Of a DNA stretch of 64,000 nucleotides, positions 1-64,000 are shown piece after piece. Positions within the stretch are counted from its first letter, which is position 1. Each line of letters opens with the position of its first letter. The stretch is from NCBI GenBank assembly GCA_014905825.1, contig JACGCN010000030.1:186001-250000 (forward strand). Reading direction: 5' to 3'. The notes below the pieces were generated by a model. It saw only the letters and a program-made list of their open reading frames with translations, made no database searches and was not told the origin of the DNA. Origin of the DNA: Lyophyllum atratum (lineage: Eukaryota > Basidiomycota > Agaricomycetes > Agaricales > Lyophyllaceae). Position numbers and translations under genes: made by a program.

Positions 1-1498
1 CGCAGTTTCAGGAGGAGCCCCTGCGGCCATTTTCGGCGCAATGGGGAGTCCACAACAGGACTCTGATTCTGCCACTAGTACCAGTGGTGGCAACGCAACC
101 GCCCATCACCACATAGGCACGTCAGAAAACCTGCCTGAACATGTTGGGACATTCCTCCAAGTGCATGCAGGCGATCCAGCAACGAAGGTCAGTATCCTGG
201 CGCTGTTATTGTCATTTTCAAATTTGAAGTTCAGGTGACTGACTCGCATCTCTGGGACTATGCAGTTTTTCCTGAAGGATCTTAGAGCGCACCTTCTGCC
301 TCGCTTAAAATCAATCCTTCAGCTGCCCAGCGATAATCACCCCGCTATAATCGATTCTGATTCTCCAAGTTTCTCTTTGGATGCAGAAACGGTCTACCTC
401 AGGAAGGATCTCATGTACCGCCATAACCTCCTGAGAGTGAACTACACGACATACGACGTGCGATGTGCGCAAGACACACTTAATCCACGAACAGACCATC
501 GCGACATCATGCTCCTGTCAACTGACAACAATAGCGTTCACAAATACCGATATGCCCGAATTATTGGAATATTCCATGCCAATGCTATATACTCTGGCCC
601 GGGAAGGCGAGCCCAAGGCAGTGCTCACCGCTTGGAGTTTTTATGGGTGAGATGGTTCCAACTGGAGGATGAAGTACCACCAGCAACAGCATGGTCTCGT
701 CGGAAGCTGGATAGACTGAGGTTTGTCGGAATGGATCAGCCCCACGCTTTTGGATTTGTCGATCCAGCGGATGTCCTGCGTGGCTGCCACCTCATTCCAA
801 GATTTTCTCTTGAACGGCGTCACAGTGATCGAATCGGGCTCTCTGGTTGTGCACAGGACGGTGATGATTGGCGTGCTTATTTTGTGAACCGGTTCGTGTC
901 CGAAATGCCGGATTTCACCTAATCCCAACACCACCCGTCTGACGATACCGCTTCTAGTTTTGTCGATCGAGATATGGTCATGCGCTACCACTGGGGCCTA
1001 GGTGTCGGTCATGTGTACAGCCGTCAGGCAACTCAGGTCCGAGTCGAACATGCCTCTGAGCTCGAGAAGGATCTCCACACCTCTTTCAACCCTTCCGACC
1101 ATTCAAGTGCTCAAGTCCAGGCGCCGCCTACCCAGCCCAACACCAGTGGTCCCTCTTCGCAACCTGGCAAGGGGCGAGAGACAGATTTGGATGTGTATAT
1201 TGATATAGATGCGGAGGATGCTGTGCCTACTCTTCCTCTTTGTCCTGGTACTGGCACAGCTGACTCTGCACCTGCTGGTGACCACAGCGCGGACTCAGAA
1301 GACAATGAGATTGAGGATAGCAAACCCCAGGGCAATAGCAGTTCCGATGATGAAGATTCCAATATCATTGGCGCATCTGACTTTGAAGGCGATGGGGACT
1401 CCGACTCAGATCATAGCAGTGACGGTGACTCCCAAGGCGAATATCTGGACGAGATGTACGGCGAGTTCAGCGACAATGCCGTTACAAGCTTCGACTGA
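1..1498 (+). CDS. Plavaka-type transposase gene, C-terminal part (5' end outside window)
   Basis: The reading is open from base 2. I see three exons: 2-187, 266-891 and 958-1498. They are joined by introns 188-265 (GTCAGT to TGCAG) and 892-957 (GTTCGT to TCTAG), and both keep the frame. The middle exon carries the block typical of Plavaka-type transposase proteins of mushrooms: NYTTYDVR, NPRTDHRDIMLLS, a YARIIGIFHANA segment, LEFLWVRWFQ, AFGFVDPADVLRGCHLIP and DWRAYFVNRFVDRDM, followed by MRYHWGLGVGHVY. The last ~150 residues are a low-complexity tail rich in Ser, Asp and Glu, with no domain that I recognise. The part shown lies downstream of the catalytic region, so activity cannot be judged. 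Both splice joins are in frame and there is no internal stop, so this copy looks recent. Family assignment rests on remembered motifs. Confidence 0.8.
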
Positions 1499-1724
1499 AA
1501 ACAATTTGGGGTCACCGTATAAAGTTCAAGTTCATCACCACGGCCGGGGCACAGCAGGGAACGATTTCGCCGCTTAGTACTATGGAGAACTCCTTTTGAC
1601 AAGTTCCTGAAGTGTATACGATGATGTAGAATAGTACTTACTAGTTAATTTGTCTGTACTAAAATGACCGGATGACTGTGGCCAATAATAAGTAGTAGGT
1701 AGTAGGCCCCATACCCAGTTCAAA

Positions 1725-2536
1725 TATGATACCGTCAGAAGGAATATCAAGGAGAATGTGTCATGAAACAGTCATAATGCAGTGAGTACTAACCAACTGC
1801 CAGCAGCTTGTCGGGCAGTAGATAGAGGTGTCACCAACATGGCAACAAAGACGGTAGGGAATCAACTCGAAAAATAATTATCAATGGTATATTAGGCTGA
1901 TCCGCAAATATACAAAGAGGAATTGTGAGGGAAGTGTGTCAGGAAATAGTAACAATGAAAGGAGTACCATCAACTACTAGAAGCTTGTGAGGCAGTAGAT
2001 AAAGGCGTTGCTGACGTGGCAACAAAGACGAGGATCGAATCAACTCGAAAAATAATTATCTATAGTGTATCAAACTGATCAGCAAACATACAAGAAGGAA
2101 TTTTGAAGAGAATGCGTCATGAAAGAGTCATGATGAAATGAAGATGACCGACTGTCAGCAGCTTGGGGAGCAGTAGATAGAGGTGTCGCCGATATGGCAA
2201 CAAAGATGAGGATGGAATCAACTGGAAACATGATTCTCTATGGTGTATCAAACTGATCAGCAAATATACAAGAAGATATTTTGAAGAGGATGTGTCATGA
2301 AATAGTCATAATGAAAGGAGTACCACCAACTACCAGCAGCTCGTGGGGCAGTAGATAAAGGTGTCGCCAACATGGCAACAAAGACGAGGATGGAATCAAC
2401 TTGAAAAATAATTATCTATGGTGTATCAAACTGATCAGCAAATATACAAGAAGAAATTTTGAAGAGAATGCGTCATGAAAGAGTCACGATGAAATGAAGA
2501 TGACCAACTGCCAACAGCTTGGGGAGCAATGGATAA
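1725..2536. repeat. 178-bp tandem repeat array, about 4.5 copies
   Basis: The landmark TCATGAAA (or TCAGGAAA) recurs at 1761, 1939, 2117, 2295 and 2473, exactly 178 bases apart each time. Each unit also contains a GGCAACAAAGACG-like stretch and ends in an AT-rich GATCAGCAAATATACAAGAAG-like stretch. Units 2 and 4 resemble each other (AATGAAAGGAGTACC), while units 3 and 5 resemble each other (GATGAAATGAAGATGACC). The last full-length pattern therefore repeats as a 356-bp dimer. Unit 1 is the most divergent. There is no coding potential across it. It starts about 230 bases after the Plavaka stop codon and could belong to that element's 3' region or be an independent satellite. Confidence 0.9.
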
Positions 2537-3841
2537 ACTTATGCTTAATTCGAGGACCCAGATAATGTATGATCTGATTTTGATCACCTTGAAGAGCGAG
2601 GAGACACCATTAGATACCCAAAATCAGAAGCTTAGTAATGGCCACATCATCTGGGCAAATCAAGAGTCAGCCGTTTTCCTGATGTGGACAGTGTGCGACC
2701 AGGGTGCAATCGCGCGTACATATGGATTTGATTCTTTACACGCGGCACTCTAGGGCATATGCGAACACGTTCTGCGCTATTCACTGACTTGTGACTCCCA
2801 TCAGTCCACCTTTACTGCGCGGTTTTCGCCACGGGTTGCCACTTCGTTCAAACGTCCTGGCTTTCCATGTCATTTCTGACCTTCCTCATACTCGATACCC
2901 GTCTTCTCTAAGGCTGTACAGACGTCGACGTCGCGAGCCGTAGAAGCAACACCCACCCCAACATTCATCGGCTATGATCCCGCGAAGCTTTTGACCATCA
3001 TCTCGTGCTGTTGGGATCCTTTCCGATTATAGTCGGACACCCGAGGTCTTCCAAGCGAGGCCAGATTTACCAGCGGGTGTCCTAGGCTCATAGTTCGATC
3101 AGAATAGCCTGGCAGTACAAGGTCCGCCAGGCATAAGCGCGTAGTGCCCTACCGGAGCACGGTTGTTATGGGCTTCATTTCTACTGTCTTCGTGCAGAAA
3201 GGAGAGTGATATTCTTATTTCACATACAGAGCACGGAGGGTCATATTTCAGAGATGGACCGGTGTTTTTCACCCCCCGACGATTCCCGTAACACTGGACC
3301 AATCATACAATCGCGCAGCCTCTATTATTACGATGTTCAAATCAACATCCCAAAGTCCTCGCGCATTCTCTGGGGGGCAGGAGGGGCCAGGGAAGCCGTT
3401 CCGAGTCCATGGCTCTGGTCCTGAACCTTGTAAAATTAGCCTCCTTCTAATCCGGACTTTGGCAAGGATCTTGCCCCATGCCTCGGTGCACATATTCTGA
3501 ATTTGCGGACATCGGGATCGTAACACCTCGAGAGGATCTTCAGCATGACATCGGGGATCCGCAACCCGGTTCAGTGGGAGTCCCTTCTCAATTCGATCGT
3601 CTACTTATCGATCTACAATCGATGATTGCCAATGAGATAACCTAGATGCACCTCCACGCTCGCTGACTTGAACTGCAACAGACCTCTGCGATCGAGGCAC
3701 GTTACGATGCCGGTTCGCCCGCCGCGGTGAGCTGAAGGTTGGCGGCTTACAGCCAAACTATGACTAGATATTCCTTAATCCATTACATCCTACAAGAAGA
3801 CCTCGATCTCTCTATCCCCGGGTTCAATATCCCCGGGCTCA
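2537..3841. other. Intergenic, no gene seen
   Basis: Only short overlapping open frames occur here, with no splice pattern or family motif that I recognise. The 74-codon frame at 2529-2753 starts inside the last 178-bp repeat and looks incidental. Confidence 0.5.
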
Positions 3842-5496
3842 TCAAGCACCATACTTCTTAACGAAGCCCTTGTGGAAGTTCTCCAACTTCCCAACATACT
3901 CGTCCACGCCGGGACACAGGCACGTCAGTCGATAATGCCACTCGCCCTCCTTCTGGCCGAACCCGCTCCCAGGGACGACACAGATGCCTGTCTCATCCAA
4001 CAACGCCAGCGCATAAAACGCATCGGGCTCCTTTCCTGCCTGCTCCGCCGCCTCCCGCGCCTTCTCCGAGAGAAGGATCTGCGGGTACAGGTAGAGCGCA
4101 CCCGGAGAATCGACGCAGGACACGCCTGGTAGGGCGTTAAGACGCGCGGCCATGGTCTTGGTGCGTTTGGCCAACGCCGCGTGGATCGAGTCCGTCTCCT
4201 TCTTCCAGAGCTCGTAACTCTCCTCGCCGACCTTGGGCGGGCGCACCATGGAGTCCACGCCGATCTGGCCGGAGACGGGGGGACACAGACCCACAGACAC
4301 CATCTTGTAGATCTGCGCCAGAATGTCGTCGGAGAAGTTCGTGCATTCGAAGTAGCCTCCGCGGCGCCCGCATTCGCCGGAGACGCCCTTGGAGATGGAG
4401 TGGAAGGATACGAGGGGGATAGGGGATTGGTGTAGGGCCACGAGCTTCTTGAATGAGGTGAAGGGGTGCGATTCTGGCTGATGGAGGTTGGCCTGGTAGA
4501 CTTCGTCTGCGAGCAGCACGAGCGAGTGTTTCTCGCATAGCTCGATCAGCTTCAACTGCGTCGCTTCATCGAGGAGGGCGCCGGTGGGGTTGCCGGGGTT
4601 GATGATGACGAGCGCTTTCGAGACGATGCCTTCCTGTCGCGCCTTCTCTATCGCAATCTCGATGGACTCGACAGAGGTCGACCAGCCGGATGACTCCTCA
4701 AGATGGTACGGCAGGGCCGCGCCGTTGTGCTGTGCCAGCGTGGCGGTGTATAGAGGGTACTGCGGGATGGGAATGAGAACGCCGGACTTGGGGGGCGTGA
4801 TGAGCATGGATATCAGGAGGGAGACGCCGGCAGAAGCGCCGCCTGTGAGGAAAATGTGTGCGGGGTCGGACGGGTATCCGTCGCGGTCTACATGGCGTGT
4901 CAGAGGTGTAGCACAGATATGGGTAGGAGATATAGATTACCTGCAATGAATTTCGCGACATTCTGGCGAATGAAAGGCACCCCCTGGCTATGTGAATAAG
5001 CACCGATGGAACCGATCTCGTCTGACAGCTCCTTCGCCCGTGCGATGACATCCTTCGGGAACGCATTCGGAGCGAGCTCTGCCAGCGCAGGCCATTCCAT
5101 GAGCGCAGCTACCTGACGTGGTGGCGAAGAAGTCAGTACGCATAGACGTCGAACACGGCTCTGCTTTCAACGCACCTGCCTCACGAAGGTGATGGGCGGC
5201 TGGTCCAGTCCCTTCTGCTGTGGGTTCCCGATGTTCGACGAGATCACCTTGTCAAAAGGCAATCCCTCCTCTCCCCTCTTCAATTTCTCGCGATACTCCT
5301 CGGCTTTGATCGCCAGCTCCCCGCGCACGGCATACTGGACTTTCGGGACGGCAGGATTGAGATCGGCTAGGGTAAGAGGGCGCATGGTGGAGGCGTAGGA
5401 AGAGGAGTGCTGCCGGTTTGACCTGTGAGATGCTATCGATGGCAACGAGGAAGGTCCGGGTCGAGGCCAGTGCCTCAAAGCGGCAAGTGAAGCCAT
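3842..5496 (-). CDS. Alanine aminotransferase (glutamate-pyruvate transaminase)
   Basis: Three exons on the minus strand: 5496-5176, 5112-4941 and 4887-3842, with introns of 63 and 53 nt. The phases fit and give 512 residues, the usual length of the family. The enzyme is PLP-dependent and interconverts alanine plus 2-oxoglutarate with pyruvate plus glutamate. Family marks visible are SSNIGNPQ near residue 90, RDGYPSDPAHIFLT, INPGNPTGALLD, and the PLP-lysine segment FHSISKGVSGECGRRGGYFE. The first ~38 residues are rich in Arg, Ser and His and poor in acidic residues. A second Met (MRPLTLADLNP) follows, so a mitochondrial form from the first Met and a cytosolic form from the second are both possible; this is inference. 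It ends in GFVKKYGA. It looks complete and functional. Confidence 0.95.
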
Positions 5497-6406
5497 CTTG
5501 CGTAGGACACGGGGGAAATTTAAACCAGCTCGGCGCGTGAAAAAAATGGCCCGATACTGGTGTTGGTGGGGATAATAATTAAATAAATAAATAAAAAAAG
5601 AAAAGGAAAGACACCTGTGGATTCAAAGGCCAAAGCCAAACAACACACACCAGTCTACCGCCGAATCTCGAGTCGTTTCATCAAGCAATCTCTCGTTCAA
5701 AACCGCAACAGATATACTATCCATCTCACAACCTCTTCATGCCTTTTCTTATCTGATGCTTCTACCGTCATGCCTGCTCCTGCTCAACCATGTTTCTGAG
5801 CGCCGCATCAATGCCTGGGACCTCCACAACCAGCCGCGACGTCGAATTGGAATGAAGGTTCAACATGATTAGACAAAGGAGGATTGTATGGCTGTGGGAA
5901 AGGAGCTAGGTATGTTCTCAATATCCTTGCTTTAAATTCGCTCCCTCTGGTCCTGATAGATAAGATGAGCCTTTCAGGGCTTCACATCTGCCATCTTGAT
6001 CTATGCCCTCGCCCTCTCATCTCACTCACCACCTTCAAACACTCATGATAGTCTCGGTGCGTGGCAGCTGTCTGCTATCTGACGAGGTCCTTTGAGGCCT
6101 TCGTTCTTTCGAGGCTAGGAACGGATTCTGCAAGGGACATGATCCTCGCCCCTGGTACTCAGTGACGACAATTCACGTCGACCGCTAAGGCCAGGGGCAA
6201 GGCTCTCTTACCTGTGCAGAACTCTGTATGCCTGTCACGGCAACCTGCATTGGCGGTGTCTCAGCTGATACCAGCCTGCCGGATTGTTCGCTCGGTATCA
6301 TATGGGGAACTGCACTCGCTGTCTGTTTCTGTGAACCGGCGAATGTAGGGTAGACATGACAAATATAAGAAATTTAAGCTAATGAACAACCTTTCTAATA
6401 GATACT
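5497..6406. other. Intergenic, no gene seen
   Basis: This 0.9-kb gap lies between two minus-strand genes and should hold the alanine aminotransferase promoter at its left end and the 3' flank of the exonuclease gene at its right end. An A/T-rich simple stretch (TAAATAAATAAATAAAAAAAG) lies around 5578-5600. No open frame with family features is visible. Confidence 0.45.
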
Positions 6407-9400
6407 CTAATCCCACCCTCGGTGGCAGGGTTTATTTGGGTCCTTCGAGTTACGACCACGACATGCGACATTACCACAATCCCGACACTGCGATTTGCAG
6501 AGGTTGATATTCCTGCGACCAGGACATTTTTCCACGGCACATTTCCGACATGTCCGTGGCTTCCTTGGTCGTTTTTCCGGTGGTCCAACCAACGTATCAG
6601 CAGCCCGTTTCCGTGCCAACGCGTCAGCTGTGGATCGAGCCCCACCCGAAAACAATGATGCCATGTTATCAAGAGTGAGTCTCGAGGAGGTGGTAATTGG
6701 TGGTTCTGGGAATGCGGGCATTGAAAGCAGGCCGCCGTTGACTGTGTGCAGTTGGAGCTGGCGTTCGGGTGCTGGAGGGGCATAACGAGACCGTTGAGGG
6801 TCGCGTATGGCGTTTCGAACAGGCTGCCGAACTCTGTTGGTCATCGAAAGGGTCTGTCTGATGTTCAGATTTGTCTTCCAGTCTGCGTAGTATACCATTA
6901 ACTGTTCCACGAGCTAGAATTTCGTTACTCAAAATTCAAACATACTAATCACTGGACATACCTTATATGAAATCTTCTCATTTACATCAGCGAAACGATT
7001 CCATACTTTGACCGCCTGCTTCCAGTTCGGAGCCGATGTTGGGGAGTTGAATGATTCATCTTCTCGCATGAGCTGACTGAACAACTCCTTCTCTGCTAGT
7101 GTATGAATCGGAAGAATGGGCTTTCGTGTGCCTTGCATTGCAGCAAGGAAGTGGTGATGCTGTTTCGAGTCTAGCACAGGGTCAAATTCGGACATGCCAG
7201 AATTTCTTCGGACATCATCCGGTATCGGGAGAATGCCAGAGACTTCTGATGTCTGCTGATAGAGGTTTCCGTTAACCCAGCCAGTAATCCTGTGTGAATC
7301 CAAGAGCATATCTTCGAGAAATATGAGCTTCTCCTGAAGCTCGTTTGTGACCCAGATGCTAAAATGGCCGCGATATCTCTGTCCGGTACTATTGAATGTC
7401 CCAACCTGGGAGGTATACGTTGGTGAACAATATTTGATGTAAGAATAGAACATACCAGAAGGTTATGCCTCAAGATAAAATCAAGGAGACATGCAAGTAC
7501 GTGCCGAGGAGAAACACCGGATGTTGGTAGACGAGAGCGCAGATGAGTGTGGACACCTCCTTCAGTCATGTTTGTCCCACGGACGCAGCGGTACACCGGC
7601 AATCCCCCATAGTTGCGGTCCACACCAATACAATAATAGAGAGGAATACCTGGTGGATCGGATACACTCCCGTTCTGGATGAGGGTAAGGATGTTCTTTG
7701 CAGTTTTCCACGCAGCTGCGTTGAAAAGTGGGGATCCTGTTTTAGCGTCTTTTAGGGGTCCATATGTGCGGAAAACCTCAAAAACGAGAGGGTACAGCTG
7801 CTCCGGGGGAGGAATGCTCCGTTTGCAATGACGCCAGAGCCAAGACGCCTTCTTCCGAAGTAAGGTATCCCATGATGGAGGTGGATTCTGGGTTGATGCC
7901 CACGCCAAAATTCGATGTTTGTCAGTGTCATCAGGGATGAAGAGTGCGTCACGGAGGGCCTGAGCAAACTCGACCCGAAGTCCATGAGCTACCGAGATGT
8001 AGAACATGTTAAATAGATGGAAGGCGTCTTTCAAAACTCTACTGCGTTTTAGCTTCAGCCAAACCGTTGGTATATTACCGAGGATCCTATCCCCTAAAGC
8101 TTGGCTGTCGTGATCGGGAATGTGTGCCGGGGAAGGATCAGCGTTACTTGACTCGGGGATCTCACCATGAAGAAGATCACCAATTCCTGGCCCATCAGAG
8201 CTAGAATCTGGGATGTCCGTAGATGATTCGACCTCCACACTGAGGCTGGGATTGGTGAGAGCAGCTGCAGCTCCGTCGGAGGAAGGAGACGATTGGTGGG
8301 GAGTGAGCAACTCATCGGATGGTGGTGGTACCAAAGCTTCCAAAGGACCGGCACTGACACAGACATGGCTTCGGAGGCATATGACATGGAATGGAATAGC
8401 TCCGAATTCTCCAAGTGGTCGCTTCCTGTGAGTTTTCATTATAGCACCAGGAACAAGAACCTCCCTAACCTCCACGACAGTCCGAGTTGCCGTGATATTA
8501 ATGCCATCAAAGCTTTTATCTTCTAAATGTGTTGAGAGATGTCCACGAGCAATGACAAAAGTATGGTCATCATTATAGAGCAGAACGGGAGTGGAGGGAA
8601 TTAACGTTCGGGGCAGCGGATGCGGTTTGAGAATTTTGTCGAGTTCGAGATAGATGGCGAGGGAAGCATATGCGTCAAGGGCAGCATAACGAATCTGGTC
8701 ATCACTAAGAGTTTCGTTCTCCCATGCAGAGCTAACTCGCGGTGTTACGTTTTTGTTAAGCCGCCTCCGAAGTACAATAGCACAAAGATCTGATAGGCTA
8801 GACTTTGCTGTAGGGATCGCCTGGCGATCCTTTGCGAATTTCGCCAGTTCAAGAGCACCCACGAATGGTATTGTGGACTGGCATGCTTGCTCAAGATATC
8901 GTAAATCTGCCTTGACCTGTCGGCCGACCTTGAGAATGTTCGGATTTGCAAGAAAGAGCTTCAGCTGATGAGGAAGCTTCCTGTCAGCTAAGAATTGTCC
9001 AACCTAGATGAACACGTTGAGAATTGAGGACTCTAATACTGAAAAGGTGACAAACCTGCAGAACCAGGACAGAATTTCCATGTGCAATCTGAATTACGGC
9101 CGTTTCTCCTCGACTCCGTACATAGCCATGTGCAGAGACATCCACATTCCACTCTGAGTCAAATCCAACAGCAATTGGAGTATTTCCCCCATTCTGAGGT
9201 AAAGAATCAAGGATTGTGCGGATCGCATCATCTATCGTGGAACTGGCTTGCTTGACAAAAACTCGTGTGTCGACAGGAAGGGAAATCGGTTCAAGATGAG
9301 CATACTTCTCCGTCGGAACAACATCTTCAAGCAGAGAGGGAAATGATTCCTCGAGGAACTGCTTATCAGACATATTATCCGTATAGAAGATGATCGGCTG

Positions 9401-11665
9401 GGAGTGTCCATAAAGGTTCAATGACTGCCGCATCCGCTTGAGGGCCAATTCGAATTGGGAGTGTGCCTTCGTCCCAACCAGAGAACATACCCTCATTTCA
9501 CCCTTCTCATTTGTCACAGTTAGAAGCCCAGTGAATACTTGCTCCCCATCAACTTTCGCCACATGCTTTGTAACCTGGTCTGAAATGAGATGGTTACTCG
9601 ATGAATAGACACATCACGCTCACTTTATGACTATGATCGATAGCACAGATATCCGCACTCAACATGGCCGTATGCTGGTTGAAAGCATCTTTATGCTGCT
9701 CAATGAATTGATCATACATATCACGCAGCCACTGCGAGCTCGGAATAAAAGCGTGGAGGCCATCGGGGGAGGTGTCTTCAAACGGCAAGAATGACTTGAA
9801 CTTCTGTCCTCGCCACATGGATACACCCCTTCGCTGAGCCAGACTATGAAGGTATTGCAAATGGAGCTCATCATAGCGCTGAAGATGCTGAATGCGGAGT
9901 GCATCCGAAAACTGCTTCGCACCCATACCATTTTGAAAGCACGACCGCATGAATGAGAATGCGGGTAACGAAATACCACTCCGATGACTGAGACGTGCCG
10001 GAAACTCGGCGGAAAGAGACTGAGAAAGACCAGCCAAAATTCGGCTGTCCCAGCTGCGAAACGTTACGGTATGTCTCCCCGATGTGGGGTGGACGCAAGA
10101 AGGGCATCGATAACGATATCCGATCATCCAAAATGTATCATGGAGATCAACACATCGTCGAGGACGTCGAATGGGGCCATGCCGGTGAAGCACCTTCTTG
10201 CACTTTGGACATGGAACTCCACCTGGACTTAACACGGCAGGATCCCAGAGAAAGAAGCGAGGATTATATAGATCTTGCGGCGAAAATGATTCCTTCTGCA
10301 TGATGAAAAACGGAGATGGCCGCGGGAACCAGAAATCATGATGATCTTTGTACAGGGGCGGCAACCCATCAGGACCACGAGCAGCTGATTCCACGACTTT
10401 GGTGCTAAAAGCGGTCATGAGCCATGTTGGCAAGGGACGACGCTGACCGCGAGAGTTTGATGCATCAGGCGACGCAACATCTGCCTCCCCTGGATCAGTC
10501 TCATCTTCCGAATCGCCGTCTTCATCGTCAAAACCAATACCGTCCCCCAACGGCTCACATAGACTCTCGACCCCATCATCAGCCTCATTGCTCGAAACGT
10601 CGCGCTGTGGATCTTCATCTGGAACGATTCGGTTCTCGTGGTTGGCTGGTGCGGGAGGGCCGACGTGGTTGGCTGGCATGGCACCGACATGGTTGGCTGG
10701 CGCAAAAGGGCTGGCATAGTTGGCTGGCGCGGGAGGGCTGGCGTGGCTGGTTGGCGTGGGAGGGCTTGACTCATCTCGTATGTTAGGATGTGACAGGGCG
10801 GAGGACGACATGACAGGGCGAGATGCAGCATTGGGCGGCGGCGGCGCGAAACGTTCGGATGCTGAGAGAGTGGAATGTGGGCTAGGAGGCGCTGGCGTTG
10901 CACAAGGCGTGTTCAACTCCGAGGTGACGTGCCTACTCCCAGTCCCTGCAATACGCTAGGAACATAGTGAGGAAATGTACTATGCATCAAACTAGAATGT
11001 AAGACTTACGAGAGGTCCAAAATCGATCGCGACGCCGCCTTGCGACGCTTCCTTTCTCGGGCGCCCTACTGGCCTCTTGTCGAGTGGAGGAATACTTGAT
11101 GTTTGTGACGAAACAGCTTGTGCACGCTGTTTATGGCCTGTACCTGGTGGTCTTCCAACGGGGCGCTTCGAACTCCAAGGTTGCAGGTCTTCAGAGCTTT
11201 GTATTGCTGCCGGTTGTTTCGGCTTTTTGTTTCGGCTGCCCTTTGGTCGTCCTGGTCCTCGTTTCGATTCTGACCCCACGAAAATGAATCCTAGCTAGCA
11301 GATTCGAAGTTGAAGCGGGCTTACCGGTACTCGTTAATATGCTCGCTCCTTCTCCATTAGGATCCAGGGTCGGTGTGGATTGAGTCGAACATCCTGCGTC
11401 GTGGGCTTACGGGGAGCATCAAATGTTAATTGGCGAGTTTGATACAAGCTTACCACGACCTATTGACAAGCCGGCTGCTTCAAGATTGGGACCTGGAGCA
11501 GTGACAGGCTGAACCCTACAAACAGAGATGAAATCCGTAAGTAAATGAGATGAAACAATCAACTCACAAACAACTCTGTTCTGCGTTTCGAAGTGCCTCC
11601 CAAAACGTATCTGGAAGCTCGTCGTCCAGCATATGATCGAATTCGTCGTTTTCGGGGTCGTCCAT
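6407..11665 (-). CDS. AT-hook / DUF6729-like / DDE-like / DEDDy 3'-5' exonuclease fusion protein
   Basis: Nine exons: 11665-11568, 11515-11454, 11393-11325, 11290-11010, 10955-9624, 9574-9056, 9003-7456, 7405-6962 and 6913-6407. All phases agree and give 1,619 residues. In order: an acidic N-terminus (MDDPENDEFDHMLDDELPD); three AT-hook motifs (RGPGRPKG, KRPVGRPP, KRPVGRPR); a Pro/Ala-rich linker; a DUF6729-like zinc region (CPKCKKVLHRHG, YRCPSC); a DDE/RNase-H-like stretch with SADICAIDHSHK and IIFYTDNMSD; then a WRN-type exonuclease with Exo I (GFDSEWN), Exo II (VKADLRYLE) and Exo III (YAALDAYAS) all intact. The C-terminus is a Cys-rich cluster (TCRKCAVEKCPG, CRDCGNVACRG). Family knowledge: this architecture recurs in Agaricomycetes and its role is not known. 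DNA binding and exonuclease activity are inferred. One intron (11324-11291) would be only 34 nt, so that junction is uncertain. No terminal repeats were found around the gene. Confidence 0.85.
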
Positions 11666-12683
11666 TATGCCACGAGCTTGTAAAAGGGCGTTGTTGAAAC
11701 GGTTCAAAAGCTGGAAGTTGGTAAAATGTGTTAGATATCGCGGCATAAAGGAAGTGGACTTGCTTACTTTAGCAGTGATGAGTTTCTTGAATGGTTATTC
11801 AAAGGCGAACACGCGCGGTGAGAAACTGTTCTACATGTTAAGGACAGAAATGTCGAGTGTCGTGTGTCTGGCTCACTGTCAAAAAAAAATAACCTTTTGA
11901 TGGGTTACGGAGTTTGTGGGCTCGGAAGACACGTTCGGTGATGCTGATACTATGGGGCTCTTCACGCGACTGGTGTTCAGGCCTGGACAGGGCTTCAGGA
12001 TCACTAGCACCGAATGGACACCGCGCTGATGCGCGAACCCGACGCGTCACGATAGTCTCACGGGAAATTATTTTCTTATGTAATATCTCAGTATCCGGAA
12101 TCCAGTATCTCCCACCCGCATTGGTAACGAGCCTGATCTGGGAGCAAAATTTCCGGACAGGGACCGATCACGAATCCCGATTAGGGACAACGCTGTGCAC
12201 TGGCAGAAACGCCAAAGGGCAAAGGCTGGGATGAGTTCTTATATACTGAAGTAAGAAGAAGCGGTGCGATATATATATGCTATTGGAATGTAATACTTCT
12301 GACCAATAGCTGTACATTCCAATTAGCTTCGTACAGCCGAACTTACAGCGAGAAGTTACAGCAACTCTACAGCAATAGATCCAAAATAGATCTTCCGGAC
12401 ACGATATTATAAGTCCCATCGGTCGATGGTAAGCCATCGATTGATATCTAAAATGAAACCTAGAAGTTTGAAATTTGTGAGGAGATGACAGAACCACCGA
12501 GCTTACTTCAAAGTTATAACTACAGATTCCAGAAGTCTAATATATAATGGAATACATGTATGTTCGAAACTAGATCGAAACCTAGATAGCTTATCTTACA
12601 ACCTTACGTTAATACTAGCTATGAAAGTGGAGAAATGACAACATGCCTCATGTTTGCGATTGACTTCTAGTCCGAGGCAAAAT
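11666..12683. other. Intergenic, AT-rich, with a small inverted repeat
   Basis: This is the upstream region of the exonuclease fusion gene followed by the 3' flank of an F-box-like pseudogene. Around 12,281-12,322 the sequence TTGGAATGTA is mirrored by TACATTCCAA about 20 bases later, a possible hairpin. CCATCGGTCGATGG near 12,417 is a near-palindrome. No gene is recognised. Confidence 0.45.
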
Positions 12684-14353
12684 TTACTCATAGTAAGCCA
12701 CAACAATTTCCTTGTCGGTCGCATACGTCAAAGCTCCGCTATAAGCAGATATATGTGGGGTGATGTGCCAGTCGGGGAGGTCTAAGTATCCTGATCGCGG
12801 GAATCCCTCCCTCAGGGAATAGATGACATGACGGCCCGGGAGATCTCCATTCTGTTGCATCATATGCCGTCCAAGCGGGACTGTAGTACGCACTTCAGCA
12901 TAGCCGGCATAAGATATGCTCGAAGATCCTCCCTGATCGAAACATCGAGACTTGAAGTTTAAGAGACACTGGTGGATTTCAAGGTGGGCAAGCGGAATGT
13001 CCTCCCCGGGTGAGATATCTGGAAGCTCAAAGCGACGGATTCCTGGGCACTGCCCAGGAATGGCGAGGTGGTAAATAACCATGCGGCGGTGGAGTCATCG
13101 CGAATGGGAGAATCGAAAGTCGACAGGTAGACAAGCGTTCGAGACGAGATGGGTATGTTGATCGTTTGCGAGATTTGCGGCGGCAGTGTCAATCCCCATT
13201 TCCGCAACGGGAATGTACGCAAGTCGTTAGAAAGAGCTTCTAGGTTCCATGCATGAACCTTGAGACCATCCTTCACGCAACCGGCTTGAGCCACGAGTAA
13301 GTGCCCGGAAACTAGTGCGACATCCACAGCGTCGTTATAAGACTACGACCAGAACCTTTAGCTGTGACGAAGTAGGATGTATGGTAATTTTAGACGTACC
13401 GAACAACAGTGACTATTGGGAAGTTTTAGTCGCAGATAAGAAGCAGTTGATATCCTTAACAGAATCAACGAGGACGGCACTGTGGGTTCGGAAGCGACGA
13501 TGAAATCGCCCTTGATTTTACATTGGTCGATTGGATTATTGTAGTCGCTATGGGGAACATGATGATGCACCAGGAGCTCTGATATTCCCGTGATTAGACT
13601 CAAGCGTAGGATGTCCAGAAAGCTTAAGGCTTGATGAGCTATGTAACCGACGACGAGGTAGCAAATACGCACTCCTTATGACCAGTTTCGCTCTGCTTCC
13701 GAACTGGAATCAACATCACCACTGCCTGACCATCATCGACCATATCAGCAACGAGAGGCGCCAGCCATTTGAATGGGTACGAAGGCTTGTAGGTCCAATG
13801 CATTTCTTTTCGCGACAAGCTCCAGCATTCCAACAGGTCGTGGCGCTGGTACAGCACAAAACGACCACCTGGAAGTAGCTGGGCAGTGTTTGCCCAGTAA
13901 AGATCGGGCGTGCTGCAATCATGCTCCAGAGTGAGTTTATGAGAGATGATGGGGGGAGAGTCGTTATGAGGCGCCCATGATCGAGGTCCCTGAACGGCCC
14001 GTTTGGCGCGGGAGATGAGTTCTTCTGTGGACAAGGCGTTAAGAGACTGGCCAGGTGGAACATCGGCGAAGAGTCGAGCATTCAGGTCGTAAAGCTGGAC
14101 TAGCCATACATGTCTAGAGAGGGCAAGGCTGCGGAGACGCTTGCAGGTCTAGATTTCGACGGTTTAGCATCATAGTCACTAGACCGTGACGAGAACGGTT
14201 TATGGAAAGAGTACTCACCTGGCTTACCACAAGTACATGATATATGTCGCAGAAGCAGAGGATAGACACGAAGATATCGTCTACGAGCACAGGCATGCAT
14301 GGATGCGATAGTGTTTCCATATGTACACGAGACGCCATGGAATCAGAGCACAA
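12684..14353 (-). pseudogene. F-box-like protein gene, copy A (frameshifted)
   Basis: Four exons can be traced: 14353-14219, 14148-13673, 13622-13400 and 13342-12684. The first three introns are 70, 50 and 57 nt and all fit in phase. Exon 1 with the start of exon 2 gives an F-box-like head (LVDDIFVSILCFCDIYHVLVVSQ then TCKRLRSLALSRHVWL). The rest is a beta-rich region shared with the other copies and ends YSGALTYATDKEIVVAYYE. In exon 4 the frame that starts correctly stops at 12,959, while the conserved tail is read in another frame. The change falls near 12,960-12,990 and no intron explains it. If translated as is, the protein would lose its last ~90 residues. F-box proteins normally bind Skp1 in SCF ubiquitin ligases; that role is inferred from the family only. 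Confidence 0.65.
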
Positions 14354-14877
14354 GTCCGCAGTCCAGCAATCTACTTAGCTCTACTTGGCCTTGTTTGTGA
14401 GCAGCGCTTACCACCTGGGTCCTGGATTCGGCGGGCGGCAACAGATCAAAAGTCACACAAAAAGAGTTCCGTAGATGCTGTAGATTACTGGAGAGGCGTC
14501 AGGCGTAAGACAAATCAGAGAAAGCTCAAGTAAGAATCGAAACGCAAAAGTTCCCGATGCGCAGTGAGGACAGCGCGAGGATAGGCTAGAATACGGTTAC
14601 CAGGACGAGAGGCGGAGCAGGCTGGTCCGCTGTGAAGATAACTTCATCGTACAAAAAGAATGATCGTGTATCGACGACCGATATCGTTACAAGATAGTAG
14701 GCTGCTGACTGACTGAACCGAACTTCATCCAGACAGTCAGGACATTGGAGATCTGACATGCGAGTAGATATATAAATCTTCGTGATTAGGACAGCACCGT
14801 CAGGCTCGAGGAGTCAGCTGAAAGACTGCAGCGCGAACCTTGGCCCTCCTTGGGTACGAGGCAATTACCCAACACCA
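14354..14877. other. Intergenic spacer between F-box-like copies A and B
   Basis: About 0.5 kb between the 5' end of copy A and the 3' end of copy B. No gene is seen. It should contain the copy A promoter. Confidence 0.45.
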
Positions 14878-16463
14878 TCATTCATAATAAGCAACGACAA
14901 TCTCCTTGTCACTCGCATACGTCAAAGCACCGCTGTAAGCAGACATGGATTGTTCGATTCTCGGGTCCGGAAGTTCTATGCTTCCATTGTGACTAGAGCC
15001 GTGTCGTAGTGAATAGATTCGACGTTGGTCCTGTCCGCGTCCGTCTACTTCGATATATCCCGCATTGCAGATTTTCGGCGATAAATCGTGAGGCTGAGGA
15101 GATTGTGCTTTGAAGGTTAGACAGCCGGATGGAAGTAGTAGGCGGGAATCGAAAGATTTCGCAGGATGCGATATATGGAACCTTAGAGACATAGTATCGG
15201 CGTCATTCATTGCAAACAGCCACACGGAGGTGGTGTCCTCCCGAATGGGCGATTGGTGAGCCACCAGGCGGTGATTCTTCCACTTGTGCATAGGTACGAC
15301 GATGGCTTGGGAGGTGTGAGGTGCTGCTGAGCTCGATTCAGATGCTTGCCCTTCAGTTGTTGTGTCGAAGAGAACCGCCAGGTTCCATGCATCGAGTCTA
15401 ATGCCTTTCTTTCCATACGAAACAAGGGCTGCGATAAGAAGATGTTCGGAGACTAGATCTATAGCTCTTGTGGGGTCCGAAGCATCCTGTGACGATTATG
15501 GCGCTTAACATGGATGAGAAGGATTTAAAGTCTTACCCGATAGCCCTCGCAGCCAACAGGAAGGTTGAGCAACAGATAGGAAGATGTTGAAATTCTCAGC
15601 AGGACAACCCAGTGTTCCAGCGTGGGGGAAACGATTGCGAAATCTCCCTGGATTCTGCAAAAACTGAATGGATTGTCGTGGCCTGTATCCGGCGCACGGC
15701 GATGGACCAAGGTCTGCGATTTTCCAGTTATCAAATTTAAGCGTACGATGTCGACTGAACTTGAGAATATTTGAGTTAGGGCTTGCAAGACTGGAACGGA
15801 GAACAACATACTTCTGGCGATCTTCATAGAACGGCGCACTGATTCGGGCTGGGATCACCATCAGGACCACCTGACCATCGTCGACCACTTCGGCAGCGAG
15901 TGGTACTGGCCAATTTAGTGCATCCTGTGTCCATGTACATAGGCTCGTAAGACCATATGACTTGCTTTTTCGATAGGCTCCAGCACTCCAATAGATTGTC
16001 GCTTTGAATAAGCACGAAATGACCTCCGGGAAGCAACTGGGGTGCATGTACAGCTCTGGAATACTGCATACCGCGATTATGCGGTACTGTGATTTTACGA
16101 CTGACGATGGGACGAGCACTCGCAAGAGGTGCCCAAGATCGAGGTCCTTCAACAGTGCGTTTCGCGAGAGAGATAAGCTCCCCTGTAGAAAAGTTTGTCA
16201 AGGATTGGCCAGGCGGAATATCGACGAACAGTCGAGCGTTCAAATCGGATAGGATGGCTAGCCACACTACCTTAGAGAAGGCAAGGGAGTGAAAATGATT
16301 GTTCGCCTGGACGTGGCAAAGTTGTACATTTCTCAGCAGATCAATCCCGAATAAGAAAGACTTGACTCACCTGGCTGAGAACAAGGACATGATAGATGTC
16401 GCAGAGACACATAATCTTCAACAATACATCGTCCACAAGAATCGGCAGGCTCTCAAGAGGCAT
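14878..16463 (-). pseudogene. F-box-like protein gene, copy B (frameshifted)
   Basis: The structure is the same as copy A: exon 1 at 16463-16371 (MPLESLPILVDDVLLKIMC), exon 2 starting at 16306 (ANNHFHSLAFSKVVWL), then exons 3 and 4 ending in SAYSGALTYASDKEIVVAYYE at 14878. The exon 2 to 3 donor is CAGAA followed by GTATGT, at the same relative place as in copy A. Within exon 2, near 15,910-15,940, the frame changes between SYEPMYMDTG and ALNWPVPLAAEVVDDGQ. Compared with copy A there are 13 extra bases between the two conserved words, which is not a multiple of three, and no intron fits. The copy therefore looks broken. An alternative upstream Met at 16,523 would add 20 residues. Confidence 0.65.
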
Positions 16464-18505
16464 AGTACGGGGACAGTTCCGTAGATGCAGTAAGTCACTG
16501 CTGAGAGAAACCGGGGGGCGCAAGAACCAATGGAAGGCTTGGATTGGGGACGACTGAGAAAGCGAAAAAATTTATACGACAGATCTTGGCAGGAAGGAGG
16601 CAAAGGGAGTCTACAGTCGATCAGTCTAACTCGATCCCATCAAATCGTTGACATTGACAGATTCCCACATCGAAATGAAAACCACGCGCTCACGAAAAAC
16701 ATTTTAGAAACCCTAACCACACGCATGACAAACAGCATGGGTCACATCCATCAGCGGCCCCGGCATTCTCCAACGGCATCAGTCGTGTCATGCTCGTTGT
16801 GCGCAACAGCGAGCATGCTATCCTCACCATTGGTAGCTTGTTTTCCCTATTCTTTTTTGCTCCTTATAATATGCATGTATATACATTCTCTTTATGCAAT
16901 AATATTTGTTCTTTATCCTCCCAGAAGAGTATTAATGAGTGTACTGCTCATGAAAGGGTTGATTAGGAGAATATTGCTCACCATGAATGATCTATGGTAT
17001 ATCACATAGATATAGTGCTATTGGTAGTTTTATCAGGTGTATATTATAAGGATGGACCGCTATATGGGCTAAGGCATAGGGGTAATGTAGTGAAAAAAGC
17101 GAACACATCTATACCCACAATACACTGTCAGGACATTGTCTCAGGGCTTTAGGGAAGCGGCGTGGCCCTTTAGAAACATCTCTTAGTATCAATAGCTTAG
17201 AAAGAATTATTAATCGCGGCCCCGCCGTGTGTATATCCGACGGGGTAGGAAGGGTGGAGGAGGAGGTGCGAAAAATGGATTTTTCGCCCCTAGGCAAGGA
17301 ATCAAGTTCAGTAAAAATATATTGAGGGCTGGGAGACATACTAGAAACATACTAGAGTGCATCATAAAGGTCCCAAGGGTACCGGAAGTTTGTGGAAGCA
17401 GGGAGACGAGAGCCTATAGACTGCCACCCAAGCAGCACACTCATTATTATAGTCCTAGGGCCAGGGAAAGCGAATTCCATTACATATAACTAATTCATAT
17501 ACATGTATGTTGAAGGGGAGCAAAGAAAATCAGGTAAAACAAGCTAGGAATGGTGAATATAGCGTGCTCGCTGTTGCCTACAGTGCTTATCGGAGATATC
17601 CGGGAGCCGTCGGAGGTCGCATCAGACCCGCTCTGATGCGTTCTTGCCATTGTCGGGAGTCGGGACTGTGACAACAGCCCATATGGTCTATTGAAATTAT
17701 TACGAGCGTTACAGAGTATTCTGAGGCGCTTCTTACCTTCTTCTGCCTATTTGTTTGGTCGGATGCGTCTTTTGATGCTTCTTGATGGGATCGAGTTAGA
17801 CTGATCGACCCTCCCCTCGAGGCAAAGGGGAGAAAAAGGTCACTCAGTCTGCCCAAAGTTTAGGTAAGCCTTCGCGACTTCTTGACTCCGCTATGACGGG
17901 CTATGCGTGCAGCGAGGCGGACGTGACTCCCCGCGTGTCGCCATCATCTGAATCCAGGCTACCTGTATCGCTGTGTTTCCGCAGCATGGATCTGCAAAAA
18001 TCGGATAGAATTAATCGGAAGTGATTTCGGTGAGGTTTAGACGTGCAGTAACGCATGAAGTGGCAGGTGCTACCGTTGCCGACGAGGACCAGGTCTACCA
18101 TGTCTCTTCAAGGTTTCGCAGTTGCTATTTGCGGCGAGAAGGGGTGCAGGTGTGATACATAGACCATGACTTACGCATAGAAAGACGCCTGTTTGACGCA
18201 ACTCTACGCGTGTCCTTCGCCTTCTCGAGGTTTTGAGGGAAGCTTAGAGATACTAACTTCCATTGGCCATTCCATGGACATCTACAATGCTCTCACCTGT
18301 GTCGTTTTGGAAGATCCCTATGAACATCACTGCGAATTGACCTGCTCGGAATGGACGCCGTATGTTGTTCATCTCGTCCATTGTGGGCGTATTCAAGGGG
18401 TACTAGTTGAGTGAGCAGAAAAGGGATGATGATAACATTTGTTGCCAATTGTCACTTGTTTGTTTCCGTCAGGATGCAGTTGACCCGAGGCTGTTGCGAA
18501 CCACG
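16464..18505. other. Two-kilobase stretch without a recognised gene
   Basis: Open frames here are short and overlap on both strands. The 159-codon frame at 16530-17009 has no family motif, and its C-terminal half is translated AT-rich sequence. A local inverted pair (CCCCGCCG and CGACGGGG) lies around 17,220-17,246. The right end should contain the EMC8 promoter. Confidence 0.45.
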
Positions 18506-19345
18506 ATGTCGTCCTACACAGTCTCTGAGCCGGCCTATCTCAAGATCTTCTTCCATGCAGCTAAACATCCACACAAACCCGTTAATGGCGTTCTTCTGGG
18601 AAAGAAATCTGGAACTGTTGTCGTTATCGAGGATACCGTGCCTCTCTTACACCACTGGACAAGCCTGAGCCCCATGATGGAGATAGGTCTCGACTTGGTG
18701 AACGCGTTTACAATTGCCTTGCACCCTTCGAAGTAGCTGATGTGTTTCTCTAACGCGGCAAAGGCAGAGCAATACGCGCAGTCCTTGAACCTGCAGCTCG
18801 TTGGTTATTATCAGGCAAGCGACCGTCTGGACGACACATCCCTGGTTCCAGTAGGCGAAAAGGTCGCGGAGAAGATAAAAGCGGGATTCAGTGATGCCGT
18901 GGCATTTGTCGTTCGTGAAGCTGTTCGGTCATTCCAATGGATGTCTCTAACATCGCGGATGACTTCTGAAGATCGACGGGGAGAATCTTGGGACGGATGA
19001 GGCAGCCTTGATCGTGCGTCTTTGCGTCTTTTGCGTTTTGCGCCTGACTTTTACGTTTATCACTCAAGCCATACGTCTCAGCGGCGCCATCGTCCTGGCG
19101 GCCGTACTCTGGTGACGTAGCCTTCTCCAAGAACTCCACGTTCAAACTTGTGTCGGATGGCTTGCCGCGACGCGCTGTCGCTCTCGTTCGTGACGAACAT
19201 CGACACCAAAAGTTTGGGGACTTTGACGACCATTTAGAAGACGTCGCTATCGGTATGTATACGAGTTACGGCATGCACCGCAAATGACCGACGTTTCCGT
19301 CCAGATTGGCTGAGAAATAAGGAATGTCTCGCCGCAGCGTCATGA
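18506..19345 (+). CDS. ER membrane protein complex subunit 8 (EMC8/EMC9 family)
   Basis: Five exons: 18506-18697, 18764-18910, 18972-19013, 19069-19252 and 19305-19345. Introns are 66, 61, 55 and 52 nt. The phases fit and give 201 residues, normal for the family. The protein belongs to the MPN-like EMC8/9 group, part of the ER membrane complex that inserts transmembrane segments. Visible marks are MSSYTVSEPAYLKIFFHAAK, VNGVLLGK, VPLLHHWTSLSPMMEIGLDL, LVGYYQASDRLDDTSLVPVG, SWRPYSGDVAF, and the conserved end FGDFDDHLEDVAIDWLRNKEC. It sits alone on the plus strand inside a minus-strand array of broken F-box-like genes. Confidence 0.92.
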
Positions 19346-20152
19346 GCGGAAGCCAGATTCTTGGATCTAGATTCGTGGTCAGGGATGGACGATATGTCGA
19401 GAACGGACTGACCGACTCATGGGTTTATGTTAGTGGATTGGGCAAGTTTTAATTAGGTCGTTAGCTGGATGTGCGTAGATCAACAGCGAAGCGTTGGAGA
19501 AAATTGTTCCGATTATGAACGAGTTCAAGACACCAATACCGAACATGCCTCAACCGATCCTCGCTTTCCTGAACAACGATCGTCTGCAGCAACCAACACA
19601 TAACGGAAGGAAGAGAACAGAAGACATCAGGTATTTTGTAAGTCCATTGTAGGTCGTACGACAAGAGAGGGTTCTATTGAGCAGGAGCCGTTACTCATAG
19701 TACTGAATGACGACCTTCTCCCAGGTGGAATATGTCATGGCACCGCTATAGGCAGACAGATGAGAACACTCTGCCTCGGGGTGACTGAGAGTCTTACTGC
19801 CGCCTCTGAGCGACATGATCTTGCCTGCCAGTAATAGATCCGCATAACCTGCAAACGTGATACTGAATACCTCCAGTGCGCCGTACTGCACGCTATCAGG
19901 AAGTCCCCAGGACGATATATGGGCAATCGAGAGCGCTTGCGCTCGCGGATGCGAAACGTGATATTTATGTATGAGTGATGCAGTAGCACTGCGGGTGGAT
20001 ACGACGACCCATATCGTGGAAGAATCGTCGGAAAGTGGGGATAAAAGGGATTCTAAACGGAAATCGGCGGGTTGAGGAATGGAGTTGCCAATCCCTATGC
20101 TGGTTACAGGCTCGATCGCGTCAATGGAAAACGCGGACTCCGCCTCATAGCT

Positions 20153-20158
20153 TACAAG
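20153..20158. repeat. Target-site duplication TACAAG, left
   Basis: Immediately left of the terminal repeat at 20159 and identical to 21832-21837. It is exon 4 sequence of F-box-like copy C. Confidence 0.88.
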
Positions 20159-20186
20159 TATGGAAAGCCAGACGGTCGCGCTCTGC
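20159..20186. repeat. Terminal inverted repeat, left, 28 bp
   Basis: Starts TATGGAAAGCC and ends CGCTCTGC. It is the perfect reverse complement of 21804-21831; identity stops at the next inner base. Confidence 0.92.
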
Positions 20187-20536
20187 TGATGCCGTCGGCA
20201 TCGCAGATGCCATGGGTAGAACATTCAACCAAGCACTAGGACCTCGTACACTTGGTTGAAATCAGCGTCTGCTTATTTACAGATCATTTCCTAGTGTATA
20301 GTGTAGAGGGAGGCACTCGTTTTTCTTTGATTTGAGGGACAAGACATAGCTGAGATGAGTTGAATGAGAAAGTAATGCCGCCTAATTTTCCTCCGAGTGC
20401 TTTCTCAATATGCAGTAGGTTAATACGGTATACAGAACCGAAATTTGAAATGTGGACAAGGTTGGATGGGCGGATCGATACTGCATACACTCGGGGCCCG
20501 GGCTGAACACATCAGGAAATACGTGAAGATCTTGCT

Positions 20537-21561
20537 TTAACTTGCTCCCAGCATGCAACCATGTAATAAGTAATCGTTAATAAAGCTCGAGACAATGTGG
20601 GGATCTCTCGTGAAGTAGTCAAACCTGGTTTGCATGGTAAGCATAGGCGTGATATAGTACGGAAAACGCGAAGTACGCACTCGCGGATGTCTGATCTGGC
20701 TACGCGGAAGATCGAGAAGAGCTTGTATCCGACCCAACACATCCTCCACCACCTCCGGCCCAATTCTCTCCGTCATTGCCAAGAGGCCCGGCCGCCTACA
20801 AGGCCTTCCAAGGTGACACCTTCATCAGCACGGGTCCCAGCAAAGGAGAGAGACAGGGAGGAACTTACCAAAACCCGCCTCCTAACCCCCGCATCCGGAA
20901 TAAGCGCCTCCAACATTCTCTCGACCGCCTCCGTCACCCGCCCACTTTGCGGCAGCAACGTAAAAATATGCTCCGTCCCCACGAAATACACCTTATTGTA
21001 ACGCGTCAAGGCACTCTTCGGCGGCAACGGATCGCACGTCAAAACCTTCGCCTCCACCAGCACCGCCCTCGGACGCAGCTGCACGCGAGGTGAGCGGGCC
21101 TGGATGGATCTTGCTCTTGCAATCGCGGCGGGCGCGGATGGCGGGGGGAAGTGCGATGTCAAGTTTTTTGGCGAGGAGCGGGAGGACGGAGGGGAAGGAG
21201 CGAAGGGCTTGGTTTAGGGCTGCTGTACTTGCTTCGTCCGCCTTTGGAGTAGAAGTAGGTAAGGAATGATGAGGGTTAGGGCTGCTGTACTTGCTTGCTG
21301 GGCCTTCGAAGTAGAAGTAGATAATGAATGATGATGATATGGTATAAGAGGATGTAAAGACGTACTGATTACCATTTGCGGACTCCTGCATCTTCAAAGC
21401 CGAAGCCCTCGCACACATCCACCCTGGTAGGATACTCGGGTCCATTTCCTTCATCAGCCTCTCCCTCTGCTCACGGACACCTACGAAGAGGTCATACACC
21501 TCTTTGGCTGCACTGGAGGCGAGAGTGTAACTCTCGGGCAACCCCGAGCCGTGGAAACTAT
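20537..21561 (-). pseudogene. TCF25/Rqc1-like gene fragment inside the transposon
   Basis: One exon (about 21541-21373) reads LPESYTLASSAAKEVYDLF and ILPGWMCARASALKMQES. After an intron (GTAATC to TACAG), a second exon from 21222 reads ALNQALRSFPSVLPLLAKKLDIALPP. In a shifted frame downstream come VLTCDPLPPKSALTRYNKVYF and RMLEALIPDAG, and then, in yet another frame, PEVVEDVLGRIQALLDL. This order of words matches the C-terminal half of fungal TCF25 proteins as I remember them (an ARALALRMQE-like word, FPSVVPLL, ACDPLPP); these act in ribosome quality control. The N-terminal half is absent, a central stretch seems deleted and frames change, so no functional protein is expected. A 62-bp direct duplication (starting about 21,214 and 21,276) doubles the intron end and splice acceptor. 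Confidence 0.6.
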
Positions 21562-21803
21562 GACGCGTCTAAGTTGCGCTTGCGCGTTGTAGACACGTCA
21601 TAATTCAGAGAAAAAAATGGGCTCACCGTGGCGGTCAGTATTCAACTCATGTTTCTGCCTCCACCTATATATCCAGCTGCAGCCTCCCGCCGCCAGAGAA
21701 AAATGGAAACACAGCCTGCTCGATGCATAGTTTGAATTACTAATTAGAGCCCGCATCGCAGTACATGGGGTCCCCATCAAGAAATTTCATTCTCAGAAGG
21801 TCG

Positions 21804-21831
21804 GCAGAGCGCGACCGTCTGGCTTTCCATA
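21804..21831. repeat. Terminal inverted repeat, right, 28 bp
   Basis: Ends GGCTTTCCATA and is the perfect reverse complement of 20159-20186. Confidence 0.92.
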
Positions 21832-21837
21832 TACAAG
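21832..21837. repeat. Target-site duplication TACAAG, right
   Basis: Direct copy of 20153-20158 on the other side of the element. Confidence 0.88.
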
Positions 21838-23186
21838 AGCATCGGCCCTCCAAATTTTCAGGTCAAGCATAGATAGTGCGATGCCGTATCGCAACACCAC
21901 AATATGTCCTGGGACAAGTACGATTTCGAAGGAAGTCTAAGAGCCATTGATAAACGGCTCAAGCTAACGGTGCTAGCCTGAGAGAGAAAACCTACCGGGG
22001 AGACTTTAAGTATAGACCACGCAGACGTGGATATTTCCAAAGTTATCAACCCTGAATGAGATGTCAGGGATATGATAGCAAAGTCGCCCAGCAGTTTTAG
22101 ACGATGATATGGATTGTCGTAGTCGGTATCTGGGGCGGTCTTGGTGAGCAGCGAGGTTGACGACCCCGTTTGCAGATCCAATTTCACTACCTCGAGGTAG
22201 CTAGACGAATGAACGTTTAGCTCATCAACTCGAATTCAGATAGAAAATCTCCTACTTCTTGCGTGTGGTCTCGTATGTGCGGATCCCAAGTAATATAACG
22301 ACACTTTGTCCGTCGTCAACCATCTCCGCTGAACATTAGCCAACCTCCAGGAAGGTTTGTATTCCCAAATGAGCCGATCATCAGCGGTGCTCCTACACTC
22401 AAAGTTCCCCAGGTGTTGGAAGAGAATAAATTTGCCGCCGGGAAGCAGCTGCGGCTCATTTTCCCAGGTGAGAATTCCATCCCCAATGCGGATGTTGGGT
22501 TTGAGTATGATCTCCCGGGCTACCACGGCGGGTCTCCCGTCTAGCATTGACCAAGTTTTGGGGCCGGCGCGGACAGTACGTTTTGCTAGGCTAAGAAGCT
22601 CGTGCGTCGAGAGATCTTCCAGTCGCTGTTTAGGCAAAAGATCGATGAAGCCACGCCTATGAAGATCTGATAGAAGGGCCAGCCAAACGTGTTTCGACGT
22701 TGAAAGCGAATAGAGGGTCCGGCTCGCCTGGTGGATGATCGTACACCCGTGAGTACTGAGAATCATGTTGAGCGGGAAACATTATGCATACCAGGCTGCA
22801 AGTGAGGACGGTGGCGATGTCGCATGAACAGAGTATCTTCAGGAGGATATCCTCGACAAGAGCCGGTACCCTGAGGTTTTCTGCGGGCATGCTGTCCTTC
22901 GGATTTCCTCCAGATGTCAGTAAGCCAGACCTATTGATTCTCATTTGTTGCCGAATCCGCGTCACAGTAGAAGATAAGGTGGGATAAGTCCTTGATCATG
23001 ATGTGGATGTGACGCAGTCACTGGCACTCAATGGAATGATCCATTGCCCCAGTGGCCCCAGCCTGCTGCTTCACGCATCATGCATCAGCGTTCATCGAAC
23101 CCTGTTTCCCACACCGATACACCTTTCCGCACCCTTTATTCTTCGTAGATTACATGACAAGAGAGGGATCTAAGGAGTAAAAGCCG

Positions 23187-24784
23187 TTACTCATAGTAAT
23201 TAACGACGACCTTCTCTGGGGTGGCATATGTCACGGCACCGCTATAGGTAGACAAATGAGGACGCTCTCCATCGGGGTGACTGACAGTCTTATTGCGGCC
23301 TCGCAGCGACATTATCTTGTCTGTTCGTTCCTCAAATAGATCCACAAAACCCGCAAATGTGATATTGAATCCATCCCGGGCGCGGAACTGCATGCTAGCA
23401 GGAAGTCCCCAAGACGATATATGGGCAATCGAGAGCGCTTGCGCTCGCGGATGCGAAACACGATATTTGTGTATGAGTGATTGAGAAGGAATGCTTGTGG
23501 ATACGACCGCCCATATTGTGGAAGAATCGTCGGAAAGTGGGGATAGATGGGATTCTAAACGTACAACGGGCTGAAAGTTGGAGGTGTCAATCACAACACT
23601 GGCGACAGGATCGATCATGTCGATGAACGACGCAGACTCTGGCTCGTAGCCGACCAGAGCATCCCCCCTCCAGATGCTCAAGTCAAGCGTAGATGGCTTG
23701 GTGCCATGTCGCAACACCACAATATGTTCTGGGACAAGGGCGATTTCAAAGAAATTCTAAGAGCCATCAATGAACAGCGCAAGCCAATAGTGCTAGAGAG
23801 AAAACCTACCCGGGAGACTTCAAGTATAGACCACACAGACGTGGATATTTGTAAAGTTATTAACCCTGGATGATATAGCATGGATACGATTGCAAAATCG
23901 CCCCGCAGCTTTAGACGACGATATGGATTGTCGTGGTCGGTATCTGGGACGGCCTTGGTGAGAAGCGAGGTTGACAACCCTGTATGCAGATTCAATTTGA
24001 CTACCTCGAGGTAGCTAGACGAATGAATATTCAGCTCGTCAACTAGAATGAGACAGAGATTCCCCTACTTCTTGCGTGCGGTTTCGTATGTGCGAATCCC
24101 GAGTAATATAACGACACTTTGGCCGTTGTCAACCATGTCTGCTGAGTAGCGCAGAACGTCGGCCGACCTCCAGGAAGGCTTGTATTGCCATATGAGCCGA
24201 TCATCCGCAGTGCTCCTACACTCAAGGTCTCGACGGTGTTGGAATACAATATATTGGCCGCCAGGAAGCAGCTGGGGCTCATCGTTCCAGGTGAGGATTC
24301 CAGGTCCGGTGCGAATGTCGGGTTTGAGTATGATCGCGCGGGCTACCACGGGGGATTCCCATCTGGCGTCGACCATGTTTTGGGGCCATGGACCGTACGT
24401 TTTGCTAGTTTAAGAAGCTCGTGCGTCGAAAGATCTTCTAGTCGCTGTTCAGGGAAGAGATCGATGAAGCCACGCCTATGAAGATCTGATAGAAGGGCCA
24501 GCCAAACGTGTTTCGACGTTGAAAGCGAATAGAGGGTCCGGCTCGCCTGGTGGATAATCGTACACCCGTGAGTACTGAGAATCATGTTGAGCGGAAAACA
24601 TTATGCATACCAGGCTGCAAGTGAGGACGGTGGCGACGTCGCATGAGCAGAGTATCTTCAGCATGATATCCTCGACAAGAGCCGGTACTCTAAGGTTTTC
24701 TGTGGGCATGCTGTCCTTCGGATTTCCTCGAGATTTCAGTAAGCCATTTCTAGTGATTCTCTTTTGTTCCCCAATCCGCGTCAC
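23187..24784 (-). pseudogene. F-box-like protein gene, copy E (single-base frameshift)
   Basis: This is the most complete copy. Exon 1 runs 24784 to about 24611 (ending CDVATVLTCSL). Exon 2 begins ASRTLYSLSTSKHVWLALL. Exon 3 carries VVKLNLHTGLSTSLLTK. Exon 4 ends STYSGAVTYATPEKVVVNYYE. In exon 2, near 24,350-24,360, copy E has one base fewer than copy C in the stretch DGRPAVVARE, so the frame stops at PDGNPPW and the downstream conserved words are read in a second frame. Everything else, including the MVDNGQSVVILLGIR part that is damaged in copy C, is in good order. A gene this complete with a single lesion is a recent loss, or the base is wrong in the assembly. Confidence 0.68.
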
Positions 24785-25150
24785 AGTAGAGGATAGGGTG
24801 GGATAAGTCCTTGATCATGATATGGATGTGACACAGCCACTTGGATGCCCTTCTGTTTCATCGGATCAGTTGTTCATCAACCCCGTGCTTCTTACATTTT
24901 ATGGCATCAACGTGTTCCGCATCCTTTCTAGCATTCTCCTACTCACTTCTTTTGCATTTCTTGTCCGTCTGCTTCACTCACTCACCAATGTTGTATGTTG
25001 AAACGTTGTCGGATGATTACCAGTCTTGTCTAATTTTCGTATGTAATTGACCAAACTCATCAAAGGTCGGCACCTCCTCTCCGGTCGTGTCGAGCCTGCT
25101 GATGTCGCATCGCAACTATCTCTCCTCTTGCTCTCCGGACGTTTCGAAAC
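24785..25150. other. Intergenic, no gene seen
   Basis: Upstream of F-box-like copy E. The first ~40 bases match the flank of copy C (around 22,970-23,010), so the tandem duplication includes some promoter sequence. The rest has no gene that I recognise. Confidence 0.45.
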
Positions 25151-25154
25151 GTTG

Positions 25155-25945
25155 CGTGATCGCTTGTCAAATGAGAACAGTCCAGGGCGGTACGAACGTC
25201 GTGTACAACTCGGCAGCGGTTCGTGGGTGCGGCATCATAAGAATGGAACTCGCTGTGAAGTCGCCGGTGGACGTGGTTTGTGGGCCGTCGGTGCGAGCAT
25301 CCGGAGGACGGGAGCAAGTCCCCAACACTTGTCGAGAGATTCAAGCGCCCGAGGCCATCTGCTCGCCAAAAATTCTAGACAGCTCATAGCTCTGCGCCCC
25401 AGTGCTGAACCGTTGGCGTCGCAAAATATGCCTCCAAAACCGACTATAGGTCCAACCGAGCCCTAGTTGCCTGTGATGCCAGTGGATCTCGATGGCATCA
25501 TCTTGCGGATGATTCAACAGACCGTAGGACCCCCTTACCCACTCTGGCATCGTGATTGCTTGTCAAATTCGAACGCTCAAGGGCGTTCTGAACGTCGCGT
25601 ATCATTGGGCAGCGAGTTTTGGCGGGGCATTATACGAATCGAAGTCCGTGGGTAGCCGCCCAGGGACCTGTTTTGTGGATCGTCGGTCGCGAAGGTGGGA
25701 GCATCCGGAGGACAGGAGGAAGTCATCCACATTTATCGAGTGAGCAGAAATTCAAGCTCCTGAGCCCATCTGCACGTCAAAAATTTTACGCAGCTCATAG
25801 CTCTATAGCCCTAGTGCTGACTAGTCGGCGTCGCAAAACCTGCCTCCTCCAAAACCGAGTGTGGCCCGTGGGTCCAACCGAACCCTAGTTGATGGATGGT
25901 CCAACAGATCGTGGTACCCTGCAGGTACCCTGCTACCCACTCCAT
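25155..25945. repeat. Diverged tandem duplication, period about 396 bp
   Basis: The first copy starts near 25,155 (CGTGATCGCTTGTCAAAT) and the second near 25,551 (CGTGATTGCTTGTCAAAT). Shared words in the same order include GCATCCGGAGGAC, CAGCTCATAGCTCT, GGCGTCGCAAAA, GGTCCAACCGA, CCCTAGTTG and TACCCACTC. The copies differ by many substitutions and small gaps. Open frames inside are not conserved between the copies, so I see this as non-coding. Confidence 0.75.
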
Positions 25946-26354
25946 CGCGGGCAATAGGGCTGTGATTATTCATTTGCTGGGAAATGGCGAGTTGATTCCT
26001 GCGCCCACTTCACGCAACAGTACCAAAGGCAAGGAATCCATGTAAGATCCTAAGGCTCGTGATAAAGATCAATATCACTGACAGTGGTCTATAAAAGGCC
26101 TTGCGATGTTGCCAATATTCTTTAGCCTACCTAACAAGTGCTGGACAGTGAGTCCTTCTGTCTGCCTTTCTCATCGTCGCGAATTCCAACTGACCTATAA
26201 TATTATCCTAGCCTTCGATAGGACTCATTTCTGAAACATACAAACCATCTGTACATCTGCCGGCCAGAGTTAGTGTTCCCCATTGCGAGCTCAACATAAA
26301 CATCACTCATCCATCTTTAACAGAAAGTCAATCACACCCTCCCATTTTTCCGAC

Positions 26355-27070
26355 ATGAAACTCTCCCTCCTCTTCGCTGTGGCGCTGGTATCCCTCTGCT
26401 CCAGAAGTCTCGCACGTCCTCTTGACTTTTCCTCCCCCGACCTCGCAACCAGAGACGAGGGCCAGCTTCACATTGGTTCAAGTCAAACCACCATCATCAA
26501 AAGCCGAAAAACCAGATAAACCCCGTCTTACCATAGGTCCTGCATAGCAGACCGCAGAAGACGATCTGTGTTAGAGCTGATAGACACTGGTTACGAATCT
26601 ACGTCGAAAAATCAACTGTATTTGTGTTGCTCGACGTGAAAAGCAGTTCAGAGCCTGGCAAACGGGAAACCACCTCCTGCCCCATCAGCTCTGTTCGTTG
26701 TCCACGGCGTCCACGCCATCTTGTCGATCCTTTCGACTGCCTGCTCATCTTCTCGGTAACATACAAACTGCTCCTGGCCCCATTGTGCGATCACCAAGCC
26801 CTCCTATGCATCCCAAACTGATGTGGGTCGATGCTTGAAGATGCCGTCCCCAGATGGGTGTCTTTAGCTGGTTACAGCAGTAGGATGGTGGCTGCAAGTG
26901 CCGGAGTGAGTCGTGAATAGCTTGACTATCAGGGTCGTGAGCCTTGGCGTCGTCGACGACGTTTACAACGATGGCGACGCAAACCCTCTGCCCTGCCAAT
27001 CACGTGCAGCGGCTGGCCGGGGCCGTTCGTCAGATTCAGATGCTCCCGCACCACACAGCCAAACATCGCG
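26355..27070 (+). pseudogene. Decayed relative of the secreted papain-fold-like gene at 28.2 kb
   Basis: At 26355 an ATG opens a clean signal peptide (MKLSLLFAVALVSLCSRSLA) followed by RPLDFSSPDLATRDEG; the frame stops at 26519. Much further on, around 26,950-27,050, VVDDVYNDGDANPLPCQS and, in a second frame, RLAGAVRQIQ resemble VEDIGDHNGD, CQSNCQ and ALAAQI of the gene at 28233-28889. The middle part is not alignable by eye. Alternatively the 54-residue frame 26355-26519 is a small secreted peptide in its own right; it has an ordinary start and stop. I favour a broken paralogue but keep both options. Confidence 0.4.
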
Positions 27071-27099
27071 CCTACTTTTTTGGCCTGTGCACTGCCGCT

Positions 27100-28230
27100 C
27101 TGAGTACCGGTTTTTCAGAATGGAAGTCCACATCCACTACAGGCCCATTTCGATCCTTAAGACTGTACTTCAAGCACACCTATAGATTTACAGCTTACTC
27201 AAAGCAAGACTCTGCGGAACATGTTGAAAGTCAGGCAAGCATCGAAGCAAGGCTTGGACGGTTGATTAGCACTGTCAAAGTGAACCATGCCCGACTGTTC
27301 CAAGTGTACCAGGACTATGCTTGATAATGGAGAAACTTTGTAACATGCCAGTCTCTTACCAATGGTAAATCTTGGATTTCCATAAAGGGACAATATACCA
27401 CTGTTCAGAGACAGTATCTCTGCCACAACAGGCTTTGTTGAACACTGCCAATTTCTAAAATAAAGCAAGCGAAGTTCAGTTGGTAATACCATGCTAGATA
27501 TGGAGTCTATTATAGGCAATTATCCCCATGGGAGGCCCAGAAGCTCTATATGGCACAGATTGACCCCATCGTATCCATGGATGTGAGGTTTTACTTGATG
27601 TCGACCTTCCTCTTCCGAAGAAAGTCTCTAATGACTGCAGACATCATACCTTCACCGGCTTGGGTCTACATAGAAGGTCAATGGTAACACCACTCTTTAT
27701 AGAGACCTCTTTGGTACCATTGCGGTTCTGGAGAATCATACTCACTCTCGGTTATCTGCGCTACGTCACAAGCCTATATCCAAAGTGAATGTGAGACCTC
27801 CCTTAAATTGTATCTTCTTCAAAACAGATTTGAATGTCCCCCAAAGCCACACGTCACTTCATTTTGGACATTACCTCTGTGTGTCTCCTCTATTGATCTT
27901 TTAAGATGATCTTGAAGGACGGAACATACATCAGACTGTTTACAAAATTCACACTTGAAGTGTTAGAACTCTTTGAGGCTGTACCAGTCTATATTTCTTC
28001 GATGTTTCTGAGACTGCTGTTTTTGAATGATACACCCGCTCCTGAAAAAAGAGAAAATCTCAGCGGGGTTGTACACCCCATGCCCATAGTCATGGCTCTC
28101 CAGTGATCGACGTCGAAGCCCGTTCGCTTGCTGGAAGTTGTGATTATAGGCCCGAGGCGAAGATGAATAATAGTATAGATAGCTTGCCTGTACGTATCAT
28201 CGGGATAATCTCGGAACCCTGGTGTTCAGC
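27100..28230. other. Intergenic, no gene seen
   Basis: Short frames only. A (CTA)7 simple repeat lies just to the right at about 28,249-28,270. Confidence 0.45.
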
Positions 28231-28232
28231 GA

Positions 28233-28889
28233 TTGGACCATGCCAGTAATCTACTACTACTACTACTACTACCATCTTCCCATCTTTCCACCAGAGACTT
28301 TGGTAACTGGGACATCAACGACATTCCTACTCGTGACTTCGTCGACCTACACGACCTCGCCGTCAGAGGAGGTCCGACCAAGCCTGCCGCATCAGCGAAT
28401 GGTTCCCCCATAAAGAAGATGGCCAAGCCGAAGCTTCCTAAGCTCAATACATGTCGCAAACGCAACGGACCGTGTCTTAACCTATTCGTCGTATGGTATC
28501 AGCCGTTTGCCGGAATTTCGGCACGGCATTGGTCCCTCTTCCTCAGCGGCGCAACCGACGCAGCTCAGGTACATGGAGGAGCGATCGGTACAATCTACGA
28601 GGTGATCGATGAACGCGCATTCCCTCACTTGAAGCCTAATAGGTTGCCTGATATCGTGGCTTCCATTGCTAATCGTTACGAGGGCGCGAAGCTCGTGACT
28701 AAGGAGCGTCTCACGCTGGATACAATGGATCAGTATTTCCATGTATTTAAGGATAATCTGGTGGAGGACATTGGTGACCATAATGGGGACAAGAAGAACA
28801 TTGTCTGCCAGTCGAATTGCCAGCATTGGGTCAAGGCACTCGCGGCTCAGATTGATGAGCATTCGGACTTCTCAAACGTTCCTATGTAG
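28233..28889 (+). CDS. Probable secreted NlpC/P60- or LRAT-like (papain-fold) protein
   Basis: The frame is open from about 28,233 to the stop at 28,889. No ATG lies at its start; the first in-frame ATG is around 28,419 (MAKPKLPKL). A short upstream exon or a non-ATG start is therefore implied and the true 5' end is unknown. The leading part reads as a Leu run encoded by (CTA)n and then STRDFGNWD. The core shows LFVVWYQP, ARHWSLFLSG, GTIYEVIDE, YEGAKLV and, 130 residues after the His, CQSNCQHWVKAL. A His followed later by NC-Q-HW is the order expected of circularly permuted papain-fold families; His in RHWS and Cys in SNCQHW would be the catalytic pair. The substrate is unknown. Confidence 0.55.
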   Translation: MDHASNLLLLLLLPSSHLSTRDFGNWDINDIPTRDFVDLHDLAVRGGPTKPAASANGSPIKKMAKPKLPKLNTCRKRNGPCLNLFVVWYQPFAGISARHWSLFLSGATDAAQVHGGAIGTIYEVIDERAFPHLKPNRLPDIVASIANRYEGAKLVTKERLTLDTMDQYFHVFKDNLVEDIGDHNGDKKNIVCQSNCQHWVKALAAQIDEHSDFSNVPM

Positions 28890-29191
28890 AGGACGGGTGT
28901 GTGTACTGTACGAAGTTAATCCAAACATTCCTGTTCGAATTTGTTTTTCCGAAGTCTTTCAGAGGAATGTCCGCATTCTATAGTGATGCCAAGTATCAGG
29001 GGTCCTCATCCCACTTTTATAGCCTTCGCTGTTCTACAAGCAATCTGATGCCGAACAAGGATTTTAGAATGGATATGGATCAACATATGGACCAGACATA
29101 TCGGACGAGTGTCAACCGCCCACTATGAAAACGACTTAATGAATAACACAATCATTCGGACGGTTTATAACAAGCCACACCTTCCACCTCA

Positions 29192-30560
29192 TCACTTATA
29201 GTAGTTTATAACGACCATGTCTTCTCTGTGATATGTCAAACCACCGCTATATTTCGACATATATAGACGTGGTCACCGCGACCGGCAAGTTCTAGGTCCT
29301 TGTAGCTGCGCTCGTCTCCGGCCAATGAGAATAAATGCTGTTTCTCATAAGTAGTAGGTCTCCACATCGCCAGCATAGGAAATTTCAGACGAGTCAAGCG
29401 AAAGACGGAACTCTGCGCCGGCATGTTTTCGCCGCGACATGGAGTGTACCGTGACTTCACGGCCCCTGGCATGTGAGATGTTATATTTACAGGAAATGGC
29501 ATGAGGGTGCTTGGATGATCCAATTCTTGTCGAGATGATGATCCAGATTCGAGAAGAGTCGCTATGAAGCTGTGTCAGATGGGATGATAAACGAAATTCG
29601 GATCTGAGACCATAAATAACTTTGACAATCTGGGTATTGACGTGGTTGACTGTTGCGCGAGTATCTTCCTGGAACCAAAACAAGGCATCCAGTTTTCCAG
29701 ATGCTAAGTTCCAATGTTACATAGTCATGGCGAGGTCGCAGCACAGCGAGCTGCTCAGGCAGTACGTCTATGTCCAACTTGAATGTATTCCACGTAGTCA
29801 GCTCATAGCTTTGTCTCATTCAACCAGAGAAAACGTACCGAGAACTCGTCATCAAGTACAGAACGCAATCTGCTTCAGGTGAGCCGGCCATAGTTGCGAC
29901 CACAAAATCGCCACTGATATGGATTCGTCTGAAAGGACCGTCAAACTTAGTGTTGGGGGCATTCTTCGTAAGAAGTGAGGTCGAACATCCTGTGATAAGA
30001 CCCAAACGCAGGACTTCAACAGAACTGTGCAGAAGCACGTAGTTTAGCCCTACGTCCGATCACGAAACGGCACTAACTTTTTTGCGATCATCAAAACCAC
30101 CGTTGAATGTGCGAATACCGCACAATCATGATAGCTTGACCATCGTCGATCAAGACCCCTGTAGATGCCCGTCTACTATAAATTCCCCACTCGCCTATAT
30201 ACTTCCGTATGACCTTGTCGTTGATGATATGCCTACATTCGAGTGCGTCATGATGACGAAAGAGGAGAAATTCTCCTCTCGGGAGCAGAACTTCGTTGTC
30301 CCCATGGATAACCACAGGACCATGGGACTCTTGAGGTTTGAGGAAAAATCCGCGCGTGATTCGGGGATCACTGGATCCAGATGACCAGGACTGAGGCCCA
30401 AGGATAGTGCGTTTCGCAAGATCGAAGAGCTCATTTTTGTAGAACTCTCCAATCGTGTCCCGGGTTCCAGGTCAAGGAAGTTCCCTCTATAAAGCTCATA
30501 TAGCAGCGCATGCCAAATCTGTCTGAATTTCGTCAGGGTGTAGGATCTTTGGCTCGCCTG
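29192..30560 (-). pseudogene. F-box-like protein gene, copy F (heavily degraded, F-box head missing)
   Basis: The order of the family is recognisable: ASQRSYTLTKFRQIWHALLYE (start of exon 2), then NELFDLAKRTILGPQSW, LLPRGEFLLFRHHDALECR, LIDDGQAIMIV, exon 3 with VEVLRLGLITGCSTSLLTK, exon 4 with SDSSRIWIIISTR and SEISYAGDVE, and the terminal KYSGGLTYHREDMVVINYY ending at 29,192. These pie ces lie in at least three frames (changes near 30,440 and 29,330). Upstream of exon 2 no F-box-like exon could be found. It is the oldest or most damaged member of the array. Confidence 0.7.
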
Positions 30561-30660
30561 GTTGAAGTTTTAGGAACCGTCGTACTGGCTTCTGCTGATT
30601 ACGCACCTCACTGATGGCGAATTGGAGATCGCCACTTCCTGATGCCATGGGTTTTGGAGA

Positions 30661-31815
30661 TGCTTTGATGTACTTGTTGCGTTAGGTACTGTGGAATAGG
30701 TTGAGCATGAAGAGAGTGATGGCTCGCAGAAGTACTTGTAGATTGTTGTGCTGTCTTGCTTGGCCGAACCGCTCGAAATAGATACTCGACTCCGATTTTA
30801 TTTCTTCTCATGCCCTCGTCAACTTCGAATACTATAGGCTATTATCAAGGAGGTGAGCGTAGCAAGCACGAGACCATGTCAGATCGAATGAACCAAGGGA
30901 TGTCGCTCATGCCTGACGAGAGTTCAGTCAAGAGCCGCGAAATTGTGATTTAAACTCCTTCCCAACTTGCTACATCACGGACCATTGGTGGGAGGATGGA
31001 TTTGCAGTCTGAGTAGAAAGGAACGTGGGCGAGCGCATACTCAAAGCATGAAGACATGGCATACTCGGCAGGTACGGTTATTTGTCTGACTTTTGTTTCT
31101 TTTTCGTCACCGATCCAGTTCACAGGTGACAGGTCGCCCCCCGACCCCGACCCTGATCCCACCAGGCTAGCCATCCAGTCTGAGCCTTGGTCGTCCTGTC
31201 CAAGCTCCTCGAATTTACGATCGAATCTTCAAGTCTGCCAGTCATTGCGCCCTCTTCCTCAACACCACGATGGTCCGACCAGGTGCCGGTGCTCCGTACA
31301 GGGCTATTGGTGATGTTGCAGGTGAGTCGCGTCGTTTAACGCGGTGAGTTTGTCCAATGCGTAAGTGAGATGCCGTCTGAGCAATTTACAAGCTGAGGGA
31401 CTTTGGGCAGAACTGGATTGGGCAGAGTTGGTGCGCGTCACTTCATTGACGAACACACGTGTGTTCGGCCATAAGGTGAGCTCAAGATGGAGCGTGCTTA
31501 TGACAAGACAAAGCTTCGAACGAAGGTCATGTTAAGCCAGGAAAGCCTTTGGTGGATCGGTATGTTGAGAGCATTGTAGCCGGTCACAACTTGCGAGGCC
31601 TGCAAAATCCAGGAAAGAGTTACGTTTATTTGGCAGAGTATTTGCGGACCGCGCCCTCCGAGTAAGATCCGTCACCCGTCACGGGTCTATTCTGCCATTC
31701 AATTTCTTGGCCGCCGTGGCAAGTGCGCGTCTATCACATCCATCATGCTTCGACCTATACCACGGTGTTCTACAGTTCTAGAATCTGGAAACCAGTACTC
31801 AAATACTTGTGAACG
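30661..31815. other. Region with a possible short spliced gene, unresolved
   Basis: A possible exon 31270-31321 (MVRPGAGAPYRAIGDVA) is followed by a GTGAGT donor and, in phase, by 31411-31475 (ELDWAELVRVTSLTNTRVFG). Downstream at 31,525-31,670 an open frame reads HVKPGKPLVDRYVESIVAGH, then NLRGLQNPGKSYVYLAEYLR before a stop. I could not connect these parts in one frame with normal introns. It may be a small uncharacterised gene, or a damaged one. Confidence 0.3.
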
Positions 31816-34233
31816 ATGATGGCAGATCTTTATGAGCCCAAGTAAAACTCGAAATTTTATTGAGATCGAATATCCTGCTAAATTTCGATTCGTAGGTCCC
31901 CCATATCTCCCACATCGCCCTCATCCAGGTTTGAGCAAAATGGTAGAAACTATCTCCTGTGAAAGCTAATGTCCTTGCTCCTCGCAGCATATTCGATGAC
32001 TCTTTACCCAAGATCTTCGCACTCATCATCGGGATCAACACGTACGCCTCGCAAGAGTTTGGCGATCTGACGGCTGCAGTAGGAGACGCTGACAAGTTCG
32101 AAGACTTTCTGCGAGATAAGCTCAACGTCCCAGATGAAAATATCACTAATCTGCGAGAAGGAGAGGCGACACGAGCAAAAATCATCGAGGCCTTCGTCGC
32201 GTTGCGCGACAACCCTCGGATCATCAAGGACCAAGCAGCAATTGTTATCTACTTTGCAGGACATGGTGCCTGCGTACCTAAGCCCTCAGGATGGGCCGAC
32301 TGGATCACTGCAAGCGGCGAAATTGAGGTCATGTGCCCAACAGACATGGGCGTTCAGGCTAGCGATAAGGAAGAGCCTGTGCCGGGAATCCCTGATCGCA
32401 CAATCTCTGTACTTCTGAATCACATTTCTGAACTCAAAGGAAATAACATCGTACGTTTCTCCCATCGGGGTCTCCGATTAAGGTTCCTAAAACTCCTTCA
32501 CCAGACTTTGATCCTGGATTGTTGCAGCTCCGGTGGCCTGAATCGAACACAACATAAAGGCACTGGGGAGCGAGATATCTCGAATGATCCCATAGCTCAA
32601 GGCTACGTACCGCGGCAGCTTTTCAACGCTCCTAGTATCCCCCCGAACTGCGATGAGAAGATTCTATCCAAGGATTCCACCCGAGGTGCTGCGGTGGCCC
32701 AAGGATTCTCTGGCAAACATCATGCTTCCCACGTTCTGCTCGCTGCCTGCGGACGCCAGCAAGTAGCTTACGAAGATCCCCGAACCAACAGCGGTATCTT
32801 TACTTCCGGTCTCCTGAGGACATTGTCCGCGCTGAACGTCAATGATCTGACCTACACTAATCTCATGCACCGCCTAGCGATGCCTAGATGGTGCGTACCA
32901 GCTTTGGTGATAAGCTGATGCGAAAGGCTCACCATATACGCAGGCAAACACCGCACTGTGAAGGTCAACACGTCAACAGGCGTCTGTTCAACAAGCGAGC
33001 GTTGGGGGCCGACGGGTCTTTCATCCTTGGTCAACTCGAAAAGAAAGAGGACGGATCCACTCGCTACGTATTGCATGCGGGAGCTGCGCAAGGTGTCACC
33101 GAAGGCTCGACCTTTGGGATCCACGCCTCTAACCTCATCTCGGACGCGAAGCACTCCAACCCCTCACTTGGCATGTTTGTGGCGTCAGAGATTGGAGCGT
33201 TCAAGTCCGAGATCGATCTCCCACCGACCACGGCAGCCTTCCCCGTACCCCGTCTTTTCTACTGTAAACTTATACGGCGCGGCACAGAGGGCATCAAAAT
33301 TTTCTGCGAGGACAAGGAGTGGCTTGAAACCGTCTTCCCAGCCCACCTACGCGACGCTCTCTCGGTGGTATTCGCCGACAATCCCGCCGCATCGTCCCTA
33401 CAGCTGACCCTCCTCGACGACAAGGTGCATTTCACGCGGAACGACCCCATGGTAACGCCCTGGATAGGGTCCAATATTCCCCACACCGTAGAAAAGCTAA
33501 ACCACGATCGCATCCGCGAGATCGTGCGGCGCGCCGTCCACTTCAACCACCAGCTCACCCGCACCGCGCCGGACGATTTCAAGAATGTGTGGATGGAGCT
33601 CAGAGTACTCGAGTCGAGGTACAGTGTAGACCATGGCAGCACGCTGACCCCCATCGGCCCCAACCTCATCGACAATGAGCCGGCGGGTGTCGTTGTCGAC
33701 GAGGATGCGAGGCTCGGCATGGCCATCCATAACAGGACCGACCTCCCGCTCTACCCCTACCTGTTCTATTTCGATCCTTCAGATCTCGTCATCAGTACGT
33801 ATCTCCTCGCTATCTCATTCGCATCGCGTATGAGCAGTGACCTACCTTCAATCCCGTAGTTGAATGGTACACGCCGCCTTTTGGTGCGGGGCAGGGACGT
33901 CTGACGACTGAAGTCGATGCTCCGCTGCCGCCTCGCGGGTATCTGTCTATCGGATACGGAGACGGGGGCTTTTCGCCGTGGCAGTTCCTCTTGCGCGAGG
34001 GGGAGGACGTGGATGTTGGATTCTTCAAGCTGTTTCTGTCGACGTCCCCGGCGGACTTTTCGAGCATCCCGCAGGAATCGCCCTTTGAAGAGAATGTGTC
34101 GCGGTTGGGTCGCCTTAAGGCGGCTCAGCTTCCGGATGCGGAGAGGTGGGGTGCGATGCTTTCGACGGTCGTACAGGTGAGGTATGAGAGGCAGTTGCCG
34201 TTGAAAGATGTTGGTGGGCTGGGTACCGAGTAA
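31816..34233 (+). CDS. Caspase-domain (ICE-like p20, peptidase C14) protein
   Basis: Exons 31816-31841 (tentative), 31988-32450, 32505-32890, 32944-33794 and 33860-34233. The last three introns are 54, 53 and 65 nt and all phases agree, giving about 699 residues. The caspase-like domain shows the start PKIFALIIGINTYAS, the catalytic His in IVIYFAGHGA and the catalytic Cys in TLILDCCSSGG, then VLLAACGRQQVAYE and GIFTSGLLRTL. Residues after ~300 form a second region without a family that I know. Type I and II metacaspases cleave after Arg or Lys; mushrooms have expanded caspase-like sets often linked to cell death, and this protein may belong there. No prodomain of the zinc-finger or Gln-rich type is visible. 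The first exon is a guess made to supply an ATG, as the main frame has no nearby start. Confidence 0.82.
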
Positions 34234-34600
34234 ATGTCGGGGTTGCTGGACTGACGAGGGCGAGCGAGGCGTGTGAGCGCATGCAGTCAGTCAATCAAAC
34301 GTGTTGGAATTTTGTCCTCTCCTTAGGTTCTAGCTGCCAGCTGAAATATTACGAAATGCAACGTATATTGGAGTACGCCGACTCCCATTCGAGCATCTCT
34401 CTCTTGAACCAGCATGTCCTTCCTGTAAGTCATAGTGAAACACCAAAAACGTCGCCTCACCTGACACTCCGCCGGGCGCCCACACTTGAAAGTTGAAAGT
34501 TGGAAGTATAGAATGATTATTATATTAGAATCCAGTAAGTTGTAACAGTGCACAGTCAAAACAAAGAAGTAAAAACATGATATAACCAAGAATCATTCAG
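34234..34600. other. Intergenic, no gene seen
   Basis: 3' flank of the caspase-like gene and 3' flank of the tRNA-Leu gene. No coding frame of note. Confidence 0.45.
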
Positions 34601-34714
34601 TGATGAGAATGGGATTCGAACCCATGCCCCCGGAGGGACCAGATTGGTATGAAGGCATCGTGCGGCCAGCTTTGCACCTTAGTCTGGCGCCTTGGACCGC
34701 TCGGCCATCTCACC
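34601..34714 (-). tRNA. tRNA-Leu (anticodon AAG) with intron
   Basis: The minus strand starts GGTGAGATGGCCGAGCGG and ends TTCGAATCCCATTCTCATCA. The 7-bp acceptor stem (GGTGAGA with TCTCATC) and T-stem (ATGGG with CCCAT) pair fully apart from a G-T. The anticodon loop reads CTAAGG, giving AAG, and is followed by an intron of about 30 nt before the 3' anticodon stem TCTGG. A long variable arm is present, as expected of leucine tRNA. Confidence 0.9.
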
Positions 34715-35008
34715 ATACGTCCTGCCAGCCTCGGGGGCAGTTCGGGGGGAGGGCAATGCCTTATGATTCTACGATATTTCGCTCACTCCATGGTGAGTAG
34801 AGGTACTTGACCAATTTATAGGATTATGGGGCCTTGGAATACTTGGAATCCTCAAGGACTCGAGCACCTCACCTCACCCCACCCCACCCCACCCTACATA
34901 CACCCACACACCCGACCCAGCGATCACACCCCAAACCCAAACCCATTTGAGCCATGCCCAAGCCTAATTATCTGACGTCATGACCCTGAACAATACGAAA
35001 CTAACATG

Positions 35009-35092
35009 TGCCCTGTGGCTTAGTTGGTTACGGCGTCCGACTGTTAACACTCTCCAATCGGAAGATCGAGAGTTCAAGTCTCTCCGGGGCAG
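35009..35092 (+). tRNA. tRNA-Asn (anticodon GTT) with ~10-nt intron
   Basis: Acceptor stem TGCCCTG pairs with CGGGGCA. The D-arm is GGCTTAGTTGGTTACGGC. The anticodon stem TCCGA pairs with TCGGA around the loop CTGTTA, plus a short intron (about CACTCTCCAA). The T-arm is GAGAGTTCAAGTCTCTC. It is almost the same as the tRNA at 62,193-62,275. Confidence 0.92.
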
Positions 35093-35399
35093 TTATTTTT
35101 TTCTTCTTCTCTTTCGGACAAATCTTCCAAGGTACCTCCGATGGCTTGAACTTTGAAGGAAGTTCAAGCTTCCGAAGTCCTTCCTCAGGTATGAGTAAAG
35201 TCTTTTGCATCATTCATTCGAGGTAGAGACGTAGAGAGCCGGGGGTAATAGGTTACATATTCGACACGATCCTCGTTCCAATCCGCTTTACATAGGGGCC
35301 GGCCGTCATGTACATGTCCACCGCATATCTACATGGAATATAGCCTGTCGATGTGTATATAGAGGTAATACAAGAAAAAAGGGCAAGCGACAAAGGCGG

Positions 35400-36506
35400 T
35401 CATCCCTCGAGCGCCTTCACAATACCGAACGCTGCCCCAGCTGCAAGGCCTCCTACCAGCAGCGTACTGACCGCGCCCCAAACATATCCAGTGGTACCAA
35501 CACCCGCGCCAGTGACGTGGGCTTTGACGGCGCCGAAGACAAGGAGAACTATGCCGGTGACGATGGAGGAATATATGAGCGCAATGTGTGCGCGCGGGAT
35601 GAAAAAGTAGGGTAATAGAGGGATGAGGCCGCCGATGAGGTAGCCCATGCCAATGGTAAACGCCGAGATGTATAGACGCCTATTCGGGACCTCCTCTGCA
35701 CATGCACATATTTTGAGTCAGCCGTGCAAGAGATCAAGGGCGAGGAAGGAAGGGACGTACCCAGGCCCAGCCCGAATTTCAACAGGAACGCAGTGACCCC
35801 CACATCCTTACTCCACCTCAAACTCGCCGTCTCCTCATCCGCACCGCGCACCGGGTGGTCCCCATCCTCATTTGACCCCACCTCCACCTCCCTCAAACTC
35901 CGCGCCACAGCCCTACACGTCCCCTCATCCACCCCCACCGGCCCCAGCACATCCGCCACCTCCCTCTCCATCTCCCCATCACAGCTCCGGACGACCCGGG
36001 CGGCGGTCTGCTGCTTGAGGTAAAGGTAGTGGTCGCGCTCGGACTGGGAGGCGAGGAAGCCGCCGATGCCCATGGAGATGGCGCCGGCGATGAGCTCGGC
36101 GACGCCGCCGAGGATGACGAGCTTGGATTCGCCGAGGGAGGAGAGGCCGGCGGTGAGAGCGAAGGGGACGGTGAGGCCGTCGGAGAGGCCGATGACGCTG
36201 TGGGGGAGTAGGTCTTGAACATACACATACGGGGACGGGGGAGGGAGATGAGGGTAAGGAAGGAAAGGGGGGTACTCACACGTCACGGACGACGTCGGGG
36301 TCGATGAGGGTGCGCTGGTCGGCTTTAAGCTCTTTGCAGCAGATACCGTCATCTCGCGTGGGCCGGGCACATTTTGCGGATAAGGGGATGCTGGAGCCTG
36401 TGCGTGATAGCTTGACGGGCCATACGGGGGGCTTTTGTGGGTTTAGGGTATCGCGAGCGGGGAGAGGTACGGTGGGGGGAGGAGAGGAGGAGGAGGAGGA
36501 GGACAT
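35400..36506 (-). CDS. Vacuolar iron/manganese transporter, CCC1/VIT1 family
   Basis: Three exons: 36506-36280, 36197-35761 and 35695-35400, with introns of 82 and 65 nt. All phases fit, giving 319 residues. The family moves cytosolic Fe2+ and Mn2+ into the vacuole. The N-terminal ~75 residues are Ser/Pro-rich and lead into VVRDVVIGLSDGLTVPFALT, the first transmembrane segment with the conserved Asp that lines the pathway. Then come LVILGGVAELIAGAISMGIG, a cytosolic helical metal-binding region with Glu residues, and three further hydrophobic segments (YISAFTIGMGYLIGGLIPLL, IALIYSSIVTGIVLLVFGAV, and a final Gly/Ala-rich span). The length and the five membrane spans are normal. Confidence 0.92.
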
Positions 36507-36792
36507 GGTGGATGCGGGTAGAGCGCTTGTGGAAAATGAGTGTGCCGTATTCAGAGATGTGACGTAATACGCTTGTGACGATAACGCACATTGATCGGTA
36601 AATTTAACTTTAAGCTGCTAACCGTACGCTTACCCTGCTTACCAAGAGCACGCCAGCGGTATGGACGTCCAACGCATTCAAGACGAGGGAAAATGATATT
36701 CAGGGCCAGCGATAACGATGACGAGAGATGCAGATCGCCATGACCCATGACGACGCCAGTGACGCCATTTCCCTAACCTAACCCCAGCCGCC

Positions 36793-37777
36793 ATGGTCTC
36801 CCTCACCGAAGCCAAAGCCGTCAACGCCTCCTACAAACCCCCCTACATCCCCACCGCCATCTTCGTCGGCGGCACCTCCGGCATCGGCCGCGCCATGGCC
36901 GCCCACCTCGCCCGCACCACCAACGGCGCCTGCAAAATCATCGTGATCGGGCGCAACCCCGCCTCCGCCGAGGCCCTCCTCGCGTCCTTCCCCCCACCCC
37001 CACCCGCATCCGGCGTGACGCACGAATTCGTGCAGTGCGATGTGCGCCTCATGAAGAATGTGCACGCCACAGCGGGGGCGCTCAAAGCCCAGCTTCGGAA
37101 GGTGAATTTTCTGGTGCTGAGTACGGGGGTGTTAAGGCTGGGGGGGAGGAGGGACACGGAGGAGGGGGTGGATGAGAAGCTGGCGTTGATATATTATTCG
37201 CGCTGGGCGTTCGTGCATGATTTGATGCCGCTGTTGGAGGAGGCTGCGGGGAAGGGGGAGGAGGCGAAGGTGATGTCGGTGTTGGCGGCGGGGACGCCGC
37301 TTTGCGGGGAGGTGGATGTGGATGATTTGGGGATGGTTAGGAGTTATGGGGGGTTTAAGGCGATGAGGGTGGCGCCGACGTATAATGATCTCATGTTCGA
37401 GGTATGGTTTCGTCACTCCTCTTGGCTCTTGCTACGTTCAGTCAAGACTCGTCTACTGGTAGAAATTCGCCGCCCTCCACCCAAAGGTGTCCTTCACGCA
37501 CGTCTATCCAGGCACCGTCCTCACGAACATCTTCTTCCCCACGACCTTCCCATGGAAGCTCCTCAACCCCCTCATCTACGCCATCGTCTGGCCCTTCAGC
37601 ACCTCCCCCGACACATGCGCGGAGTACATGTGGTGCGCGCTGCATACCGCGGGGCCCGGATTCCATCGCATGGGTGAGCGGGCGCAGGACCGGGGGAAGG
37701 CATATTACAAGGGCACGGAAGAGGCGAGGGAGAAACTTTGGGAGCATTCGAAGGAGGTTACGAAGTCGGAAGACTGA
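36793..37777 (+). CDS. Short-chain dehydrogenase/reductase
   Basis: Two exons, 36793-37401 and 37463-37777 (intron 61 nt, phase 0), 307 residues. The Rossmann dinucleotide motif GGTSGIG lies near residue 27, and the catalytic Tyr-x-x-x-Lys is in SYGGFKAM. TGVL and VMSVLAAG stand at the places of the NNAG and Ser motifs of classical SDRs. The C-terminal half has VSFTHVYPGTVLTNI and a hydrophobic run (LLNPLIYAIVWPF). The substrate cannot be told. The divergent neighbour at 35.4-36.5 kb leaves a promoter space of about 290 bases. Confidence 0.88.
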
Positions 37778-37912
37778 TCGACTAACCCCTTTCGTGTATG
37801 TACGCCCGCTGTAAGTACCCAACTCTCAATGTTTTCCAGACGCACCGAAGGACCATATACATGCCATGTATGATAAAAGTACAAAATGATGCAGAGTCAG
37901 AGTCAATATGAA

Positions 37913-38665
37913 TCAATCCTCCCTCTCCAAAAACCCCACCCCCCCAGCCCTCACCTTCCCCATAAAACTCTCATACCACTTCACGATCACATTCATCGGC
38001 ACCGCCAGCTCCGGGCTCACCCCCCCTCCCACAAAGCCCGCCACATAATTAAACAAATGCTTCACAATCCGTTCCGCCAATAGCGTCGGGTCCTTCCCCA
38101 CCCCATTCCCTTCCCCTCCCGCGCGAGCCATAGTGGTGGGGAGGGTGGCGAGCTGGGCTTGGATTTGGGGGAGGGGCTCGATGGAGAGGCCGAGGACGGC
38201 TGTTACGTCGTTGGTTGTGGTTGTGATGGGTTGAGTGGGGGAGGTGGAGGAGAAGGCGGTGTGGGAGGTGGAGGAGGAGGGTTGGTTGAAGGTGCCGCGG
38301 AGTCGGAAGATGGCGGAGGGTTTTTCGTTGGAGATCCTGCATGTCATTGTCATGATCAGTGTTCGTGTTAATGTTGTTGGATGTGAGCGGGAGACTCACA
38401 TGCCAAGAAGCTGAAACCCTTTCCCAGGCCAATAAAAATGGACACTCGCGCCGTATCCGTCCGGAAACGGTACTAAAATGAGCGGAATATGAGAGATCGG
38501 ATCGAGGGCCTCGTGTAGGTGTTAACGAGACGTACTTGTTCCGAGGAGGAACACCATGACGTGGTTTATCGTGCTAGCAGCGGGCAGCTCGAAGTAAGCG
38601 TGCGTCTCGTCGACTTGTTGGAGGTTCGTCTGCATGAGACGGCCGGCGACGCAGCATCCGAACAT
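37913..38665 (-). CDS. Hikeshi/Opi10 homologue (HSP70 nuclear import carrier)
   Basis: Three exons: 38665-38536, 38472-38400 and 38336-37913 (both introns 63 nt). The phases fit, giving 208 residues, as in the family. It starts [20 protein letters not shown], followed by [20 protein letters not shown] and [19 protein letters not shown], then [16 protein letters not shown]. The tail has [17 protein letters not shown] and [17 protein letters not shown]. Human Hikeshi carries HSP70 into the nucleus on heat stress; the yeast relative is Opi10. A Ser/Thr-rich insert separates the two domains, as is usual in fungi. It converges on the dehydrogenase gene, with about 135 bases between the stops. Confidence 0.92.
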
Positions 38666-40512
38666 CGTGCCTCCCGATTAGACTTTAGTTGCTAGAGTTG
38701 GAGTTGGGGGTGTCGAGCGCTGAGAGAATCTTAGGACGCGGGATGGTGGGGATCCGGGGAGAGGGCGCTGCGTGTAGGGCTGGTGTGGTAAGGATGGAGG
38801 GGGCGACATGCTTTGAATTTTTGTACGACGCGGAAGCTGGAAGAATGCGGCGGAATATCTGGACGGCGTCACATGATTGTGATGTGAACGTTGAATCAAT
38901 TGAAGTTTGAACCAAGTCCCTTCGTTCTCTCGGTCTGGTCATGCCACTGGTCTGGCTGTCCTGCTACGTCGATTGCACTCTCCCCGGCGTTAACGCTGTC
39001 GTTGTACAGGATTCTCAATACGCACCTCTATTGGCAGCATGACACCCACATCGGACCCGCTGGAGATTTAGACATGAAACAACCCATCGTCAAGCAATAT
39101 TATAGGCTATGACAGACTCGTGAAGCCGACTTGATGTCTGACCCAGCTATTCGTGCTCTGGAGTTTGGGGATACTGTGCAACGTGAATCCCGATCCTAAG
39201 AATATCCATAATCGAGAGTCTGCGTGATTTGCCGTCGTATTCTGATTCATCTACCGAGGTGTGTGAAGATCATCATCAGGAGGCGGTTACTCATGATACT
39301 ATGTACAGCATCGCCTGCGACGATCGATATCGAGAATGGCTGGCCGCAGAGTTGACGCTCATCGCGATTGTTTCGACATCGCTTTCTTGCTGGAACGCAT
39401 CGTTTTACCTAGCAATGTAGAGCCAAGGCCAATGCACCTGCGCATCTACTGTATCGATCGACATATCGTCTCTCCCCGGTCCCGCCCTCTATTCGTATTC
39501 CAATCTCTCCCCGGTACAGGATGACTGTAGGATACTATGGGCAGTCGTGATGCATTCCCATCGTGTTTTTGAGTAAGAACTATGGCGGATGAATATCGCA
39601 TTTCTCATCTGAGATCGCAGCCGCTTTTCCATCTCCGTATATATGGTCTTTATCGTAGTCCTGCTTGTTATTTCCTTCGTGATATTGCCGAAGTTTTTGA
39701 CCCTCACTGCTACTCTAAAGAAATCGTGGAGAACGCAGTGCTTACTTGGTGCGAAGCGTAAATTTTGTGAACACAGCTTTGCCGGGACAGGCGTAGGTAG
39801 GAAAATCTGAAATATGGATATGGATACATCGTCTTAGTGGTGGGTCAGTCGGATCCGAGGTTCGCGAGCACGTTGAGGCAGATTTTGAGATGCAGGCGGC
39901 AGTTCGATACGACTGTCGACATAGTACCGCGGATTCAGAAGGAGAGCAGAGGGGGAAAAAAAAGGAAGTCTGGGCTTCCTGAGACTCGCAAGGAGTGAAG
40001 CGGTGCCAAAGATTGTACGGCAACATTGGGATGCCGAAGCATCACGGAATCCCCTAGTAAAAGGCGAGGGGATTGTTTGTTTGATGCTTCGGCTGTTGCT
40101 GTGATATACTTAGGAAAGTTGCGACCGACTCATCGAGTTTTTGCTTTTTGTTGGGCCGACGGGTTGCGGCTGTGCTGTTCGGCACCACGACAATTGCCAC
40201 TGAGCGCCGTCGGACTTGTTGAGTGTCTTCCACATCACCGTGTACATGACATCGAGCCGACGCCCACACACTCTTCGAACGCGATCCGTGGCCACCGCTG
40301 GACCCTTCACTTGATGCCGCAACCATCGATTCCAAGCTAAGTATGCTTCTCTGTGGGTTTCAAGGGACAGGTTCCAGCTCAATTCGAGTCATCAACCCCG
40401 TCACAAAAAGCGCCCAGGATTCGATATCAGCCGGCCTACCGTCTGTCACCGTCTAAGATCAGCAAGGTCGCACTTTTAAACCCCCCACAACAACATCTAG
40501 CATTCTACTCCC
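38666..40512. other. Intergenic, no gene recognised
   Basis: 1.8 kb with only short frames (the longest are about 104 codons, overlapping on both strands) and no family motif. The two ends should hold the Hikeshi promoter and the promoter of the SRPK-like gene. Confidence 0.45.
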
Positions 40513-41961
40513 ATGTCTCAATTCCCCGAAGAACCTCTCGATTCGTCGACTGAACAGGGATTCGGATACTTTGCTGGATATCCCGGATTGCTTCTCAAAC
40601 AAGGCCGCTATAAGGTAATTAGAAAACTTGGATTTGGGCCTCGATCATCCGTGTGGCTCGCCTCTGATCTCCAGTAAGCATCGCAAAGTTATCCCAGTGG
40701 GTCTTATTGAGAGAGTTATTCGTCTTAGGGATGAAAGGGGGTTTTTCGTGGCTCTGAAAATACTTACAACCCATGCCACCTCCAAGGAATCTCAGGAACT
40801 TCACGTACTGCAATTGACTCGTCCATACTACTATGCGTTGCCCGTTCTACAAGACCATTTTATAGAGCAGAGCCATCATGGGGAACATCAATGCTTCGCA
40901 TTGAATCTACTTGGCCCTAATCTCGACAAATTCCGACAGACTGCCCCTACCAAATCATTGGGAGTGCATACCGTTCAAAAAGTGGTCGCATGTATTCTGG
41001 AGGCACTTGGTGACCTCAACAAATGTGGGGTTATCCATGGAGGCATGTTTATCCCTTCCTATAGGTCACGCCTCAGAAGATCTGACGTTTACAACAGCTG
41101 TCCAAGCAGACAATTTCTTATTCTCGGGACCAGGACAAGCTGTCGATGTGCAGACTATCCTGGATGCGTCACCGCCATCTGTTATCCAGGAAGAAGTTAC
41201 AGTCAATGGGACGAAATACCCAATCGTTCTTTCTGAGCCATTCGCTCATGGACATCAATGGGATGATGGTTTTGAACACATCGCAAATTATGGGATCTAC
41301 TTGAGTAACGTTGGGCATGGTGCGTCTATTTTTTTGCCTTTTGATTCTTGTCGTATAACGCAACTGTAGCAAGAATGGCATCAAAGAAAGCGGCCTGGGA
41401 CACATCCCTTGACCCTTGTCTCCGACCACCTGAGGTTATCCTCGGCATGGAGTATGACACCAAAGTGGACATCTGGATGCTAGGCTGCGCTGTAAGCTCT
41501 TTTGTTGCATTTGGACCACACCTTCTCATCGATAGCAGACGTATCACCTCCTTACCGGAAAACCACTCTTCCCTGATGGGCTTAGTGAAACTGAACACTT
41601 GGCACGTATGTACGCTATTGCCGGGGATGTCTTCAGCACAGCCATGGCTACAAAGTCGAAGCGCCAGAATGAGTTCTTCAATGCTGTTGGTACGTCTTTT
41701 TTACTGATATGATGATGCACCTCACGATTGATCCCTCAATGTTATCAAGGGTACTTCGATCATCCTAGGCCGGATACAAGTCTGCAAACAGAATTAGCAG
41801 GCACTGGATGCGTAGCAGAGGAGGACATCCCCGCGATCGTCGAGTTCATTCAAGAATGCTTGAGCTTACATCCTGAAGAGCGCCCAACTGCTTCAGACCT
41901 GGCGGATCACGCGTGGGTGCGCATTGGGTATGCATGCTCCTGCGGGTTTTGTGGCTACTAG
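40513..41961 (+). CDS. SRPK-like protein kinase, probably catalytically inactive
   Basis: Six exons: 40513-40673, 40729-41042, 41098-41319, 41370-41491, 41539-41689 and 41750-41961. All phases agree, giving 393 residues. Kinase marks in order: glycine loop VIRKLGFGPRSSVWLA, the ATP lysine in FFVALKIL, the catalytic loop IHGAVQADN, the DFG-like position YLSNVGHA, RPPEVILG for the APE motif, VDIWMLGCATYHLLTGKPLF, and HPEERPTASDLADHAW. The catalytic loop has Ala where HRD has Asp, and Asn replaces the DFG Asp, so both catalytic acidic residues are gone. The second intron (41043-41097) begins GCATGT, a GC-AG intron; every GT alternative breaks the frame. Mushroom genomes hold many SRPK-like genes with this exon pattern. 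I expect a pseudokinase or binding protein rather than an enzyme. Confidence 0.82.
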
Positions 41962-43489
41962 GACCGTCATGGACAAAGGTTATTGGAGATGGCCAAGTTT
42001 AGATCGTACTTCGTAAATTCGACGGAAGTATTTGCCCAGTCGGACGTATGGCGACTGCATACGAGATTTCCGTTATAACGATGACTTAGTTGGGCGGCGT
42101 AAGCCATGGTAGCAAATACGAACAGATGTTTCTCATTACCGATGCTGAGCAGCAAATTTAAAAAGCTCCCGAACGTAACATGAGGCGAACAATGGGCACA
42201 CGTTCTGAGTTGCCTAGCCTTCTGACGTGTGTTCAACATCCGGAGGAAGGTATGCCTCAAGAACGCAAAAGTACTACAAGCTAATCGTCATTAATGAAGA
42301 CATGATATATCCGTAACATTCTCCAATATCCCACCTACTAGGGGTTTTTGCGTTGGCCATGTCCGCAATCTTATAACCATCCACCAGTGAAGCCGTCAGC
42401 CACCGAAACTTCCGTATTTTGGTTCGATCGATCGGGGCGCGTCGATTACACTACGGCCAATGGATACGAAAGCACTTGGAGAGAGGAATCTTGCACATGT
42501 GCGAGAGTATAGCCAGCGGTAGAACAATGTGTCGATCGGATAGGCGTGACAGAGAAGAGTTAATCATAGAGTTCTTGACTTAGGCGCCAGCCTCATTCCA
42601 GATCCGGAAGGTTTGTTCGTAGCATAGATCCGGGTAGGATCCATACGTCGGTGTCAAATTTTCCCGGAACTACCTATTCTGTAGAGCATGTGCCGCAAGT
42701 AAGAATTTAATTACTATGAGATGAGGGAGAGAGACTAACGAAGTCTCACAATGTGAGTACTGAGCAGACAGTGTGATAGAATCCTGATATCCGCAAGCCC
42801 GCCATTCAAAGGAAGAAAGGTCCCACCTTAATTCGTAAGCTGAGAATTGGTCTTTGCGGCCAGCATGACGTGCTGAATGTATGACTACTACTGTCAGTGC
42901 TGTCAGTGTACCAGGACTGAGGAGACAAGCCAGGATCCACCGCATCAGTCACGTTTCCGACATCGCTCGTCCGCCCGTTCCTCGCCGCTATGCATGTTAT
43001 GCTGAATTTCGACGGGAGGGATATTCTGTCGTTGCGAACAATGGACATACCTAACATACGATCCATGTAATAGAACATCTGCCTTGAGTCACACTGGGTT
43101 TACATGAAAAGGCCTTAGTATTGAGCTCTCTCTTGGGGTAAGTACGAGTAAGTATAATGATGATCTTACGAGTCGGAGCGACGACGCATGTGGGATACAT
43201 CTCGAACCTTACAGTTCGTGGGTCCAGATCCGAGTCTCACCGAGTAGTCGATTTTACAGCTGAAATGAGGTATTCTGTAACATCGGAATGGAAGAACTGA
43301 GTCAGAGAGTGTTTGAACTTTGTGGGCGTACCGTGGTTGTGCGATCATCGCCGCCATCAGTGGCAACAGTGCTGCTCAGCGCCAATCTATCAGGCCATAC
43401 GTCTGTCGCAACCATCATACACCACATCAGCCCCCACATAAGCTCGTGGAAGCGGCTTGATAGGAGGAGCGATCTGCGCGACCAATGCC
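41962..43489. other. Intergenic, no gene recognised
   Basis: 1.5 kb of short frames on both strands, none with a recognised motif. Confidence 0.45.
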
Positions 43490-43795
43490 TCAGCGTAGCA
43501 TCTATAGCAGATGTATCACTGGAAGCGGATTCATTTAATTGTTAAAGATCTTACCAGGAAGAGTGAGCTTGGAGTGTGCCCGCTAGATTTCATTGCGGCG
43601 GTCGCTAGAGTGTTAGATTCTGTAAACGGCTTGAAGTCTAGGACCACCGCGAGATGTGCTCATCACGGGCACCGGGTCCGACATTTGGCTTGGGTGACTG
43701 AAAGATAAGTACATAACTCCGGAATGGATGTCCTCAGGCGAGGTCGAAAGTGGGCAGGAATGCGGGGAAGAGTGTCACGGTGGTCACCAGTAATA
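43490..43795 (+). repeat. Segmental duplication, copy 1 (partner near 45.85-46.42 kb)
   Basis: The words CATCTATAGCAGATG, GATCTTACC, AGTGTGCCC, TAGAGTGTTAGA, GATGTGCTCATCAC, GGATGTCCTC, GCGAGGTCGAAAG and GTCACGGTGGTCAC occur here and in the same order at 45,850-46,415. This copy is shorter because about 250 bases between the last conserved blocks are missing. Confidence 0.65.
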
Positions 43796-44021
43796 CCGAT
43801 GCCCTAGCACTAATACACAGTGACTGTCTTTGCTATGTTCATCGACAATGCGGACAGTACGGTTTTGAGGAGTGGGCCCGCAAATAAAGTTGACGAAGCG
43901 ATTGCGAAGCGAATAAATCCACATCCTAGGGCCGTTATACTAGATACAGTAAGAAATCGTGAACCAAGTGACTACACGAAGAGAAGAAGGAAAGAGAAGA
44001 GAGTATGCAGTCGAAGAAACC

Positions 44022-45031
44022 TTATGACTTTCCCCCTCTCGAAGCCGCCTGTTTCGCCAAGCGAGCTCTGTCGACAGCTGCTCGATCAGCCTTCTGTTTT
44101 TTTTTCGGCTTCTTCTCTCCTCCCGCCTGACTCGCCAAGCCATTCGCTCTGTCGCCAGCTACTCGATCAGCCTTCTCTTGGTCCTTTGCCGCCTTATCTG
44201 CTGCCGCCTTGTCCTTTTTCGCTTTCGCTTTTAGGGCATAGTGTGACGGGCCAGCAGGCTTTGCTTGGGCGTCAGCGAGCGACTCGGGCCTTGTGACTCC
44301 TGGGTGCTGATCGGGGTACACGTGATGAAGACCGCCTATCTGTTTTCCACTTGCCTTATCCACCCATTCGCTCTTGATAGTACCGCCCATTGCATTCGAA
44401 AAATGTGTCGTGATATGGTTCTTCTCCGTCTCAACGCTCCCGCCTTCGTGTGCGAGGGCACTGGACATAGAGCATTAACGATGATCCTACAAATGACGAG
44501 GCGCAGGAATGAATACGCACACTACTTTCGCCTTGTGCGCTCCATTTATCTTCATCTCCTCTTTTACGATTTGCTGGTGGTATTCCTTCGCCGCCTTGCG
44601 GTTTTTGCCGTGCAGGCCCATGCTATTGAGCGCCTTCTTTGCACCGTCACCAAATGTGACTTTCGCTTTCTCGCCTTCTGCGGCAGCGTTCTTCTTTCCC
44701 TGCTCCGCTTTTTTTGCCTTCTCGGCTTTCTTTTTATCTTTCTTGGCTCGCTGTTTCCCAAAGGATCCCCCATGGATTGTTGTAAGATCCTCGACAGTGA
44801 AGTCAAAATCGCGGGGGGCGGGATCCTGATCGCGATGTGTGTACGGTGATGCATCATGATTTGAGCTGCTATATCAGTCCGTCTGTCAGTTGTACCATGA
44901 CTAGGAGAGGCATGAACCACGAACTCGCACAGCGCCGAATTACGACTCAGAACTTGCGACGATGGGATCGGGAAAGTAGAGACGACCGCCAGCAAGCTGG
45001 CCGCAATCAATCCGAAGGGGGCGAGACGCAT
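44022..45031 (-). CDS. Secreted Lys/Ala-rich protein, uncharacterised
   Basis: Three exons: 45031-44925, 44865-44521 and 44460-44022, with introns of 59 and 60 nt. The phases fit, giving 296 residues. It starts with a clear signal peptide (MRLAPFGLIAASLLAVVST) followed by FPIPSSQVLS. Exon 2 encodes RDFDFTVEDLTTIHGGSFGK and then a charged KDKKKAEKAKKAEQGKK helix. A mid domain reads KEYHQQIVKEEMKINGAHKA, NHITTHFSNAMGGTIKSEW and GLHHVYPDQHPG. The C-terminus is again a Lys/Ala/Asp-rich heptad-like stretch (KAKAKKDKAAADKAAKDQEK, and RARLAKQAASRGGKS at the end). The two basic helical arms around a small His-rich core are unusual for a secreted protein. I do not recognise the family. Confidence 0.65.
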
Positions 45032-45849
45032 CGGGAGAACTGAGTTTTACGAGTGATGAAAAGGTGACGGTGGATATCGGTGGTGTCCTGCACTTGAAAT
45101 TGGGGAAGAAGAGACCAGCTCTGGTTTCCAACTATGGTCGCGGCCGTCCTTTTAACAGACCGGTGGCGAATGTTTGCCATATTGGAACTTGTGGCGTTGA
45201 AGGCGTTAACGTTGCATCAAGCCGACAAACATGCATTTCGTCTCATATCAGATCCCCTACTAGCTTCACGCCAAGTCTCGGCGACATCTACCTGCCATCT
45301 GAACAGGGAATGACGATGGGCGCTGATTTGGAACGTCCTCCCGTACATACTGTCAGGGTCATCGCGGTATCACGTATCGTCTCGTTCCCTGGATTAGAGC
45401 AGTGTATCAGTGGTGGATCCACAGATAGAGCGATATTATCTAGCGTTATGCGAACTTGTAATACAGGCCCTCATTGACTCCTATGGCCACTCTTCCACGA
45501 CTTCCATGCTTCATCATCCCGCCGTCGGTTCGTTTTCCCCTTCCGTCTGCAGAGGTCTCGATGCTCCGAAACCTGAAGGTGTACTCGCTTGCGAATCCCG
45601 TCGTCATCTCAACTACCAAAAGTGTCAATCAGTCACACCAGGTTGTGTGTGCAGGCCGAGTCTTAACATCACCAACGTAGCTATGTGGGCGGGCCCAGCG
45701 CCTAAGGGACAGCTAGCCGAGAGATGGACACGGCGATGGGCCGATCCAGAAGGACACTTTCACGAGGCTGAAAGGATCTTGCTGCATCCGGCGCCAAAGA
45801 GGTGGGAACACAAGAAAAGGGCTTATCCATATATCAGGTCGCTAAAACC
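45032..45849. other. Unresolved region, no recognised gene
   Basis: Overlapping frames up to 168 codons (45410-45916, plus) without family motif. Composition is more GC-rich than the flanks, which may account for the open frames. Confidence 0.35.
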
Positions 45850-46415
45850 AGGTATCTACAGCAGATGCATTATGTACTGGACACAGATTCGTTGTGAGAG
45901 ATCTTACCGGGAATAATCATGAAGTGTGCCCAGCTAAACCCCGTAGAGTGTTAGACCCCGTGGATGGCCTGAGCCTTGAATCACCGCAAGATGTGCTCAT
46001 CACAGATACCTCTTTGACTACTGCACAGAACAGGCTTCTGGAATCCGCGGAGCCACCAGTAGTAGTGCGTATAAGAGCTTACTATGGGATTTTGTTACAC
46101 AAATTGGGGCGGCCAGAGAGCTGAACGATTGAAATTGTTGTTATCTAGCTCCCGAGTCAATAGCAAAGGCATCATTGTACGTTTGACGAAGGTTTCAGTA
46201 CGAGAAACAGTCAAGATTAAAGACATGGACGGGTAACCGTCGAGAATTTAGAAGCCAGAATCCCCGGATTAGCACAGTTTTCTGTCCTGGGGCTTTGGTT
46301 TGTTAGGGTCCAACATAGGGATTGGAACGCAAGGAACACCGGAAGGGATGTCCTCGGGCGAGGTCGAAAGCGGGCAGCGATTGCGGGGAAGAAAGTCACG
46401 GTGGTCACTGGTGCG
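45850..46415 (+). repeat. Segmental duplication, copy 2 (partner at 43.49-43.80 kb)
   Basis: Begins ATCTACAGCAGATG and ends GTCACGGTGGTCACTGG. It contains all the conserved words of copy 1 plus a middle stretch absent from it. The frame TGNNHEVCPAKPRRVLDPVDG is open here and partly similar in copy 1 (ELGVCPLDF, ARVLDSVNG), so the ancestor may have been coding. Confidence 0.65.
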
Positions 46416-48160
46416 GTTAGCACAAACCACGATGTTTGACAAGAGCCAGATCAACAAATTTCATGACGGGCCGCGGGTTGCTCCTCCGTCTCGGCCTTTC
46501 GACCTCATACGCGAAAACCTCAGGAAGATCAACGCTTTGCCCATTCATGAATAGTCAGCTGCTATTTGATCAAGAGGCATTTGAAGGAACGTCTCTGCTG
46601 CAAGGATTGCAGCTTTTCCGCCCTGTCCAGGTCCATAAATGATATTCATATTTCAGAGCCAGTGACACTGACAGCCGTTGAATCAGTTTTCCCAGTTTTT
46701 CACTTGCAAAACGCGTTGCGGTTTGCGCACGGCGTTCAGAGGACCCAAATGGTACGCCGCGCCACATGCTGTTTCATGGAATAATCTAAACTTGCTCAGT
46801 TGACTTAGGCATTCAACGCATCTTGACAATGACACGACCCGGGGGCGACTACCGCGTTTATGAAAGCCAGGCATGCCATTCGTGAAACCACGACGCCAAC
46901 GTACAAGCTGTGAAAATTGCAACAGAGAAGGGTGCTTACGGTCAATCGTGTACGGTGACATGAAGATCGCGAAGGATCCCGAGCCAATGTGAGCGTCGGC
47001 ACTTCGAGACGAAGTTCCAATGGATGCAAACGTACCTGCGGAAGGAGGTGTTCCAGCCAGACAGGCAGGGGCAGCAGTCGGGGCGAAAGGGGGGGAGGAG
47101 GACGCGAATGTGGTCGAAATCGAAAGGGCCTGAAAAGAATGGCGCTCTGGGAACTATCCTCCAGACTGGGTGTTCTATCATACCCACCAAATCACGGACC
47201 CCCTCTTTGTGAGTGTTTCATGCTTATCCCTCTCCCGCCACTCACGCATTTCACAGGCTGCGGAGCAGTTCTACGTGTCCATCTCACGGTGCCGCGAATC
47301 TACGCAATGACATGGTCTACCCCACCGCCGATGACGCCAAAGGAGGCTCCGCGAGACTCAGCATCGACCACAGCGTTGTCGCCGACCTCAAGAACATCGA
47401 AGACCCGTCAAGCAGGACCACGCCATGAGCGACAGCCCCGCCTCGCGCAAATCAACAACCGACATCACCCCCGAAACCTAGTTCGCCACCCTCCTCCATC
47501 CCCGTCCAGACTAGTTCGGTGATAAATTCGCTGCATCAACCAGTGTGTCCTCCATGTACGACATGTGGATCACCAAGGCGCACGGCGCCCACCTCAAGAT
47601 CAATTACTTCTGGCCGATCATCCACCTCTCCGAGCAAACCACACACTTGATGGCTGTGTGCTCCGCACCCACCGCCCGGTGGATACCGTTCCCCAATGTG
47701 GGTTCGACGCTGCGCAGGTATCATTTTTATGATCAATGGCTTCACACAGGGTGATCAACTTGTTCTAATGGGCGACACCCAGTTGAGTTATTTATGGTTA
47801 CTGACACTCGTAAGTTTCACAGCTGTTAAGTATGACTGGCGGGCTATGCCGCGGGATTATGACAGTCACCTAGCCTGACAGCGTGTCGAAGCTGGTTCAA
47901 CTGGGGATTCAGGGTTCAACCGTCGACGCATGGGCACTGTGGGGGGCAGCAGTCTAAGAGAGACATGTGCCAACCGCAATTGCCACCATTGTGTGTCCAT
48001 ACACCAACACTGATTAGATCGCAACGGCAGAGGTGCTCGAAATTGGTCGCATCCTGTCATAGCCCAGACGAGCTTTGCAAACAACCGAATTTTGTTTGTA
48101 TAGAGGGAAGAAGCGACGCATAGATGATCTACATAGCATAGTCAAGAAAAATCTCGAACC
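46416..48160. other. Unresolved region, possible gene remnants
   Basis: Plus-strand frames such as MQTYLRKEVFQPDRQG (47,024), NDMVYPTADDAKGGSARLSI (about 47,310) and MYDMWITKAHGAHLKINYF (47,554) look protein-like but cannot be joined with consistent phases, and I do not recognise them. Treat as possible remnants of one or more genes. Confidence 0.3.
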
Positions 48161-49111
48161 TCATTGACCTTCCTTGACTTCTAACTTCAAAAAGTCACTG
48201 ATAAGCTGCATGTAGCGATCCCTTTCCTCAAAGAAAGGAGTGTGACTTGAGTTCTCTAACGTAACCCATTTCACCTTCTGAATCCCATCGAAGAAAGGCT
48301 TGACAACGAAGTCCTGTGAAATGTCCTTACGGCCGTTGATCACAAAGGTGGGCACCCGGATGAGGGAAAGGCGATCAATGATGGACCAATCCTTCAGAAT
48401 ACTACAAACGGACAATAGTCAGTGTCATTAATGAACATCAGTGTGAAAGGTCACGTACGGTGCAGCAGCGACGGTTGGATCACCATCAGGTCCGAATACT
48501 TGTTGCATAGTATAGTAATACGAATCGGGGAACGGCTTGACCGTGCAACCATAAACCGCATGGAACTCTTGGAGCGCGGCCCAGAACTTGGCTGAATCCT
48601 TCATGCCAGACGCCAACCCTTCCTGCACCGACGCTGGGAACGTCTGCATCAGCTGCATATTGGACTTGTTCCACAACGCGGACGACGCGAGAGAGTCAGA
48701 CAAGATCAGGTTCTTCAAGCCCTTGGGCTGCCTGCGGACCTCGAACTCGGAGGCCAGAATTCCACCCCAAGAGTGGCCAGCAAGGTTAAACGCGTCTTGA
48801 ATAGAGAAGTGATTGGTGAGGTTGATGAGCTCATCAATGAACAGATCCACGGTCCAAAATGTAGGCGGCTTGTCCTTGAGATGGGTGGAGAGCCCATTGC
48901 CCAGTTGGTCATAGAGGATGACGGCGGTGCCGAATTTGGCGGAGAGGTCGGAGAAAGGGACAAGGTAGTCATGAACGAGCCCTGGCCCGCCGTGAAGGAC
49001 GACGAGCGGAGGCCCAGCGCTCTTGAGATCACCAAAGAGTTTGTAGTACGTTTGGAATGTCTCTCCCTGATATTCGAAGTCGATCTTTCCGTCCTTGAAG
49101 GTAGTGGACAT
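48161..49111 (-). CDS. Alpha/beta hydrolase, proline iminopeptidase-like (S33 family)
   Basis: Two exons, 49111-48459 and 48401-48161 (intron 57 nt), phases fit, 297 residues from MSTTFKDGKIDFEYQGETF. An upstream Met at 49,144 would add 11 residues. Motifs: the oxyanion-hole HGGPG in LVVLHGGPGLVHDYL, YDQLGNGLST, and the nucleophile Ser in FNLAGHSWGG. The charge relay comes from Asp in FVINGRKDIS and His in ENSSHTPFFEE, so all three catalytic residues are present. Family members remove N-terminal proline or hydrolyse amino-acid amides; fungal relatives also occur in secondary metabolism. There is no signal peptide, so a cytosolic enzyme is likely. Confidence 0.88.
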
Positions 49112-50089
49112 AGTGGCAGCAATCGAATGAGATCTGGAAAGCAAGTTGGAGACGGACGTAAATCCTCGATGAAGCCGCGTAGCATACCTGGTAAGATTCT
49201 GTGAATGATTTGGCTGATGTATCCAATTCTCTGTGCTGATATGGAGGACTGAATAGATAAAGTCGAGCAGGGCAGTTCGTGTGACGAGGAGCAGAGGGAA
49301 GATCCAAGTTCGGGCTGATTGGTGGCATCATGTTTGAAAGTAGTCTATACCGAAAAGTCCACAGCCACCGATTAAGGCAGCTGACACAGGTCGCCCATAG
49401 TCCAAGGTTATCAGTGGGCGTCGTAATTAAACACGCGTGCATGGTAGAGATATGATCCAGAGAAGCAACGCCCACAAGTTGCAGCAGCGACTGCAGCGCC
49501 TCGGGCTGCCTCGGACTTCTTGACCTAAGGGATATGGATGTAAATCTGTTTCGACTTTCTGATCTGATATCAGCCTGATAGGTATGTCGAGTTGAAATCC
49601 TGGCTGATACTGGCACCTGATGTGGCACCGTATATGTAACATCGCATCGCATGTAGCGTTAGTCCCATAACGCTCTTCTGACTTAAACCCGGCACTTACC
49701 ATCCAATCAGACTGTCAAAGCAAGTTTTGTTTACAAGACGGGTCTTGGTAAGCTTGGGATTAACACTAGCTATCGTTAACGGCAGTCATGAAGCAACTAG
49801 TCTGGGTGCACCCAAGTTGAAGGAAGTTGGAAATGATGAAAAGCGGAGACATGACACGTGATCATGACGCGACCAGCGCGTGCCAGTTGAAGTTGACGTT
49901 GAACCGCTGTTGTCCTCGCCTCCTCGTTCAAGTACCTCTCGATGGGCAAGCTGGTCATAATGCCCCGCAATGGTGCAAGCTCTTTGTGAATCTATAAATC
50001 TATTATATCGCTACATTCGCCCGTCTCTCCTCAGCAGGATCATACCCACCAACAGCCTGAACAAACTTGAACGACACCACAGGACGACA
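49112..50089. other. Intergenic, divergent promoters
   Basis: About 1 kb between the hydrolase (minus) and the exonuclease remnant (plus). The 207-codon minus frame at 49029-49652 overlaps the hydrolase start, has no family motif, and is rejected as a gene. Confidence 0.45.
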
Positions 50090-51250
50090 ATGAGCTCACC
50101 CAAGGTTCTAACTGCGCTCCATACTCTCGCATCAAAGAAAGTTCCTTTGGAAGATGATTCCGACAGCGATATCGAGGTCGTTGGACCGTTTCCAGTCCAA
50201 CAGGATCTGAAGAGCAAGAATAAAGGAAAGGAGAAGAGTACGAGGCCGAGCGCCGAACCTGATTCAGCACGTCCAGCCGTGCGTACCAATCTTCCTTTCT
50301 TTCGCTACAACATTATTAAACAACAATGGCACTGGCAGGCTTCATCCCCTCTGCCTCCAACAGCACCGTGATCGCGAGCGTGATGAACATTCAAAAGCAT
50401 CACCTAATATCACTCACGGAAACCGTACAATCCCTCCCGTCTCCGCACACATGGAGGCCCCACCCGCTTCTAAAAGAACCATTACTACTGCCACTACCAC
50501 CACCGCACGCAGCGCGGCCGTAGCTCCAAGATCAACGGTCCCCCGCCCATCAAAACCTGAGCCCGTTCTTGACCACCCCATATACTCATACAAAGACTAC
50601 ACGAACCCCAAACCCTACCTTGTCTACACCGTCGACGAGTCCGAGGCCGATGACCTGGTCGACGGCCTGAAAGCAGGGCCGCTGGCGCTGGACATGGAAT
50701 GGAGGGTGCTCTTCCTGCGGCGCGGTGGTGGGGGTGCCAGTGGTGGAGGAAGTAAAGGACCACGAGGAGAACAAAGAGAAAGAGAAGCCAGAGATGCGCC
50801 CGCATTACCTACGGGCCTACCGATACTGGCACGAGCGAGACATGCCGATGGAGCGCATGTGTCGGGAGCTGAGCTTGAAGGGACGAGTGGCGGGGGTGCT
50901 GGGGGTGGCTGGGGAGGGCTTGAAGGTTGGGACTGTTATGTGCGTTTGCGATCTCACCTTCCCTCATGTCCTTTTCGTATGCCTTTTGCTTTTGGGATCG
51001 TGGTCGTGATTGGGATATCAGCTGATACGAAGTAATCACCCACAGAACATATATCGTGAGCGCCTTACAAGCAGATCCGACGCTGCCATTCGACATGCGG
51101 AAGTTGAGGGAGCTGGTGCAGATGGATGCGGCGTCATGGGTGAGGCATCGGGAGTGGATATTGAGTGTGTGGGCGCAGGGGTTGGGCGTTCAGGCGAAGG
51201 CGAAGGCGAAGGCGGGAAATGGAGATGGGGACGGACATCAGGGACGGTGA
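50090..51250 (+). pseudogene. WRN-like 3'-5' exonuclease gene with the catalytic core deleted
   Basis: Exon 1 is 50090-50278 (MSSPKVLTALHTLASKK, then an acidic, Lys-rich linker). Exon 2 starts at 50364 and reads YSYKDYTNPKPYLVYTVDES, EADDLVDGLKAGPLALDMEW, where D-x-E is Exo I. Directly after WRVLFLRRGG the frame becomes low-complexity. In the next frame the C-terminal helix-turn-helix-like region of mushroom WRN-like exonucleases follows: RPHYLRAYRYWHERDM, MCRELSLKG, GEGLKVGTV; then, after an intron to about 51,046, TYIVSALQADPTLPFDMRKL and ASWVRHREWIL. The Exo II and Exo III motifs, some 120 residues in the family, are missing. It is therefore not an active nuclease, although the 5' half and the last exon keep good splice sites. 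Confidence 0.6.
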
Positions 51251-52097
51251 ATTGACTCTACTGGTAGAGTGCAATCGTCTTGATTTATCTTTCATTTATG
51301 CATGTAGTCTTGGACGTTGTTGTATGTATCATGTATGTACCAGGAGGATATACCTGAGTACCGGAATGAGGCATATGGCATAGTACGGATGATTGGAGTA
51401 TCGGTACAGTATAGTGTCCAATGTACTTAGTTGCTCGACTGCAGCGGCACCCGGACGTCCGACCGACACAGGGACCATGTTGACTTTGACATGGCTGAAT
51501 GTGCTCACTGCGCACCGCTATCACCTGGGGCAGGTGTCACTATCTGCATGAACCACTCTAATAACAATTCCTAATTATTTTTATGTGTCTGTCGCATACA
51601 TACGCGTGCCCGAGGTGTATGAGGGAGACCTTCAACCGAGACTTGCAATTCAAATACGGGCACGCGATCTCGGCGTCCGTCGACATCCAATCATTGGGAT
51701 GGCCATGGGTCGCCAACTTATGATAGGACAGTAAGAGTATATACGCGAGACTACCTGCCCTAAAGCGAAGTCACATGCCTCATCTGATGTTGACACGGGT
51801 CCACGGGTCCATCGTTTGGCCAGCACGTTCCGCAACCAACATCTCCTCCCCCCATTGTCTGCCGGGTGAACAGTTGTGAGTGAACATTGTCTATAGTGCT
51901 CTGTTTATGTCTCAGGCTGCAACTATATCCCCGTAGTAGCCGGACTGTCCACAGACTTCGTCCGAAATTTATCCAGGCTTCTAATCATACGGTTGGAAAG
52001 TGGCCAGGCAAGTTCAAGGTCCGCCATTCGACGGCCCATTGTTCTCCAATAACTTATAAGCCGAGCTTCACTCAGTGCTCCAGGTAAGATATTCATC
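51251..52097. other. Intergenic, no gene seen
   Basis: 0.85 kb between the exonuclease remnant and the FunK1 gene, both plus strand. It should hold the FunK1 promoter. No gene recognised. Confidence 0.45.
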
Positions 52098-54523
52098 ATG
52101 GCTTCTTCCCAGAATACCAGCAACTTATCAGGCTCGCCACTCAAATTTCCAGTCTCGAGCACTCACAATTCTGGAACGGAGAGAGTCCTCGCCGACGTCC
52201 GCGTGAAAATGAACGATGCGATGTCCGGCCTCTTCGTTGGTCCCATGCCTGTCGACCAATTTTTAGACGAATTCCTGCCACAACCCGTGGCGGTGCCATT
52301 GCCTGGCGGCATATCGACGACCCTCTTCGACCGTATGCCACGAACCAAGTTAGAGCGGCAGATGTACAAACCCTTTGTATGTGGCTTCATCTGATCTGTT
52401 TTTACAGTCTCAATACTCACTAATGTCCTGCAGATCGACCTCATCCAAAACAATGGCCTCATCCCTGGCTACCAGATCGTAAACACTTCTGATTACCCTG
52501 ACCACGATTCAGACGACAAAATTCGACCTGACCCTACCATGTACAAATCGACGGTAGACGTTTCGAAGAAAGTCATGCAATTCGGCGAAATCGAACTTCA
52601 CTTTGAACTCAAGGTCGACAAATCTCATGACCCATTCGATGAGCCCAGTCCGACCGACGATCGTCTAAACCATAGATTCGAAGCTTCGGGGATTGGCAGA
52701 AGCAAGGACAGGTCGCAACTCATTCATTACGCAACTGAATGGTTTTCTCGGCAGCATCGCCGATTCGCCTTCACCGTCTTCATTTGCGACCCTTACGTAC
52801 GCTTTATTCGTTGGGATCGCGCTGGTGCGGTTGTTTCTGAGAAATTCGACTACCGCAAGAACTCCCGGCCTTTGATCGACTTTCTCTGGCGCTTCACTCA
52901 TCACGACGACGCTGGTCGGGGACTGGATCCCACCGTAGTCCCCGCCACCACTCATCAAGCGGAGCTCGCTCGCCTCCATCTCTCGGAGTGGAAACCTGAA
53001 CAAGAACGCCCTTTTGTGGTGTTCAAGGTGACAGACGTCGACGGGACGCCTCGTGAATTCATCGCTTGGAACTGCATGTCCCATTCCGGCTCACTTACCG
53101 GGCGATGCACTCGCGCATATCCCGTGTATGAGGAGGCGACTAGGAAACGATACTTCCTCAAAGACACTTGGCGTGCTCACGATTTGGCAAAGGAGGCCGA
53201 CATCCTCCGAGAGCTCCAAGAGGCTAAAGTCCAGTACATCCCACCCTACGTGTGTGGCGGCGATCTTTCTGGAGACGTTACGAAGACCGATTTGTTCGTT
53301 CCCGACGACGGACATGAAGCCGACACTACAGGAGAACACGAAGGTCGCGAACCTGGTGACCAACTGGCAGGGTCCTCCCACAAACGCGATGGCGCCTGGA
53401 GGTGTGGTAATGACTGGAGGCGCATAACGCAGCGCTTCCACCATCGCTTCGTTGTGGATTTCATCGGTAAACCCCTCTCTCAAGTTACCTCATCGGAACA
53501 TTTCCTCAAAGTTGTATCTCATGCGTTCACCGGTAAGCTTTGGCCAGCGTCTTCGCATATCGCAATTATTGAGACTCCCGATTCTAGCCCACCATCAAGC
53601 CTATGAAAGCAAAAACAAAATTATACATCGCGATATCAGTGCGAACAATATCCTCATCGACGTCAATGGAAATGGTATCCTTAACGACTGGGACCTTGCA
53701 AAGCGAGAGTCCGAGTTGACGCAAGCTCGGCGGCACGAACGAACTGTAAGTCACCATCTTCGTACTTGGTCTCAATCGATTGATGCTAAATCAAGCTTAT
53801 ATACAGGGGACTTGGGAATTTATGTCGTGCCTCCTGCTATCGAAGCAGCACACCATCCACACTATCCAGGACGACATGGAGTCATTTGTCTACATTGTTC
53901 TCTATCACGGCCTTCGCTATTTTCGGCACAACAAGCCAAACTCCACGAAGAACCATATGCGAGCTATCTTTGAATCCCAACTGATAGAAGGGGACGGAAC
54001 CATTGTAGGTGGAAAAAGCAAACGAGATATGTTCGAAGGCAAGACGTTCCTTGGGAATGGCTTCGAGCTCGAAAGTAGACCCTTAGACCTCTGGAAAGGG
54101 GCTGCGTTCCAAGCGATCAAGGAGTGGATAGAGTTCGTTGATCCCGTCGTTGATCGTAAAGTAGATCAGGTTGCGGCGTTGCTGGGACGTGCACCTCCGA
54201 CTTCATCCACAGCCCCGGTGCGCCAGCTTCTCCAAGACCATACCTCCATGGCCAACATGTTTTCCCGCTGCTTAGCTTCCAAAGATTGGCCTGATCCGAA
54301 GGACCCGCCAGTCGACGCCCTTGCACCTACGGGACGCAAAGGGGACTCCTCTCAGCAATCGAGCAAGCGTCCATTCGAGTCCGACGAACGGAGCTCTATG
54401 GGGGGTTCGACGAAGAGGAGTAGAACATCACAGTCCATTCGGAGCTCAAACTCGCACTCGATGAAGATACGTTCTCGTATTAGCCAGAGCCAAAGCGGCG
54501 CAGGAGGGAATAGAAGGACCTAG
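52098..54523 (+). CDS. FunK1-type protein kinase
   Basis: Four exons: 52098-52376, 52434-53532, 53588-53745 and 53807-54523. Introns are 57, 55 and 61 nt; phases fit; 750 residues. FunK1 kinases are a group expanded in multicellular basidiomycetes. The N-terminal ~300 residues hold the typical pre-kinase region (MQFGEIELHFELKVD, FAFTVFICDPYVRFIRWDRA, LIDFLWRFTH). The kinase part has RYFLKDTWR with the ATP lysine, AKEADILRELQEAKVQYIP, the catalytic loop IIHRDISANNILID, the DFG-equivalent ILNDWDLAK, GTWEFMSCLLL, and DDMESFVYIVLYHGLRYF. The Ser/Arg-rich tail (STKRSRTSQSIRSSNSHSMK) resembles a nuclear-localisation stretch. All catalytic residues are present, so it should be active; the substrate is unknown. 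Confidence 0.93.
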
Positions 54524-54904
54524 ATCCCCACTTTAGATATTATCAGAGCCGTATTGTATATCCTTCTACTTCTAGGAACGATACCCGGGCATATGTACTC
54601 CATCATCAATGTATTTCAGCCGCATTTTCTCCCATGCTGTTGCATCAGTTCCGTTCATAGTCCGAATTTGTCAAAATTCACCCCACCTCGCAAAGCACAG
54701 GCTATTGTCTGTGCCAGCCTTCCCTAAAAACAAATCAAAGATACGATTGCTTTTGGCAGCAGCCGCCATGAAGCATGGTTATCGTGGATCACCGGGGCTT
54801 GGGAGTGCTTCATTGTATCATATGGATCTTATCACTCGTGCCACCCTCGAGGAGCGCTGTGGTTCTTGGTTCGCGGAAGCTTCAGATTGTACTTACGGCC
54901 TGGA

Positions 54905-55507
54905 CTTATCCAGGCCTGCACTGGACAGGGGAACCTAATAAACATGATCGCTGATGGCGACCTAGCCACAGTCTCTGATAACGGCAAAGTATGTACGCTC
55001 AACGCTACGCCTTATCGAGTCGCTATCAAAGGGGATGCCGGTGTCGAGCACTTCGTCATTTACGACACCGCAGGGTATAACGAGGACAAGAACGGCAGTG
55101 TAGAGGACTTAGAGGCTATCTCTAATCCCTTTCGCCTCCTCAAATCGCTCGACGCGGGTGTCAGCTTGCTGGTATTCTGTATGCGTGGCCCTAGGATAAA
55201 CGACACTGTCCACAAGAGCTGGCTCCTCTTCCACAAGGTTATCTGCGATAGTCAGGTACCCATCATCCTCACCGTCACTGGTCTCGAGCATTGGCAGAAA
55301 GGCGATATGAACAACTGGTATACGGAGAACAGAAAGGCGTTCGACAAGTACGCATCATTCCGCATGGCGTCGCGTGCATTACTGCAACCCCAGGGAGTCT
55401 CCTCACGTCGGGTGTGCACGCGTACGACAAGGAGTACATGGAGTCCAGGCTGAAGTTGGCGAGGCTCATACAGTCGCATTGTCGCAAAGAGCCCTTGGAA
55501 GATGAAT
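54905..55507 (+). pseudogene. P-loop GTPase (AIG1/GIMAP-like) copy with damaged P-loop
   Basis: The frame reads TGQGNLINMIADGDLATVSD, where its partner has GETGAGKSSLINLIAGQ: the Lys and Ser of the P-loop and two codons are gone. G3 reads VIYDTAGYNED. Then come GVSLLVFCMRGPRINDT, VPIILTVTGLEHWQKGDMNN and WYTENRKAFDKY. After that the frame changes to HGVACITATPGSLLTSGV, YDKEYMESRLKLARLI. One base is missing from the junction relative to an in-frame join. Upstream, a start Met and the first ~15 residues are not in place. The copy faces its relative at 56.1-56.9 kb. Confidence 0.65.
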
Positions 55508-56100
55508 CTCGTCATATGGTTCAAGGAAATCATCCAAAAGGTGGCTTATTGGAACCCGACTACGTGGTCCTGGAGGGGCAAGTTCTAATGGGATCAAGGA
55601 ACTGGCGAAGCAATGTGGTACGAAGGAAGACGAAGCTGAGAAACTCGGAAAGGCGCTTTCTAAAGACTGACCCCAGTATTCCTCCCAGCCTGGAGTAGTA
55701 TTTATTACGCATACCGTTACCTTGATAATATGATTGCATTTGACTCAAACGAAAATTGCCCCAGTTTCAGTGGATACTTAGCTTCCTTCGGCCAGTGGTC
55801 CGAGCGCCAGGCATAGTTGAACAAAAGGTTCTTCTCTTCTGCAGTGATGCGTAGTCAGCCGTTGTCAGAATTGGTGAAAGCGCAGTGGCGATGGTGGAAG
55901 ACGGGACGCATAACAACATTGGTGCTGCGGGCCGGGCAGTGTCTTATTTTAGAAGGTTACGGCGTGACTCTCGACGAGAGGTTTTTGGCAAATTCGGGAC
56001 AATGTAAGTACTCTGGGAGCAAGTCATCTAGCATCGCACCACTGTGTTTACAGTCGAAAGTCATAGCATCTTGATACCCAGATGGCTGAATATGTATACC
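55508..56100. other. Spacer between convergent GTPase copies
   Basis: About 0.6 kb with no recognised gene. A few GTPase-like C-terminal residues may extend into it from either side. Confidence 0.4.
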
Positions 56101-56908
56101 TCAGGCATGCCCTGCCCGATGTAATAAGACCCAAAGTTTGCCTGGGGCATCCGAAATAGATAAAAAGAGGAGTGCCGGGATCAGCAGCGCCGCCCGCCGT
56201 GCTCCAAAGTACCTCACCATCCGTGTTATCCTCGTCCGAGATGGCCAGCTCTCCCTATCCATGATCCACGGAGTATGGCCGCAATGATTGACGATCAACT
56301 CGCGCGCCGCCTGTTCAGACTTCTCAAACTGAACCTGAAGTACGTACTCCCCCGATCCGCTTTGTTTCCCGCGCGTCGAGGTAATGCACGCATGGCCCGA
56401 AAACTCCATTTCATTCTCTGAACACCTTTTCGTTCCTTGTCCACCAATCCTCCATCGATGGCGACTCGTTCTCCAGCCCCGTAACTATAAGCACCACAGG
56501 CACCTTGCCTTGACAGAAGCCCTTCACGATCAAGTTGTAATTGGTTTTCCAACCGTCGCGGAAACGGGGCCCACGGACACAGTACACGAGCAAGCTGACT
56601 CCCTGACGCATCTTGGACACGAGGTGCTCGAGATTCTTCATGGCCTGGAGTGCAGGGATCGTGCCATGCTCGCCCTCATTCAATCCAGGTGTATCCCAGA
56701 GTTGTACGGCCTGTGTCGTTCCCGGGATAGTGAAGGAGTGTGGCGTGCTTTCGTACGTCTCGCCCTGGGCGCTCGTAGATACGCTGGCGACAACCTGCCC
56801 TGCGATTAAGTTGATCAACGAGCTCTTCCCAGCCCCAGTCTCGCCGAATATGAGAACGTTGGGGACTGTGGTAGGCCCCTCGATAAGAGTCGGTGGAGTT
56901 GAAGACAT
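56101..56908 (-). pseudogene. P-loop GTPase (AIG1/GIMAP-like), G domain intact, C-terminus out of frame
   Basis: From 56908 the frame gives MSSTPPTLIEGPTTVPNVLI, the P-loop GETGAGKSSLIN, a switch I-like STSAQGETYESTPHSF, G3 in LWDTPGLNEGEHG, GVSLLVYCVRGPRF and VPVVLIVTGLENESPSMEDW, and stops at 56,411 after NEKVFRE. The next frame carries the continuation EMEFSGHACITSTRGKQSG and KSEQAARELIVNHCGHTPW. The offset at the join is one base. Whether the 165-residue G domain alone is still made is open: it keeps every nucleotide-binding motif. The same family break is found in the convergent partner at almost the same codon, but with a different offset. Confidence 0.65.
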
Positions 56909-56989
56909 CTTTGATTGAAGCGAACATTGCCAAACGGAACTTTTATGGAAGTCAAGTTCTGCACGAGGCTGCTTGGTGACGTACTCACA

Positions 56990-57650
56990 GTGGTTCGTAA
57001 AGCCTTGGATAGTAGGAGCTGGATTTACGCCCTCTGTGCTGGGCCACTTTGATAGATATGTATTGGCAAACGTGTAGAACGGTGTTCAGGTCGACCTATC
57101 TTCCAACCGGAAGTTGTCCCCATAGGCATGTCGTCCTCGTGTATGATGTTAACGGAACCAGGGCTTCGTGAGATTGCTATGCGTTTCAAGATTGCATAAA
57201 CTGAAACGGCGTTAAAACTCATCAAGTCTGGAACAATTTAAATGACCACACACCTTTCATGCCTCTTTCAAGCCCCTGGAGTGTTATCGGCCTCGCGAAC
57301 GTCTCCGGCTTATTCGGTTTGATGCGAAGGTAGAGGCTAGACCAATAACGTTGTCAGCGATCGACAATCAGGATCCGGAGCAGAACAAGACGTACCTCGC
57401 TGCTTTTATGGACTTCTTTATCCGGTAATGTCAAGTGGGGCTTGTCATGGTGCTGAATAGCGCTGAAGCTTCAGGCTATGACTTGCGGAGGGGGCCTATC
57501 TAGGATATTTTCATTTGGTTTCTCAGGTGAGAATCCGAGTGAACATACCTTCCATCATTTCCTCTCCCATGACAAGATACTCTCTCTGACCATATTCTCA
57601 TCGAATCAACGCCATCTTGGGCAATGGGCGGTGTAAAGGCTTCCCCTCCA
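56990..57650 (-). other. Possible uncharacterised spliced gene, unresolved
   Basis: Protein-like blocks bounded by good splice signals follow each other: REYLVMGEEMMEG ending at 57,549; HHDKPHLTLPDKEVHKSSE at 57452-57396; LYLRIKPNKPETFARPITLQ, GLERGMK at 57336-57254; then VYAILKRIAISRSPGSVNII, HEDDMPMGTTSGWKI. I could not join all of them in one phase. They may be a real gene whose frame I misread, or a decayed one. Confidence 0.3.
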
Positions 57651-57659
57651 TCTCAACAA

Positions 57660-58145
57660 CATTCGCTTAGAGTGAATCGGTATGCGGTCGTACAGAACAC
57701 GGCGGTGTCACCTCCCTGCATCGCGAGGTCATGCACGCGAATATAACCTATTCCTGCGGACCCTCTGCCAGTCTGATTCGTACGCGAATCGTGTGTTTGG
57801 TTTGTCTGAACGTGATCGCTGTAGTCGAAGGCCGCAAGGAATGGGTAGCGTCGCCATGTGACCTGACGAACTGTAGTATAGATATGTTATGCAGAGCGGA
57901 AGGGGAGGCGGCCGCCGACGGGTCGGTTGCTGACACCTTCCTATCCGGTAAGCGCCATTCCGATAGAGCACGCTATCTCCGCCGACCAGATGGACCCGCT
58001 GGATCAGCCGAGTTTGGCGGCCCCAAGCTCACAGGTATCTTGGGCTACCTTTCCAGCTAGATATTGACAGCGAGGACCTAGGGACGGGTAAGACAGGTTT
58101 ACACAGACCGATGTGACTGCTTCGATCTCACCGTGAGCTTGATGG
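57660..58145. other. Intergenic, no gene seen
   Basis: No recognised gene; short frames on both strands. Confidence 0.4.
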
Positions 58146-59447
58146 CTATGGCGTGTCCGGGACGTGAGGCTCGGGTTCGGAGCTTTCAGAGTCAAGGTCC
58201 GTATTGCGCGAGTCGATGGTAGTGGTGAAGGATATGTTCGTGGTGAGTTCGAGGCCGCTGGCGGGAGGCGTGCGCATCTTCAACCTTTGCATGTTGAGGA
58301 TAAGGCGGCAAGTCTGGACATGTTTTAGGGAGGATCTGACATGAGCGAAAGAACAGGGAACGTACAAAGATCGAAAGGAGCGATATGGGCCACCTATGGA
58401 CAAATGAGTGGATACCACGATATACAGACGAAGCGGCACGTACGGGAACATCACTTGTGCTACTACTGGGATTAAGAAGGTATATGGGGTGACCGTTGCT
58501 AGAAGTACTGAGAAGCAAGGACATGAGCCCGGTAGGAGATATGATGAAATAGAGCCCTTACCACTGACAACAGCAAAAATCCACGCTCCGTCCCGCAACA
58601 TCAGTTGAACGATGGGTGCACGCTCCGACCCGCCTAATCTTCCGACATTTCTCTTTTGGACGGTCAAAATCCAAAGGAAGGTGTGCCTCATCAAGGCAAA
58701 TACGCTTTAAAGCCAGTGATTGTCAGCAGGGACACAAAGGCCAGATAGCTACACACGCACCTGAAGTAAGCGAATTCGTGAGGCGCCTTTCGTATCACAC
58801 ATGCAGCGTCGAATTTCACTCGAGTTAACGTGCGAATACCGCAGACGATCGAAGCAACCACCCCAGCGGCCATAGTGGCGATAAGCAGTTTAGCGATGCT
58901 CCGATTTTGATAATACAATGCGTATACTGTTCATATGTCGTCGAAAGAAATAAATAAAAAGGCGAGAGAAACGTACGTCGTAGGGACAACACCACCTCGA
59001 GCGTAAACATTAAGCCCACAAAGGACAGCAGCTGCAACGCGAACCAACCAGCACAGACAGAACTTCGGACGGTCATTGGCGCTAGAGGACCCAGCACCAC
59101 TCCAATATTGGCGCTAACATGGAAGATTTCAGGAAGAGTATCTGAAAGCTGAAAGAACCACGCACAACTGAGAGCAAATCCCGAAATATCGCGAAAATAT
59201 GTATATCCGCTTCACCGCCCTGTTCGGAGCACTGAACCTATCAATACCCGATATGAGATGTGAATCATCCTAGCAATCTCACTTCCAAATATGCTCGTAC
59301 TCGTGGTGGTAAGTGATCAGGGTGTCCCATACCGATACAGTCAATGCCGCCACTATGACAGGTGTCAGGGTTCTTCGTCGATCATTGAACGAGTATGAAA
59401 GAAGACTCACAAGCTGAGGAGTTCCGAATGAAGTGCGCTGGCTGCAT
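58146..59447 (-). CDS. DUF6533-type seven-transmembrane protein
   Basis: Eight short exons: 59447-59411, 59352-59283, 59231-59166, 59113-58977, 58926-58761, 58704-58562, 58507-58416 and 58313-58146. Introns are 50-60 nt except the last (102 nt). Every phase fits, giving 292 residues. Marks of this basidiomycete family: VWDTLITYHHEYEHIW near the N-terminus, RYFGICSQFANIG, a Cys-containing CAGWFALQLLSFVGLMFTLE, LYALYYQNRSIAKLL, the SVFALMRHTFLWILT segment, and VQLMLRDGAWIFAVVSG before ATVTPYTFLIPVV. It ends with RLILNMQRLKMRTPP and a Ser/Glu-rich cytosolic tail. Function is unknown; the topology is receptor-like. The last intron could be skipped, which would change only the tail junction. Confidence 0.8.
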
Positions 59448-60482
59448 ATACAATGAAAGTGGAGAAAAGACCGTGGGGGGAGAGGGTGGGCGCTGCTCGG
59501 CGTTGAAAGGTACAACCAGGGCGTTATAAAGAAAGTTCGAGTGATCAACACAAGGTCCTCGGCTACTAGGAGGTCACCGGTCCACCCAAATATAGACTTC
59601 GTTTCCCACACATTGATGATTCTGATGGCGGTACGAACCTGAAATTGCTGCCTTGACCCTGCCCACGCTAGACCTCTATCACTGGCAGAATTAGACTTTC
59701 CGTCATCATCAGCAGCGCCGACCAAGAGCAGCCAAGAGCAGGTCAACCATTATGAAGTCCCGCAGTTATAGGCAGTTGCCCTTTCAATACCCCACAATTT
59801 TACGCGAATCGTTCAAAGCAGCTTGGCCGGCGTGCGTGGAACCAAGTTGGGGTCGTTCAAATAAACTGCATGGTCGTATCGGATACGTTGAAAACAACAC
59901 CAGCGCTGCTCCAAGCAGACGACGATGCAACAAGTATAAAGAATTCACGATTGCGTTGACTCGCGACTCAGAATGCAAGTCGATGCAGGAATCTGTTATA
60001 AAAGAGACGGGCCAACACGGCCTCCCTAGGTGCAGAACATATACACCAGGCACGCTCCATGGCCATGAATGCCCGAAAGATACAGGCACATATAGAGCAG
60101 GATGAGCTCATATACTAAGTTATCAAGAGTGGTTCGAAAGATAGCGAATGAGGGAGGTGCTGGGATTCAGCAGGGGTTTTGGGGCAGAGTTCACAAGGCG
60201 AGACCCATGCCGTTGGCACGGGTCGTAAGCTTGCAAACATCGACAGTCATGACATACCTGGCACCTGATTGATTATGCCATCATCATGCTTGGCCTGCCA
60301 GAATACTCTCCGGAAGCATCGGATGGAGAGCGATGCTGTATACAGTTCTGAGCTTAACGACAACAGAATCGCATCCGAATCCGAGCCTGCAACATGCAAC
60401 TAGGGTCTATCTTGCTCTACAATCCACAAAAACAAACAACACGAAAGCAACGTCCGAAGGGAGTGAGGCGAGAGGGACGCTC
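59448..60482. other. Intergenic, no gene seen
   Basis: 1 kb between two minus-strand genes; it should contain the DUF6533-type gene's promoter. Short frames only. Confidence 0.45.
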
Positions 60483-62071
60483 CTACTCTGCGTCCTCAGC
60501 GGTACGCTGCTGCCTCCTGGCCTTCTTGGCAGCATTCGCGGCAGCGGCCTTGGCCTTCTTCGCTTCGGCACGGGCAACCTGGAGACATGCGATGTCAGCC
60601 TCGGCTCATGAGAAACACGAGGTGCTAAACAAGAAACTCACCTTCTCTTCTTCCTCTTTCTTCTTAGCCTCCTCCTCGGCCTGCTTCTTCTCCTCCTCTT
60701 CCTGTGCCTTCGTCTTCTTCGCAGGCTTGCCTGGCTGCGACGCAGCCTTCTTCGCCTCGCGCGCCTCCTTCTCTGCCTGCTTGATCATCTTGATCCGGGG
60801 ATCGAGGCTAGGCACACCGTATGATTAGCATTTGATCATCCAAGACCCAATGATCATGCGCCGGGGAGGGAGTAACTTACCTAAGCGTCAGATCGACGAG
60901 GCTACGCAGCTTGGCCGTGTCCTCCTTCTTTCTCCGCGCGCGCTCCGACTTATTCTTCTTCTCCGTATAGCGTTTGTCGTCGCGGCTGCCAAAAAAATCA
61001 GGATTGGGGTATCGGAGCTGTAGGAAGGCACGAACCTGTCGCTCCCCTCGTTGACCTCCTTATCCCACCACTCAAAGCTACGCCAGCTGTCGAAGTTGTA
61101 CCAGGCGTCGTAGAAGCCCTCGACCTCTGCCTTGCTTGCGTCGAGCTTCCCAAGACTCGGCACGGGCTGCACGCGCGAGAAGCGCTTGTAGAGCTCGAAG
61201 ATCGGGGTGAAGGTCTTGAAAAATTCGAGTTTCTTGGTCTGGATTAAGCGTCCCTGACGTTAGTGCTATCGTCTAGGACGGAAGAGGCTATGGATATCGA
61301 CCTTGTATTCGGCAGCGGTGATACCCGCTATATCCTCTTCAGCCTCGAGGAAGGCGGGATCGACGGAATCGAATTGACGGCGCTTTTCAGCATTCGTGAG
61401 GACTTCGTGCGCTTTTTGTATGCATTTGAAGAAGGCGTCGTCGTTGGTGTTTTGGTTTACGTTGATGCCGAGGATGGTCTCGTTGGGCGTAATCGTCGAC
61501 GCCTTTTTATCGGGATGGTGCTTCAGCACCTTTTTACGATCTAAATTATTTCCATGAGAATCTACAGCAGAAGATATGAGATGAAGTAGAAGACGTACGA
61601 GCGACCTTGATCTGGCCGGCAGTTGCCTGATACCTGAACTTGGACAGACCGAGAACGGCGTAATGATCTTGTTTCTACAAATTCCGCGACGATTTCCAAT
61701 TAGCATATGGAAAAGTGAATTTAAAGGTATTAAAGTGAACGCACCTTCCATTCCTTGGGATCAAGCGCCAAAAGCTCCGCTGGCTCTTCCTCCTCACCCA
61801 CATCAAGATCGTCTTCGTCGCCGCCCTCGGATGCGAGCAGTTTCTCTTTGGCTTCACGTTCCGTCGCCAGGTGTGCGTCGAAAGACTCAAAATCGTGGGC
61901 GTGGTGCAAGGCGAGGCGCAGATGGTTAAGATGAGCCTGACCGACGGGCAGCAGGACACGGTGGCCCGTAGGGTGCGGCGTAGAGATGCGAGAGCTGGAA
62001 GACGCCGCGGGGGGCGTGTAACCCTTGGGGAGAACGGGTGCGGCGATGGGCAGCGTTAGGACGGTCGCCAT
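60483..62071 (-). CDS. ZUO1: Zuotin, J-protein of the ribosome-associated complex
   Basis: Seven exons: 62071-61745, 61674-61599, 61540-61302, 61253-61036, 60985-60881, 60807-60642 and 60578-60483. Introns are 48-73 nt; all phases fit; 408 residues. Zuotin with Ssz1 stimulates Hsp70 Ssb on nascent chains at the ribosome exit. The J-domain follows the N-terminal ~110 residues: DHYAVLGLSKFRYQATAGQI, and KKVLKHHPDKKAS with the HPD motif. Next come the zuotin homology words NDDAFFKCIQKAHEVLTNAE, FFKTFTPIFELYKRFSRVQP and VEGFYDAWYNFDSWRSFEWW. The charged ribosome-binding region RDDKRYTEKKNKSERARRKK follows, and the end is Lys/Glu/Ala-rich (KKARRQQRTAEDAE). There is no SANT domain, as in yeast Zuo1 and unlike animal DNAJC2. 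Confidence 0.95.
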
Positions 62072-62192
62072 TTTGTAGTCGTGAAGGTCAAAAATGGATG
62101 CGATCGTGCCTGCATGAGTGCAACTTTTTTTCTGTTGTGTTGTGATTTGTTGTGCATCGCCTTCCGTAATAGGCGGGACGGGCAAAAAGTAA

Positions 62193-62275
62193 CTGTCCCA
62201 GAGAGACTTGAACTCTCGATCTTCCGATTGGAGAGTATAACAGTCGGACGCCGTAACCAACTAAGCCATGGGACA
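62193..62275 (-). tRNA. tRNA-Asn (anticodon GTT) with ~9-nt intron
   Basis: Acceptor stem TGTCCCA pairs with TGGGACA. The D-arm, anticodon arm (TCCGA/TCGGA, loop CTGTTA) and T-arm are the same as in 35,009-35,092. The intron is one base shorter (about TACTCTCCA). Confidence 0.92.
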
Positions 62276-63041
62276 TGCGTTAAACTTCTTGCACCTTGAA
62301 ATGTAGTTATAGATATGACTGGAGGCCGTAACGATATGTTCAACGGGGAGAGGAAGGTAGAGAAGGTCGAGGTCAGAGGGAAGTTGCGTTTTTCTAACAG
62401 GAAGATAGGTCAGATGATGCCGAAGGTCACAGAGGCATTGTCAAGCAATAACGTCCAATATCGCTGCGTTCTGACTTACTTATGTCGCTCTCCAGCACGA
62501 GTCTGTCCGTGCCGGTTCTCTCAGCATTTGACCAGTAATCTTGTGTGGAGTAGCAGTCGCTTCCACCGAAGATTGGAAAATGGGGACCTGAGAGCGACCT
62601 CAGAATCGGGTTTCAAGTGGACGGAGGTGCGGACTTACAAGCACCATTGGCCTCTCGTATTTGATCGGTGTTTAAATTTTTATTTACGCTAGTCCAATGT
62701 CGCCAAAATGGGTGCCCCGGTGACACGGCGCGTTTCAAACAGTCGCATACGAAACGTCGCGCGTTTCGAGACTGTTCGGCGGCGGTCTCATTGACCACGC
62801 GTGGGGATGTTACGAATACGAGACCGTACCCACCTAGAAGAGGGGCAAGGCAATTGAGACTTCCCCCAGGGATTCTCTTATTGACTTTTCTTCTCTAGGT
62901 AATTCTCTCTTTATCCCGAGGGATTTTTCGTATTGACGCCTTCGCTTAGCGCGTTCACTTAGGGCACCGATTATTTTTCGTGTTCATAAATACATCGCGC
63001 TTGCTCAACCCAAGTCAGAATCCTTCTAAGTCAGACGTAGT
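62276..63041. promoter_or_regulatory. Upstream region of the gag-like ORF, possible LTR end
   Basis: 0.75 kb without a gene. CATAAATA at 62986-62993 is a TATA-like box 49 bases before the gag-like ATG. A sequence starting TGTTACGAATACGAGACC at about 62,808 could be the beginning of an LTR, but the partner LTR would lie outside the window. Confidence 0.35.
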
Positions 63042-64000
63042 ATGACAGGTCATGGAGACGATCCCCCACAGCAACCACCTGTCGCTTCTGGATCGACTGC
63101 GGCCTCCAGACGCCCTGCAGGACCATCTGCTAACCCAGGAGCCCCTCATGGCGAACCCGGGCGACCGGGGGTCACCACCCGTTCCACTGCTGGAACGACT
63201 CAGCTCCCCGGGCCGGGACCTTCAGCCACCCCTGTATCCCATGGGTCCTCAGCCGCTTCTAGCTCGACTCTCCCTTCCCAGCCTACGGGAGCCGTGTCCA
63301 CCACCATGGGTTTCCAGATCGAACTCTCCAGACAAGTCGAAGCGATCCTTGACGACTTCCGGCAGGGGAAGCTTGAAAAAGGGGCGGCCTCCTTATCCGT
63401 CTTCAAAATTCTTAGCTTCTCGGCAGGGGACGAGGTGGCGAAGGAGCTCGCCATCAAGGAGTACCTTTCTGCCCTTGACGACATTCACCGTGAAATCCAA
63501 TCAGCCACTCGACGCGGAGAAGGAGCGGGGGCGGCACTCGCACAGAATGCACTCAGACCTCCCGGTGCCGAAGAACCCAACGGCGCCCGGGAGCCGGGGG
63601 AACCTGACGATGACCAGGCACTCGAGAGATTCCTCAACGAGGAGCAATCCCGCATCCGCGCGCGGGAGAAGTCCATCTCCTCTGATGATAACGACGACGG
63701 GGGGAGAAAGAAGAGAAAGCTCGCCGTCAGTGACATGCCGTGGTTTAAAAAGGAAACCGTCGCGCAGCAGGTCCAGCGCACCCAATGCAAGCTCACGCAG
63801 GAAATACTCGCTCGCTTCGCGAAGGACCCGGTATTTGTCAAGCGATGCCTTATGTCCAGTTGTTCCGCCCCTCCAGGATTCCCCGAGTGGGACGCGGTCA
63901 TCCGAGGAACCGCTGTCAACCTCCATTCCGTCTTCTCGGCCATCCACTCCATCATCCCTCCTAAAGAGGAGTCTGGCCGCGTGGGAGACACTGAGATCCG
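63042..64000 (+). CDS. Gag-like ORF of a retroelement (3' end outside window)
   Basis: From ATG at 63042 (MTGHGDDPPQQPPVASGST) the frame stays open to the window end, 319 codons. The N-terminal ~90 residues are Pro/Ser/Thr/Gly-rich and disordered. A helical part follows (FQIELSRQVEAILDDFRQGK, ELAIKEYLSALDDIHREIQS), then an acidic and basic linker (SSDDNDDGGRKKRKLAVSDM) and PWFKKETVAQQVQRTQCKLT. In mushrooms, ORFs with this layout and a DMPWF-like word precede reverse transcriptase and integrase in LTR elements; that is my basis for the call. No zinc knuckle is seen yet. Confidence 0.6.
   Translation, partial: MTGHGDDPPQQPPVASGSTAASRRPAGPSANPGAPHGEPGRPGVTTRSTAGTTQLPGPGPSATPVSHGSSAASSSTLPSQPTGAVSTTMGFQIELSRQVEAILDDFRQGKLEKGAASLSVFKILSFSAGDEVAKELAIKEYLSALDDIHREIQSATRRGEGAGAALAQNALRPPGAEEPNGAREPGEPDDDQALERFLNEEQSRIRAREKSISSDDNDDGGRKKRKLAVSDMPWFKKETVAQQVQRTQCKLTQEILARFAKDPVFVKRCLMSSCSAPPGFPEWDAVIRGTAVNLHSVFSAIHSIIPPKEESGRVGDTEI

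Follow-up and report, generated by a model that had tools for sequence, protein, structure and literature searches.

A probable Pack-type IS3EU DNA transposon carrying TCF25 gene fragments interrupts an F-box gene in the mushroom Lyophyllum atratum

What is the 1,673-bp sequence that interrupts an F-box gene of Lyophyllum atratum, a gene whose relatives are uninterrupted, and how did pieces of another host gene come to lie inside it? The insertion occupies positions 20159–21831 of the window, the 64,000-nucleotide stretch of DNA that was analysed, and an earlier note made from these letters had read it as a gene-carrying, Pack-type DNA transposon of no superfamily that it could name. We conclude that it is very probably a non-autonomous, Pack-type IS3EU DNA transposon. 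Throughout, C-numbers (such as C64 or C97) denote contigs of the same assembly and are used also as names for the elements on them.

The anatomy of the insertion proved to be as the earlier note had described it. Its terminal inverted repeats (20159–20186 on the plus strand, starting TATGGAAAGCC, and 21804–21831 on the minus strand, with final bases TTTCCATA) are perfect reverse complements across 28 bp in the fetched end sequences, and TACAAG is present as an exact 6-bp duplication on both flanks (20153–20158 and 21832–21837), 6 being the sole matching length when lengths of 2 to 11 were tried. Removal of the element and one TACAAG rejoins the F-box exon in frame; the rejoined flanks read ...KIWRADALVSYEAES... 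and align with tandem copy E, in which the counterpart reads ...SIWRGDALVGYEPES.... The interrupted gene is on the minus strand within a tandem array, with its 3′ part at 19500–20158 and its 5′ part at 21838–22995 (approximate limits, not annotated) and the F-box at around 22.7–22.9 kb. That this gene is F-box-like was also upheld: its N-terminus matches PF00646 with 31.5 bits (cut-off of 20.5) when two N-terminal exons are joined by hand before scoring, and with 16.7 bits, below the cut-off, when a single N-terminal exon is scored alone. Elsewhere in the window, a repeated stretch (26484–28272) has matches of around 90–92% identity on C1 and C130 and of lower identity at further places.

The transposon reading had been staked on a second locus with these ends, and when its own genome was searched with the window element, many loci were returned that resemble it in the ends only. 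Allowing for 3 mismatches at most, the pattern TATGGAAAGCCNGACGGTCGCGCTC has 36 matches in the genome (18 per strand) compared with 0 for a reversed-pattern control; these can be matched up as 16 facing pairs, with 4 ends left single (C69, C97:849, C103 and C75:129). Exact 6-bp duplications flank 15 of the 16 facing pairs and none of 240 mismatched (cross) pairs, and the exception (C75:2533212–2535119) has no duplication and an altered right end. As one insertion of 459/460 bp, with an identical 6-bp duplication, is present on two contigs (C13:1732196–1732654 and C2:1766341–1766800), there are 14 distinct insertions with a duplication; the shared one is probably present in both nuclei and is thus perhaps older than the polymorphic ones. 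The pairs span 459 to 11,253 bp and have TATGG..CCATA termini in 15 of 16 cases, including the window copy, with one end reading AATGG in the remaining pair.

The perfect identity of the 28-bp repeats is a peculiarity of the window copy. Among the other 15 pairs, 14 have a mismatch at base 12, which leaves a perfect run of 11 bp with similarity continuing beyond, and 1 has a mismatch at the first base. Conserved end regions, on the left of around 160 bp (20159–20318, plus strand; common to members with other cargo) and on the right of around 80 bp (21750–21831, plus strand), extend family-wide: across 14 elements, a comparison that left out the C13 element and its twin, the mean pairwise identity of the first 170 bp is 85.2% and the mean identity of the last 90 bp is 88.2%. 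The closest copies to the window element are C97 (96.9% identity) and C93a (96.4%).

Three other insertions were searched for empty sites with their flanks, and each has an uninterrupted counterpart with a single 6-bp copy on another contig of the same assembly. The site of the C85 insertion (TTGTTT) is empty at C64:2732034–2733067 (flanks 96–98%; junction 110/113 bases), that of the C73 insertion (ATATGA) at C35:386145–387252 (flanks 94–99%; junction 111/114) and that of the C1 insertion (GCCGAG) at C132:35364–36434 (flanks 79–89%; junction 93/102), which may be a related, not an allelic, site. For the window copy, the best uninterrupted counterparts are related gene copies of 77–86% identity, namely three on C46 (774.6–780.2 kb), copy E on C76, one on C13 and one more on C46; the flanks of the window copy abut exactly in two of these. 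C46 may hold the other nucleus’s version of the window region, because other matches on C76 and C46 run in parallel.

The window element carries four colinear segments of a host TCF25 gene, all on the minus strand and with around 68–84% identity. Segment 1 (20720–21072) comprises exon, intron and exon; segment 2 (21089–21272) has around 84% identity to the host gene; the start of segment 3 (21273–21445) repeats around 62 bp of segment 2; and segment 4 lies at 21458–21502. Around 270–280 bp of the host gene are missing from within the cargo. The donor loci, intron region included, are on C82 and C64, and the host gene matches PF04910 with 160.7 bits, so that the alignment of the segments confirms the earlier description of the cargo as a host-type TCF25 fragment with an intron. 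As the intron region, with its GTAAGT donor, was kept in the window element, the cargo was copied from DNA and not from spliced mRNA. Donor and cargo differ by around 15–33%, which indicates that the capture was not recent or that a closer donor was lost or not seen. A 1-bp deletion in segment 1 of the window copy disrupts a frame that is open in C97, and the TCF25 fragment would be hitch-hiking rather than working as a gene. Neither the transposase matches in the genome nor the alignment of the cargo places a transposase inside the window element, in agreement with the earlier note; matches to a transposase fall in 1 of the 16 pairs, which is not the window copy.

The cargo of the sister elements is diverse. 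C97, C93a and C92 have the TCF25 cargo of the window element in common. The C78 element (C78:346891–349789) contains a different, overlapping part of TCF25, which in the overlap is around 70% identical to the host gene and 64% identical to the window copy. A single capture shared by the window group and C78 was considered and rejected on counts of 3 shared derived sites versus 45 sites changed in one only and 3 changed differently; given so few shared derived sites, the C78 piece is apparently a separate capture. In five elements (C1, C2, C93b, C76b and C75), the cargo is a portion of a multicopy gene that is, judged from its relatives, AKAP7-like: the donor stretch has no Pfam match of its own, 7 of 11 relatives of the donor match PF10469 and two are named A-kinase anchor protein 7-like. 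An uncharacterised gene, which has a short cysteine motif in its basidiomycete relatives and no Pfam match in its donor frames, is matched by C85, C75b, three one-end copies and a stretch at C97:1484–1486 kb that has no recognised ends.

Two elements combine cargo of more than one origin. In C73 (C73:539179–541652), pieces of a G-alpha gene and of a HAMP-domain gene lie in one orientation; the donors match PF00503 (193 bits) and PF00672 (42.7 bits), respectively, and we take the latter donor to be a group III histidine kinase. A third piece of C73, which matches C87 and C63 and is without a long open frame, may be a repeat. C92 (C92:258814–268821; 10,008 bp) matches the window element in its ends and left cargo, with around 350 bp of the TCF25 element replaced by 8.7 kb in which some stretches are gene-like (PF01636 and PF20174 included), and has the look of one capture nested within an earlier one. 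The part of this 8.7-kb cargo that was queried for a donor returned short matches only, the longest of around 300 bp at 77%.

The long copy with a transposase, for which the earlier note had proposed to look, is on C64. Between its ends lie 11.3 kb that include a DDE transposase (PF24764) and, on the opposite strand, an alpha-kinase-like gene; of the 16 pairs, it is the only one in which exactly these ends surround a transposase. Genome-wide, a kinase match lies beside 7 of 8 transposase loci (the C64 kinase exon scores 20.5 bits, just below the cut-off of 21.3), on the opposite strand in 5 of the 7; at the other two (C65:529300–532922 and C81:485702–490596) the transposase and kinase matches are on the same strand, unlike at those five. 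Two further weak kinase matches on C64 (621 and 635 kb) are without an adjoining transposase. Four further transposase/kinase loci (C71, C86, C1 and C64b) have TATGGAAAGC ends, TATGG..CCATA termini and 6-bp duplications (4 of 4 fetched); they fall into two groups with end sequences that differ beyond TATGGAAAGC, and the C1 and C86 elements have perfect inverted repeats of at least 33–34 bp. The relaxed end pattern by which they were found is noisy, with a control about as large as the signal (65/53 versus 50/55), and only the position of these ends and their exact duplications led us to accept them. Among the relaxed-pattern matches listed, none bracket the transposase loci of C65, C81 and C90, and within 1.5 kb of other transposase matches no convincing window-type ends were found (the best has 5 mismatches in 17). 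The C71 (C71:457882–479133; 21 kb) and C86 (C86:1113957–1138932; 25 kb) IS3EU-type copies are around twice as long as the three other transposase copies and perhaps contain nested insertions.

Fungal IS3EU elements are described as having 6-bp duplications, TAYGG..CCRTA termini and oppositely oriented transposase and alpha-kinase genes (PMC12730594), and complete IS3EU elements as having TA..TA ends and usually a 6-bp duplication (PMC10045372). We take the superfamily that the earlier note had left unnamed to be IS3EU by its match to the features described in PMC12730594, because the transposase with an opposite-strand kinase, the TATGGAAAGC ends and the 6-bp duplications agree with those of fungal IS3EU. 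A DDD/E transposase with an integrase-like core, as expected of IS3EU, is present. The inverted repeats of TET-bearing rust IS3EU families are given as ‘longer than 30’ bp (PMC12730594), compared with the perfect 28 bp of the window copy. A PDB sequence search with the transposase (P0001) returned nothing significant, a Foldseek comparison with the PDB returned no match at E ≤ 0.001, and the 11 Pfam-scanned of 53 reading frames in the C64 copy and its flanks contain no TET/JBP domain.

The window element thus combines inverted ends and a target duplication without a transposase, a donor gene elsewhere in the genome, and relatives in which the same ends and 6-bp duplications enclose different fragments. 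The earlier Pack-type reading gains from these sisters, which it had anticipated, as well as from the DNA-level TCF25 copy and the transposase-bearing long copy. We propose that a transposase of the C64 type would bind the shared ends and mobilize the window element, and that joining to the new site with a 6-bp stagger, followed by host repair of the gaps, would leave TACAAG twice. Cargo may enter when a gap inside an element is repaired from an unrelated gene, after which only the ends would stay conserved. Catalysis by this enzyme and current activity of the element family are likewise inferred.

Three other accounts deserve weighing. The ends could be those of a different superfamily (Mutator-like, hAT or undescribed), and the IS3EU transposase and kinase could be no more than captured cargo of the 11-kb element; it would fit this account that the transposase lies in a single pair among the 16 that have exactly these ends, and that the family does capture genes. 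However, four other transposase/kinase loci, with ends that differ beyond TATGGAAAGC, also have 6-bp duplications, and that combination of ends, duplication and transposase is the one published for fungal IS3EU, which makes a different superfamily very improbable. It is also unlikely, by a wide measure, that selection maintains the TCF25 cargo as a functional gene or a source of regulatory RNA: both the window copy and C97 do retain coding-like stretches and the GTAAGT intron donor, but part of the gene is missing, around 62 bp are repeated internally and the reading frame of the window copy is shifted compared with that of C97. That an assembly artefact or a local gene conversion event placed TCF25 sequence into the F-box gene is scarcely conceivable, although a tandem array such as the one that contains this gene could be misassembled: the same ends recur with exact duplications in 15 of 16 pairs, and three insertions have precise empty sites with a single copy of the 6 bp.

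Beyond a non-autonomous, Pack-type IS3EU element in the window, we tentatively suggest, at somewhat less than even chances, that mushroom IS3EU is a general gene-shuffling system. In such a system, the IS3EU ends would time and again capture segments with exons and introns from unrelated host genes, fuse parts of different genes in a single orientation (G-alpha and HAMP in C73) and exchange the cargo of an element already formed (C92), and would still be mobile within one species. One mushroom genome with identified ends, a partner transposase, several donors and empty sites makes capture and exon shuffling testable in a basidiomycete and in IS3EU. Elements that carry gene fragments can also mislead gene annotation.

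That cut-and-paste transposons capture gene fragments is well established for plants and, in other superfamilies, for animals and fungi (hAT in fungi). Such capture is not new for fungal DNA transposons, because hAT transduplication of histone H3-like genes was reported, as the first in fungi, in Pyrenophora tritici-repentis (PMC3538342) and is known from other Dothideomycetes (PMC6710886). We found no report of gene-fragment-carrying, non-autonomous IS3EU elements among the full-text matches listed, which cover open-licence papers. IS3EU itself is listed for the mushroom Ganoderma leucocontextum (PMC8955403).

The nearest systems compare as follows. The IS3EU elements of rusts and a truffle that carry TET/JBP genes share with ours the TAYGG..CCRTA ends, 6-bp duplications and opposed transposase and alpha-kinase genes, but are coding elements (PMC12730594), whereas the window element, like its shorter relatives, lacks a transposase and carries host gene fragments. 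Styx of Zymoseptoria, which is active and has been placed in IS3EU, resembles the elements here in its DDD/E transposase and 6-bp duplications and has acquired extra coding sequences; it differs as a 7.9-kb coding element of an ascomycete, for which no fragment-carrying non-autonomous family is described in the sections consulted (PMC10853768, PMC9970103). Fungal hAT elements likewise are of the cut-and-paste kind, have a host-type gene enclosed by inverted repeats and include a short non-autonomous form (PMC3538342, PMC6710886), but have 8-bp duplications (PMC6710886) and one type of captured gene, in contrast to IS3EU in a basidiomycete with several unrelated donors. Helitrons of Pleurotus ostreatus are also mushroom DNA transposons with captured genes and differ in being rolling-circle elements (PMC4289320). 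In animal Pack-TIRs, hAT and Tc/Mariner account for 87.2%, and neither IS3EU nor fungi occur in the main text of that study (PMC8277862). Plant Pack-MULEs and Pack-TYPE elements (PMC8903248) and animal Pack-TIRs (PMC8277862) hold host gene fragments between the same ends, as here, and belong to superfamilies other than IS3EU.
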